Below, in pieces: positions 1-48,914 of a stretch of 48,914 nt of DNA (position 1 is its first letter; every line of letters starts with the position of its first letter). Under the pieces are notes generated by a model. The model was not told where the DNA came from. It saw only the letters and a program-made list of their open reading frames with translations, and searched no databases. Location: contig JJNX02000008.1 in assembly GCA_000681355.2 (NCBI GenBank), positions 1-48,914 on the forward strand. Direction: 5' to 3'. Made by a program: the position numbers and the translations under genes. The DNA comes from Peptococcaceae bacterium SCADC1_2_3 (lineage in GTDB: Bacteria > Bacillota > Desulfotomaculia > Desulfotomaculales > Nap2-2B).

Positions 1-796
1 CGATCACCGGTTTGATTTGATACCGATCCCAGCATTTCTCGATCAGTTTTGTATCATCATAGCCCTTGTCGCCCGCCCATGTTTGGGCTATCCGCAAAAT
101 CTCCGGCTGTTTCTCTTCTATCTGTTCAAGCAAGGCGTGCCCTTCTTTGATGTCTGACGCCGAAGCTTTCGTGACCTTGTAGGCCACGGGCAATTCATAT
201 GTTGCATCCACAACTAAATGCAGTTTGTAGCCAAACCATTTCACGATCTTTTCCCAGAGGCTGCCGTCTTTGTGCTGGCCCCGGTATTCTTTTTTCCCGT
301 AATCGGCATCTGTATCACGTCTGCCATCCGAGGTCTGATTGCCATTCTTCCGCTTGGCAAAGGACGAGATGGCTTTGCTGTCTACGGCTAGGTGCTTGCC
401 GCAGTCAGGCAATAGTTCCCGCAATTGTTCAACCAGCTTTTCGAAAATCTTATCCACTTCTTCCGCATGTTTTAATACTTTCTTCAAAAATCGCGTATAC
501 ACCCACGCCGGGGGTACTTTTTCACAAAAGCCGCACATCTCTCGTAATTGCCCGTTCCGAGCTAATTCCCGACGTAGTTTTTCTACGTTATCATGCTGAA
601 ACACGGTGCCGGCGAGTACGGAGTTCCACATCGCCCGCACGGGATAATCGTCCCGACCTTTATACCGCTCTTTTTCCAGTTGTCTCATTAGTTTTTCGTC
701 CGGCATATATTCCAGCACGAGACGTAACCGTTCTAAGTCACCTAATTCTTCGATTTCCTTCCAGCCAAAAATGCGAAGTTGTGGTATAATAGCCAT
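1..796 (-). CDS. IS transposase, DDE type with DUF772-like N-terminus (3' end beyond window)
   Basis: The reverse strand is open from an ATG at 796 to the window edge, about 265 codons with no stop. A GGAGG Shine-Dalgarno lies just upstream. The N-terminal half reads like the DUF772 domain (RDDYPVRAMWNSVLAGTVFQ at about residues 45-65). A DDE catalytic core follows, with first Asp in AVDSKAIS and second Asp in AGDKGYDD. The last catalytic Glu would lie outside the window. The protein catalyses movement of an IS1182/IS5/IS4-like element; the exact family is not decided. No frameshift is visible, so the copy may be intact. Terminal inverted repeats could not be fixed. A 9-bp inverted repeat (798-806 and 857-865) brackets the translation start. 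Confidence 0.85.
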   Translation of the reverse strand, partial: MAIIPQLRIFGWKEIEELGDLERLRLVLEYMPDEKLMRQLEKERYKGRDDYPVRAMWNSVLAGTVFQHDNVEKLRRELARNGQLREMCGFCEKVPPAWVYTRFLKKVLKHAEEVDKIFEKLVEQLRELLPDCGKHLAVDSKAISSFAKRKNGNQTSDGRRDTDADYGKKEYRGQHKDGSLWEKIVKWFGYKLHLVVDATYELPVAYKVTKASASDIKEGHALLEQIEEKQPEILRIAQTWAGDKGYDDTKLIEKCWDRYQIKPVI

Positions 797-1106
797 GCAG
801 GTGAGCCTCCTTGGTTTAATGTGTGGTTTTCATTGCTACTATTTTATCATGGAAATGCTCACCTGTATTATTTTTACTTGGGGTGGATTTTTCAGCAACC
901 TATGCTTTCTGCCCTGCAAAACCGTATTTTCTCGTTTTATTTTGGGGTAAAATCTTTTTTTGTGTTCCGTTCAACGCTTGTGCTGCCTGGCCTCCCGGAC
1001 AAAGCAAAAAGCTCATGCAATTTTAACCAAAGCAGAAGCTTAAAAAATTAATTTTTTATTAAGTACCCAGGTATTTCTTTTAAAACTACAACTGGGGTGT
1101 ACATAG
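797..1106. other. Intergenic region between IS transposase and potassium channel gene
   Basis: About 310 bases without a supported gene. The left part is probably the non-coding end of the insertion sequence and carries the transposase ribosome binding site. An AT-rich imperfect inverted repeat near 1038-1062 could fold into a weak hairpin. A GGGGTG stretch at 1094-1099 is the likely ribosome binding site of the downstream channel gene. The short forward reading frames here have no family-like features. Confidence 0.5.
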
Positions 1107-2147
1107 TTGTTTTCCCGATACACTTTTATTTATGCTTTGATAAGTTTAATGTTTATCCTAATCTGCGGCATGACATCTTTCTGGTACTTTGAAGGAATGA
1201 GCCTTTTTGATGCTTTGTGGTTAACCATCATCACCATTACTACCGTAGGTTATGGTGATATAGTTGCCCACTCTACGGGCGGCCGGATAATGACTATTGT
1301 CCTTATTGTTGGCGGTATAGGTTTGTTTGCTTACGTTTTTAACGAATTAATAACGGCAGTGGTAGAAAATCATTTGCCTAGTACTTGGAGGAGGAAAAAA
1401 AAGATGCGCCGGATTAACAATTTAAATGAGCATACTATTGTTTGCGGCATCGGACGGGTAGGTCAAGAAGTAAGTGCCCAGTTGAAACACGAAGGGGTAC
1501 CTTTTGTAGTTATTGAAAAAAACCCTACTTTAATTGAAAAGCTACAAGAAAAAGAAGTTTTATATTTAATTGGCGATGCCACAATAGACCAAACATTAAT
1601 AAAGGCCGGAATATGTAAAGCAAAAACAATAATTATTACGCTTCCAGATGATACCAGTAATCTTTTTATTACTATTACCTGTAAAGACCTAAACCCGCAG
1701 GTGCGCGTTATTGCCCGGGCCACCCATCCTGAAAGCATCCCCCGTTTAAAGCGTTCCGGAGCAAATCACGTTATCTCGCCTGCCGCCATCGCGGGCAGCC
1801 GTATGGCCTTAACGGCTTTAAAACCGGCCAGCGTAGCCTTTGTCCAAAATTTGACCGAAATCACCATGGTAAATTTAGAACTAGAAGAGCTGCCAATTTA
1901 TGATACCTCCCCCCTTGCTTACCAGGAACTAAGAAATTCGCGTTTGCGCGAGGATTTTAATACGCAATTGTTAGCCATAATTAGAAACAAAAAAACCATC
2001 GTTAACCCTCAGCCAGCCGAAAAAATCCTTCCGGGTGATTTGTTGATTGTTTTTGGGTCAAAGGATAAATTAAATGAATTAGAAAAATATATAATTGCCC
2101 AAAATAAAGGTAAGTTAATTGACGTTAAAAACAAACCCGTTTTATAA
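1107..2147 (+). CDS. Potassium channel with TrkA-N/TrkA-C (RCK) regulatory domains
   Basis: A 346-residue inner-membrane potassium channel of the two-helix pore type. Helix 1 is at about residues 5-28, the selectivity filter TVGYGD at 46-51, and helix 2 at about 62-86. A cytoplasmic RCK/TrkA-N Rossmann domain follows, with the nucleotide motif GIGRVG at 114-119 and an acidic residue at the end of the second strand. A TrkA-C domain occupies about 255-335. Such channels gate K+ flux in response to a ligand bound by the RCK ring; the ligand here is unknown. The start is TTG at 1107, with GGGGTG as a modest Shine-Dalgarno; no ATG fits the first helix. Two PAC2 genes follow in the same direction after a 77-base gap. 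Confidence 0.93.
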   Translation: MFSRYTFIYALISLMFILICGMTSFWYFEGMSLFDALWLTIITITTVGYGDIVAHSTGGRIMTIVLIVGGIGLFAYVFNELITAVVENHLPSTWRRKKKMRRINNLNEHTIVCGIGRVGQEVSAQLKHEGVPFVVIEKNPTLIEKLQEKEVLYLIGDATIDQTLIKAGICKAKTIIITLPDDTSNLFITITCKDLNPQVRVIARATHPESIPRLKRSGANHVISPAAIAGSRMALTALKPASVAFVQNLTEITMVNLELEELPIYDTSPLAYQELRNSRLREDFNTQLLAIIRNKKTIVNPQPAEKILPGDLLIVFGSKDKLNELEKYIIAQNKGKLIDVKNKPVL

Positions 2148-2224
2148 TAAATTTAAAGAGAAGGTTTTTAAAATTTTAAAAATATTTGTATATTTAACGA
2201 TATTACAAAGGAGACTTAAATAAT

Positions 2225-3133
2225 ATGGAAAATATAATCAAAATTCATAAAAAGCCAGAACTAAAAGATCCTTACCTGATTGCGGCTTGGCCCGGTATAG
2301 GAAATATCGGTCTTATGGCGGTAAACTATTTAAAAAACAGGCTGGAGGCAGAGGAGTTTGCCGAAATAAAATCATGGCCTTACTTTTTTCCTAAAAGTAT
2401 CACCATAAAAAATGGTATTTTGCATAATATGGATTTTCCCAGCCATAAATTTTATTATAAGAAAGCAGAGCAAGATTTAATACTTTTTTTAGGAGAAATG
2501 CAGCCAAAGGAAGAGGAGGAAATTTATGATATTGCCAATCACGTTTTAGATGTTGGAATAGCTCTTGGATGCAAAAGAGTATATACGGCGGGGGCCGCAG
2601 TAGCCCCTATTCACCATACGTTAAAGCCAAAAGTTTGGGCGGTACCAAATAACGAAAAACTAATAAACGAGGTTAAAGGAGGCGAAAATATAATTTTAAT
2701 GAGCAATATGGGTGAAAGAGGGGGACAAGGCAGCATTAGCGGTTTAAATGGAGTGTTATTAGGGGCGGCCAAAAGAAAGGGGTTAGATGGTATATGCCTG
2801 TTAGGTGAAATACCGATATACATAGCTCAATTTTCCATTCCTTACCCCATGCTGTATCCAAACGCTTCTAAATCTATTCTTGAAGCATTAACCCCAAGAC
2901 TTAAAGTTGAAATTGACCTGTCCCGACTTAATAGTTTTATTGCCCGTACCGAAACAGAAATTGAAAACCTGTACCGGTCCTTACCCCAGCAAATACAGGA
3001 AGAGTTGGATAAGTTAAAATATGAGACCTACGTTAAACCAACCGCTCTGGAGCCAATAACAGATGAAGAAAAAGAAAAAATCATCAAAGAAGTAGAAGAG
3101 TTCTTTAAGAAAGGAGGCAAAATTAATGATTAA
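2225..3133 (+). CDS. PAC2 family protein (proteasome-assembly-chaperone-like)
   Basis: 302 residues belonging to the PAC2 family, best known from archaeal and eukaryotic proteasome assembly chaperones but also found in bacteria, where the role is not established. Family signs are the N-terminal AAWPGIGNIG (about 21-30), the YTAGAAVAP segment in the middle, and the Gly-rich SGLNGVLLGAAKRKG followed by LLGEIP. The C-terminus (about 230-300) is charged and probably helical, as is usual in the bacterial forms. AAAGGAG precedes the ATG. The gene overlaps the next PAC2 gene by 8 bases, so the two are probably translationally coupled and may form a hetero-oligomer. Family assignment is confident; function is unknown. 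Confidence 0.88.
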   Translation: MENIIKIHKKPELKDPYLIAAWPGIGNIGLMAVNYLKNRLEAEEFAEIKSWPYFFPKSITIKNGILHNMDFPSHKFYYKKAEQDLILFLGEMQPKEEEEIYDIANHVLDVGIALGCKRVYTAGAAVAPIHHTLKPKVWAVPNNEKLINEVKGGENIILMSNMGERGGQGSISGLNGVLLGAAKRKGLDGICLLGEIPIYIAQFSIPYPMLYPNASKSILEALTPRLKVEIDLSRLNSFIARTETEIENLYRSLPQQIQEELDKLKYETYVKPTALEPITDEEKEKIIKEVEEFFKKGGKIND

Positions 3134-3911
3134 AAAAACACCTGTTTTAAGCGCGCCTTTCTTAATTGCCGGCTGGCAACCGGATGCCGGAGAAGTTGGT
3201 TGGAACGTTTTTGAGTACCTGAATAACCATCTGCAATTTGAAGAGTTTGCCGAAATTGAGCCATTAGGCTTCTTTCCTTTAAACGAGGTTCAAATTGCAA
3301 ACGATCTGGTCCAATTTCCGGAAGCTAAATTTTATGCTTACGAAGAAAAAGACCTCATCTTCTTTAAAAGTTACCAACCCAATTCAAAAATCTATAAATT
3401 TTTAAATTTATTCTTAGACTTGGCTGAAAACTTTAAGGTAAAAGAAATATACACCATCGGCGGACTGATTTCTACCATTGCGCATACTAAGGAAAGAAAA
3501 ATCTATACGGTCGTCAACACACCATATTTAAAAGAAGAAATAGGAAACTATCCTTTGCAAACAAATTTAAGTCACGAGGGTCCTACTTCCACGAGTGGTT
3601 TTCTCTTATGGATTGCAATGCAAAGGTACATACCGGGCATAAGTTTTTGGGTTGACGTACCATTTTATTTATCTGGCCGGGTAGACCTAAAGGCCACTAA
3701 GGCCATCCTTGAATTTTTAAAAGCTAGGTTTAAGTTAAGTATTGACTTAAAGATGCTCGACCAGGAAATTGAAAAACAAGAAGAAAAAATAGCCCTCCTA
3801 AGCACCCAAAATCCAGATATTGGCGAATATATTGCCAAATTAGAAAATAATATAAACTTAGCTCAGGAAGAAATGGATAAAATTATTAATGCGGTAGAAA
3901 ACTATTTATAA
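3126..3911 (+). CDS. Second PAC2 family protein, divergent paralogue
   Basis: 261 residues, related to the preceding gene (shared FEEFAEIE-like segment, IYTIGGLIS corresponding to YTAGAAVAP, TSGFLLWIAMQR corresponding to the Gly-rich segment). The first Gly-rich loop is altered (AGWQPDAGEVG in place of AAWPGIGNIG), and the protein is shorter. A good Shine-Dalgarno (AAAGGAGG) lies inside the end of the upstream gene. The C-terminal 50 residues are strongly charged and predicted helical. The tandem arrangement suggests an obligate pair with specialised subunits, by analogy with the eukaryotic PAC1-PAC2 heterodimer. This is an inference; no bacterial partner such as proteasome genes is present in the window. 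Confidence 0.83.
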   Translation: MIKKTPVLSAPFLIAGWQPDAGEVGWNVFEYLNNHLQFEEFAEIEPLGFFPLNEVQIANDLVQFPEAKFYAYEEKDLIFFKSYQPNSKIYKFLNLFLDLAENFKVKEIYTIGGLISTIAHTKERKIYTVVNTPYLKEEIGNYPLQTNLSHEGPTSTSGFLLWIAMQRYIPGISFWVDVPFYLSGRVDLKATKAILEFLKARFKLSIDLKMLDQEIEKQEEKIALLSTQNPDIGEYIAKLENNINLAQEEMDKIINAVENYL

Positions 3912-3921
3912 CGATTTAATG

Positions 3922-4017
3922 TTCAGTTGTCAGCCATCGCCTATTAGTAAAAAACAAATAAAAAATCGTTTTGTGACTTTGCAATAAAGAGAGTATCGTT
4001 GCGCGCTGGCAACTGAA
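3922..4017. repeat. Imperfect inverted repeat at convergent gene junction
   Basis: Arms of 13 bases (3922-3934 and 4005-4017) pair at 12 of 13 positions, enclosing about 70 AT-rich bases. It lies between the converging PAC2 and gatD genes. It could be a small non-autonomous element or a folded bidirectional 3' end; no clear U-run follows either arm. Confidence 0.55.
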
Positions 4018-4055
4018 TCAGTTATTAGTACGTTACATTTGTTTTAAAGTTACCT

Positions 4056-4781
4056 TCACTTTAAAAGTCGTTTTAGCATAACCTTTTGCGCGGCAATTTC
4101 CAGGGAATCGTCCAGAAAATCTAATTTGTCTGACCAGCCACGGCGTTTTAAAGCAGTTGCTATTAAATAATCAGTAAGCATAGGGTTTTTAGGCAAGAGA
4201 GGACCATGTAAATAAGAACAAAAAACATTTTTATAACGGACTCCTTCTTTATTATCTTTACCGTTGTTACCGTAACCGGACAGAACACGTCCTAAGGGGT
4301 ATATGTGGCCTAAAAAAGTCCGGCCGGCATGATTTTCAAAACCAACCACCTGAATTATACTATCTTCCAGGACAACTTCAATAATAATATTGCCGATAAG
4401 TCTTTTTAAACCGGCTTCGGTATAAAAATCAAGAAGCTCCAGACCAGGAATAATCTTTCCGTCCAGAGTACGGTAATATTTACCCAACAACTGATAACCA
4501 CCACAAATAGCCAGAACAACCAGCCCGTCTTCTATGGCCTCTTTTAAGTCACTTGTTCTTTGGGTTAAATCGGCCGCGATGAGATTTTGCTCCCTATCGG
4601 AACCGCCTCCCAAAAAAAGAAAATCCATTTCTTTGAAATTTATTTTTTCACCCAGATTAACTTCAAAGAGGTTTATTTTAATACCGCGCCAACTGCAGCG
4701 CTGTTTAAACGCCATTACGTTACCGCGGTCTCCGTATAGATTAAGTAAATCAGGATACAGATGGCACACGTTCAGCTTCAT
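4056..4781 (-). CDS. gatD: Lipid II isoglutaminyl synthase, glutamine amidotransferase subunit GatD
   Basis: 241 residues of the CobB/CobQ-like class I glutaminase family. It releases ammonia from glutamine, which the MurT partner uses to amidate the alpha-carboxylate of D-Glu in lipid II. Visible features are the N-terminal YPDLLNLYGDRGN, the nucleophile Cys93 in LAICGGYQLLG, and the catalytic His192 in SYLHGPLLPKNP. The last motif is typical of this family. A Shine-Dalgarno (GGAGAGG) sits four bases before the ATG, inside the end of murT. The 32-base overlap with murT fits the obligate MurT-GatD complex. Length is normal. Last gene of the hflX-to-gatD series on this strand. Confidence 0.95.
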   Translation of the reverse strand: MKLNVCHLYPDLLNLYGDRGNVMAFKQRCSWRGIKINLFEVNLGEKINFKEMDFLFLGGGSDREQNLIAADLTQRTSDLKEAIEDGLVVLAICGGYQLLGKYYRTLDGKIIPGLELLDFYTEAGLKRLIGNIIIEVVLEDSIIQVVGFENHAGRTFLGHIYPLGRVLSGYGNNGKDNKEGVRYKNVFCSYLHGPLLPKNPMLTDYLIATALKRRGWSDKLDFLDDSLEIAAQKVMLKRLLK

Positions 4782-6060
4782 AAATCCTCTCCTTTTGGGC
4801 TATCTTCGCTAAAAACTTTTCTGTTGGCCACAAAGCAGTGTAGGTAGTCAGCAAAAAAGCTGTTTTTCCTGTCCCCGATAATACTTCCTTTACCGCCCTT
4901 TTTTGAACCGGGCATATTTTAATTTTACTTACCGGCAGATTAGCATATTTTAAGCGCAAAGCCATTTCTTCACCCCGGGTACCGGTACAAACAAAGATAT
5001 TAAAATACTTTTCTTTATCCGCCAGTTTTTCAAAATCAACATCCCAAAGCCAGGAAATATCCTTTCCATCAGCATCAAGATCGTTAATGGCAAAGAAAAC
5101 GTCGCTCTTCTCCCGCGTTTCCAGTAACGCGGCTAAACCTTCGTTAAAACCAGCCGGGTTTTTAACTAAATTTAAAAACACCGGCTTGCCCTGAAAATTG
5201 TATCTTTCCATGCGTCCTATAACCGGGGTGTAATTTTGTAAAGCGGATATAATGGCGGTTAAACTTATATTTAAGTTTAAGCCAGCGGTTAGGGCCGCTA
5301 AAGCATTATATAAGTTATATAAGCCGTAAACAGGAAGATTCAAGCTAACCACACCTTTGTGGCAACAAACAAAGCAGTTAGCAGTTTTATTACCTGTTTT
5401 AACCTGAAAACCTTCTACCCGGGGCTGAGGGCGGGTAAAACCACACCCGGTACAGTGATAACTTCCTATTTGACCGTAATGATAATAAGCATAAGTTAGT
5501 TTTGTTCCGCACAGCGGACAAAATTTTGCTTCTTTAACCCCGGAAGACGTTGTTATTACTTTTTCGTGCTTTCCTAAACCGTAATACACCACCGGCAAAC
5601 CGGTCTTTTTTTCAAACTGGGCGACTAACGGGTCATCAGCGTTTAATATTAAACTTGTCTCAGGCAATTTACTTAAAGCATTACAAAGCATGGCAATTGT
5701 TTTATCTATTTCCCCGTAACGATCTAGTTGGTCGCGAAAAAAATTGGTTAAGACTACCATCCTGGGCCGTACTTCTTGGGCTACGCGCGGTAAAGCCGCT
5801 TCGTCCACTTCCAAAATTGAATAATCGCCTTCCAATTTGCCTTTAAAATCTGCGGCTTTAATTAAAGCGGTAGCCACACCGGTAATAAGATTTGCCCCTT
5901 CGTAATTTACCACTACCCGGTGGCCCGCTTTTTTCATTATTTGGGCTAACATGTTGTTTGTCGTTGTTTTGCCGTTTGTTCCTGAAACCAAAATTATTCC
6001 CTGCCTGGATTGGCGAGCCAGAAAACCGGTAATTCCCGGACATATTTTTAGTGCCAGCAT
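4750..6060 (-). CDS. murT: Lipid II isoglutaminyl synthase, Mur-ligase-like subunit MurT
   Basis: ATP-dependent Mur ligase homologue that, with GatD, amidates D-glutamate of lipid II at the cytoplasmic membrane. The P-loop is GTNGKTT (27-33 from this ATG), NEGAN-like motif YEGAN near 53-57, and a zinc ribbon has Cys181, 184, 203 and 206, diagnostic for MurT. The C-terminal DUF1727 domain carries NLVKNPAGFN and the WDVDFE segment. The ATG at 6060 is the first canonical start, but the frame stays open to 6168 and encodes the hydrophobic N-terminal segment expected in the family. AAAGGA at 6148-6153 would serve a CTG start at 6138 and place the P-loop where relatives have it. The true gene is therefore probably 4750-6138. 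Confidence 0.95.
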   Translation of the reverse strand: MLALKICPGITGFLARQSRQGIILVSGTNGKTTTNNMLAQIMKKAGHRVVVNYEGANLITGVATALIKAADFKGKLEGDYSILEVDEAALPRVAQEVRPRMVVLTNFFRDQLDRYGEIDKTIAMLCNALSKLPETSLILNADDPLVAQFEKKTGLPVVYYGLGKHEKVITTSSGVKEAKFCPLCGTKLTYAYYHYGQIGSYHCTGCGFTRPQPRVEGFQVKTGNKTANCFVCCHKGVVSLNLPVYGLYNLYNALAALTAGLNLNISLTAIISALQNYTPVIGRMERYNFQGKPVFLNLVKNPAGFNEGLAALLETREKSDVFFAINDLDADGKDISWLWDVDFEKLADKEKYFNIFVCTGTRGEEMALRLKYANLPVSKIKICPVQKRAVKEVLSGTGKTAFLLTTYTALWPTEKFLAKIAQKERIYEAERVPSVS

Positions 6061-6175
6061 TCCTGGAAGAGAAGAGCCCTTACTTTTTCCCCATAAACGA
6101 ATTAACCCTATTAATAACCGGGCAACGACAATAGCCAGTAAAACTTTTCCTTTAAATATAAATTTTTTATAAAAA

Positions 6176-7147
6176 TTAAACGGCCATTTGTTTTTGAACT
6201 CTACTATAAAAAAACACCGTCCCCTGCAGCCAAGCTATAACCTGTTTTTTTTCCACCAGGACATCTAAATGGGCTTGAATTTCCGAAAGCCCTAAAAAAA
6301 TTTCAAAACCCTGGAGGCCTGGATAAAGCAATTGGCATATTTGGTAAATGTTTAACTTTTTATCTGGCGAAAGCAAGTTTAAAATAGTCTTAAACCGGTT
6401 AAGGTGATGTTCTTGAAAACTACGTAAAAGCTCCGGTACATTTTCAATTACCTCACCGTGACCCGGCCAGGCTTTTTTTAGGTTCATTTTTTCTAATCTG
6501 GTTAACCCTACCGTATATTGACGTAAGCTAGGAGCACGTCTGGTTTTATTTTCAGGATCGGGCTCTAACAACGGATTAGGGGTAATATGCGGCAGAAGAA
6601 AATCACCTGATAGAAGACTTTTTTCTTCAGGGTCATAAAGGCATAGGTGACCCGGAGCATGACCTGGAAAATGAAGTATCTTAAACATGCCGGTTTCAAA
6701 AAATAAATCTTCTCCTTCTATTACTTCTACCAGGCTATCTTTGGTAATATAAGGAGGTGGTAATATATCCTTGTTATTAACCAACTTCAAAAGTACATCG
6801 TCAGGTATTCCCATCTCAAGTAAAAAGGGAAGCCTTTCCTGAAAAAAATCATAATTCCCGGTTACCTTTTGCCATTCGTAAGGATGAAGGTAAATTTTAG
6901 CCCCCGAAAGTTCATGGACCCATTGGGCTAACCCGCAATGATCTGTATGGGCGTGCGTTATAACCACCCTATTTATCTGGTCTAAGCTCAAACCCAAATT
7001 AAGGATATTTTCATTTAAAACCCTTCTTGTCTGGGGTATGTCGGGACCAGGATCAATAAGTGTAAATGGCGGAGTATAAATTAAATAGGCGTTAACCGTA
7101 CCCACGCTATAGGGGGTAGGAAGTTCCAGTCTGTAAACAGGTAACAA
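6176..7147 (-). CDS. MBL-fold metallo-hydrolase (glyoxalase II-like)
   Basis: 323 residues. The metallo-beta-lactamase fold is shown by the metal-binding motif THAHTDHCG (His65, His67, Asp69, His70), the later HFPGHAPGH and LLSGDFLL motifs, and the C-terminal WPGHGEVI. The final 70 residues look like a small helical or winged-helix cap, as in many YcbL/LACTB2-like hydrolases. Substrates of this broad family include thioesters, RNA and lactones, so the reaction cannot be assigned. It lies between addB and murT with short gaps. A 28-nt palindrome sits between it and addB, and a strong ribosome binding site (AAAGGAGG) precedes the ATG. Confidence 0.9.
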   Translation of the reverse strand: MLPVYRLELPTPYSVGTVNAYLIYTPPFTLIDPGPDIPQTRRVLNENILNLGLSLDQINRVVITHAHTDHCGLAQWVHELSGAKIYLHPYEWQKVTGNYDFFQERLPFLLEMGIPDDVLLKLVNNKDILPPPYITKDSLVEVIEGEDLFFETGMFKILHFPGHAPGHLCLYDPEEKSLLSGDFLLPHITPNPLLEPDPENKTRRAPSLRQYTVGLTRLEKMNLKKAWPGHGEVIENVPELLRSFQEHHLNRFKTILNLLSPDKKLNIYQICQLLYPGLQGFEIFLGLSEIQAHLDVLVEKKQVIAWLQGTVFFYSRVQKQMAV

Positions 7148-7163
7148 TAGTTTTCCTCCTTTC

Positions 7164-7191
7164 GTAGGGGCGTTAAATTTAACGTCCTTAC
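7164..7191. repeat. 28-nt palindromic element, copy 1
   Basis: A 28-base palindrome with two G-U wobble positions between addB and the MBL-fold gene. Its first ten bases (GTAGGGGCGT) are identical to, and its last ten differ by two from, the perfect 28-nt palindrome at 46064-46091. This suggests a dispersed repeat family. It sits just upstream of the MBL-fold ribosome binding site. Confidence 0.6.
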
Positions 7192-7201
7192 TCTTAAAGC
7201 G

Positions 7202-10200
7202 TCATATTTCCTTGGTATTTACTTGACTCAAACCTTGCCATATTTCCTTTTTAGAAGGTGAAGGCAAAAGGCGAAAATTATTTTCCGGCAAAAGAGGATC
7301 AAATTTGCAAATAGCTTTAAACTGGCAATAACGACAAGACGCAAACTTTTGTCCCCGGTATGGCTTTATGGCCACCACTCCAGCCATAATTTCTTCTCCT
7401 GCCGCCTTTAGGGTTTGGCGCAGGTGCTGCCGTAAAATGGTAAATTGCGTGGCGCTGATTACCGAGGAACGGGAAGTAAAACAACCATCTTTTTTAAAAG
7501 CTACCGGCAGCAAATCTGGGCTGGTAAATACTAGGTTATCCATTAAAGATATTATTTCAGGATCAGCTAAAAGTAAACCTTTCATTTTTAATTTTTTAAG
7601 TACTTCTTTGGCCACCAAATCAGGGTCAAGAGGGCCATGGCTGATAATTAAAGGGTTTTGAAGAGTAAAATAAAGCATACCGGCCGCCAACGCATCACTA
7701 CCAATCAGATCGGGAGCATAATTTAAAACTAAATCTAAATAAGCCAGTAATTGTAGTTTGAGCCCGTAAAATATTTCGTTTAAGTTTAATTCTACCGCAC
7801 CGGATTTATAGTCAATTACCTTTAAGTAATTGCCTTTAGGGGAGGTAATTAAATCAACCCGGTCAATCCGGCCAGAGAGTTCTAACCAGGTATCTTCCTT
7901 TAGCTTTAAGCGCAGCGGAGGAAGGTTTCCTTTTGGTCCAAAAGCAAGCTCCAGCCCTACCAGGGAAAATTTACCCCGCCGGGCGTGTTCGGTTAAAATG
8001 TTAGTGGCGCACCCAACCGTTTTTATTAACTTTTGGGTAAGATACCTGTAACCTGGCCCGCTAAGCAAAATTTCGTTACGCAACTGGGGAGCCAATGTTT
8101 CTACTACCTCACCGGTTAGAAGAGCACAATCTTTTGGTTTTAAGTCTGACCAATTGATTTTCTTGGCCAGTACCCGAGTATGAAATTCTTTTAAGGCTGC
8201 ATGGTAAAATTCCCCTAAATCGGGAACCGTTAATTTATACTGCGCCCTTTCTTTTAATCCTAACCCATAAGTTAAAAAATAAGCAAAGGGGCAAGCGTTA
8301 AATTTTTCTATTTTTGAAACACTCGCCTTTACCGGATTGCCGTAAAGAGAGCGGCTAAGCTTTACCGGTAAGGGTGGTTCTTGATTTATATAAAATAAAC
8401 TGCTTAATACCCGCTTACATCTTTCCCGCCATTTTTCCTGACTTACCAGCCAGGAGTAAGTTCCCCACCACACAGGATTTATGTTTTTGCCCGCTTTCAC
8501 GATCCTTAATCGTGAGGTTAAATATGCCAGGCTACGGGCAGGACGAGTAATGAATCCTTCTTCATTTAGCCCGTCTGGTTCCTCAGCCCAAAACTCCTCC
8601 TTCAAGTGGGGAAAGATTTCTTTAAGCCGGGAAACCACAATTGAAGGCGTCGCTGCCCGCCCTTCATTATCGGCCAGGACATAACTGACCCCTAAAAATT
8701 CTGTACTCCGGGTAAGCGCAGTATAAACAAGAAACTGCTCCAGGTACAAACGTCGCTTTTCCCCTGGAAAAAAGGTAAGTCCTGCTTGTTCTAAGAACTC
8801 TTTTTCCGCCTCGTTAAATAAAACATTTCGTGAGCCGCGGGCCGGCAAAATACCGTCATTAACTCCTAAAACAAAGGCTGACCTTACGTTAGGGTTTCGC
8901 GACCGATCTAAGGAAGAAATCAATACTTGATCAAGACCTGGCGGAATAAGGCCCAATCGTAAGTTCTCCAAACCTGCATTTAACATCTGGCTATATTCTT
9001 CCAGGGATATTTTCTCAGTTCCCACGATTTCAACTAGTTGCTCTAAAAGGTCAACCACGTAAGCCCATATCTGGGTATGTTCCGAAGCCTGTTCAAGCTG
9101 CCCTAGAGCTAAAGCTTCGTTTCTCCACGAGCTTAACCGGCCTGGTATATCCAGCGTAATTAAAAATTTAAACAAAGACAAGCTAATTTCCTGTCCAATT
9201 TTTGCTTTTTTTACTTCTTCTTGAAACAAGCGCAAGGCTTGGGTGGCTTCTTTTTTAATTTGATTAATGGCGGCTAACGAAGCAGAGACGGTTTCTTTTT
9301 CCGCCTCAAGGTAGTCTTCCTCTAAAGAGTCCTTCAGGTAATGTCGCCGGTAAGTCCAGTCTTTGTTGTCCGTCCAGCGGGAGCCTTTAATCCCGTACGC
9401 CAGAACATAATTTTCTAAAAGGTCAATTTGCTCGCGGGCCACTGGAATAAGGTCGGTTTTTAAATAACGAAAAACTGCTTCGTACGACCAGTTTGTAATT
9501 ACTGTATCACAGGCCGCCCTAATTAATTCTACCAGCGGATGGTAATGTACCGGTCTTTTTAAATCAATAAAAAAAGGGATCTCGTGATCCGTAAAAATAG
9601 TGTTAATTAAGGCGTAATAATCTTCCGGATTACGTAAAATCACGGCCATATCGCGCCAGCGGTAATTTAAATCACGGCATAAACGGGTAATTTCCCGGGC
9701 TACTCCTTCTACTTCGGCCCGTTTGCTGGCTGCCGCCACAAGTTTTAGCCCGGGTGGGGGTGAGTTAAATGAAGGGGCCGCATAATCAAAAAAGTTTTTT
9801 TCCAGGTAAGCTAGATCAGGGGCGGCAGACCAGCGAGGTGGAATATCTTCATTTATATTTAAATCTGCTTCTATTAAGGCTCCCGCCTTGACAGCAATAT
9901 CCTTTATTTTTTGCCTTGTTTCCCAAGTGGAATAAAATAAATCATTTTCCCCAGGTAACTGATCATTATCTAAACACAAGGTTACCGTTACCCTTTTTGC
10001 TACCAGGAGAATTTTTTCCAACACGTAATATTCTTGAGGAGTAAAGCCGGTAAAGCCATCCACCCAAATTTCAGCCCCTAAAATAGCAGGAGATTGATGC
10101 AGTTGGTTAGCCGTAATCTGAAGATAATCATCAGGGTCGAGGTAACGGTCAACCAGGTAATTTTCCATGCCCGCATATAAAATAGCCAGGTCGTGTAATT

Positions 10201-10660
10201 TACCCGTCAGCAATTCTTGTTTTTCTGTCTTTACGGCTTTAAGGTCATCAACTGACAAACGGTTAAGCTTCATTTCCGTCAAAGTTCTGGTTAATGTAGC
10301 GTAAAAACCTTCCTTTTTTGTGGCCCGTTGAAATACTTTTAGTTGCGAGGCGCGTTTTTCCAAAAGATTTCGTAAAATCATACATTTACCCGGTTCACTA
10401 ATGTGTTTACGGGTGGCCCCTCCCGTTTCCTGGAGGACACGCCAGGCCAAACGACGAAAACTTAATACCTGGGCCCGTATGGTACCGCACATAGAAGACT
10501 CAGTCAAAAGAGCTAATTCATTTTGAAAAGTAGCCTGCTCCGGGACCAAAAGGATTAGCGGCGACCCTTCAGGGGCTTGGGTTAAAACCTGTTGGATTTC
10601 CTTTAAACAAATATATGTTTTTCCTGTTCCGGCTCTTCCTAAAATAAAGCGCAATCGCAA
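7202..10660 (-). CDS. addB: ATP-dependent helicase/nuclease subunit B (AddB)
   Basis: 1152 residues, normal for AddB, the second subunit of the AddAB double-strand-break resection enzyme. The N-terminal Walker A GRAGTGKT (8-15) is followed by an inactivated helicase-like body. A C-terminal RecB-family nuclease carries VIDYKSG. A 4Fe-4S staple is formed by the Cys of NACPFAYF near residue 790 and the C-terminal CRYCQFKAIC. It follows mscS by 16 bases. The partner addA, normally directly downstream, is not here: the next genes are an MBL-fold hydrolase and murT-gatD. AddA must be encoded elsewhere for this subunit to work. Confidence 0.95.
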   Translation of the reverse strand: MRLRFILGRAGTGKTYICLKEIQQVLTQAPEGSPLILLVPEQATFQNELALLTESSMCGTIRAQVLSFRRLAWRVLQETGGATRKHISEPGKCMILRNLLEKRASQLKVFQRATKKEGFYATLTRTLTEMKLNRLSVDDLKAVKTEKQELLTGKLHDLAILYAGMENYLVDRYLDPDDYLQITANQLHQSPAILGAEIWVDGFTGFTPQEYYVLEKILLVAKRVTVTLCLDNDQLPGENDLFYSTWETRQKIKDIAVKAGALIEADLNINEDIPPRWSAAPDLAYLEKNFFDYAAPSFNSPPPGLKLVAAASKRAEVEGVAREITRLCRDLNYRWRDMAVILRNPEDYYALINTIFTDHEIPFFIDLKRPVHYHPLVELIRAACDTVITNWSYEAVFRYLKTDLIPVAREQIDLLENYVLAYGIKGSRWTDNKDWTYRRHYLKDSLEEDYLEAEKETVSASLAAINQIKKEATQALRLFQEEVKKAKIGQEISLSLFKFLITLDIPGRLSSWRNEALALGQLEQASEHTQIWAYVVDLLEQLVEIVGTEKISLEEYSQMLNAGLENLRLGLIPPGLDQVLISSLDRSRNPNVRSAFVLGVNDGILPARGSRNVLFNEAEKEFLEQAGLTFFPGEKRRLYLEQFLVYTALTRSTEFLGVSYVLADNEGRAATPSIVVSRLKEIFPHLKEEFWAEEPDGLNEEGFITRPARSLAYLTSRLRIVKAGKNINPVWWGTYSWLVSQEKWRERCKRVLSSLFYINQEPPLPVKLSRSLYGNPVKASVSKIEKFNACPFAYFLTYGLGLKERAQYKLTVPDLGEFYHAALKEFHTRVLAKKINWSDLKPKDCALLTGEVVETLAPQLRNEILLSGPGYRYLTQKLIKTVGCATNILTEHARRGKFSLVGLELAFGPKGNLPPLRLKLKEDTWLELSGRIDRVDLITSPKGNYLKVIDYKSGAVELNLNEIFYGLKLQLLAYLDLVLNYAPDLIGSDALAAGMLYFTLQNPLIISHGPLDPDLVAKEVLKKLKMKGLLLADPEIISLMDNLVFTSPDLLPVAFKKDGCFTSRSSVISATQFTILRQHLRQTLKAAGEEIMAGVVAIKPYRGQKFASCRYCQFKAICKFDPLLPENNFRLLPSPSKKEIWQGLSQVNTKEI

Positions 10661-10676
10661 AGATAAGCCCCTCCGT

Positions 10677-11618
10677 TTAGTTATTTTTTTGTCCTACCCC
10701 CCAATATATTGTCCGGTGAGGGAAAGGTATTTCAATGTTATGCTGGTCAAAGGCTTTTTTAATCCGGCGGCGCAATTCTCTTCCCACTTCCCATTGTTTT
10801 AAGGGTTTAGTAGTAATCATGATTTTAATAATAACCGCCGAATCAGCAAAATTATCCACCCCTAAAATTTCAATCGGTTCGGTAATATAACCAGCAAACT
10901 GCACATCCTCTTGTAAATCTTTACCGGTTTGGGCTAATACATCCATTACCTGGTCCAGGTCTTCTTTATAAGCCACCGCTATATCAATAACACAGCGCGA
11001 CCATTCCTTAGTCATATTAGAAATAGTTTGAATACTACCGTTAGGTATTATATGGACTACCCCTTCTAAATCACGCAAGACAACGGTACGCAAATTTATA
11101 GCTTCTACCAAGCCTGATTTATCGCCGATTTTAACTACATCACCAATTCGTATTTGATTTTCTATAATTAAGAAGAAACCGCCTATAATATCACGCACTA
11201 AGGTTTGAGCCCCAAAACCAAGCGCTATTCCGCCAATGCCGGCCGCCGTTAGAATAGGGCGAATATCAACGTTAATTTCTTTAAGCAACATTAAACCGGC
11301 AATAATAACTCCCACGGCTATGACAATTTTTTTTAAAATGCCGGCCAGAGTATCAATTTGCCTTATTCTTTCGTGGGTTTCCTCTTCCACTCTTTTTTTC
11401 AAGTGGACGGCAAAACGGTTTATAGCCAGATAAACTACCTTAAGGCCAAGATAAGTACCAATAATAATGAAAAGAAAACGTAAAATGGTTGCCGTTGTAT
11501 TATTTGTAAAATAAGGCAAAACAGTACCTTTATAGATAAAACCTAAAACCAGCAAGGCTCCTCCAACGATTAGAGCAAGTAATAAATAAAGTATATTTTT
11601 TATTTTTCCTGTCGCCAT
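10677..11618 (-). CDS. Small-conductance mechanosensitive channel, MscS family
   Basis: Inner-membrane mechanosensitive channel that releases solutes on hypo-osmotic shock. From the chosen start it has two N-terminal membrane helices (about residues 8-60), a third helix region around 95-120, and the pore segment RPILTAAGIGGIALGFGAQT. The beta domain (IGDVVKIGDKSGLVEAI) and a mixed C-terminal domain follow. The longest frame starts at 11654, inside hflX. The ATG at 11618 is preferred because AAAGAG lies eight bases before it and the residues gained by the longer start are not family-like. About 313 residues. The hflX-mscS-addB spacing indicates one transcription unit. Confidence 0.92.
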   Translation of the reverse strand: MATGKIKNILYLLLALIVGGALLVLGFIYKGTVLPYFTNNTTATILRFLFIIIGTYLGLKVVYLAINRFAVHLKKRVEEETHERIRQIDTLAGILKKIVIAVGVIIAGLMLLKEINVDIRPILTAAGIGGIALGFGAQTLVRDIIGGFFLIIENQIRIGDVVKIGDKSGLVEAINLRTVVLRDLEGVVHIIPNGSIQTISNMTKEWSRCVIDIAVAYKEDLDQVMDVLAQTGKDLQEDVQFAGYITEPIEILGVDNFADSAVIIKIMITTKPLKQWEVGRELRRRIKKAFDQHNIEIPFPHRTIYWGVGQKNN

Positions 11619-11641
11619 AAGCATTACTCTTTTTAAAAACG

Positions 11642-12916
11642 TTATTTTAACCATGCCTCAACGCGCTTGGCCCAGACTTCTTCAAGGTCTACTTTTACCA
11701 TTGTTCCGTCTGCCCTGTACTCTTCTTTTAATACCTGTCCCTTTTGGTGCAATAAAGAAAGAATACTACTCTTATGGTAAGGTATAAAAAGAGTTATACA
11801 TACTCTTTTGGCGGCTAATACCTGAGCAATTAACTCCAGCAACGTTTTTATTCCCTGTCCCGTAAGAGCCGAAATGGCTGCGGTTGGTACATCCTTATAG
11901 GTAAAAAGATTATCTTCGATGCCCGGCAAGCTTTTTTCCTGGTTCAGTTCATCTATCTTATTATATACTAAAATAGTTGGTTTATCTTGAACCCCAAGTG
12001 AGGATAAAATATCTTCCACTACGGCAATTTGGGCTTGATTATTTGCGGCGGCGGCGGCGTCTACCAGATGTAAAATTAAATCGGCTTCTACTACCTCTTC
12101 AAGCGTCGCTCGAAAGGCAGCCACTAAATGAAGAGGCAGACGATGAATAAAGCCTACCGTGTCCGTAAGAAGAATGGTCTCATTATTGGGAAGTATTACC
12201 TGTCTAGTGGTCGGGTCCAGGGTCGCAAAAAGCTTATCTTCCACCAATACCCCAGCCGCAGTTAAAGTGTTTAAAAGGGTCGATTTACCAGCGTTTGTAT
12301 AACCTACTAAAGCCACCAGGGGGATAGGAATTTTTTGCCGGGCTTGCCGTAATAAAGTACGGTGGCGCTGCACCTCTTTAAGTTCCCGTTTTAGGATGGC
12401 TATCCGCCTATAAATACGTCTCCTGTCCACTTCAAGCTTTGTTTCCCCAGGGCCACGGGTTCCAATTCCCCCTCCTAACCGGGAAAGTTCTGTACCCAAA
12501 CCGGTTAAGCGAGGCAATAAATAATTTAACTGGGCCAATTCGACCTGTATTTTTCCCTCGCTGGTCCGGGCCCTTTGGGCAAAAATATCCAAAATAAGCT
12601 GAACTCGATCAATCACCCGGACTTGCATGGCTTCTTCTAAATTTTTCTTTTGGGCCGGAGAAAGCTCCTGGCCAATAATTAAAAGCTCCGCTTTTAACTC
12701 ACGACATAAGTGGGCAATTTCCTGAACTTTGCCCTGGCCTAAAAAAGTAGCCGGGTGCGGCTTTATTTGTTTTTGTACTGCTTTGCCAACGACTGTCGCT
12801 CCAGCACTTACGACTAAACGAGCTAACTCAGCTAAAGATTCTTCTACCGGCCACCGGTCTTTTGCAGGTAAATCTACCGCCACTATAAAAGCTTTTTCTT
12901 CTTCCATTTCCATCAT
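11642..12916 (-). CDS. hflX: GTPase HflX
   Basis: 424 residues. HflX is a ribosome-associated GTPase that splits stalled or heat-damaged 70S ribosomes. The N-terminal HflX domain includes the Gly-rich linker LGGGIGTRGPGETKLE. The G domain has G1 GYTNAGKST (about 205-213), G2 in the TTRQV segment, G3 DTVGF and G4 NKID. The C-terminal domain is short. Immediately upstream, behind ybeY, lies a decayed CBS-domain remnant. It is the first gene of the hflX-mscS-addB-MBL-murT-gatD series. Confidence 0.95.
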   Translation of the reverse strand: MMEMEEEKAFIVAVDLPAKDRWPVEESLAELARLVVSAGATVVGKAVQKQIKPHPATFLGQGKVQEIAHLCRELKAELLIIGQELSPAQKKNLEEAMQVRVIDRVQLILDIFAQRARTSEGKIQVELAQLNYLLPRLTGLGTELSRLGGGIGTRGPGETKLEVDRRRIYRRIAILKRELKEVQRHRTLLRQARQKIPIPLVALVGYTNAGKSTLLNTLTAAGVLVEDKLFATLDPTTRQVILPNNETILLTDTVGFIHRLPLHLVAAFRATLEEVVEADLILHLVDAAAAANNQAQIAVVEDILSSLGVQDKPTILVYNKIDELNQEKSLPGIEDNLFTYKDVPTAAISALTGQGIKTLLELIAQVLAAKRVCITLFIPYHKSSILSLLHQKGQVLKEEYRADGTMVKVDLEEVWAKRVEAWLK

Positions 12917-12934
12917 TCCGCATTTCTCCGCATC

Positions 12935-13138
12935 TTAAAATTTTTCAAGACTAAAGCCTAATTTTAACTCCGGACTTTCTGTCTTTACATCTACCCTAAT
13001 TACCTTTGTCCGCATAATGTCTCTAACTGCGGCTTGCGGAGGGGCAATAATTAGTTCCCACAAGAAAAGGACACCAACCAGTTTCTTTTCCTGGTAGAAG
13101 CACCTGCCCAAACAAAAATAGCTTTCTTCCGTGAATAA
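12935..13138 (-). pseudogene. CBS-domain fragment, probably a remnant of an MgtE-type magnesium transporter
   Basis: A 67-codon stop-to-stop frame without a usable start codon. Its translation reads like one CBS repeat: QEKKLVGVLFLWELIIAPP, then VRDIMRTKVIRVDV, ending in SLEKF where MgtE-type proteins have FEKY. Some positions look eroded (CLGRCFYQ where an hydrophobic VVD-type strand is expected). Upstream there is an in-frame stop at 13139-13141, and ybeY ends at 13148. Interpretation as a gene remnant rests on motif resemblance only. Confidence 0.55.
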
Positions 13139-13147
13139 TTATTATTC

Positions 13148-13609
13148 TTATTGTACATTTAGTTTACTTAAAATAGTCTCTTCCTTCGCGCGCATAATTT
13201 GGCGCTCTACTTCTTTTTGATGGTCATAACCTAATAAATGCAGCACCCCATGCCCAATTAAATAAGCCACTTCCCGCAGCAAACTATGCTCAAATTCTTT
13301 ACTTTGCTCCCACGCCCGAGGCAAAGAAACAACCACGTCTCCCAAAAGAACTACTTCTCCTTCGTTTGGCACTTCTTCAACTTCTTGCATGGCAAAGGAA
13401 AGTACATCGGTAGGAGTATTCTGATTACGGTACTGGTAATTTAAACGCTGGATGTAAGCATCATCTACAAAAACTACGCTTATTTCTACTTCCCGGTCAA
13501 AACTTTTTTCAGCCAGACCCAGTGCCTCTATGGCTGCTTTTTCGGCCATTTTTGTTAGTTCCTCACTTACTGGCACTTCTTTCTGCAGGTTGCTTACCAG
13601 TACGGCCAT
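13148..13609 (-). CDS. ybeY: Endoribonuclease YbeY (16S rRNA 3'-end maturation)
   Basis: 153 residues. The single-strand-specific metallo-endoribonuclease has the conserved zinc motif HGVLHLLGYDH near residues 119-129 and the LNYQYRNQNTPTDVLSF segment around 54-70. It takes part in 16S rRNA processing and ribosome quality control. The start lies 47 bases inside the end of the 7TM-HD gene, a common arrangement in the phoH-yqfF-ybeY order of Firmicutes. In most relatives dgkA, cdd and era follow; here the order breaks at a CBS-domain remnant followed by hflX. Confidence 0.95.
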   Translation of the reverse strand: MAVLVSNLQKEVPVSEELTKMAEKAAIEALGLAEKSFDREVEISVVFVDDAYIQRLNYQYRNQNTPTDVLSFAMQEVEEVPNEGEVVLLGDVVVSLPRAWEQSKEFEHSLLREVAYLIGHGVLHLLGYDHQKEVERQIMRAKEETILSKLNVQ

Positions 13610-15809
13610 TTTTTATCCTTTTTCTCCTTTCCCCTTCTTTGACTACTTTGTTTTCTTTAATTTCTTTACTTAAATCAGGGTATTCTACGCGGGTATGAAA
13701 GATGCTATTTAATACTTGGGCAAATGCTCCGGCAATACGGTCTAAATCTTTAAAAGTAAGATCACATTCATCTAGTTGACCGTCTAAAAGTTTTTCTTTT
13801 ATTATTCTCCGCACCATTCCCTCAATTCTTCCCGGAGTTTGGTTTGAGAGCGAACGCACCGCCGCCTCAACTGCATCTGCCAGCATAATAATAGCTGTTT
13901 CTTTAGTTTGTGGCTTAGGCCCTTCATATCGAAATTCAATTTCTTTAATATTCTCCTTGTCTTTTTGGCCGCTTTCCAGGGCTTTATGGTAAAAAAAAGT
14001 ACATAAACCGTTACCGTGATGTTGCCCGATAATTTTTATAATAACGGCAGGCAATTTGTTTTCTTTAGCCATTTCTACGCCATCCTTCACGTGCGAAGTT
14101 ACAATTAAAGTGCTTAAAAAAGGGGTAGTTTTGTCGTGAGGATTATTTTTGGCTATTTGGTTTTCAATAAAAAAGTAAGGTCTTTTTAACTTCCCGATGT
14201 CGTGATAATAAGCGCCCACCCTGGCCAATATACTATCTGCTCCCACTCCCTCAGCAGCAGCTTCAGCCAGGTTGCCTACGATAAGACTGTGATAGTAAGT
14301 CCCTGGAGCCTCTGTTAGCAAACGCTTTAAAAGGGGATTGTTAGGATGGGAAAGCTCCAGCAAACGAAAAGCCGAAGTAATCCCAAAAATACCTTCCAGG
14401 TAAGGTAAAAAACCAATGGTTAAAACAGAAGAAAGAAAACCGTTAATCAACCCAAAAAGGGTGCTGGAAATAAGGATTAAGCTGGCAGAGGCATTGCTTA
14501 AAATTCCCATAATGCCAATGGTAATCACGCCGGCAATACCGGTATAAAATCCTGCTTTAACCATATCGCCCCGCTGGCTTAATTTGCCTACCCCATAAAT
14601 ACCGGCAATACTGCTTACCAAGCCCACAAGACCAAACCTGACTTGACCGTCAGTCATAATAACCAGCAAAAAGCTCATTATAGTCGCTACCAGTACAGCC
14701 AAACGGGAATCCAGTAAAACGGCTATTAACATTCCTGCGGCAGCCAAAGGAGCCATATAGCCAAATAAAGCGCCTAGTTCCGGCCATTGGGCAATGTTAC
14801 TGGACACAATTGCTTTGGCCACCGCCAGGACCATAACCACAATAATTCCAATTAAATAAAGATAGCCGGCGTGATTAAAAATTTTCCGGTTTTGCTGGTA
14901 AAGATAAATTAAAACAACAAGCATTAAGACAATTACCAAAAGAGCATTACCAATAATTGTCCGCCAGGGGACTAAAGTTTTGGCCAGCCCCAGGGCACTT
15001 AATTTGGCTAAGGTTTCTGGCCGGACTATTTCCCCGGCGCCAATAATTTTTTCTCCCCGCCGTATAATCACCTGTTGGGAAGGCACTGCCGCCATAGCTA
15101 CCTCCCTTAAAAGACGTGTTTTCTCAGCGTTAAAAATGGCATTAGGACGGAAGTAATTATTTACCAGGCCATAAGCTAATTTTTGGTATGATTTACTTAC
15201 CGAAAAACGTTCTATTTTGTTAAAAAGGTCTCTTTTAAACTTAGCCATATTTTCTGGCGTAACTTCTTCTATTTCCATAATTTGAGATACTATCCGGCTG
15301 GTTTCCTTCTCTAATATGTTTAATTCTTCCAAGGAGGGTTTGGCTAGGGCAATATACGTTTCTTGAGAAAGAGAAAAATCAAGAGCATCTTGTAAAGCAT
15401 TAATTTTTGAAGTTAAATTAGTTTTTTTATCTTCTTGGATTTCCCGAATTGAAGCTATAGCCTTGCTTATATCTTTTTGTACGGTCACGCTCGCCTCATA
15501 GCTACGATCGTATTGATTATTTATTGCTTTGGCTGCTTCCTCACGCAGTTGTTTTGTTTTTTCTATATCTTCAAAAATAACCGTACGCGGGGCGAAAATA
15601 TCCCGGGGAGATACCTCTCCCTCTTTTAACAATATTCTATGTTGCATAAATTCTACCGAAATAAGCATGGTAATTAAAATAAAAAATAAAAAGGCGGCTG
15701 TACTACGCCGTACCTTTCTTTTTTTAAATAAAACAAAAAAAATATTAATTGTTTTTTCTTTACCCTTATTTAAGGTATTTATTACCTTTAATATTTTACG
15801 CTTACCCAT
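13563..15809 (-). CDS. pgpH: 7TM-HD membrane phosphodiesterase (PgpH/YqfF type)
   Basis: About 748 residues. It has a membrane anchor at residues 30-50, a large extracytoplasmic 7TMR-HDED domain, and about seven transmembrane helices. A cytoplasmic HD domain carries YYHDIGK, later HH (IIGQHHG) and MLADAVEAA. Members of this family hydrolyse cyclic di-AMP to pApA. The longest frame begins at 15860 inside phoH. The ATG at 15809 is preferred because AAGAAGG lies upstream and the protein then begins MGKRKILK. The C-terminal tail is very basic. It overlaps ybeY and follows phoH closely, so one operon is likely. Confidence 0.93.
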   Translation of the reverse strand: MGKRKILKVINTLNKGKEKTINIFFVLFKKRKVRRSTAAFLFFILITMLISVEFMQHRILLKEGEVSPRDIFAPRTVIFEDIEKTKQLREEAAKAINNQYDRSYEASVTVQKDISKAIASIREIQEDKKTNLTSKINALQDALDFSLSQETYIALAKPSLEELNILEKETSRIVSQIMEIEEVTPENMAKFKRDLFNKIERFSVSKSYQKLAYGLVNNYFRPNAIFNAEKTRLLREVAMAAVPSQQVIIRRGEKIIGAGEIVRPETLAKLSALGLAKTLVPWRTIIGNALLVIVLMLVVLIYLYQQNRKIFNHAGYLYLIGIIVVMVLAVAKAIVSSNIAQWPELGALFGYMAPLAAAGMLIAVLLDSRLAVLVATIMSFLLVIMTDGQVRFGLVGLVSSIAGIYGVGKLSQRGDMVKAGFYTGIAGVITIGIMGILSNASASLILISSTLFGLINGFLSSVLTIGFLPYLEGIFGITSAFRLLELSHPNNPLLKRLLTEAPGTYYHSLIVGNLAEAAAEGVGADSILARVGAYYHDIGKLKRPYFFIENQIAKNNPHDKTTPFLSTLIVTSHVKDGVEMAKENKLPAVIIKIIGQHHGNGLCTFFYHKALESGQKDKENIKEIEFRYEGPKPQTKETAIIMLADAVEAAVRSLSNQTPGRIEGMVRRIIKEKLLDGQLDECDLTFKDLDRIAGAFAQVLNSIFHTRVEYPDLSKEIKENKVVKEGERRKRIKNGRTGKQPAERSASK

Positions 15810-15843
15810 ATTAAGATAAACCTTCTTTAAGCAACACTTTAAA

Positions 15844-16803
15844 TTATTGATTGCCCTCATCGTAAGCTTTTATTATATCCTGGACTAAAGGGTGTCTTAC
15901 TACATCTTCACCCGTAAGGTAGTAAAAAATAAGGTCATTAATTCCTTTTAAGATTTTTTGCGCGTGGACTAAACCTGAAACTTGTCCCCGGGCTAAATCT
16001 ATTTGGGTAATATCTCCGGTTATAACGGCTTTAGAACCAAAGCCTAAGCGGGTAAGAAACATTTTCATTTGTTCTATGGTTGTGTTTTGCGCCTCATCTA
16101 AAATGATAAAGGCATCATCCAGGGTCCTTCCCCGCATATAGGCTAAGGGTGCAATTTCAATGGTTTGATGTTCAAGATATTTTTGGGTGTTTTCAACACC
16201 CAATACATCGTATAGACTATCATACAAAGGACGTAAGTATGGATCTACTTTTTCCTGCAAAGCACCGGGCAAAAAACCTAATTTTTCACCTGCTTCTACA
16301 GCCGGCCGGGTAAGGATTAAACGGTTAACTTCCTTGCCTCGCAACGCCTGGATAGCCATTACCACGGCTAAATAAGTCTTTCCTGTTCCGGCCGGACCAA
16401 TGGCAAAAACAACGTCATGTTTTTGAATAGCCTCTATATAATAGAGTTGACCAAGAGTTTTTGGTTTAATTTGTTTGCCCCGGGAAGTGACATAAACCAC
16501 TTCGTGGGCCAGGATAATCAAAGCATCCTTTTTTCCTGTTTGTACTGCCTTTACGGCGTAACTTACATCATGTAAGGTTAAACGGTTACCGGCCCGGTGA
16601 AAATCAATCAATTGTTTAAAAACTTCTTGGGCCTGCTCAATTTTTTCCGGCAAGCCGGAAATTACTATTTCCCCTCCTCTGGCTACTATCTTTACCCCTA
16701 ATAGTTTTTCAATTGTATCCAAATGTTCGTCATGGCGGCCAAAAATTTCGGACGCCGCACTGGCATCATCTAAAATAAACCGCTCTGCGGTATGTATGGT
16801 CAA
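15844..16803 (-). CDS. phoH: PhoH-like ATPase
   Basis: 319 residues. An N-terminal KH-like nucleic-acid-binding segment (about 20-80) precedes a PhoH P-loop domain with GPAGTGKTY near 143-151, the Walker B FIILDEAQN, and a GDITQIDL motif. PhoH2-like proteins are predicted RNA helicases or RNA-modifying ATPases and are genetically linked with YbeY, as here. Normal length. It is followed by the 7TM-HD gene with overlapping or adjoining ends and preceded by yqfD with a 37-base gap. Confidence 0.94.
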   Translation of the reverse strand: MTIHTAERFILDDASAASEIFGRHDEHLDTIEKLLGVKIVARGGEIVISGLPEKIEQAQEVFKQLIDFHRAGNRLTLHDVSYAVKAVQTGKKDALIILAHEVVYVTSRGKQIKPKTLGQLYYIEAIQKHDVVFAIGPAGTGKTYLAVVMAIQALRGKEVNRLILTRPAVEAGEKLGFLPGALQEKVDPYLRPLYDSLYDVLGVENTQKYLEHQTIEIAPLAYMRGRTLDDAFIILDEAQNTTIEQMKMFLTRLGFGSKAVITGDITQIDLARGQVSGLVHAQKILKGINDLIFYYLTGEDVVRHPLVQDIIKAYDEGNQ

Positions 16804-16840
16804 TTTACTTTATCATCCTCCTGGTTATCTATTTTAAAAA

Positions 16841-18049
16841 TTAAAATGTCTTTTCCAGGCCAATATCTTCCTTTGTTTCTACCAGTATCCTAATTCTCAC
16901 CAGTTCTTCCTGTTTTCCTGCTATTTCTTCCGTTTCTTGCCTTATTATTCCGGCCTGTTCAGGTATTTGTTTTTTAACTTTCGCCCATGCTTTTTGCCGG
17001 GCTTTTTGCCGGGCCTCTTCCCTGCTTAAAACACTTTCGTAGTTTTCTAATTCGTAATACTTCTGTTTAATTAATTCGACAGGAGGCTTAAAACTCCTCC
17101 AGGACGGCAGTATTTTCCTCGTAACTTCTTTTTTATATTTAGTAAAAGGTATGCCTGACGGATTAATTCTCAGTTCCTTAAAACCAATCTTTAAAATTAA
17201 TCTGGTAGCTGTTCTTCCGGTGTATCGCTGCCCTTTTTCCTTAAGATATGCTTCTCCATAACCATTATACCATACCCTGGCACTTACAATCCCCTTAGCG
17301 TGGACATATAACGGTTTTTTTGCCTCTCCTGCGGATTGCCCTTGTTCAGGTGTTCCTGAAATAAGAATCTGACCGGGGACAACCGTATCTTCTTCCCGGA
17401 CAACTGCTTGACCATTTATGACTAATATTTCTTTAACTATACCAGTTTTTTTAGCTATAACATGCGCGTGATTTTCGTTTTTTTCCTTTTTTACTTGTGT
17501 TTTTTCTACCGTTTCCACGACTACTTTTGTTCCCTTAACCGTAACGCCAACCCAAGATATATCAGGCAAACATTCTTGAATCACTTTTTCAATTATTTTG
17601 GGTTTTAACTGCTTTTTTAAAACACCTTGTTTTAAACCGGCTTCGGCCGCCACCCCTAAGACTTCAGCGCTCGAATAATGACGATTACCGGTTACTTCAA
17701 TAAACCATACAAACGAACTTAAGAAATATAAGCCCAAAACGAAAATTACTATCCCCAAAGCCATAGATTTACGTCGTTTTATACGCAAATAAAGAAAGGG
17801 TATCCCCATCCGTTTTTGAATCCAAAACCGGCAATGTGTCTTTCTAGCCACCTGGCGAAGGGTACGAACAGCACTCAATCTTACTTTTACCAACAGCCTG
17901 TCTTTGCCAATGCTGGTAATATCCCATAGAACAACCCCGTTGCCAAGGGCTAAATTAATAAATTTTTCTGGTGAATCACCTTCAACTAAAATAATCACGT
18001 AGCCTATTAAATAAGAAACAAAATTAAAAACAGGCATATTCTTACCCAT
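16841..18049 (-). CDS. yqfD: Sporulation protein YqfD
   Basis: 402 residues, a single-pass or double-pass membrane protein. A short N-terminal domain is followed by a hydrophobic helix at about 95-115 (MALGIVIFVLGLYFLSSFVW) and a large outer domain (VTGNRHYSSAEVL, HVIAKKTGIVKEI). This is the YqfD/SpoIV-like architecture of endospore formers. YqfD is produced in the mother cell under SigE in Bacillus and is needed for normal engulfment or forespore development. Overlaps yqfC by 8 bases, so the two are coupled. Function in this organism is inferred from family and order. Confidence 0.92.
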   Translation of the reverse strand: MGKNMPVFNFVSYLIGYVIILVEGDSPEKFINLALGNGVVLWDITSIGKDRLLVKVRLSAVRTLRQVARKTHCRFWIQKRMGIPFLYLRIKRRKSMALGIVIFVLGLYFLSSFVWFIEVTGNRHYSSAEVLGVAAEAGLKQGVLKKQLKPKIIEKVIQECLPDISWVGVTVKGTKVVVETVEKTQVKKEKNENHAHVIAKKTGIVKEILVINGQAVVREEDTVVPGQILISGTPEQGQSAGEAKKPLYVHAKGIVSARVWYNGYGEAYLKEKGQRYTGRTATRLILKIGFKELRINPSGIPFTKYKKEVTRKILPSWRSFKPPVELIKQKYYELENYESVLSREEARQKARQKAWAKVKKQIPEQAGIIRQETEEIAGKQEELVRIRILVETKEDIGLEKTF

Positions 18050-18332
18050 CCTTGTTTAAGATAATGCCTTTAATTTCTCCTTCAATACAAATCTCCTCAA
18101 GAACAATACTACGGATTCTTAATTTATCGCCATGTACCGTTAGTTCACCTGCTGTGGTGTAAATGCGCACGCGTGAAGTGGTGTACTCAAGAATACCACG
18201 GTGATTTTCTATAAATGCTTTCACGTCACCTATAAGAGTTACTTTTGGTAAGTCGAGCACAATATCACCAGGGAGCTCTAAAACTTCAGACACTTTTTGC
18301 TTAAGGTGCTTTGCCATATCCCGCCTGTTCAT
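18042..18332 (-). CDS. yqfC: Sporulation protein YqfC
   Basis: 96 residues of the YabP/YqfC family, small beta-rich proteins made during sporulation. The family segment is LPKVTLIGDVKAFIENHRGI and a C-terminal IEGEIKGI. A longer frame reaches 18350, but the ATG at 18332 has a strong AGAGGTGG Shine-Dalgarno five bases before it. Two hairpins with U-runs separate it from rpsU, so yqfC-yqfD are probably expressed on their own, presumably by a sporulation sigma factor. No promoter could be assigned with confidence. Confidence 0.92.
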   Translation of the reverse strand: MNRRDMAKHLKQKVSEVLELPGDIVLDLPKVTLIGDVKAFIENHRGILEYTTSRVRIYTTAGELTVHGDKLRIRSIVLEEICIEGEIKGIILNKDG

Positions 18333-18371
18333 AAAACCACCTCTTGCCAAATATATGCATTACGAAAAAAG

Positions 18372-18395
18372 AAATTACCACGGAAAAGGTAATTT
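18372..18395 (-). terminator. Second hairpin terminator behind rpsU
   Basis: Perfect 8-bp stem (18372-18379 with 18388-18395), 8-base loop, followed on the reverse strand by C and six U. It lies between the stronger-looking hairpin at 18453-18483 and the yqfC start, and would block read-through into the sporulation genes. Confidence 0.55.
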
Positions 18396-18452
18396 ACCAT
18401 GATGTATCATGAAAAAATAATTTAAATATTGGGTTGCCTGAATTAAAATAAA

Positions 18453-18483
18453 AATACCCGGTCTTAAAAAATTACCGGATATT
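18453..18483 (-). terminator. Rho-independent terminator of rpsU
   Basis: Ten-base arms 18453-18462 and 18474-18483 with one C-A mismatch and an 11-base loop, followed on the reverse strand by a U-rich tract. It lies 57 bases behind the rpsU stop. On the forward strand it is also followed by T7, so it could work in both directions. Confidence 0.7.
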
Positions 18484-18539
18484 TTTTTACTTGATTACTT
18501 TTATACTTTTATGCCTTTATCCTTTGATACCTTTATACT

Positions 18540-18722
18540 TTAAAAGCGGTATTTATTTCTTCTTCGGGCTGCTTCAGCTTTTTTTTTCCTTCGAACACTT
18601 GGTTTTTCATAATGTTCATGTCGCCTAGCCTCAGCCATAACACCTGCCTTCTGGCAGGTTCTTTTGAAACGCCGGAGGGCACTGTCCAGGGATTCATTCT
18701 TACCAACACGTATTTCGGCCAT
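18540..18722 (-). CDS. rpsU: 30S ribosomal protein S21
   Basis: 60 residues, typical bS21 size. The start [19 protein letters not shown] and the very basic C-terminus ([15 protein letters not shown]) are family hallmarks. S21 binds the 30S platform near the 16S 3' end and affects initiation. GGAGGGAGGGG precedes the ATG. It has its own promoter (18808-18837) and terminator hairpins, so it is likely a single-gene unit. It lies between the HIT gene and yqfC, as in many Clostridia. Confidence 0.97.
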
Positions 18723-18807
18723 AATTTTTCCCCTCCCTCCATCAAACCATCTAACAAAATAAAAACCTCCGTTAAAATTAAATTAAAGTTAAATAAAACT
18801 TGGTTAA

Positions 18808-18837
18808 ATTATATCCCAAATTACTTATTACCGTCAA
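18808..18837 (-). promoter_or_regulatory. Predicted SigA promoter for rpsU
   Basis: Reverse strand: TTGACG (18832-18837), 18-base spacer, TATAAT (18808-18813). It lies about 85 bases upstream of the rpsU start. Confidence 0.65.
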
Positions 18838-18844
18838 TGAAGAT

Positions 18845-19189
18845 TTAACCAGGGGGCCAATGGAGGGGACGGCCGGTAATTAAATGATAATGAACATGAA
18901 AAATTAATTGACCTGCATCTTGTTGACAATTTGACACTAAACGAAAACCTTTATCTTTATACCCCAATTTCTCAGCTATTTTGGCACCAGTCATATGCAA
19001 TTTATTTATAATTGAGGCATCTTCCTCTTTTAAGTCAAAAAAAGTGGGTATATGCTTCTTGGGGATCAACAAAAGGTGAACAGGAGCTACCGGACGAATA
19101 TCCCTTAAAACGATAACTTCATCATCTTCATAAATAATGTCAGCCGGGGTTTCTTTTCTGATAATTTTACAAAAAATACACTCCTGCAT
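18845..19189 (-). CDS. HIT family protein (histidine triad nucleotide hydrolase)
   Basis: 114 residues of the HINT branch. The N-terminal CIFCKIIRKETPADIIYEDD, the middle HLLLIPKKHIPT and the catalytic triad motif HVHYHLI near the C-terminus are all present. HINT proteins are homodimeric purine nucleoside phosphoramidases. The two N-terminal cysteines resemble the zinc-site CxxC of bacterial HINT proteins. AGGAGGTGAATTA precedes the ATG. It follows mtaB after 110 bases, and rpsU comes next. The exact physiological substrate is unknown. Confidence 0.95.
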   Translation of the reverse strand: MQECIFCKIIRKETPADIIYEDDEVIVLRDIRPVAPVHLLLIPKKHIPTFFDLKEEDASIINKLHMTGAKIAEKLGYKDKGFRLVSNCQQDAGQLIFHVHYHLITGRPLHWPPG

Positions 19190-19299
19190 TAATTCACCTC
19201 CTTTTTTCTGTCTTTGATTTAACTTTATATTTATATTCTACCTGTAATTATTAAACTCCTGCTTTAAAAGATAAAATTATCATAATTTTTTAAAAATAA

Positions 19300-20628
19300 T
19301 TAAATTATCATTCCTTTTAGTAAATTATTTTCCACCTCTTTTACCTTTACCTTAACAATATGGCCACGTAATTCTATGGAGCCCGGAAATATCGCGGTCA
19401 GATAATTGCCGGTAAGGCCCTTCAGACAACCGGGATAAAAACCGGCTGCCTCCTCCTCTACCAACACATTCACCTCATGTCCTATGTGTTGCAAAGCAAA
19501 AGAATGCGCTAGTTCTTTGCCTAAAGAAATGAGAAGTTCACTGCGGTCTTTTTTTACGGATTCCTTTACCTGGTTGGGAAACGTAGCCGCCAAAGTACCC
19601 GGGCGGGGTGAATATTTAAACACGTGTAAACGGGAAAAAGCCATTTCCTGAATAAATAAATAAGTATTTTTAAATTGTTGTTCTGTTTCCCCTGGAAAAC
19701 CAACTATTAAATCCGTTGTTAGGGCTACCCCGTTAATTTGCTCCCGAATTAAATTAACCAGGTCACGGTATTCACTGATATTGTAACGCCTTCCCATACT
19801 CCGTAATATTTCGTTGTCGCCGCTTTGTAAAGGAATATGTATATGACGGCATATTTTTGGCTGGGTAGCTACAAATTCTATTAGCGCAAAGCTAACATCC
19901 TGAGGTTCAATAGAACTAAGCCGTAATCTTTTTAAGTTAGGAATTTTCGCTAAAAAAGAAAGCAAGGTAGTTAAGTTAATTTGACTTCCAAGGTCCTGAC
20001 CATAAGCACCAATATGAATGCCCGTAAGAACAATTTCTTTAAAACCCTTTTGGGTCAAGGAGGCAACTTCACCTAAAACCTTTTCCGGTTGCCGGCTGCG
20101 TAAAGGGCCTCTGGCATAAGGGACAATACAATAGGTACAAAAATTATTGCATCCTTCTTGTATTTTTACGTACGCCCGGGTACGTTCGGGCAATGAAAGA
20201 ACCGGTAATTCTTCGTAAGCCTGAACGCAATTAAACCTACGTACCAGATTATATTTTGTCTTTATGGGCGCTTCACCTTTATGCTTTTCGACCAAATCAA
20301 CGATTTGGGCCAAATTATACGTTCCGGCTACCACGTCTACCTCGGGAATACTTTTTACCTCTTCCGGAGAAACCTGAGCGTAACAGCCCGTTACTATTAC
20401 TAAAGAAACAGGATTTTTTCGTTTTGCCCGGCGAATTAATTGCCGTGATTTGCGGTCTGCCAGATGGGTGACTGTACAGGTGTTAATTACATAGATATCG
20501 GCTTCTTCTGAAAAATTTACGATCTTATAGCCTCTTTTTTCGAACAAGTTGGCCAAAGCGGTGGCATCATACTGGCTTACCTTACAACCCAGGGAAGTTA
20601 GCGCTACTTTTTTTACCTTTCTCAGCAT
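19300..20628 (-). CDS. mtaB: tRNA t6A37 methylthiotransferase MtaB
   Basis: 442 residues. This radical-SAM enzyme converts t6A to ms2t6A at position 37 of ANN-decoding tRNAs. The N-terminal UPF0004 domain binds the auxiliary 4Fe-4S cluster through Cys15, Cys51 and Cys82. The radical-SAM motif is CNNFCTYC (Cys160, 164, 167). A C-terminal TRAM-like domain ends the protein. It starts three bases behind the dnaJ stop, and this dnaJ-mtaB linkage is common in Firmicutes. Normal length, no sign of damage. Confidence 0.95.
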   Translation of the reverse strand: MLRKVKKVALTSLGCKVSQYDATALANLFEKRGYKIVNFSEEADIYVINTCTVTHLADRKSRQLIRRAKRKNPVSLVIVTGCYAQVSPEEVKSIPEVDVVAGTYNLAQIVDLVEKHKGEAPIKTKYNLVRRFNCVQAYEELPVLSLPERTRAYVKIQEGCNNFCTYCIVPYARGPLRSRQPEKVLGEVASLTQKGFKEIVLTGIHIGAYGQDLGSQINLTTLLSFLAKIPNLKRLRLSSIEPQDVSFALIEFVATQPKICRHIHIPLQSGDNEILRSMGRRYNISEYRDLVNLIREQINGVALTTDLIVGFPGETEQQFKNTYLFIQEMAFSRLHVFKYSPRPGTLAATFPNQVKESVKKDRSELLISLGKELAHSFALQHIGHEVNVLVEEEAAGFYPGCLKGLTGNYLTAIFPGSIELRGHIVKVKVKEVENNLLKGMII

Positions 20629-20631
20629 TTT

Positions 20632-21774
20632 TTATCCGGTAAAGGCATCTTTCATTTTTCCAAAAAAACCCTTCTCAACCCCGGCCGGACTTTCGCCGCT
20701 TAGGCGCGCAAACTCACGAAGTAATTGTTTTTGCTGCTCGGTTAGTTTGGTAGGGGTAACTATTTTAACTATAACGTGTTGGTCACCCCGGCCATATCCG
20801 TTAAGGCTGGGAATACCCTGGTTACGCAATCGAAAAACCGTTCCGTGCTGGGTTCCTTCGGGAATACGTATTTTCGCCGTACCTTCTAAAGTAGGGACTT
20901 CTATTTCATTGCCCAACGCGGCCTGAGCAAAAGACAGAGGTACTTCACAGATAATTTCATTACCCTCCCGCGTAAAAATGCGGTGGGGACGAACGGAAAT
21001 ATATACGTAAAGATCGCCTGGAGGACCGCCGTGCGGGCCGGCTTCTCCTTCGCCCGAAACGCGTAACCTGGTGCCATTGTCTACCCCGGCCGGAACTTTT
21101 ACGTGAATATGGCGCGTCCGGCGTACCTGTCCTGTTCCGTGGCAAGTAGCACATGGTTTTTCAATAATTTTTCCTCTGCCGCGGCAACGCTCACAAGGAC
21201 GCGTCTGAATAACGCGGCCCAAAAGGGTATTTTGGGTAAATTGAATTTGTCCGGCACCAGCACAGGCCACACAAGGCTGCGGCTTACTACCTGGGGCAGC
21301 GCCGCTACCGTTACATGTGCCACAAGTTTCCACGCGCGGTATCTTAACTTCCTTTTCGACCCCAAAGGCGGCTTCTTTAAAAGAAATTTCCAAATCAGCC
21401 CGAACATCAGCGCCCCTTTCAGGGCCTCGCCTTTGCCTGGGAGACCCGCCGCCAAAAAACATATCAAAAATATCCCCTAGGCCGCCAAAATCATTGCGAA
21501 AACCGCCAAACCGGCTAAAGATATCTTCATAATTACTAAATCCCTGACCATCAAAAGCACTGTGGCCAAAACGATCGTAATTAGCTCTTTTTTCAGGGTC
21601 ACTTAATGCCTCGTAAGCTTCCGCAATCTCTTTAAACTTAGCTTCAGCCTCTTCTTTATTTGGATTAGCATCAGGATGATACTGCCGGGCTAGCTTACGA
21701 AAAGCTTTTTTAATCTCTTCCTGGCTAGCATCGCGCGAAACTCCTAATACTTCGTAATAGTCACGCTTTGCCAT
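20632..21774 (-). CDS. dnaJ: Chaperone DnaJ (Hsp40)
   Basis: 380 residues. The J domain has HPD at 33-35. A Gly/Phe-rich linker ([21 protein letters not shown]) follows. Four zinc-finger repeats of type CxxCxGxG ([32 protein letters not shown]) and a substrate-binding C-terminus complete the class I protein. It stimulates DnaK ATP hydrolysis and delivers unfolded substrates. It lies about 120 bases behind dnaK, within the hrcA-headed heat-shock cluster. A TATAAT-like sequence in that gap may add internal transcription, but no convincing -35 was found. Confidence 0.97.
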
Positions 21775-21894
21775 TTATTTCTACCACCTTATTTCTAACT
21801 CTTTTTTAAACGCTAAAGAAACTATTTGGACAATACTCGAAGTACTTTAACATTATACTATACGCCTATAGTTTTAGCCACTTGTAAAAAAACT

Positions 21895-23739
21895 TTACTT
21901 TTCATCCTTTATTTCGTAATCGGCGTCAACTACCTCTTCCTTTTTTTCCTCGCTTCCTGCAGTTTGGCCCTGATCGAATCCTTGTTGGTTCTGCTGCGCT
22001 TTCTCTGTTTGCTGTTGATACATAGCGGCACTCATTTCATATAAAGGGGTGGTTAAATTATCCATTTTTTGCCTGATTAGCTCCAAATCAGTCCCTTGAA
22101 GAGCTTCTCTTAATTCCGCTACGGCTCTGTTTACCTGTTCTACTTTGCTTTGCTCTGCTTTGTCTCCCAAATCCTTAATTGTTTTTTCAGCCTGGTAAAT
22201 CATACTATCAGCCTGGTTCCGCAGGTCCGCTTCTTCTTTACGCCGCCGGTCCTCTTCGGCCTTTTGTTCTGCTTCCCTAACCATCCGTTTGATTTCTTCT
22301 TCGGAAAGACTTGAAGTTCCGGTAATAGTAATACTTTGGGCCCTACCGGTGCCTAAATCTTTAGCCGAAACATTAACAATACCGTTTACATCTATGTCAA
22401 ACTTAACCTCTATTTGAGGTACCCCGCGTGGAGCAGGGGGAATACCGGTTAAAAGAAATTTTCCTAAAGTCTTATTATCGGACGCCATGGGCCTTTCGCC
22501 CTGTAGAACGTGAATTTCTACGGTAGTTTGACCATCAGCGGCGGTAGAAAATATCTGGCTTTTGGAAGTAGGAATAGTGGTATTTCGTTCAATTAATCTG
22601 GTAAAAACATTTCCTAAAGTTTCAATTCCTAAAGACAAAGGGGTAACGTCAAGAAGCAAGACGTCCTTGACCTCGCCCGCTAAAACCCCGGCTTGAATAG
22701 CTGCTCCTACGGCCACACATTCATCCGGATTAATTCCTTTATGCGGCTCCTTCCCTAAAATATTCCGGATTGCTTCCTGCACCGCCGGCGTTCGAGTAGA
22801 ACCACCCACCAGTAAAATCTTATCAATATCTTTTGGTTCTAACCCAGCATCCGCCAACGCCTGACGGGTGGGTCCCATTGTTCTTTCTACTAAATCGGCC
22901 GTTAAATCTTCAAACTTGGCCCGCGTTAAGTTTGTATCCAGATGTTTAGGACCGTTGGCATCTGCCGTAATAAAGGGCAAATTAATATTAGTTGTAGTTA
23001 CCCCGCTTAACTCTATTTTTGCTTTTTCGGCCGCTTCTCTAAGCCGCTGCATAGCCATCCGGTCATGGTGTAAGTCAATACCCGTATCTTTTTTAAATTC
23101 CGCTACCAGCCAATCTACGATCCGCTGGTCAAAATCATCTCCTCCCAAGAGGTTGTTCCCACTGGTTGCTTTAACTTCAAATATACCCTCTCCCAGCTCT
23201 AAAATAGAAACGTCAAAAGTTCCTCCCCCCAGGTCAAAAACCAGAACGGTATGGTCTTTATCTTTGTCCAAACCATAAGCCAACGCTGCGGCCGTAGGTT
23301 CGTTAATAATACGTAACACTTCTAGTCCGGCAATTCTGCCTGCGTCTTTAGTGGCCTGACGCTGAGCATCAGTAAAATATGCCGGGGTAGTAATAATAGC
23401 TTTTTCTATTTTCTCACCTAAATAGCTTTCCGCATCCGTTTTAAGCTTCTGTAGAATCATCGCTGATATTTCCTGGGGAGTATATTCCTTGTCATCTATA
23501 TTTACTTTATAGTTTGAGCCCATCCGCCGTTTTATGGAAGCAATCGTTCGTTCAGAATTACTTATCATCTGACGTTTGGCTACCTGACCAACCAGGCGTT
23601 CCCCGGTTTTTGAAAATCCCGCCACCGAAGGAGTAGTACGCCCCCCTTCGGCATTAGGAATAACTACCGCTTCTCCACCTTCCATTACGGCCATACATGA
23701 ATTTGTAGTTCCTAAGTCAATACCAATTACTTTTGCCAT
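21895..23739 (-). CDS. dnaK: Chaperone DnaK (Hsp70)
   Basis: 614 residues. The ATPase domain starts [13 protein letters not shown], with the phosphate loop [14 protein letters not shown] and the adenosine motif [12 protein letters not shown]. The beta-sandwich substrate domain begins near residue 390, and the helical lid ends in the acidic tail [10 protein letters not shown]. Works with DnaJ and GrpE in folding and disaggregation. AGGAGG precedes the ATG. Transcription is expected from the CIRCE-controlled promoter before hrcA. Confidence 0.98.
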
Positions 23740-23830
23740 TTATTTTTAACCTCCTGTTTATCCACCAATATTAATAATAAACCCGTGTAATAAATTTTAC
23801 CTTCAAGTTATAGTGCAATTTTTATAATTT

Positions 23831-24445
23831 TTAGCTTGCTCCTGACCGGGCTACCTTAACCCATGCCGGCCGGATAGCTTTTCCTTTAAAGCAATAGCCG
23901 CGGCGAAGATCCTCTATGATAGTATTTTCTGGTTGTTCCCTGGTTTCTTCTTGTAAAATAACTTCGTGATTTACCGGGTCAAATTGTTGACCAATAGTTG
24001 GGATAATAGACAGCCCTTCTTTAACTAGTACATCTATAAACTGACGGTAAATCATTTCTATGCCTTCTTTAAACTTGCTTGTATTTTGATTATCTTCTTT
24101 TGACGCCGTTAAAGCACGCTCAAAATTATCTATAACCGGCAACAGTTTTATTATTAAATCTTCGGCCGCAAATTTAAACAGTTCTTCCTTTTCTTTTCCT
24201 ACGCGGCGACGGTAATTCTCAAAATCTGCCTGCATTCTAATTAAACGTTGGTAGTACTCATCTGAGCGTTTTATTTGTTCATCATACTGCTGTTTTAATT
24301 CCTCTACGTTTAATGTTTCTGATGTTTCTCCTTTTTCTGCCATTTCTCCTGCTGTTTTTTCTTCTTCTGCTTTTGTTCCTTTTGCGGGTTCAACTACTTC
24401 TTCGGCCATTTCCCTTTTTTTATCCGCCGGTGTATTATTTTCCAT
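23831..24445 (-). CDS. grpE: Nucleotide exchange factor GrpE
   Basis: 204 residues. A long acidic, low-complexity N-terminus (about 1-45) is followed by the coiled-coil (about 50-100) and the GrpE beta-domain with family segments RMQADFENYRRR and GQQFDPVNHEVI. It releases ADP from DnaK. The N-terminal extension is rich in Glu, Lys and Ala, as is common. It lies 75 bases behind hrcA and 92 before dnaK, in the classical Firmicute order. Confidence 0.96.
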   Translation of the reverse strand: MENNTPADKKREMAEEVVEPAKGTKAEEEKTAGEMAEKGETSETLNVEELKQQYDEQIKRSDEYYQRLIRMQADFENYRRRVGKEKEELFKFAAEDLIIKLLPVIDNFERALTASKEDNQNTSKFKEGIEMIYRQFIDVLVKEGLSIIPTIGQQFDPVNHEVILQEETREQPENTIIEDLRRGYCFKGKAIRPAWVKVARSGAS

Positions 24446-24519
24446 ATAATATACCTCCTAAAATTATTACCTTCTTCATTAATTTCTTTTTATTTTTATT
24501 TATACTCTCTCAAAAACAT

Positions 24520-25575
24520 TTACCTTAAAAATCCTTCAGGTTTAAACATTTTTTCCAGGGTGCGAGAAAGACTTTGGGCAACATATTCTACCACCCCAAC
24601 CGCTTTAGCGTAATCCATTCTTATAGGTCCCAACACACCTATGGTTCCGGCAGACTGTTCCCCCCATTGATAAGAAGAAATAACCAGGCCGCAATTACGC
24701 ATTTCATTATAGTTTATTTCTCCTCCGATACGTACGGTTACTCCTTTTTGCACCAATCCGCCGGTTAATAAATCATACAACAAATACTCTTTTTCCAGGA
24801 GGCTTAAAAAAACTCTTACCCTTTCAATATTATGGCAAAACTCAGGCTGATTTAAAACATTAAAAGCTCCCCCTAAGTATAATTTATTCTTTATATCTGA
24901 AGACAAATTATTAATTATTAATTCTAGCAATTGGTCTAAGACAATTTTATATTTTTCCAGTTCAAAATAAATTTCTTTCACTACGGTAAGCTTAATATCA
25001 TTTACCGTGTGACCCGCTAGCTTAGCGTTAAATACATCAGAAATTATCTTTAAATCAATCGCCATTATATTATCGGAGATTTCAATTAAATGATGCTGTA
25101 CAATTCCCGTATCCCATACTACTACTAGCATGGCTTGCCCAAAATTCATCTTTATAAGCTGGAAATATTTATAATTGCCTATTTTTAATTGCGGTATTAA
25201 GACCATAGCCGCATATTGGGTTAATTTAGTTAATAATTGACTTGTTTTTTGCAGTATCTGGCTTAAATCAGCAATCTTTTCCTGAAACTCTCTTTTTACG
25301 AGCTCTTTTTCGGCGCGGTCTAATTCTTGTTTTTTCATTAAATAATCTACGTAATAACGAAAACCAAGCTCTGACGGAGTCCTGCCGGCCGAGGTGTGCG
25401 GTTGTTCAATATAACCCATTTCTTCTAAATCAGCCATTTCGTTACGAATAGTGGCCGGACTTACCCCTAAACCGTATTTTTTCGCCACTGTCCGGGAACT
25501 AACTGGTTCGGCCGTACTAATATAGCTACTGACAATAGCTAATAAAACTTGCTGTTTACGGGCTTCCAGCTTCAT
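24520..25575 (-). CDS. hrcA: Heat-inducible transcription repressor HrcA
   Basis: 351 residues. The N-terminal winged-helix domain (about 1-75) contains the AEPVSSRTVAKKYGLGVSPA recognition region and the ADLEEMGYIEQPHTSAGRTP segment. A GAF-like dimerisation domain and an inserted domain follow. HrcA binds CIRCE and is kept active by GroEL in other Firmicutes. A perfect CIRCE sits between its promoter and start codon, so it should repress its own operon. AAGGAGG precedes the ATG. Confidence 0.97.
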   Translation of the reverse strand: MKLEARKQQVLLAIVSSYISTAEPVSSRTVAKKYGLGVSPATIRNEMADLEEMGYIEQPHTSAGRTPSELGFRYYVDYLMKKQELDRAEKELVKREFQEKIADLSQILQKTSQLLTKLTQYAAMVLIPQLKIGNYKYFQLIKMNFGQAMLVVVWDTGIVQHHLIEISDNIMAIDLKIISDVFNAKLAGHTVNDIKLTVVKEIYFELEKYKIVLDQLLELIINNLSSDIKNKLYLGGAFNVLNQPEFCHNIERVRVFLSLLEKEYLLYDLLTGGLVQKGVTVRIGGEINYNEMRNCGLVISSYQWGEQSAGTIGVLGPIRMDYAKAVGVVEYVAQSLSRTLEKMFKPEGFLR

Positions 25576-25591
25576 TAGAAGAACCTCCTTA

Positions 25592-25618
25592 TTAGCACTC
25601 TCTCTTTATGAGTGCTAA
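25592..25618. promoter_or_regulatory. CIRCE operator
   Basis: Perfect consensus: TTAGCACTC at 25592-25600, nine-base spacer, GAGTGCTAA at 25610-25618. It lies between the hrcA promoter and the hrcA ribosome binding site. HrcA binding here would repress hrcA-grpE-dnaK-dnaJ. Confidence 0.97.
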
Positions 25619-25632
25619 ACCCTTTACTTAAA

Positions 25633-25661
25633 AAGATAGCATTATACCCGCGCTTTGTCAA
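25633..25661 (-). promoter_or_regulatory. Predicted SigA promoter of the hrcA operon
   Basis: Reverse strand: TTGACA (25656-25661), 17-base spacer, TATCTT (25633-25638), directly upstream of CIRCE. A TATAAT also occurs within the spacer but is too close to the -35. Confidence 0.75.
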
Positions 25662-25675
25662 GTTAATGCAGCAAC

Positions 25676-26812
25676 TTAAACAAATTCCCTGAAGACGAAA
25701 TTAGCCACCGGCAAACCTTTTTTAGTAAGACGCAAACTTGAACCGTTAATTTCCACCAGACCTAAGTGAAGAAGTTTTTTTAACTGAGCGGTAAACACGT
25801 CTTCAATACAGCAGCCAAAACGCACAAAAAATGTAGTCAGGTCAAGACCTTGCATCAACCTTAATCCTAAAAATACTGTTTCCTGCATTTCTACCGGTTT
25901 AGAAATAAATTCTACCCGTGATACGGGTAGTTTACCTTCGGTCAAGCAGTTAAGGTAAGTATTAATATTATCCGTATTGTTAAAACGACGGCGCGGCAGG
26001 TAAGAATGAGCGCTTAGACCTAAACCAAGGTAAGATATGTTCCTCCAGTAACGTAGGTTATGCCGGCATTGATAACCGGTCCGGGCAAAATTAGAAATCT
26101 CATATTGAAAGTAATTATTGCCCTTAAGAAATTCTATAGCCTGTTCATACATAGCCAGTTCAGTTTCTTCCGGGCAGGTTTTTAATTGACCTGATTTTAT
26201 CTTCTCCCAAAGGGGGATTCCTTCCTCAAGTTGTAAATTATATACGGAAATATGCTGGGGTGACAAATTAACTGTTTTTGCTAAACATTCTCGCCACGAA
26301 GTTAAGGTTTGGCCAGGAATTCCAAAAATAAGGTCAAGATTAATATTGCCAAAACCTGCCTGGCGGGCCAAACGCACTGCCTCTACTGCCTGCTCAAAAG
26401 TATGCTGGCGGCCTAAAACCTGAAGCAGGTTATCACTATCGGTTTGCACGCCTATGCTTAAACGGTTAATGCCCGCCTGTCTTAGAATAGCAAATTTTTC
26501 AAGATCAACTGTACCTGGATTTGCTTCTACCGTTACTTCAATTTCAGGAAGCCAGGTAAAATAATAACGGCAAGCCTTCAGTACTTCGTAAAGTTCGTTT
26601 GCCCTTAAACAAGTAGGAGTGCCGCCCCCAATATATATTGTTTCCAGTTGTTTTTCTTCTGGCGGTAAAGAGCTGCTATATAATGCCATTTCTTTATCTA
26701 AAGCAGCTAAGTACGCTTTAACCATAGCCGGGTTAAAGATATAACTGGTAAAATCACAATAATTACATTTTTTCAAACAAAAAGGGATATGAATGTATAA
26801 ACCAATTCCCAT
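25676..26812 (-). CDS. hemW: Radical-SAM heme chaperone HemW
   Basis: About 378 residues. Formerly annotated as oxygen-independent coproporphyrinogen oxidase. The radical-SAM motif is CLKKCNYCDF with the HemW-type extra Cys/Phe pattern, preceded by LYIHIPF. GGGTPT, EANPG and the HISVYNLQLEEG segments follow, and a C-terminal HemN-like domain ends it. HemW inserts heme into client proteins and is not a coproporphyrinogen oxidase. The longest frame starts at 26848. The ATG at 26812 is chosen because family members begin just before LYIHIPF and GGTGA lies upstream. It is linked to lepA, as in most Firmicutes. Confidence 0.93.
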   Translation of the reverse strand: MGIGLYIHIPFCLKKCNYCDFTSYIFNPAMVKAYLAALDKEMALYSSSLPPEEKQLETIYIGGGTPTCLRANELYEVLKACRYYFTWLPEIEVTVEANPGTVDLEKFAILRQAGINRLSIGVQTDSDNLLQVLGRQHTFEQAVEAVRLARQAGFGNINLDLIFGIPGQTLTSWRECLAKTVNLSPQHISVYNLQLEEGIPLWEKIKSGQLKTCPEETELAMYEQAIEFLKGNNYFQYEISNFARTGYQCRHNLRYWRNISYLGLGLSAHSYLPRRRFNNTDNINTYLNCLTEGKLPVSRVEFISKPVEMQETVFLGLRLMQGLDLTTFFVRFGCCIEDVFTAQLKKLLHLGLVEINGSSLRLTKKGLPVANFVFREFV

Positions 26813-26920
26813 ATAATTCACCAAACATAAGCCTTTTGCTATCAGCAAGACCAGCTTTTTTTATTGACGAATACTGACAGCTAAAGGCCGTCATCTGAAC
26901 GCTAAAATTACCCTTACCGG

Positions 26921-28729
26921 TTATTTTTCTTCTATCTTCAAAACCGCCATAAAAGCCTCCTGCGGAATTTCAATGTTACCTAGTTGCTTCATCCTTTTTT
27001 TACCTTCCTTTTGTTTTTCCAGCAGTTTCCGCTTCCGGGTAATATCGCCACCATAACATTTGGCCAAAACATCTTTTCTTTTAGCCTTAATAGTTTCCCG
27101 GGCAATTATTTTACTTCCGATAGAGGCCTGAACAGGAATGTCAAAAAGCTGTCGCGGAATAAGACTCCGTAGTTTTTCTACTAACTGGCGCCCTCTAAAA
27201 TAAGCTTTATCTTTATGGACAATATAGCTTAAAGCATCAACAGGCTCATTGTTTATTAAAATGTTTAGTTTAACCAGGTAACTTTCTTCATAACCGGTTA
27301 ATTCATAATCTAAAGAGGCATAACCTTTAGTACGGGATTTAAGCTGATCAAAAAAATCATAAATAATTTCACTTAAAGGCATTTTATAGCTAAGCATCGG
27401 GCGTTTATTTCCTAAATGTTCCATATTCTTAAATTCTCCCCGCCGTTCTTGACAAAGTTCCATTACGGTTCCTATAAATTCTTGCGGGACTAAAATAGTT
27501 GCCAGGACATAAGGTTCTTCTAGTTTAATGTATTTACCGGGGGGAGGTAGTTTAGCCGGGTTTTCAATACAATACTCCTGACCGGAATTAACCGTTACGC
27601 GGTAAACTACACTTGGCGCCGTAGTAATTAAGTTTAATTTATATTCCCGCTCTAATCTTTCCTGAATAATTTCCTTGTGCAATAAGCCTAAAAAACCACA
27701 CCGGAAACCAAAACCGAGGGCTTCAGATGTTTCTGCCTCAAAAACCATTGAAGCATCATTTAGATGCAGTTTTTCCAAGGCGTTTTTTAAATCCGCGTAA
27801 TCACCGGCGTCTGCCGGATAAAGACCGCAATAAACCATGGGAGTGACTTTACGGTAACCGATTAAAGGATGCGGAGCCGGATTAATAACGGTGGTAATCG
27901 TATCCCCCACCTGTGTCTCTCCTATGTTTTTAATTCCGGCAGCCATAAATCCTACCTCTCCGGCGCTTAGTTTTTGCCCAATCTGCATGGTTGGACGAAA
28001 CACACCTACCTCAGCGACTTCATGCTCTACTTGACTTGATATCATCTTAATTCGTTGACCCTTTTCAAGATAGCCATCAACAACCCGCACATAAAGAACA
28101 ACCCCTTTATAGGAATCATAATGCGAATCGAAAACGAGAGCTTTTAAGGAACCTCCAATATTTCCTTTCGGAGGGGGAATTTTTTTTACAATTTGTTCTA
28201 AAACTTCTTCGGTCCCGGTGCCTAATTTAGCCGAAACCAATACTGCTTCTGCAGCATCCAGCCCTATAATTTCTTCAATTTCTTCTTTCACCTTTATGGG
28301 GTCAGCATTAGGTAAATCAATTTTATTAATTACCGGAATAATGGTTAAGTTGTTTTCAAGCGCCAGGTATGTATTGGCTAGTGTTTGGGCCTCAATACCC
28401 TGGACCGCATCTATAACCAAAAGGGCTCCTTCGCAAGCAACCAGGCTACGGGATACTTCATAGGCAAAGTCTACGTGACCCGGAGTATCAATAAGGTTTA
28501 ACCGGTAGGTATGACCGTCTCTGGCCTGGTAAGTCAGGCGTACTGCTTTGGCCTTAATGGTAATTCCCCGTTCACGTTCTAAGTCCATCTGGTCAAGAAC
28601 CTGATCGGTCATTTCCCTTTCGGATAAGGCACCGGTATGTTCTAATAATCTATCCGCTAAAGTTGATTTTCCGTGATCAATATGGGCAATAATGCAAAAA
28701 TTACGAATGTTCTTTTGCTCGTCCAACAT
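26921..28729 (-). CDS. lepA: Elongation factor 4 (LepA), ribosomal back-translocase
   Basis: 602 residues, normal length. The G domain has G1 [10 protein letters not shown]3 DTPGH and G4 NKIDLP, followed by domains II, III, V and the LepA-specific C-terminal domain ([20 protein letters not shown]). EF4 acts on stalled or mis-translocated ribosomes and in 30S biogenesis. AAAGGGGAAA precedes the ATG, and a good promoter is seen at 28774-28802. The gene is followed by hemW after 110 bases. Confidence 0.97.
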
Positions 28730-28773
28730 TAAAATTTCCCCTTTTAATTTGAACCTTTAGGTTACATTATTAA

Positions 28774-28802
28774 ATTATATCCCAATTAGACCTGCTTAGC
28801 AA
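28774..28802 (-). promoter_or_regulatory. Predicted SigA promoter of lepA-hemW
   Basis: Reverse strand: TTGCTA (28797-28802), 17-base spacer, TATAAT (28774-28779), about 45 bases before the lepA ATG. Confidence 0.6.
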
Positions 28803-28843
28803 CGAGCCCCTACTTTTTTCACCTGGCTTATTACTGTTGATTC

Positions 28844-29076
28844 GTAACTACTCAGGCACAGAGGGGCAAAGGCACAAAGATCCAAAGGGAAATGAAAACA
28901 GGTTGTTTAGGCTGTAGGCTGTTAGTCGCGCATAATTTTCTTCTACAGCCTAACTGCCCACAGGCTATCCACCTTAATAGAACGAATGCTTAGCAGTTTA
29001 ATTAGAAAGTTAAACAGTAAATAGGCAAAAAACTTTGTGCTTATGTGCCTATGAACCTTTGAACCTGAGTAGTTAC
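28844..29076. repeat. Nested inverted repeat (possible non-autonomous element)
   Basis: A perfect 13-bp outer repeat (28844-28856 with 29064-29076) continues as an imperfect repeat of about 45 bases rich in GGCACA/TTTGTGC units. Inside lies a perfect 11-bp repeat (28907-28917 with 28943-28953). There is no coding frame. It occupies most of the 490-base gap between the divergent lepA and deacetylase-family genes. Confidence 0.65.
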
Positions 29077-29119
29077 GTTGATTCTCTCCTTTACGCCAAC
29101 ATACACAAACATATTTTAA

Positions 29120-29166
29120 TTTGACCTTAAAAACAATTTGACCTTAGAAACAAAATACTTTAAAAT
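29120..29166 (+). promoter_or_regulatory. Promoter with tandem 17-bp repeat upstream of the deacetylase-family gene
   Basis: Two adjacent 17-base units (29120-29136 and 29137-29153) differ at one position and share TTTGACCTTA. The second unit holds a TTGACC -35 (29138-29143), which is 17 bases from TAAAAT (29161-29166). The tandem units could be an operator or merely a duplicated -35. Confidence 0.5.
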
Positions 29167-29219
29167 AACTTTAATATGTTTCTTAAAAACAAAAATGCCT
29201 TAAAAAAGGAGGTGCCTTA

Positions 29220-30263
29220 ATGAGCCACACAGGATTTGTTTTTGACCCCCTTTATTTGAAACATAAAGCAGCTATGCACCCTGAATGTCCGGAACGCTTG
29301 GAAAGAATCATGGCCAAAATAAAAGATACAAAAATTTTAGATCATTTGCAAAATATCCCACCCCGGCCGGCTACCGTAGAAGAAATCACTTTGGTTCATG
29401 ACCCCCGTTACATTGAAAAAGTAAAGGAAACATGTGTCCGCGGCGGCGGTTACCTAGACCCTGATACGTATACTTCAAGGCTCTCATATGACGCGGCTCT
29501 TTTAGCTGCGGGAGGAGCTTTAGCGGCAGTTGATGCCGTAATGGCAAGAAATGTTAAACACGTTTTCGCGCTTGTCCGTCCACCGGGACATCATGCTTTA
29601 CCAGAACGGGCCATGGGTTTCTGCCTTTTTAATAACATAGCCATTACCGCCCGTTACCTGGAAAAAAAGTATAACCTTAAAAAAATTTTAATAGTTGATT
29701 GGGACGTTCATCACGGAAACGGAACGGAACATATTTTTTATAAAGAATCAAAAGTACTTTATTTTTCAACCCATCAATCCTGGTTTTATCCAGGTACAGG
29801 ATGGGCTGAGGCTACAGGCCAGGGAGAAGGTGAAGGGTTTACGGTAAACGTTCCCCTTAAAAGCGGGACAGGTGATCAAGAATATGAAACAGTTTTTCAC
29901 CAGATTCTGTATCCTATAGCTATGGCTTATCAGCCAGAATTCATTTTAATTTCGGCCGGCCAGGATGCCCACCATAGTGACCCTATTGGCGGAATGCACT
30001 TAACTACCCACGGTTATGAAAAAATGACGGCTATAGTACAAGAAATTGCGCAAAAGTGTTGTAACGAACGGATAGTTATTTTGCTTGAAGGAGGTTATAA
30101 CTTAGAAGGGCAGGCTCTAAGTGTAGCCGCAGTTTTTAATACTCTGGCCCAATTAAATTTTGATATTCACGAAAAGGCTAACCCTCAGAGTACTGCATCT
30201 CCGGTTTTTATCAATGACCTTAATGAAATAAAAAAAATACAAAGTAAATACTGGAAGCTTTAG
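29220..30263 (+). CDS. Histone deacetylase superfamily hydrolase (AcuC/HDAC-like)
   Basis: 347 residues, zinc-dependent amidohydrolase of the arginase/deacetylase fold. Visible motifs are the N-terminal HPECPERL, RPPGHHALPERAMGFC with the catalytic His pair, the metal-binding DWDVHHGNGTE, and SAGQDAHHSDP with LEGGYN near the end. Bacterial members include AcuC, which deacetylates acetyl-CoA synthetase, and acetylpolyamine amidohydrolases. Neither acuA/acuB nor acs is nearby, so the substrate is open. A strong AAAGGAGGTG precedes the ATG. It stands alone on the + strand between two minus-strand blocks. Confidence 0.93.
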   Translation: MSHTGFVFDPLYLKHKAAMHPECPERLERIMAKIKDTKILDHLQNIPPRPATVEEITLVHDPRYIEKVKETCVRGGGYLDPDTYTSRLSYDAALLAAGGALAAVDAVMARNVKHVFALVRPPGHHALPERAMGFCLFNNIAITARYLEKKYNLKKILIVDWDVHHGNGTEHIFYKESKVLYFSTHQSWFYPGTGWAEATGQGEGEGFTVNVPLKSGTGDQEYETVFHQILYPIAMAYQPEFILISAGQDAHHSDPIGGMHLTTHGYEKMTAIVQEIAQKCCNERIVILLEGGYNLEGQALSVAAVFNTLAQLNFDIHEKANPQSTASPVFINDLNEIKKIQSKYWKL

Positions 30264-30297
30264 AAACTTTATTAAGATGCTTTATTATTAAAAAACC

Positions 30298-30363
30298 ACC
30301 AAAGAACCTGGTAAAAATTTAAGCCAAACAAATTTAGCTTAAATTTTTACCAGGTTCTTTGGT
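30298..30363 (-). terminator. 27-bp perfect hairpin terminator behind meaB
   Basis: Arms 30298-30324 and 30337-30363 are perfectly complementary over 27 bases with a 12-base loop. On the reverse strand it is followed by GG and six U, giving a rho-independent terminator 48 bases behind the meaB stop. It also ends the converging deacetylase-family transcript, although the + side lacks a clean U-run. The stem is much longer than usual terminators. Confidence 0.8.
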
Positions 30364-30411
30364 TACGAGTAAAAATATTTTAATATTTTAATAGAAAAAT
30401 TAAAGTTCGAA

Positions 30412-31419
30412 CTACATAATTTTTCTTTGTGGCGCTCCTTCTACTCCTTCTACTCCTTCTACTCCTTCTACTTTAAAACTTGCCGCTACGTGGGCTAAAA
30501 TATTATTGGCGGCGGTATAAGGATCAATTTTCCGGTTTAAAACTTCCTGTAACAGTTCATTTACTCTTCCCGGAATTTTGACTTGGCGGGAAACAAGCTG
30601 TTGCCACTGGTAGTTTACAATCTCCAAGGTTTCTTCTTTAATACGTTCCTGACGGATTTTTTGAAATACACCGGTAGCTAAAAGATGCTGCCGGTGACTT
30701 TCAATGGCATTTAGTAAGTCTTCTAATCCCATGTTAGTAACTGAAGAAACCTGTACTACCGGTGGCCGCCATTTCGTGGTATCGCAATGTAAATCAAGCA
30801 TAGTTTCTATTTCCGTAGCTACACGATCTGCTCCAGGTAAGTCGCTCTTATTTACCGCAAACACATCAGCTATTTCCATAATTCCAGCTTTAATAGTTTG
30901 GATGGAATCTCCTGCTCCAGGGGTAAGTATTACTACCGTTGTATCAGCTATGTGCATTATATCTATTTCTGCCTGACCAACCCCTACTGTTTCGATAACC
31001 ACCCATTGAAAACCAAAAGCATCCATTGCCTTAGCTACATCTTTAGTGGTATGAGCTAAACCACCTAAGCTGCCCCTAGTTCCCATGCTCCGGATAAATA
31101 CTCCCTTATCCAAAGCGTGGGTTTGCATCCGAATACGATCACCCAATAAAGCCCCTCCGCTAAAAGGGCTGCTCGGATCTACCGCAATAATTCCAATTGT
31201 TTCGTCACGTTTCCTTAAGATTACGGATAAGCGGTCAACAAGGGAACTTTTACCGGCACCTGGTGAACCTGTAATGCCTACAATATATGTTTTCCCCATC
31301 AGGGGATAAAGCTGGGCCATTACCTCATTTCGTCTTGAGTCTTCGTTTTCAATAACTGAAATTAATCTGGCTAAAGCTAGTTGTTCACCGGTGCGAAACC
31401 TATTTACTAAATCGTTCAT
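30412..31419 (-). CDS. meaB: MeaB/ArgK-type G3E GTPase (cobalamin mutase chaperone)
   Basis: 335 residues. The P-loop GSPGAGKSS (about 51-59), the DPSSPFSGGALLGDRIRM signature, the VETVGVGQ motif and NKSD are diagnostic of MeaB. MeaB loads and protects adenosylcobalamin in methylmalonyl-CoA mutase and related mutases. No mutase gene is in the window. AAGGGGTGG precedes the ATG. The C-terminal tail carries four Val-Glu-Gly units encoded by a 9-bp tandem repeat, probably unstructured. It is terminated by a long hairpin. Confidence 0.94.
   Translation of the reverse strand: MNDLVNRFRTGEQLALARLISVIENEDSRRNEVMAQLYPLMGKTYIVGITGSPGAGKSSLVDRLSVILRKRDETIGIIAVDPSSPFSGGALLGDRIRMQTHALDKGVFIRSMGTRGSLGGLAHTTKDVAKAMDAFGFQWVVIETVGVGQAEIDIMHIADTTVVILTPGAGDSIQTIKAGIMEIADVFAVNKSDLPGADRVATEIETMLDLHCDTTKWRPPVVQVSSVTNMGLEDLLNAIESHRQHLLATGVFQKIRQERIKEETLEIVNYQWQQLVSRQVKIPGRVNELLQEVLNRKIDPYTAANNILAHVAASFKVEGVEGVEGVEGAPQRKIM
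30435..30470. repeat. Four exact 9-bp tandem repeats in the 3' end of meaB
   Basis: CTCCTTCTA is repeated four times without change, encoding Val-Glu-Gly repeats on the reverse strand. Because the unit is a multiple of three, copy-number change keeps the reading frame. Confidence 0.9.
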
Positions 31420-31502
31420 TTAATCCACCCCTTATTTTTAATAAAAATAACTATTTTTTATTATTTATTAGGTTTTTATTATTAATTAATTTAATTCATT
31501 AT

Positions 31503-32549
31503 TTATATTTTATCTTTTTTATCCCATTTGTAAAGTAATTCATCTATTTCTTTTTTACGGTCTCGACTCATTAAATTAGATACTGCTTGCCGCGGTGAAA
31601 ATCCCTTAAAAAGCACCTGGTACATTTGTTCCGTAATGGGCATTTCTATATTATACCGGGCGGCCAGGGAATAAGCTGCCCGGGTGGTGCGCACCCCTTC
31701 AACCACCATCTTTATGCTGCTTAACGCTTCCTCCAGAGACTTGCCCCGGCCAATTTCCATGCCCGCTCTAAAATTACGGCTATGCATACTGGTACAGGTA
31801 ACAAATAAATCGCCCACCCCGGTTAACCCGACAAAGGTCAGCGGCTCTGCTCCCAAGAGAGTCCCTAGCCTGGTAATTTCGGCCAACCCTCTGGTCATTA
31901 AGGCTGCTTTTGTGTTATCGCCAAATCCAAGGCCGGCTGCAATACCTGTGCCTAAAGCAATAATATTTTTTAACGCTCCTCCTAATTCTACTCCTAAAAC
32001 GTCAAAATTGGTATAGACCCTAAAAACAGGTGACATAAAAAGTTTTTGGACAAGTTCAGCGTTTTTCTGTTGTATTCCTGCGGCAACCACTGCTGTTGGT
32101 AAACCGCGGCTTACTTCTTCCGCGTGACTGGGACCAGATAAAACTACATACTGGGTTTCTTGGTCTTTACCTATTTCCTCGCCAAAAACCTGCGAAAGCC
32201 TTAACAAAGTATTTTCTTCTAAACCCTTAGCCACATTAACTATCAGTGTCGCCCTAGATAAGAAAGGCATCGCTCGACGCAACGTTTCTCTAAAAGCATG
32301 GGAAGGAACGGCAAAAATAACTACCGTAACTTGAGCCAGCACTTCTTCTAAATATACACTGGCCTGAATATTTTCCGGTATAACTACCCCTGGTAAATAA
32401 TGGACATTTGACCGCCGTAGGTTAATTTCTTCAGCCAAATTAGCCCGTCTTACCCATATCTTTGCCTGACATCCCTGGTTGGCCAGTAGAATAGCCAGCG
32501 CCGTACCCCAACTGCCGGCCCCCAAAATCGCAATTTTTGTATTAACCAT
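31503..32549 (-). CDS. gpsA: Glycerol-3-phosphate dehydrogenase [NAD(P)+]
   Basis: 348 residues. An N-terminal Rossmann fold has [10 protein letters not shown] (9-18). The VNVAKGLE and SGPSHAEEV motifs and the all-helical C-terminal domain with the [20 protein letters not shown] segment hold the catalytic Lys. The enzyme reduces dihydroxyacetone phosphate to sn-glycerol-3-phosphate, the substrate of the PlsX-PlsY acylation pathway. It lies 18 bases behind plsY, so the two steps are probably co-expressed. AAGGGG precedes the ATG. Normal length. Confidence 0.97.
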
Positions 32550-32567
32550 AGCTTTTCCCCTTATAAA

Positions 32568-33146
32568 TTAACGCGGCTTAAAAAGACTAATCTTTGGTTC
32601 AATACCGGCCAGCAAACGTTTAATATTAGGAAAATGTTTATAAACAACAATAAAAAACACAAAGATACTAAAACAAATATAAGACCAGGGGCGATGTAAA
32701 AATAACATCCAAAAGGGAATTGAAAATGCGGCGACCATAGAGGCTAACGAAATGTAACGACAGATCCCGGACAGGATCACCCATAAACCTAAAGCCGGTA
32801 AGACGATAATTTTATCCAGGACAAGAAAGACACCTAAAGAGGTGGCAATAATTTTTCCCCCTTTAAAACCTAAAAATAACGGCCAACCATGCCCTACCAC
32901 TACCGCTAATGCCGTAAGCATCGCTACATCGTCTGATCCCCCAAAGTGGCGACCTAGCCAGGCCCCCAGCATCCCCTTACCCGCATCACCAATAAACACA
33001 AGCAACCCCGCCAAAAACCCCAAATTGCGCCAAACATTTGTGGCCCCAATGTTACCACTTCCTTTTGAACGTATATCTACTCCTTGGACGCGTGCGATCA
33101 CATAACCAAAAGGAATAGAGCCAATTAAGTAACTAATAACCACCAA
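32568..33146 (-). CDS. plsY: Acyl-phosphate:glycerol-3-phosphate acyltransferase PlsY
   Basis: Integral membrane acyltransferase that makes lysophosphatidate from acyl-phosphate. Family motifs are SYLIGSIPFG, the RSKGSGNIGATNVWRNLG phosphate-binding loop, and GHGWPLFLGFKGGK. About five membrane helices are visible. The TTG at 33146 is the first canonical start, but AGGA directly abuts it. The frame stays open upstream to a TAA at 33171-33173, adding a hydrophobic MIFTLGTLG-like start if an ATT at 33170 initiates, and AGGGG lies five bases before that ATT. The N-terminal helix is more complete in that case, so the real gene may be 32568-33170. Confidence 0.94.
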   Translation of the reverse strand: MVVISYLIGSIPFGYVIARVQGVDIRSKGSGNIGATNVWRNLGFLAGLLVFIGDAGKGMLGAWLGRHFGGSDDVAMLTALAVVVGHGWPLFLGFKGGKIIATSLGVFLVLDKIIVLPALGLWVILSGICRYISLASMVAAFSIPFWMLFLHRPWSYICFSIFVFFIVVYKHFPNIKRLLAGIEPKISLFKPR

Positions 33147-33211
33147 TCCTAAAGTACCTAAAGTAAAAATTTAAACCCCTGCCTTTTTCCGGATGTTTTT
33201 TGTTAAATAAT

Positions 33212-34564
33212 TCATTTTAATGTTGGTCTTACTTTAAGCGTAACTCTTTTATTGTTTTTACTTCTTTTACGCAAGATAAAACGAAGTGGTGTTCCTTTAA
33301 AACCATAAGCTTGGCGCAATTGATTTTCCAGATAACGTAAATAGGAAAAATGCATTAATTCGGGTTCATTAACAAAAAAAAGGAAAGTGGGTGGTTGCAC
33401 TTTATTTTGCGTGACGTAAAAAATACGCAAGCGTTTTCCCTTATGGGCCGGCGGTAAGTTTAATTGTGTCACCTCTTGAATTAAACTATTTAAAGAACTG
33501 GTAGGAATACGCAAATTGCCTTGGGCAAAAACCTCGTTAACTGTTTCAAACAACAAGTCTATTTGCCAGATTGTTTTAGCCGAAATAAACACTACCGGAG
33601 CATACGACATAAAAGAAAAACTTTGCTTAACCTTTTCGGCAAAAGGTAAAGTATCCTGTTTAATTAAATCCCACTTATTTACTACCAGCACACAAGCCTT
33701 GCCCTGTTTATCAGCATAGCCGGCAATGGTTTTATCCTGTTCCGCAATTTCTTCTAAAGCATCTAAAACTACCAGAACCACGTTGCTACGTTTAATTGCT
33801 TTAAATGACCGCGCCACACTATATTTTTCAATAGGTAAATTAATTTTGCTCCGGCGCCTTATACCGGCGGTATCAACCAGCATATACTGTTGTCCGGCTC
33901 TCGTTAGGTAAGTATCAATAGCATCCCGCGTTGTTCCTGGAATGCTGCTTACCATAACCCGCTCAATCCCCAACAGGGCGTTAACCAAAGAAGATTTGCC
34001 TACGTTGGGTCTTCCTACCACGGCAACTTTTACCGTTAAAGTAGGTTCTTTTTCTTCTTCTGGCAGGTGGGGTAAAGTGGCAACCAATTGGTCTAGTAAA
34101 TCACCTGTATTCAACCCTTCAGCGGCCGAAACCGGAATGGGTTCACCTAAGCCCAACTGAAAAAATTCATATAATCCCGCCTGCTTCTTAAAATCTTCTA
34201 CTTTATTAGCGGCTAATATTACCGTTTTGTTAACCCGCCGTACGACTTGAGCTATTTCAGTGTCCGTTACGGTTAATCCGGCCCGGGCGTCAACCACAAA
34301 AAGAAGAACATCCGCTTCCTTAAGGGCTAACTCTATTTGCTGGCGTACCCCTTCGCTAATTTCACCCGTTCCTTGTACATCTAAACCTCCTGTGTCAACT
34401 AAAATAAATTCTTGCCCGGCCCATTTTACTTCATGACAAAGCCGGTCGCGGGTTATCCCCGGCTGCTTCTCTGTCAGAGCCGCCTGACTACCGGTAAGAC
34501 GGTTAAATAAAGTAGATTTACCTACGTTGGGACGACCAACAATAGCAACTACCGGCTTATCCAT
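33212..34564 (-). CDS. der: Ribosome assembly GTPase Der (EngA)
   Basis: 450 residues with two tandem GTPase domains. The first has GRPNVGKST, DTGGL and NKVE; the second has GRPNVGKSS, DTAGI and NKWD. A C-terminal KH-like domain ends in basic residues. Der is essential for late 50S subunit assembly. It overlaps the upstream radical-SAM gene by 16 bases. It is followed by plsY and gpsA, an order common in Clostridia. Normal length and intact motifs. Confidence 0.97.
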   Translation of the reverse strand: MDKPVVAIVGRPNVGKSTLFNRLTGSQAALTEKQPGITRDRLCHEVKWAGQEFILVDTGGLDVQGTGEISEGVRQQIELALKEADVLLFVVDARAGLTVTDTEIAQVVRRVNKTVILAANKVEDFKKQAGLYEFFQLGLGEPIPVSAAEGLNTGDLLDQLVATLPHLPEEEKEPTLTVKVAVVGRPNVGKSSLVNALLGIERVMVSSIPGTTRDAIDTYLTRAGQQYMLVDTAGIRRRSKINLPIEKYSVARSFKAIKRSNVVLVVLDALEEIAEQDKTIAGYADKQGKACVLVVNKWDLIKQDTLPFAEKVKQSFSFMSYAPVVFISAKTIWQIDLLFETVNEVFAQGNLRIPTSSLNSLIQEVTQLNLPPAHKGKRLRIFYVTQNKVQPPTFLFFVNEPELMHFSYLRYLENQLRQAYGFKGTPLRFILRKRSKNNKRVTLKVRPTLK

Positions 34565-35880
34565 TTAAAATCCTTCCGACAGCATATTTGAACCAACTCA
34601 CGTGCCCCTTTAGCTACCTTAACAGATACTCCCAACCGTTCTTCCATTTCGGTAATTGTAACTTCATCCAAAAAAACAGTTGACTTTTCAAGCAGGGCCG
34701 TGGCGGGTATAATTACTAATTCACCCTTTAGTTTACCCGTTAAAGAACGGCATATATCATCTGTGGTTAATAACCCTGCCACGCTTATTTGCTCCCCAAA
34801 AAAATGATTAGGAATTACCGCTAGATTTATCTTAAGATTTTCCACTTGATTTAGTCTGTTCACTAATGAATTTAAAACCTGCCTTCCTAAAACGCCGGTT
34901 ACTATGGTAACCTGGCGGGGAGAATCTAATTTTTCAGGTATTTTTTGGGCTGCTTTGGCCCCCTCGTTTAAAAAAAGTCGGGTCAGCCCTACTCCATTTT
35001 CAGTTTGCGGATAATCAGCATAATATTTTTCAGCCGGAACGGGCAAGCCGGCTAAAAAATAAAATTCATCGCTGGCGTAAACAAAGGGGTAACCGTAACG
35101 TTTTAAGTAATAGGCCTGCTGTTTTTCCACTTCCCTAATTACTTCTTCCGCTTCCCTAGAGTTAACACACCGCAGCGGGTAAAGACCCTGACGGTAACGC
35201 GTCAAGCCTACGGGTACTATGGCTAAAGAACAAACCACCGGCCACAAACGACCCAGATCTTGAATGGTTCTCTTAAGCTCCTCTTTATCGTTAATCCCCG
35301 GACAAAGCACCACCTGAGTATGCAAGGTAATATTGCCTTTGGCTAAAATAGCAAGCTGTTCCATTATATTGCCTGCCCGCGGATGATTAAGCATTTTTTT
35401 TCGCAAGACAGGGTTGGTTGTATGCACGGAAACATACAAGGGGCTTAAGCGGCGCTGAACAATGCGTTTCATAGCGGCAGACGATAAATTAGTAAGGGTT
35501 ATAAAATTTCCCCTGGCAAAAGAAAGGCGGTAATCATCATCTTTTACGTAAAGACTCTCCCGCATATTTGGGGGCAATTGGTCTATAAAACAAAAAATAC
35601 ATTTATTTTGACAGCCAAAAATGGGGTCAAATCCTGTTACGTCAAAGCTTAAGCCTAAATCTTGCGTTAGGTCTTTTTCAATGTCTAAAAGCCATTCCTC
35701 TCCGTCCGCCTTAACCAGCCTTACCTTGATTTCTTCATCGGCCTCTAAAAACCAGTAATCAAGAATATCTTTTACGGGATAACCGTTAATTTTTATAATT
35801 CTGTCTCCCGGACTGACCCCTAGTTGACTGGCAATGCTGTCCTCAGTCACCTCCTTGATTAAAAGGCCGGTCCGGGACAT
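34549..35880 (-). CDS. PDZ / radical-SAM / DUF512 protein
   Basis: About 443 residues. An N-terminal PDZ-like domain (LGVSPGDRIIKINGYPVKD, about 18-40) precedes a radical-SAM motif with CQNKCIFCFIDQ (Cys-x3-Cys-x2-Cys) and then the DUF512 C-terminal domain. The family is common in anaerobic Firmicutes, usually beside der; its reaction has not been established. The longest frame starts at 35910. The ATG at 35880 is preferred because of a strong GAGGAG ahead of it. An FeS cluster and SAM chemistry are expected; substrate unknown. Confidence 0.92.
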   Translation of the reverse strand: MSRTGLLIKEVTEDSIASQLGVSPGDRIIKINGYPVKDILDYWFLEADEEIKVRLVKADGEEWLLDIEKDLTQDLGLSFDVTGFDPIFGCQNKCIFCFIDQLPPNMRESLYVKDDDYRLSFARGNFITLTNLSSAAMKRIVQRRLSPLYVSVHTTNPVLRKKMLNHPRAGNIMEQLAILAKGNITLHTQVVLCPGINDKEELKRTIQDLGRLWPVVCSLAIVPVGLTRYRQGLYPLRCVNSREAEEVIREVEKQQAYYLKRYGYPFVYASDEFYFLAGLPVPAEKYYADYPQTENGVGLTRLFLNEGAKAAQKIPEKLDSPRQVTIVTGVLGRQVLNSLVNRLNQVENLKINLAVIPNHFFGEQISVAGLLTTDDICRSLTGKLKGELVIIPATALLEKSTVFLDEVTITEMEERLGVSVKVAKGARELVQICCRKDFKWISR

Positions 35881-36091
35881 ATACTTTCTCCTCTCTTGGC
35901 AACTATTCATGACTAGTGTTTGTTAGTATGCTAATACTTATATAGATATAGTAGGATTATAGTACAAGTAATATGTTTTCTATTATAAACATAAGCCGTT
36001 ATTAGTCAAGTTATTTACTCCAGTCCACTTAAAAAAATTTCCTGCAAAGTTCTTAGCGTTCTTTAAATAATTTTACTGGTGATTATTACTA

Positions 36092-36118
36092 AAGACCAAT
36101 GACTTAATTTAATCCCGC
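36092..36118. repeat. 27-bp direct repeat, copy A (upstream flank of sucD)
   Basis: Matches 39085-39111 at 26 of 27 positions, same orientation. Copy B overlaps the last codons and stop of the ABC permease. Copy A lies in the gene-free stretch behind sucD, and directly abuts a decayed transposase-like frame. Confidence 0.85.
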
Positions 36119-36121
36119 TGA

Positions 36122-36265
36122 AAAAAGAACAAAAACTTTGAGCTAAAAACGGCGATGATTTATGAAGGGTGGGAAATCGAGGCGTCTGGGATAAAAAGAA
36201 ATAAGCTTAAAAACTTTAAAAAAACAAGTGGTGATCGCATAAAATGTCAACTACTCTACGAATAA
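36122..36265 (+). pseudogene. Possible ISLre2/UPF0236-type transposase remnant
   Basis: A 47-codon frame between stops reads FELKTAMIYEGWEIEASG and KRNKLKNFKKTSGD. The YEGW and following basic segment resemble the middle part of ISLre2-family (UPF0236) transposases. No other part of such a protein is found around it. This rests on recognition of a short motif only. Confidence 0.35.
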
Positions 36266-36363
36266 GATGACGGAATAAGAAGCGCAAAGTCCGTTCTTAT
36301 GCCGATTCATAAATAATAAAGAAAAAAGTTCCTTATTTGATTTCGGTTTTTTTCCTTCCACAC

Positions 36364-36413
36364 AAAGGAGCCGTTCCTATGTCTCGCCGAAGGATCGGTC
36401 CCCATGTCCCGCA
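36364..36413. repeat. Degenerate tandem repeat of 25 bases behind sucD
   Basis: Two adjacent 25-base units (36364-36388, 36389-36413) match at about 18 positions and share AAGGA and CATGTC/TATGTC-C-CGC blocks. They lie at the 3' side of sucD and can also fold back weakly. The rest of 35881-36427 has no other feature that I can support. Confidence 0.45.
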
Positions 36414-36427
36414 CTCCTTTTGGTCAC

Positions 36428-37294
36428 TCAAGCCAACAATTTACTAATTATTTCCGGCACCTCGGATGGCATTTCGGCTACCAGAGCACCAGCTTTGGAA
36501 AGAGCCTTAACTTTACCCTGGTAGGTTCCTCTCCCTCCCCTGATAATTGCTCCGGCATGGCCCATCTGCTTTTCCGGGGGTGCGCTCTTACCGGCAATAT
36601 AGGCTACCACCGACTTGGTCATCTCTTTTATGTAAACCGAGGCTTCTTCCTCAGCATCACCGCCAATTTCACCAATTAATACAACTGCTCTGGTTTCCGG
36701 ATCAGCTTCAAAAAGTTTTAATATCTCAACAAAAGTAAGCCCCTTTACGCAGTCCCCACCCATACCGACAGCAGTAGACTGTCCAAATCCAGCTGCAGCC
36801 AGTTTTTTTGCAATCTCATAAGCTAAAGTTCCGCTACGGGATACCAACCCCACCGGACCAGGGATAAAAAACTGATTGGGCGGGATACCGATTTGGCACT
36901 TTCCAGAAGAAATAATGCCAAATGTATTAGGACCAATAAGAATTGCTCCTTTGCGCCGGGCGTAGGAGATAAACTCAAGTTCGTCATGGATCGGAATGTG
37001 TTCGGTAATTACCACCACAATCCCGATTCCAGCTTCCAGGGCCTCCATCACAGCGTCTTTAGCTATTGCAGCTTGGATAAAGATTACCGTGGCATCAACC
37101 TGGTGGTTTTCTAAAACCGCTTGTACAGTGTCATAAACCGGCACGCCTTCATACGTTATACCGCCTTTTCCAGGAGCTACACCGGCAACAACTTTTGTCC
37201 CGTAAGCTAACATTTGCCTGGTATGAAAAGAACCCTGCTTACCGGTTATGCCTTGAACAATCACCTTAGTATTTTGATTAACAATAATAGCCAT
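36428..37294 (-). CDS. sucD: Succinate-CoA ligase (ADP/GDP-forming), alpha subunit
   Basis: 288 residues. The CoA-binding Rossmann domain starts [15 protein letters not shown], and the phosphohistidine loop is [10 protein letters not shown] near residue 250. It forms the heterotetrameric or heterodimeric ligase with SucC, interconverting succinyl-CoA and succinate with substrate-level phosphorylation. A longer frame reaches 37423, but it runs through the end of sucC. The ATG at 37294 (MAIIVNQNT) matches family starts and has AAAGGA upstream. The pair is isolated from other TCA-cycle genes and lies between 27-bp direct repeats. Confidence 0.95.
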
Positions 37295-37307
37295 TAAAAC
37301 CATTCCT

Positions 37308-38444
37308 TTAGCTAGAACTACCTGCTGGTGCATGTACGGCCAACTCCACTGCTTTAGCCGCTGCTTCCTCCATATCTGTGTATGCCTTGATACCGCACTC
37401 CTGTAAAATACGCCATCCTTCATCCTGGTTAGTTCCCACCAGTCTGATTACTACCGGTACCTGGATGCCAGAACCTTTCTTCTTAACTTTCGCGTAAGCT
37501 CTGGCAACATCATCACAGCGGGTACTACCGCCGAAAATATTAATAAAAATAACTTTCGGCTTCTTCGCCAGTAAAATTTCTAAAGCTCGAGCAATAGTTT
37601 CTGTATCGGTTCCACCAACTACATCCAAAAAATTAGCCGGTGTTCCGCCATAATGCAGAAGTATATCCAGGGTACTCATGGCAATGCCGGCCCCATTGGC
37701 CATTACGGCAATGTCCCCTTTTAGTTCGACGTAAGAAATACCGAGGTCCTGGGCCAGTTTTTCCGTTTCGGTTTGGCCTTCTACGTATGGAATATCTTTT
37801 TGTCTAAACCGGGCATCAGGATCAATAATTACCTTGGCATCAGCAGCAAAAACTTTCTCCCCACTAAATACCAGCGGGTTAATCTCAACCAGTACCGCAT
37901 CTTTTTCCTGGAATACTTGATAAGTTGCTAAAATTGCCTTAACCAGTTCCTTTCCGTGCTGGCTGCCTAAATCCAGACCTAACCGGCGAACAATGTTACG
38001 GGCAATAAAAGGGTACATGCCAAGTTCTACATCGGTATGAACCTTTAAAATCCGGTTTTCAGGTACTTCTTCAATATCTATGCCACCCTGATTAGAAGCA
38101 ATAATTACTGGACTTTTGGCTCCTTCGTCAATCGTAACGGCTAAATAAAATTCCTGATCAACAGCTAATTTTTCTTCTACCAGTAGTTTTTCTACCAGGT
38201 AACCCCGGATATTTGCGCCTAACAATTCCAAAGCAATACTTTTAGCCTCTGCCGGTGTGTTTGCAAATCTAATGCCGCCGCTTTTCCCGCGTTTACCCGA
38301 AAGAATCTGTGCTTTGATTACTACCGGACCAATTTCTGCAGCCGCCAAAGCTGCTTCATCAGCACAAGAGACCACTTTTCCTTTTGGTACCGGCAGGCCA
38401 AAACGGTTAAAAAGTTCCTTTCCCATATACTCAAATATTCTCAC
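37308..38444 (-). CDS. sucC: Succinate-CoA ligase (ADP/GDP-forming), beta subunit
   Basis: 378 residues. The ATP-grasp fold carries the N-terminal MRIFEYMGKELFNRFG, the VIKAQILSGKRGKSGGIRFA loop, and the C-terminal GGTDTETIARAL with IFGGSTRCDDVA. SucC binds the nucleotide and together with SucD makes or uses succinyl-CoA. The start is GTG at 38444 with AGGAAGAG eight bases upstream. The gene ends 13 bases before the sucD ATG, so the two are one transcription unit. No damage is seen. Confidence 0.95.
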   Translation of the reverse strand: MRIFEYMGKELFNRFGLPVPKGKVVSCADEAALAAAEIGPVVIKAQILSGKRGKSGGIRFANTPAEAKSIALELLGANIRGYLVEKLLVEEKLAVDQEFYLAVTIDEGAKSPVIIASNQGGIDIEEVPENRILKVHTDVELGMYPFIARNIVRRLGLDLGSQHGKELVKAILATYQVFQEKDAVLVEINPLVFSGEKVFAADAKVIIDPDARFRQKDIPYVEGQTETEKLAQDLGISYVELKGDIAVMANGAGIAMSTLDILLHYGGTPANFLDVVGGTDTETIARALEILLAKKPKVIFINIFGGSTRCDDVARAYAKVKKKGSGIQVPVVIRLVGTNQDEGWRILQECGIKAYTDMEEAAAKAVELAVHAPAGSSS

Positions 38445-38580
38445 TGGCCCGACTCTTCCTCCGATTGTTTATCTCAATCTGGCTAATTAACGTAATTCAA
38501 ATTATACCATTGCAAATTAAATATGGTCAAGTAAAACAATGCCGGGGGTAACCTTTCTTTTCTAATTCCAGGTAATTTAT

Positions 38581-38973
38581 TCACCTGAATTTTTTATTGA
38601 TATATCCAAGGAGTGTGGTAATTGCATCTTTAGCCTCTTTTCTTTTCACAAAAAGTACATAGATTTTTCAACTTCTCCGGCAATGAGCACTTCCATTTTT
38701 GCTCGTGTATCTTCAGTTATTGTTCTTATTTCAGAATCACTGATCGCTATGCCGGCTGGAAAGAACCAGAGCCAAAAGCAAAAGAAGGATTTGAATGAAC
38801 AGCTTACCTTGGAAGCAATCAACCATTATATGGATGCTCGGATTATTGAATCCAAGGTAATGTTTGCCGATATTTTCAGGATAGAGCAAGCAGCATAGCT
38901 TAAAAATTTCTTTTACCCACTCTTCTTCCGGCATAATTTGAATTAAAACCTTAGAAGTTTTAGAAAGATACAA
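38581..38973 (-). pseudogene. Decayed, frameshifted gene of unknown family
   Basis: The reverse strand carries a series of protein-like open pieces in changing frames. An N-terminal piece (EEEWVKEIFKLCCLLYPEN) starts at 38973. A middle piece includes PAGIAISDSEIRTITEDT and AKMEVLIAGEVEKSMYF, and, after a one-base shift, KRKEAKDAITTLLGYINKK follows to a stop at 38581. The forward strand between about 38950 and 39096 has two further short frames (IKTLEVLERYKDIT, then LHSDDIYLAGKALAEDEKDT). None could be assigned. The region 38445-39101 otherwise holds nothing I can support. Confidence 0.4.
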
Positions 38974-39084
38974 AGATATTACTTAGCTTAATCCCTTCCC
39001 GCGGAAATAATAACCTTCATTCTGACGACATTTATTTAGCCGGCAAGGCACTTGCCGAAGATGAGAAAGATACTCGGCAACCCG

Positions 39085-39111
39085 AAGACCAATGATTTAA
39101 TTTAATCCCGC
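39085..39111. repeat. 27-bp direct repeat, copy B (overlaps ABC permease 3' end)
   Basis: 26 of 27 bases identical to 36092-36118 in the same orientation. The repeat includes the final Arg-Asp codons and stop of the permease. Confidence 0.85.
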
Positions 39112-39836
39112 ACTCTTTGCATAACCAGGACCGCGCCGGCATATAAAACCAGGGTGTAAGCTACCAACACTCCCAGGGAAACGGGCAAAATGTCCCCGTT
39201 CCGGGCAATTTCCCTTAAACATAAACTGGCGTGTGTCAGGGGTAAAATTTCAATAAAAAGAGCTACGGCATCAGGCAATTGATTGGGTGAAAAGAATGTA
39301 CCGCATAAAAAGGACATGGGCAGGATGATAAAAGTATTAAAATTACCCATATCCTCATGGGAATTAATGGTCATGGCGGCAATTACCCCTAGGGCGCTAA
39401 ATAAAAAACAAGTAAGTATAATAACCAGAAATAACCAGCCGTTCAGGTTAAAGTGGGCTCTAAAAATAAAGGCCAGTCCTAATATTATTAGGGAAGCAAT
39501 TAAGCCGCGCACTACCCCTGATAACACTTTGCCTAAAACAAAAGCCTGGGCCGTAACCGGAGCAATCAGGTATTCTTCTAATGTTTTATTATAAAGCCGG
39601 CTTATGTTTAAAGAAGTCCCCACGGCGTTAAAACTGGTGCTCATAGCCGATAAAGCAATAATCCCTGGCACTATGTATTCCAGGTAGTTCCCGCCGTCCA
39701 TTTTTATGCCCCGGCCCAACCCCCAACCAAAAGCGATTAGATAAAGCAGGGGACTGACCAGGCGGGAGGCAAAAAACTTAAAAAAGGTCCGCTTTAAAGT
39801 AACCATTTCCCGCCAAAAGACAGCGTAAAAACCCAT
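39102..39836 (-). CDS. ABC-2 type transporter permease
   Basis: About 244 residues with six predicted membrane helices and the ABC-2 pattern (GFYAVFWREMVTLKRTFFKF at the start, PLLYLIAFGWGLG, FLCGTFFSPNQLP near helix 5). The family exports drugs, lipids or polysaccharides; the substrate is unknown. The longest frame starts at 39878 inside the ATPase gene. The ATG at 39836 is chosen because it follows the ATPase stop and GGTGGGTGA lies upstream. Its last codons lie in a 27-bp direct repeat. Confidence 0.9.
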   Translation of the reverse strand: MGFYAVFWREMVTLKRTFFKFFASRLVSPLLYLIAFGWGLGRGIKMDGGNYLEYIVPGIIALSAMSTSFNAVGTSLNISRLYNKTLEEYLIAPVTAQAFVLGKVLSGVVRGLIASLIILGLAFIFRAHFNLNGWLFLVIILTCFLFSALGVIAAMTINSHEDMGNFNTFIILPMSFLCGTFFSPNQLPDAVALFIEILPLTHASLCLREIARNGDILPVSLGVLVAYTLVLYAGAVLVMQRVRD

Positions 39837-39837
39837 G

Positions 39838-40674
39838 TTAATCACCCACCTTACGTCCCGTAATTTCCACAAAAACATCTTCTAAGTTTACCTCTCGAAC
39901 GAGAAAATCGCCTTTTAAATGGCTCACGTATTCTAAAGCCTGTTGGCGCCTGGCAAAAAATTTATAGCCTGTATCTGTGCCCCCAAAAAATTCTACCACC
40001 ACTTCTCCTACCTTTTCCATTAGCTCCTGCGGGGTGCCTAAGGCAATTAAACGTCCCTTATCCATAATCCCCACCCGGTGGCATAAAATCTGCGCTTCTT
40101 CAATGTAATGGGTGGTCATGAGGACGGTTAACCCGGCAGCATTCAGACGGCGAATTAAATCCCAGATTTTACGCCTGGTTTGAGGGTCCAGACCCGCGGT
40201 TGGCTCATCTAAAAACAGGATGCTGGGATAATGCATAAGCGCCCGGGCAATCATTAGCCGGCGTTTCATCCCCCCAGAAAAATTGCTCGCCAGTTCAAAG
40301 GCCCGGGGGTTAATTTCTACAAAAGTAAGCAGTTCATTTATCCTTGCCTTTAGTTTATCCCGCGGCATATTGTGCAAGCGGCCGTGCAGTTCTAAGTTTT
40401 CCCAGGCCGTTAGTTCTAAATCCAGGTTCATGTGCTGGGGAACAACCCCAATTTCCTTTTTTACTTTATTACTGGTCACATCTTGGGCGTTAATTAAGGC
40501 TTTTCCACCGGTGGGTATGGTTAGCATGGTAAGCATTCTAATGGTGGTGGTTTTCCCTGCCCCGTTGGGTCCCAAAAGGGCAAAGACCTCTTTTTTCCGG
40601 ATATGCAAATCCAGGTTATCAACGGCCGTTAAGTCACCGTATTTTTTAGTTAGTTTGTTAATTTGAATTACCAT
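39838..40674 (-). CDS. ABC transporter ATP-binding protein (drug/ABC-2 exporter type)
   Basis: 278 residues. Walker A GPNGAGKTT (34-42), Q-loop PQHMN, signature FSGGMKRR, Walker B ILFLDEPTAGLD and H-loop MTTHY are intact. It is similar to DrrA/CcmA-like ATPases, which pair with one ABC-2 permease. The C-terminal domain after the H-loop ends with the VNLEDVFVEITGRKVGD segment typical of this group. It is followed directly by the permease gene. It is separated from the chelatase-like genes by about 118 bases with a microsatellite, so co-transcription is uncertain. Confidence 0.95.
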   Translation of the reverse strand: MVIQINKLTKKYGDLTAVDNLDLHIRKKEVFALLGPNGAGKTTTIRMLTMLTIPTGGKALINAQDVTSNKVKKEIGVVPQHMNLDLELTAWENLELHGRLHNMPRDKLKARINELLTFVEINPRAFELASNFSGGMKRRLMIARALMHYPSILFLDEPTAGLDPQTRRKIWDLIRRLNAAGLTVLMTTHYIEEAQILCHRVGIMDKGRLIALGTPQELMEKVGEVVVEFFGGTDTGYKFFARRQQALEYVSHLKGDFLVREVNLEDVFVEITGRKVGD

Positions 40675-40755
40675 AATTTAATTTCTCGTCCCTACTAAAT
40701 CTTAAAGGGACATTTTACCCCCCTCATATCTTTAACCTCAAACCTTAACCTAAAG

Positions 40756-40789
40756 CTCTGTGCCTCTGTGCCTCTGTGCCTCTGTGCCT
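40756..40789. repeat. 8-bp tandem repeat (about 4.25 copies)
   Basis: CTCTGTGC is repeated four times plus CT, in the gap between the broken ChlI gene and the ABC ATPase gene. The inverse complement of the unit also occurs in the inverted-repeat element near 28851-28876. Confidence 0.85.
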
Positions 40790-40792
40790 TTA

Positions 40793-41615
40793 TTACTTAT
40801 TTAAAACCTTGCTTAGCTTTTCCAAATCAACCTCCATATCCTGGAAAGGCTTACGGCGCATCCGGTGCATTAGCGCTAGATTAACAATCTGGTAAACATC
40901 CTCTTTTTGAACTTCTTCGCGACCGGTTAGGGCGGCCATTGTTTTTGCTGCTTTCATCATTACCAGATCGGCGCGGTGACCGTCCACTCCCATTTCCACC
41001 GCGATTTTGGCAATTGTATACAATATTTCTTCTGATACCCCTACTTTTGGCAGTAAAGCCTGGGCTTTTACAATTTGCCGGGTGAGTAAAGGAAACCCCT
41101 TCCCGCTCTACAGTGTTGACACCCATAGCCGCTGAATCCAAAAGCACGTCTACAATATGATCGTCCAGGAGGTTAACTTCATCTACGTAAAGAATACCTC
41201 TGTTGGCCTGGGCCAAAACTCCCGGTTCAAAATGCTTTTCTCCTTTTTTGATGGCCTGTTCAATATCCAGCGTGCCTACCACCCGGTCTTCGGTAGCTGA
41301 TACGGGCAACTCTACCACCCGCATTTCCCTTTTGGAACGCGGTAAAACTTCACCCTTACTCAAGCGTTCCCGACAGGAAGCACATACTGTGGCCACGTCA
41401 TCCGGGTCACAACCAAAAGCACAATCTGTCACCACCCCGATTTCCGGCAGCAGCGCGGCCAGGGCGCGCACCGCAGTAGACTTGGCCGTGCCTTTTTCTC
41501 CCCGGATAAGGATGCCGGAAAGCTTAGGGTTAATAGCGTTAAGCAGCAACCCTCTTTTCATTTCCTCCTGTCCCACTATAGCGGCAAAGGAGTAAATTCT
41601 GTTTTGGTTGGTCAT
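40793..41615 (-). pseudogene. Broken ChlI-type AAA+ chelatase ATPase (internal deletion and frameshift)
   Basis: The N-terminal part (41615 to about 41085) has GEKGTAKST Walker A, a four-Cys insert (C-x3-C-x9-C-x2-C), and [20 protein letters not shown] Walker B. After [10 protein letters not shown] the frame goes wrong; the C-terminal part resumes in another frame at [14 protein letters not shown] and ends at 40793. Aligned with the paralogue at 41637-43679, about 70 residues are missing, including the sensor-1 GTMNPEEG and the arginine-finger region. The product cannot be an active AAA+ ATPase. The junction is in a CCCGGCA context that may have served as microhomology. Confidence 0.85.
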
Positions 41616-41636
41616 TTTTCAATCAGCCTTTCCTTG

Positions 41637-43679
41637 TTATTCTAACTGTTTTATCGCCTGGACCAGAGTGTCGGCTTTTAAATCTTCAATCTTGTAATAG
41701 TCGGCACCAAGTGTCAAGGCTAACTCCCGGGCCAGGCCAAAAGTAAGAAAGGTACCTTTTTCTACATCAATCACGAGTGCTTTGATTCTTTCATCGTTGC
41801 GGATGATTTCAGCCGCCCGGCGAGCCTCAACCAAAGGTTTTTCTTCTCCCAGGCTGACGTTGCCCTTGCCATCTGAAACTAAAATTAAAAGCGGCGAGGT
41901 GTGGGGGTCTTTATATAAGTGCGCTTTGGCCACTTCAAATGCTTTAATCAACCCCGCGGAAAGAGGCGTCTTACCGCCTGTCGGCAATTCTTCCAGCAGC
42001 TTATGGGCCATCTCCACGCTGCTGGTAGGAGGAAGGAGTACCTCTGCTTTATCACCCCTAAAAACTACCATCCCAATCCGGTCCCGCTTCTGGTAGGCAT
42101 CCAGGAGAAGGGAAAGAATGGCGCCCTTTGTCTCTACCATCCGCTGCTGGGCTCCCATGGAACCGCTGGCATCAACCACAAAAAGCAAAAAGTTGCCGAT
42201 GCGCTTCTCGCGCACTTTTTCCCGGATATCGGTAGGTTCAATGGCAATGGCTACATCCTGCCTTTTTCGGCGTAACTGGTAGGGAGCTGCTGCCCGCATA
42301 GTGGCATCAAAAGCCAGGTCGTTGTTTTTGCGCTGCATGGTGCTGCGCACGTAACGCCCGGCTTTAGAGGCAGTCCTGGTGCGGGAGCGCCTCCCGGAGC
42401 CCTTTCGTAAGATCCGGTCCCGATCAAGGGTGATGCGCTTAACAGGAAAAGGACGGCCAACGGAAAAAACAATTTCCTGTACTGCAGCAGGCAGATCAGG
42501 TTCTTGCGTCTCGTTTTGTTCTTGCTCATTCTGCTCTTCCCATTCCTGCTCTTCTTCTCCGGGCGGAGGTGGTGGCTGCTGCCTGTTGTCTTCCTCTGAG
42601 GAAGTATTTTCCTCCTGAGAAGGGTCTTCTTCCGCTTCTTTTTCAGTGGATTCTTCTTGCTCTTCTGGCTCTTCCTGTTCTGGCTCAGGCTGCTCCTGAG
42701 GCGGCGGGGGCGCCTCCCGCATCCGGTGAAACAAAACCAGTTCGGCAGCTTCATAAACATCGCTTTCCGTTGCTTCGGCGCGGCCTTCCCAGGCAGCTAT
42801 AGTACGGGCTGCAGCAGCCATAATGATGTCAGCCCGGTGACCGGCTACAAAAGCCTTTAAGCTCAGTCTGGCAATCAGGTCGAGCAACTGCGGCGGGATG
42901 GCTACGGCGGGCAGTAACTGGCGGGCGGCAACGATTCTTTCCCGCAACTTTTGTTCCTCTACTGACCACTGCTCAAGAAAGTCCAGAGGGTCGGCATCAA
43001 AAGCCTCCCTGCGCCGGGCAATTTCCATCCGTTCTTCTATATCCTTCACGCCCTCCACCTGGACACAAAGGCCGAAGCGATCAATCAACTGGGGGCGCAG
43101 GTCTCCCTCTTCCGGGTTCATGGTGCCTACCAGGATGAATTCTGCCGGGTGCTGGTAAGAGATGCCCTCCCGTTCCACCACGTTCACTCCCATGGCTGCT
43201 GCGTCTAAAAGCACGTCCACAATATGGTCGTCCAGAAGATTTACTTCGTCAATATAAATAATCCCCCGGTTGGCCCGGGCCAGTAATCCCGGCTCAAAAC
43301 GGGGCTGCCCATGTAAAATGGCATATTCAAAATCAAGGCTGCCCACCACTCTGTCCTCGGTAGCCGATACCGGCAGGTCCACCACCTGCACCTGCCGGCG
43401 GGTTCTCTCCAGCTTCCACCCGTCCGCCAGGCGGGAACGGCAAAGCCGGCAAAGCCTGCTGTAATCATCCGGATTGCAGTTAAACGGGCAGCCCACTACC
43501 ACCTCTATTTCCGGCAAAAGTGCTGCCAGCGCCCGTACCGCCGTAGACTTGGCCGTCCCTTTTTCGCCGCGTACCAGTACGCCGCCGAGCCGCGGGTTGA
43601 CCGCGTTTAGCAAGAGTCCCTTCTTCATCTTTTCCTGGCCAATAAGAGCCGTAAAGGGATACACCACTCGTTTATACAT
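41637..43679 (-). CDS. Fused ChlI/ChlD-type AAA+ and VWA chelatase protein
   Basis: 680 residues. The N-terminal AAA+ domain (about 1-330) has GEKGTAKST, a four-Cys insert (CPFNCNPDD...CRLC), [20 protein letters not shown] and GTMNPEEGDLRPQLIDRFG. An acidic, Pro/Glu-rich linker (about 335-400) leads to a C-terminal VWA domain with the MIDAS motif DASGSMG and the family segments GGKTPLSAG and LVSDGKGN. The family supplies ATP energy to CobN/ChlH-type metal chelatases. AAGGAGG lies six bases before the ATG at 43679; a GTG at 43682 is also possible. No complete large subunit is in the window. Confidence 0.92.
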   Translation of the reverse strand: MYKRVVYPFTALIGQEKMKKGLLLNAVNPRLGGVLVRGEKGTAKSTAVRALAALLPEIEVVVGCPFNCNPDDYSRLCRLCRSRLADGWKLERTRRQVQVVDLPVSATEDRVVGSLDFEYAILHGQPRFEPGLLARANRGIIYIDEVNLLDDHIVDVLLDAAAMGVNVVEREGISYQHPAEFILVGTMNPEEGDLRPQLIDRFGLCVQVEGVKDIEERMEIARRREAFDADPLDFLEQWSVEEQKLRERIVAARQLLPAVAIPPQLLDLIARLSLKAFVAGHRADIIMAAAARTIAAWEGRAEATESDVYEAAELVLFHRMREAPPPPQEQPEPEQEEPEEQEESTEKEAEEDPSQEENTSSEEDNRQQPPPPPGEEEQEWEEQNEQEQNETQEPDLPAAVQEIVFSVGRPFPVKRITLDRDRILRKGSGRRSRTRTASKAGRYVRSTMQRKNNDLAFDATMRAAAPYQLRRKRQDVAIAIEPTDIREKVREKRIGNFLLFVVDASGSMGAQQRMVETKGAILSLLLDAYQKRDRIGMVVFRGDKAEVLLPPTSSVEMAHKLLEELPTGGKTPLSAGLIKAFEVAKAHLYKDPHTSPLLILVSDGKGNVSLGEEKPLVEARRAAEIIRNDERIKALVIDVEKGTFLTFGLARELALTLGADYYKIEDLKADTLVQAIKQLE

Positions 43680-43716
43680 CACTGTCCTCCTTATAAAAGA
43701 TTCCCCCTCCCCCTAA

Positions 43717-43848
43717 CCCCCTCCCACAAGGGGAGGGGGGAATTTGCTTTCCCTCCCGCCAGTGAAGATGCCTTCCGATCCTCCCTTGACGGGGATATTT
43801 TGGGCCTTAAGATGCTCATTTATCTCCCTCCCCCTTGACGGGGGAGGG
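43717..43848. repeat. Pair of GC-rich hairpins in the 3' end of the radical-SAM gene and the gap behind it
   Basis: Hairpin 1: 43717-43725 with 43731-43739 (9 bp). Hairpin 2: 43826-43834 with 43840-43848 (9 bp). Both lie in longer stretches (43701-43740 and 43823-43867) that are imperfect inverted repeats of one another and read C-rich then G-rich. This is a typical small mobile palindromic element. It encodes the last, non-family residues of the radical-SAM gene. Confidence 0.75.
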
Positions 43849-44977
43849 TTGGGGTGGGGGTGGGGGTGAAAGAGATACTTTTCATAGCTTCTGTCTCCCG
43901 CACATGCTCCAGAAAAACTTTCTTCAACTGACAATCGCCAGAATAGGAGTGGTCTGTTTGCTCTGAATAAGCGTAAGCCCGAGCAAGACAGCCACCGCCA
44001 CAAAACCAGTTATCCGGGCAACTCCGGCAACCTTCAATCTCATCTACCGTACGCAACAAGAATGGTACTTCAGATAGGGCCTGGCTCAGAGAAAATCCCT
44101 GCTCACTAACATTGCCAAGATAAAAAGCAGGCGCCCCGGCCAGGGAAGAACAGGGATAAACCGACCCATCCGGCATTACTACCAGGGACTGGCCAGTAGT
44201 GGCATAACAATAATGCCTTCTGGCTACCTTATGGCGCAACTGGTATCTTAAACGCTCCACTTCCCTAAAGCGAACCAGCGGGCCTCCCCATGCGGCCAGT
44301 TCTGCCGAACGATAAAGGGCTGCTTTTACTTGTTGCGCCAGCAATCCTGGAGGTGGAGGAAGGATTTTGCCCGGCAGGCATCTCCCCATCGGGCGCAGCA
44401 AATCCAGGGCAATACCATGAACATTTCCCAGGTAAGCAGCCAGTTCCACCAGGCGGGGCAAGTAAGCTGTGCTTTCTTTGGTCAAAACAGCAGTCAACCC
44501 TACCTTTACTCCTACCGTCCCCAGATTTTGCAAGCCATGGATAACAGCCATGGTAGAAGGCTCACCCCCTTTAATCGGGCGAAGCAAGTCATTTACTGCC
44601 GGCGGGCCGTCCAGACTCACACCCAACGCTACTCTTAGGGCTTTTAGCTCTTCAGCAACCGCCATACTAATCAAGGTTCCATTGGTTTGAATCTGAAAAC
44701 TAACCGGAAATTTTTTGGTATAATCAATAACTTTTTTAACCAGCGTAAAATTCAATAACGGCTCGCCGCCGGTAAACTGGATTTTCAAAAACTTACTCCG
44801 GGCAAGAGCATAATCCACCGCCTGCCTGGCAACATCCCAGGACATACTTTCCAGGCTGTCCCCGCCGCAAGCATAACAGTAACCGCAGCGAAGGTTGCAG
44901 TCATTGGTTACCCGCAAAATCAACAGTTTAATCTTTTTGTCCTGAGGTTTATTACCACTTATTTCTTGAAGCAACAC
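43820..44977 (-). CDS. Radical-SAM/SPASM enzyme
   Basis: 385 residues. The radical-SAM motif is CNLRCGYC (Cys27, 31, 34). QFTGGEPLLN and GVSLDGPP belong to the core. The C-terminal SPASM-type region has CYATTGQSL, YPCSSL and CRSCPDNWFCGGGC for auxiliary FeS clusters. Such enzymes modify peptides or proteins, for example as sulfatase-maturing or peptide-cyclising enzymes; the substrate is unknown and no precursor peptide was found nearby. The natural end is probably near residue 368: the last 17 or so residues (SISFTPTPTPTLPRQGGGR) are encoded by an inserted palindromic repeat. The gene follows the gate-domain gene by 10 bases. Confidence 0.88.
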   Translation of the reverse strand: MLLQEISGNKPQDKKIKLLILRVTNDCNLRCGYCYACGGDSLESMSWDVARQAVDYALARSKFLKIQFTGGEPLLNFTLVKKVIDYTKKFPVSFQIQTNGTLISMAVAEELKALRVALGVSLDGPPAVNDLLRPIKGGEPSTMAVIHGLQNLGTVGVKVGLTAVLTKESTAYLPRLVELAAYLGNVHGIALDLLRPMGRCLPGKILPPPPGLLAQQVKAALYRSAELAAWGGPLVRFREVERLRYQLRHKVARRHYCYATTGQSLVVMPDGSVYPCSSLAGAPAFYLGNVSEQGFSLSQALSEVPFLLRTVDEIEGCRSCPDNWFCGGGCLARAYAYSEQTDHSYSGDCQLKKVFLEHVRETEAMKSISFTPTPTPTLPRQGGGR

Positions 44978-44986
44978 GATTCTCCC

Positions 44987-45928
44987 TTATCCAATTTGGG
45001 CTACAATCAGGCAAGAGGCGTAAACCGCACTACTAATAACAAAAGAAGCCAGGCTTAACTTCATACCCAACACCGGTCCGTAAACCCCCAGATAGTAAGT
45101 ACCAGAAAACCGTACCAAGAGCACCGACCCGCTTAGAAGACTCCCCCAAAGCATTGTCCTGATTGCCTGGATCATCGTCATCTCCCCGCCATGGAAACAG
45201 GCCGCCAGGGAAGCCAGTCCCACCAGGGGACTGGCCAGATAGCTGACCAAACAGGCCGTGCTGCAGGGAGGCAGACCCAGGCTTTCCCCCCGAATGGGAA
45301 TGACCTCGAAAACCCCCAGGGCATTTAACTCAAAAATCAGCCAAGCAGTTAAGGGAATAGTTAAGGCCATGCGTTTAAGCGGCCTGAGACAACTACTCAA
45401 ACCATCGTAAAACGCTAAGGACAGCTCTTTCCCCGTTTTTTTCTCTCCAGCTTTCTCCGAAACAATAAAACTGCCTGGAGTAAGCTTCCCTACCAGCATA
45501 ACGAAAAATACCTTAACCAAAATTGTTGCCGTATGCACCCCCAGGTAAATAGCCCCCAAAACCATGCCCAGCAAGGGGAAAGCAACAGGCAGATAATAGC
45601 TGAAAATTTCACGCACATGAAGGGGTACAGAAAAGGTAAGGGCAGCTAAGAATGTCTGCCGGCTGGTCAAAAGCCCCCTTTCCTGCAGGTTAACCAGCAT
45701 TGAGCCCCCGGCATAAGAAGAACCGAAACTAGAAATAAAAGCCGCCGCCACTTCCGGCGGCAGGTTGGCAAAACGGGCAAAAAACCAACCGGCCGGGGCA
45801 ATGAATTTTTTCAGTACTCCAAGTTCCAGCAGCACATTTACCACCAGCATGGCCGGTACAATCCAGATAAAAACGCCCAGGCAAAAATTTATCACTTTAA
45901 GCAAAATCTCCACTTGCATTTCCAACAT
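44987..45928 (-). CDS. Membrane protein with two nucleoside-recognition (gate) domains
   Basis: 313 residues with about eight hydrophobic helices. Two gate-type halves are visible: AAFISSFGSSYAGGSMLVN in the first and LVSYLASPLVGLASLAACFHGG in the second. Gate domains occur in FeoB, SpmA/SpmB and nucleoside transporters. A role in moving metal ions or another small molecule for the chelatase-like neighbours is an inference from position only. It is the first gene of the gate - radical-SAM - ChlI/D - broken ChlI series. A 255-base gap with a 28-nt palindrome lies upstream. Confidence 0.8.
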   Translation of the reverse strand: MLEMQVEILLKVINFCLGVFIWIVPAMLVVNVLLELGVLKKFIAPAGWFFARFANLPPEVAAAFISSFGSSYAGGSMLVNLQERGLLTSRQTFLAALTFSVPLHVREIFSYYLPVAFPLLGMVLGAIYLGVHTATILVKVFFVMLVGKLTPGSFIVSEKAGEKKTGKELSLAFYDGLSSCLRPLKRMALTIPLTAWLIFELNALGVFEVIPIRGESLGLPPCSTACLVSYLASPLVGLASLAACFHGGEMTMIQAIRTMLWGSLLSGSVLLVRFSGTYYLGVYGPVLGMKLSLASFVISSAVYASCLIVAQIG

Positions 45929-46063
45929 CTATAATAACCCTCGTCTTATAAGTCTAAAATTGCCACGTCTCTTTTACTACCTGAGCAATGACCTATTGCC
46001 ATTTTACTATTTCACCTGCTCCTTTTAAACTATTTTCTCTGCGGCCGATATTTCCTGCTACCG

Positions 46064-46091
46064 GTAGGGGCGTATGGCCATACGCCCCTAC
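46064..46091. repeat. 28-nt perfect palindrome, copy 2
   Basis: Perfect palindrome (14+14 bases) with ends GTAGGGGCGT and ACGCCCCTAC, matching the imperfect copy at 7164-7191. It lies in the 255-base gap between the secreted propeller gene and the gate-domain gene. The remainder of the gap (45929-46183) shows no further feature. Confidence 0.85.
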
Positions 46092-46183
46092 AACTCCCTC
46101 AATCGAATTTTTAATTTTCCGCCCCATTATAGCCAACCATCACCATAGATCATACTCTGACTCTTCTCACTTAACAAAACTGC

Positions 46184-47668
46184 TTACTTCAACCTTAAAA
46201 TATACAGCGCGTGCTTCCCATACTTCTTAGTGCCCACCCTGGTGGGCCAAGTAGCCGTGGCGATAATTCGGCCATCATCTGAAGCGCTAACCTTGGTGGC
46301 AGAGTTAACCGCACCATCGGTATGGTAGTAGCCCAGATAGCGATCCAGCACTGACTTTTTAACTTCACCTTTACCAGGCTGTGAAAGGTCAAAAACATAA
46401 ACCCCGGTGTAACTGTAATCGAGTGTATCAGCATTGTGAGTAGTGGAAAAAATCAGGTAGTTGTTCTTAATCAGCCTCCCGGAGGCCTGACCACCCAGCC
46501 TGAATTTCCACTGGAGGTTGCCACCCAAATCAAAGACCATAATTGAGTTGGCGTCAGGATGCTCTACAGGCGGCTTGGCATAGTAACTCGTGGCTCCTTT
46601 GACATAGGTCTTGCCTGGAGCAAGTACAACCGTGTTACCGCTGCCCAGTACACCAGCAAAAACGCTGGTGCAGACAGTAATACCCTTATGCACAATGGGC
46701 TTAAAAGCTGTAAAATCCCTTATTTTTTCGCCGTTGGAGTTGAGCACATATACCTTGCCAAAATTGGTCACAGCCACTACTTTGTCGCCCGCCACATCAA
46801 CCGCAACGTTTACTTTTTCGCTGTAATTCATAGAAGGGTCATTTTTAACCTCGAACTTCCATAGTTTTTCCCCCGTGTTGAGATTAAAGGCGTGAGCATA
46901 AGCCTGTCCGGTGATTTTTTCTCCATAAGAATACGTGCCCGTGACCAGCTTTCCTCCGATTAATCCTATCCTGCTCATGCACGTGATGCCGGGATAACCG
47001 TAGGAGTTGACCTTCCATAGAAGCTTGCCCTGGTGACTTAAGGCTAAAAGCACCTCCACTCTATCAGCCCGCTCTTTCTTTTTCCATGAGTTGTAGCCAA
47101 CCAAAATCAGCTTATCGCCGTGAATAACAATTTCTAAATAGCCCCACCAGCTTGGAGGAGCATCGGCAGGCATGTATTTGCTAACCAGGGGCTTCAAGTC
47201 TTTTTGCACGTCATACTTCCAGAGTTCCTTGCCTGTCTTTATATCCAGGCAAGTGATATAACTGTGCTCCTTCTTTTTACCGTAGCTGTACTTTTCCGTT
47301 AAGAATACCCTGTCGTTAACCATCTCATGGTTGTCTACTCCGCCATAGGTCATCTTCTGCCACACTTGTTTCCCCGAGCCAACACTATAAAGCACCATCT
47401 TGTCTGCTTCCACTACCAGGACATACTTCCCGTCCGGAGAAACAACCTGCTCTGTAAAAGGAATGCCCGACCCCCAACTTTTGCCGGTCACATCCGGTAT
47501 CTTATCGGCGGAAACGTTACCCAGGGGTATCTCATGCAGCAACTCCAACTGCGGTTTTAAACTTGTCCCCAGTGCTCTTGCCGTTGCTGCCAGGGCTGGG
47601 GAAACAGTTGTAAAGAAAAATGTCACTGCCGTTAAAAGGCATAAAAGCTTCTTGTGCCTGAATAGCAT
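46184..47668 (-). CDS. Secreted PQQ-like beta-propeller protein
   Basis: 494 residues. A signal peptide (HKKLLCLLTAVTFFFTTVSPALA, cleavage near residue 27) shows export. The rest is made of repeats of the quinoprotein-type propeller: WKYDVQ, LWKVNS, LWKFEV and LQWKFRLGG blocks, each beginning a blade, with GKELWKY- and GEKLWKF-like turns. Catalytic residues of true quinoprotein dehydrogenases are not obvious, so a scaffold, sensor or surface protein (BamB/WD40-like) is more likely. No cell-wall anchor is seen. It precedes the gate-domain gene, with a 255-base gap, so co-regulation is uncertain. Confidence 0.8.
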   Translation of the reverse strand: MLFRHKKLLCLLTAVTFFFTTVSPALAATARALGTSLKPQLELLHEIPLGNVSADKIPDVTGKSWGSGIPFTEQVVSPDGKYVLVVEADKMVLYSVGSGKQVWQKMTYGGVDNHEMVNDRVFLTEKYSYGKKKEHSYITCLDIKTGKELWKYDVQKDLKPLVSKYMPADAPPSWWGYLEIVIHGDKLILVGYNSWKKKERADRVEVLLALSHQGKLLWKVNSYGYPGITCMSRIGLIGGKLVTGTYSYGEKITGQAYAHAFNLNTGEKLWKFEVKNDPSMNYSEKVNVAVDVAGDKVVAVTNFGKVYVLNSNGEKIRDFTAFKPIVHKGITVCTSVFAGVLGSGNTVVLAPGKTYVKGATSYYAKPPVEHPDANSIMVFDLGGNLQWKFRLGGQASGRLIKNNYLIFSTTHNADTLDYSYTGVYVFDLSQPGKGEVKKSVLDRYLGYYHTDGAVNSATKVSASDDGRIIATATWPTRVGTKKYGKHALYILRLK

Positions 47669-47872
47669 TATAAAATACCTCCTCCTAAAGCCCAGTTGTT
47701 TTTTAAACCAGATTTTTCTACCTTTTTTACACCATTTTATTAACAGTATTAATAAACATTAAAAGCATCTCTTTCGCCACATCATTCTTAATCCTGCCGC
47801 AGCTAAACTTTCCTGAACCACCCCTTTCATTGCTCAGTTTCTCTTTGGCAGGAAGCGACAGCAACATTTGCC

Positions 47873-47901
47873 TTGCCTTTCTCCCCAAAATGTCTTATAA
47901 T
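47873..47901 (+). promoter_or_regulatory. Predicted SigA promoter of the toxin-antitoxin pair
   Basis: TTGCCT (47873-47878), 17-base spacer, TATAAT (47896-47901), 45 bases before the antitoxin ATG. The remainder of the 47669-47945 gap shows no further feature that I can support; it must also hold the promoter of the divergent propeller gene. Confidence 0.55.
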
Positions 47902-47945
47902 TTAAATAAAGGCAACTGTAAACTATAAAAGGGGAGAATCTTACC

Positions 47946-48170
47946 ATGGGTTCATCAGTTAAACGCATATTAGCTGATTTTGTTTCCTTGTCTGCAGAAG
48001 AACAAGAGGCCCTTCTCATTGAGTTAATCTGCAGTGAGGGTCTTTCATTTGTCCCTTTTGCCCCCCCCAGTGCATCTGAATCTGAAATCGAACACTTAAT
48101 AAAATTAATGCAACAAGGTCTGCCTTTTCAAGAAGGCCCTTTAAAGAGAGACACCGTGTATGAAAGATAA
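47946..48170 (+). CDS. Putative antitoxin of a PIN-domain toxin-antitoxin pair
   Basis: 74 residues, no recognisable DNA-binding fold. The N-terminal half is helical (SVKRILADFVSLSAEEQEAL) and resembles small antitoxins of the DUF2281/VapB-like kind. The Pro-rich middle and charged C-terminus (LIKLMQQGLPFQEGP) could wrap the toxin. It overlaps the PIN-domain gene by 11 bases, so translation is probably coupled. GGGGAGA precedes the ATG and a promoter is seen at 47873-47901. Assignment rests on position and size. Confidence 0.65.
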   Translation: MGSSVKRILADFVSLSAEEQEALLIELICSEGLSFVPFAPPSASESEIEHLIKLMQQGLPFQEGPLKRDTVYER

Positions 48171-48582
48171 AGTATTCTTTGATACCAACATTCTGTTTTA
48201 TGCCTTTTCCACCCAAGAAATGCTAAAACAGCAGCTTTCTTTAAATCTTCTTTCTCAAGTCATGAAGAAAGGCACTGGGTGGATAAGCGTTCAGGTTTTA
48301 AATGAACTCTATGTGAACTTCTTGAAAAAAGCTCCCCTCCTTCCTGCCGCAGAGGCCCAACAACTGATTTACAGGATCAGCCTTTCCTTAAACGTAATCT
48401 CAATGACAACCACGGTAATCTACGAGGCATTCCAAATTCAAAACCGGTACCAAATCGCTTTTTGGGACTCCTTGATTGTAGCAAGCGCCCTTCTCGCCAG
48501 GTGTACGACCCTGTTTACAGAGGACATCCAGCATAATCAATTGTTTGATACGGTTAAAGTGGTCAACCCTTTTGTCCAATAG
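48160..48582 (+). CDS. PIN-domain toxin (VapC-like RNase)
   Basis: 140 residues of the PIN fold. The N-terminal FFDTNILFYAFS holds the first acidic residue (Asp8). NELYVNF supplies the conserved Glu, and FWDSLIVASALLA with TLFTEDIQH the third and fourth. Such toxins cleave tRNA or rRNA and are neutralised by the upstream antitoxin. Length and motif spacing are normal. The pair sits between the propeller gene and a truncated CobN, which suggests a late insertion there. Confidence 0.87.
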   Translation: MKDKVFFDTNILFYAFSTQEMLKQQLSLNLLSQVMKKGTGWISVQVLNELYVNFLKKAPLLPAAEAQQLIYRISLSLNVISMTTTVIYEAFQIQNRYQIAFWDSLIVASALLARCTTLFTEDIQHNQLFDTVKVVNPFVQ

Positions 48583-48646
48583 GGTTTTGCGGTGAGAAAT
48601 CCGCCTGGAAATCTGTCCGCTCCTCCAGTTCGCCTTCTACATTCTC

Positions 48647-48914
48647 GACAGTGATGATAACTATTCTTACCATGGCGGCATGATTGCCGCGGTAAAGGCT
48701 TTTAAAGGAGTTTTGCCCCGTTCTTACAGCGGGGACAGTTCCGATCTTGAGCGGGTGAAAATGCGTTCCACTGCCGAGGAGGCCAAGCACGTCTTCCGCA
48801 GCCGCATTTTAAATCCCAAGTGGATTGAGAGCATGAAGCGGCATGGTTACAAGGGGGCAGGGGACCTCTCCCGCATGGTGGACATCTCCTTTGGCTGGGA
48901 CGACCTTGCCGGGA
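48647..48914 (+). pseudogene. cobN: Truncated CobN-type chelatase large subunit (C-terminal part, continues past window)
   Basis: The forward frame gives the highly conserved CobN region DSDDNYSYHGGMIAAVKAF, GDSSDLERVKMRSTAEEAK, VFRSRILNPKWIESMKRHG and YKGAGDLSRMVDISFGWDD. These match the C-terminal third of the CobN/ChlH-type large chelatase subunit, which binds the tetrapyrrole and inserts the metal. The frame is closed by TGA at 48593 and upstream sequence does not read as CobN. No start codon is found. The 5' two-thirds (about 800 or more residues) is therefore missing here. Its orientation opposes the ChlI/ChlD genes. The 3' end lies beyond the window. Confidence 0.82.

Follow-up and report, generated by a model that had tools for sequence, protein, structure and literature searches.

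A strand switch within cobN beside a PIN-type toxin-antitoxin pair at a contig end, probably a chimeric join

Among the described systems that lie closest to the sequence examined here, one is of gene organization and one of sequence artefact. With VapBC-type modules, the pair of genes described below shares a small upstream open reading frame that overlaps the PIN gene, here by 11 bases, and D/E/D/D acids in the toxin. In the account of chimeras of multiple displacement amplification (MDA; PMC1855051), over 85 % of chimeras are given as inverted with an intervening deletion, over 70 % of the junctions as having 2–21 complementary nucleotides, and, in its Table 1, inverted joins under 10 kb apart account for 337 of 475.

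The window, which is the whole stretch of DNA that was analysed, is contig C8 of the Peptococcaceae bacterium SCADC1_2_3 draft genome from end to end (48,914 bp). This draft is 2.59 Mb in 259 contigs, with 89.8 % completeness and 3.8 % contamination. A preliminary description had reported a toxin-antitoxin pair set against a truncated CobN frame at the right end of the contig, and had considered an inversion or insertion at this border likely. Comparison of both strands with relatives indicates that the CobN similarity changes strand inside cobN itself, and this strand flip is probably the chimeric end of a contig, technical in origin and not the DNA of the organism.

Pieces of cobN on opposite strands

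On the plus strand, the CobN-like frame matches positions 945–1032 of the 1090 in PF02514 (E 8.6e-33) and also matches the cobaltochelatase CobN model TIGR02257 (E 1.1e-28), although its 99.6 bits are under the full-length cut-off of 822. It is therefore homologous to CobN without reaching the full length of PF02514, about 1,090 positions in one frame. The frame is closed upstream by an in-frame TGA at 48593–48595, as originally reported. The similarity to CobN starts at 48635–48641, which is 53–59 bases past the PIN stop and not 64 as first given. Likewise, the part absent upstream is larger than the two-thirds that had been estimated, at about 86 % of CobN (residues 1–1,094 of the 1,267-residue protein in the relative G023). 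Since the window spans C8 completely, this CobN piece lacks some of its 3′ part as well, and its frame exits an assembled piece instead of having been cut at an arbitrary point. Based on DNA and protein matches, 48639–48914 (+) is an internal segment of cobN, flipped in strand, that starts from residue 1095 of the G023 CobN. In blastn, 262 bp of it align with G023:C132:3142-2881 at 89 % DNA identity, and as protein it is 92 % identical to G023 CobN residues 1096–1185.

The spacer that was supposed to separate the PIN gene from CobN contains the other piece. Its minus strand reads VEGELEERTDFQADFS and then continues to a stop at 48563–48565, such that 48563–48642 (−) holds the C-terminal tail and stop of cobN, likely in the true orientation. 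This C-terminus was missed in the preliminary description. Identification of the tail rests on the DNA match to one relative, G023, with 86 % identity over 87 bp to G023:C132:2591-2677 (E about 1e-22); as protein, it corresponds to G023 CobN residues 1249–1266 and is 89 % identical, a weak match (E 0.027). The minus-strand cobN end converges on the PIN gene and the two gene ends overlap by 20 bp. The junction at which the CobN homology switches strand is at 48639–48642, where the two blastn matches overlap and the bases ACAT fit either side.

A search of the organism's own assembly with full-length CobN (E up to 10) returned two pieces only, 48635–48907 (+) and 48593–48646 (−). Neither this query nor the PF02514 profile found the missing part of CobN anywhere else in the assembly, including the far side of the locus, where its presence would, according to the preliminary description, have shown that the break was caused here. 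Because the assembly is 89.8 % complete, its absence here does not equate to absence from the organism.

In G023, both pieces from the window fall within one full-length cobN, on one strand and in one open frame. The join points correspond to C132:2677 and 3142, which are 465 bp apart, and 203 bp between the two pieces in G023 have no counterpart in the window. In G004, from the same family, cobN, chlD, and chlI are in a row on one strand of C110, with the 5′ part of cobN split over two frames. The minus-strand reading of the window agrees in orientation with both relatives. The suggested comparison with an intact locus thus shows cobN as one open frame in G023 and as codirectional with chlD and chlI in G004. 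Likewise, CobN residues 1100–1240 are unbroken on a single strand in 60 of 65 comparison loci (L005–L069, some of which share a record) and in the other five an unbroken CobN alignment ends at residue 1235; no inversion like that of the window is present in any of the 65.

The neighbouring toxin-antitoxin pair

The PIN-toxin pair itself was correctly recognized. It consists of an antitoxin-like open reading frame of 74 aa at 47946–48170 (+) and, overlapping it by 11 bases, a predicted PIN-domain (VapC-like) toxin of 140 aa at 48160–48582 (+), which matches Pfam PIN PF01850 above the cut-off (E 9.5e-11). Four acids, D8, E49, D103, and D122, are at the catalytic positions of the PIN protein. Homologues of this protein are present at 25 places outside its own genome, in 60 genomes; the acids were compared in 11 of these loci and all four are kept in 11 out of 11. 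Amongst solved structures (E up to 0.01), the PIN protein matches PcrIIC1 only (8wmm chain G, E 2.2e-9).

Searches of Pfam (best E 0.27), NCBIfam, PADLOC, and PHROGs placed the 74 aa frame in no family, and of the 113 genomes of the order it is matched in one, its own. Of the 11 loci with a PIN homologue, nine have an upstream frame of another type, starting near E-(Y/H/K)-Q-N-(I/V)-T and presumably ribbon-helix-helix; one further locus has a different upstream frame and one has no frame in the size range. The end of the 74 aa frame, KRDTVYER, resembles the ends of different frames upstream of PIN homologues, for example SRGDIHER. From this likeness, it is possible that a common toxin-binding tail is carried on a differing N-terminal part. 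In comparison with VapBC-type modules, the pair therefore differs in that its antitoxin-like frame is without a family match and that the upstream frame of most of the homologues is not the same.

The pair was also described as having its own promoter. There is a promoter-like site, TTGCCT-17 nt-TATAAT (10/12), at 47873–47901 (+) upstream of the 74 aa frame; however, two such sites were found in 47600–48914 against a mean of 1.6 in shuffled sequences, and the site is therefore within chance expectation. A defence or phage role for the pair was considered and rejected, as PADLOC gave no match and PHROGs gave only weak ones, to entries of unknown function and for the PIN protein only. On plasmids, PIN homologues were found in 43 of 72,556 records, every one below 60 % identity. 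As sequence, the toxin-antitoxin pair looks real and is ordinary in kind.

The C-terminal end of cobN converges on the PIN gene and is complete as far as its own stop codon. Judged from this arrangement of the sequence, cobN was not cut by the pair, nor was its break caused by it. In G023 C132 (L070 2510-2621), there is a short match to the 3′ end of the window PIN gene, flanked by a radical SAM gene on one side and by the cobN stop on the other; this stretch is probably what is left of a PIN gene that G023 has lost.

Explanations for the strand switch

The reading that we favour, and believe to be probable, is of a chimeric contig end. The cobN gene, for the CobN/ChlH-type chelatase large subunit, would lie on the minus strand, like chlD and chlI, coming into the contig at its right end, and would stop at 48563, tail-to-tail with the PIN-type pair and with a 20 bp overlap with the end of the toxin gene. 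The contig would track the true cobN for about 80 bases only. At the 4 nt microhomology in 48639–48642 it would then jump approximately 465 bp within cobN and onto its other strand, and it would end 272 bases beyond the jump. Such a fold-back could have formed while the DNA was amplified, while the library was prepared, or during assembly, and would have lost sequence where the two parts were joined; the toxin-antitoxin pair would be an ordinary neighbour with no role in the break.

The window has what a fold-back would leave, being two pieces of one gene in an inverted join with sequence missing between them. A query of the 1,045 bases up to the right end of C8 matched only itself genome-wide, therefore this end is a dead end, and the position of the junction, 272 bases from it, fits a technical cause. 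The pieces on opposite strands, the arrangement in two relatives, and the contig end are direct observations, from which we infer the technical origin of the flip. Most likely, the terminal 276 bases of C8 are chimeric and the CobN remnant as first described is no real feature of the locus.

The strongest alternative, possible yet the less probable of the two, is that a real and recent inversion of about 0.46 kb, or a complex rearrangement, has occurred in cobN, accompanied by a deletion in chlI, the chelatase locus being newly in decay. If so, the first steps in the loss of a CobN-ChlI-ChlD chelatase have been caught. In its favour, chlI (40796–41615, −) has an internal deletion of approximately 206 bp at about 41074–41081 when compared with G004, which causes a frameshift; residues 186–244 of the G004 ChlI are unmatched and the join carries a short direct repeat. 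Being in the same cluster, this deletion fits with real decay of the chelatase genes. The adjacent chlD-like gene (41637–43682, −), with AAA and VWA domains, is in one open frame and in the same direction as the minus-strand cobN tail. Like it, the other listed genes of the window, among them some that look like dnaK, dnaJ, and lepA from a reading of their translations, are long frames without interruption when considered by themselves. CobN is also patchy in the family, with a match in three of 11 genomes including this one.

The ends of other contigs likewise lend support to a real inversion. Open frames were sought at 61 contig ends, of which 39 had frames shorter than 82 aa, outside the family search, and two whose frames reach 82 aa or more were left out, C5_L because it shares sequence with C8_L and C14_L because it starts like C7_L. 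Of the 20 ends sent to family searches, 13 matched, and none of these 13 has a terminal frame that is clearly cut on its inner side; in C33_L, the terminal frame is an IS1 transposase whose match starts at position 20 of the 131 in the profile. Fold-back as a general fault of this assembly is therefore not supported by the 13 testable ends. In addition, the 5 kb ends of contigs C1–C21, 42 in all, are free of inverted repeats of 25 bp or longer (90 % identity) that have an arm in the outermost 400 bp. Degradation of the contig end was also considered and rejected. The match to G023 ends at 48900; those to G004, G050, G058, and G018 continue to 48911–48913, so that the last 14 bases align normally with the CobN of four relatives and the right end of C8 is not degraded, which makes the chimeric reading slightly less probable than it would otherwise be.

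Set against a real inversion are the closeness of the junction to the dead-end contig end and the absence of any such arrangement from the 65 comparison loci. There is also no inverted repeat across the two breakpoints in the relative, with four weak pairs elsewhere, and site-specific inversion was rejected on this basis. A chimeric contig end is still preferred. The inversion or insertion that had been proposed at the border of the pair survives in part: an inversion of strand exists, but at 48639–48642, inside cobN and not at the edge of the pair. Similarly, the opposition of CobN to the ChlI/D genes is confined to the final 276 bases of C8, the minus-strand tail being codirectional with chlD and chlI.

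It is highly improbable that the contig joins two genes, the plus-strand piece belonging to another copy of cobN in opposite orientation. Several copies do occur in relatives, G004 having matches on five contigs and G023 two genes on C132; however, both pieces match the same G023 gene (86 % and 89 %), the other G023 copy is only approximately 42 % identical to the matched one over the C-terminus, and no further cobN was found in the organism's own assembly. Least probable of all, and very unlikely, is that the pair inserted in or beside cobN and severed its 5′ part, since, although the pair is adjacent and is followed by the plus-strand CobN piece, the 3′ end of cobN runs convergently to its own stop, no CobN piece was found on the far side of the pair or anywhere else in the assembly, and the cobN of G023 is full-length where the likely PIN remnant adjoins its end.

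Two observations were made on contig structure elsewhere in the assembly. At the left end of C8 there is a transposase gene at 2–829 (−; DDE_Tnp_1/DUF772), and the first 1,014 bases of C8 are 91 % identical to the beginning of contig C5; based on these, the left break of C8 is probably an insertion-sequence repeat. Contig C21 (G000; L131, L132; 29,689 bp) has a perfect inverted repeat of 6,621 bp, with one arm at each end, which may be an assembly oddity yet may be real. Between the arms are direct repeat units with identical ORFs for an ABC transporter and for a protein that is presumably AgrB-like.

Comparison with known systems

The strand flip explains an apparent gene break at a contig end that had seemed to be driven by a toxin-antitoxin pair, and a false lead is thereby removed. 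The flip becomes visible only if a relative is compared with both strands of the window. For similar findings a simple check is available, as the opposite strand of a supposed spacer may hold the end that the broken gene lacks.

When compared with the CobN/ChlH-type chelatase genes in G004 (C110) and G023 (C132), the window has chlD and chlI close to cobN, as in G004, but differs from both relatives in that only 3′ pieces of cobN are present, on two strands and at the end of a contig. With the inverted MDA chimeras (PMC1855051) it has in common an inverted join of segments under 10 kb apart, missing sequence between them, and a short microhomology, here of 4 nt. If the source DNA was amplified, the join in C8 could be of the same kind.
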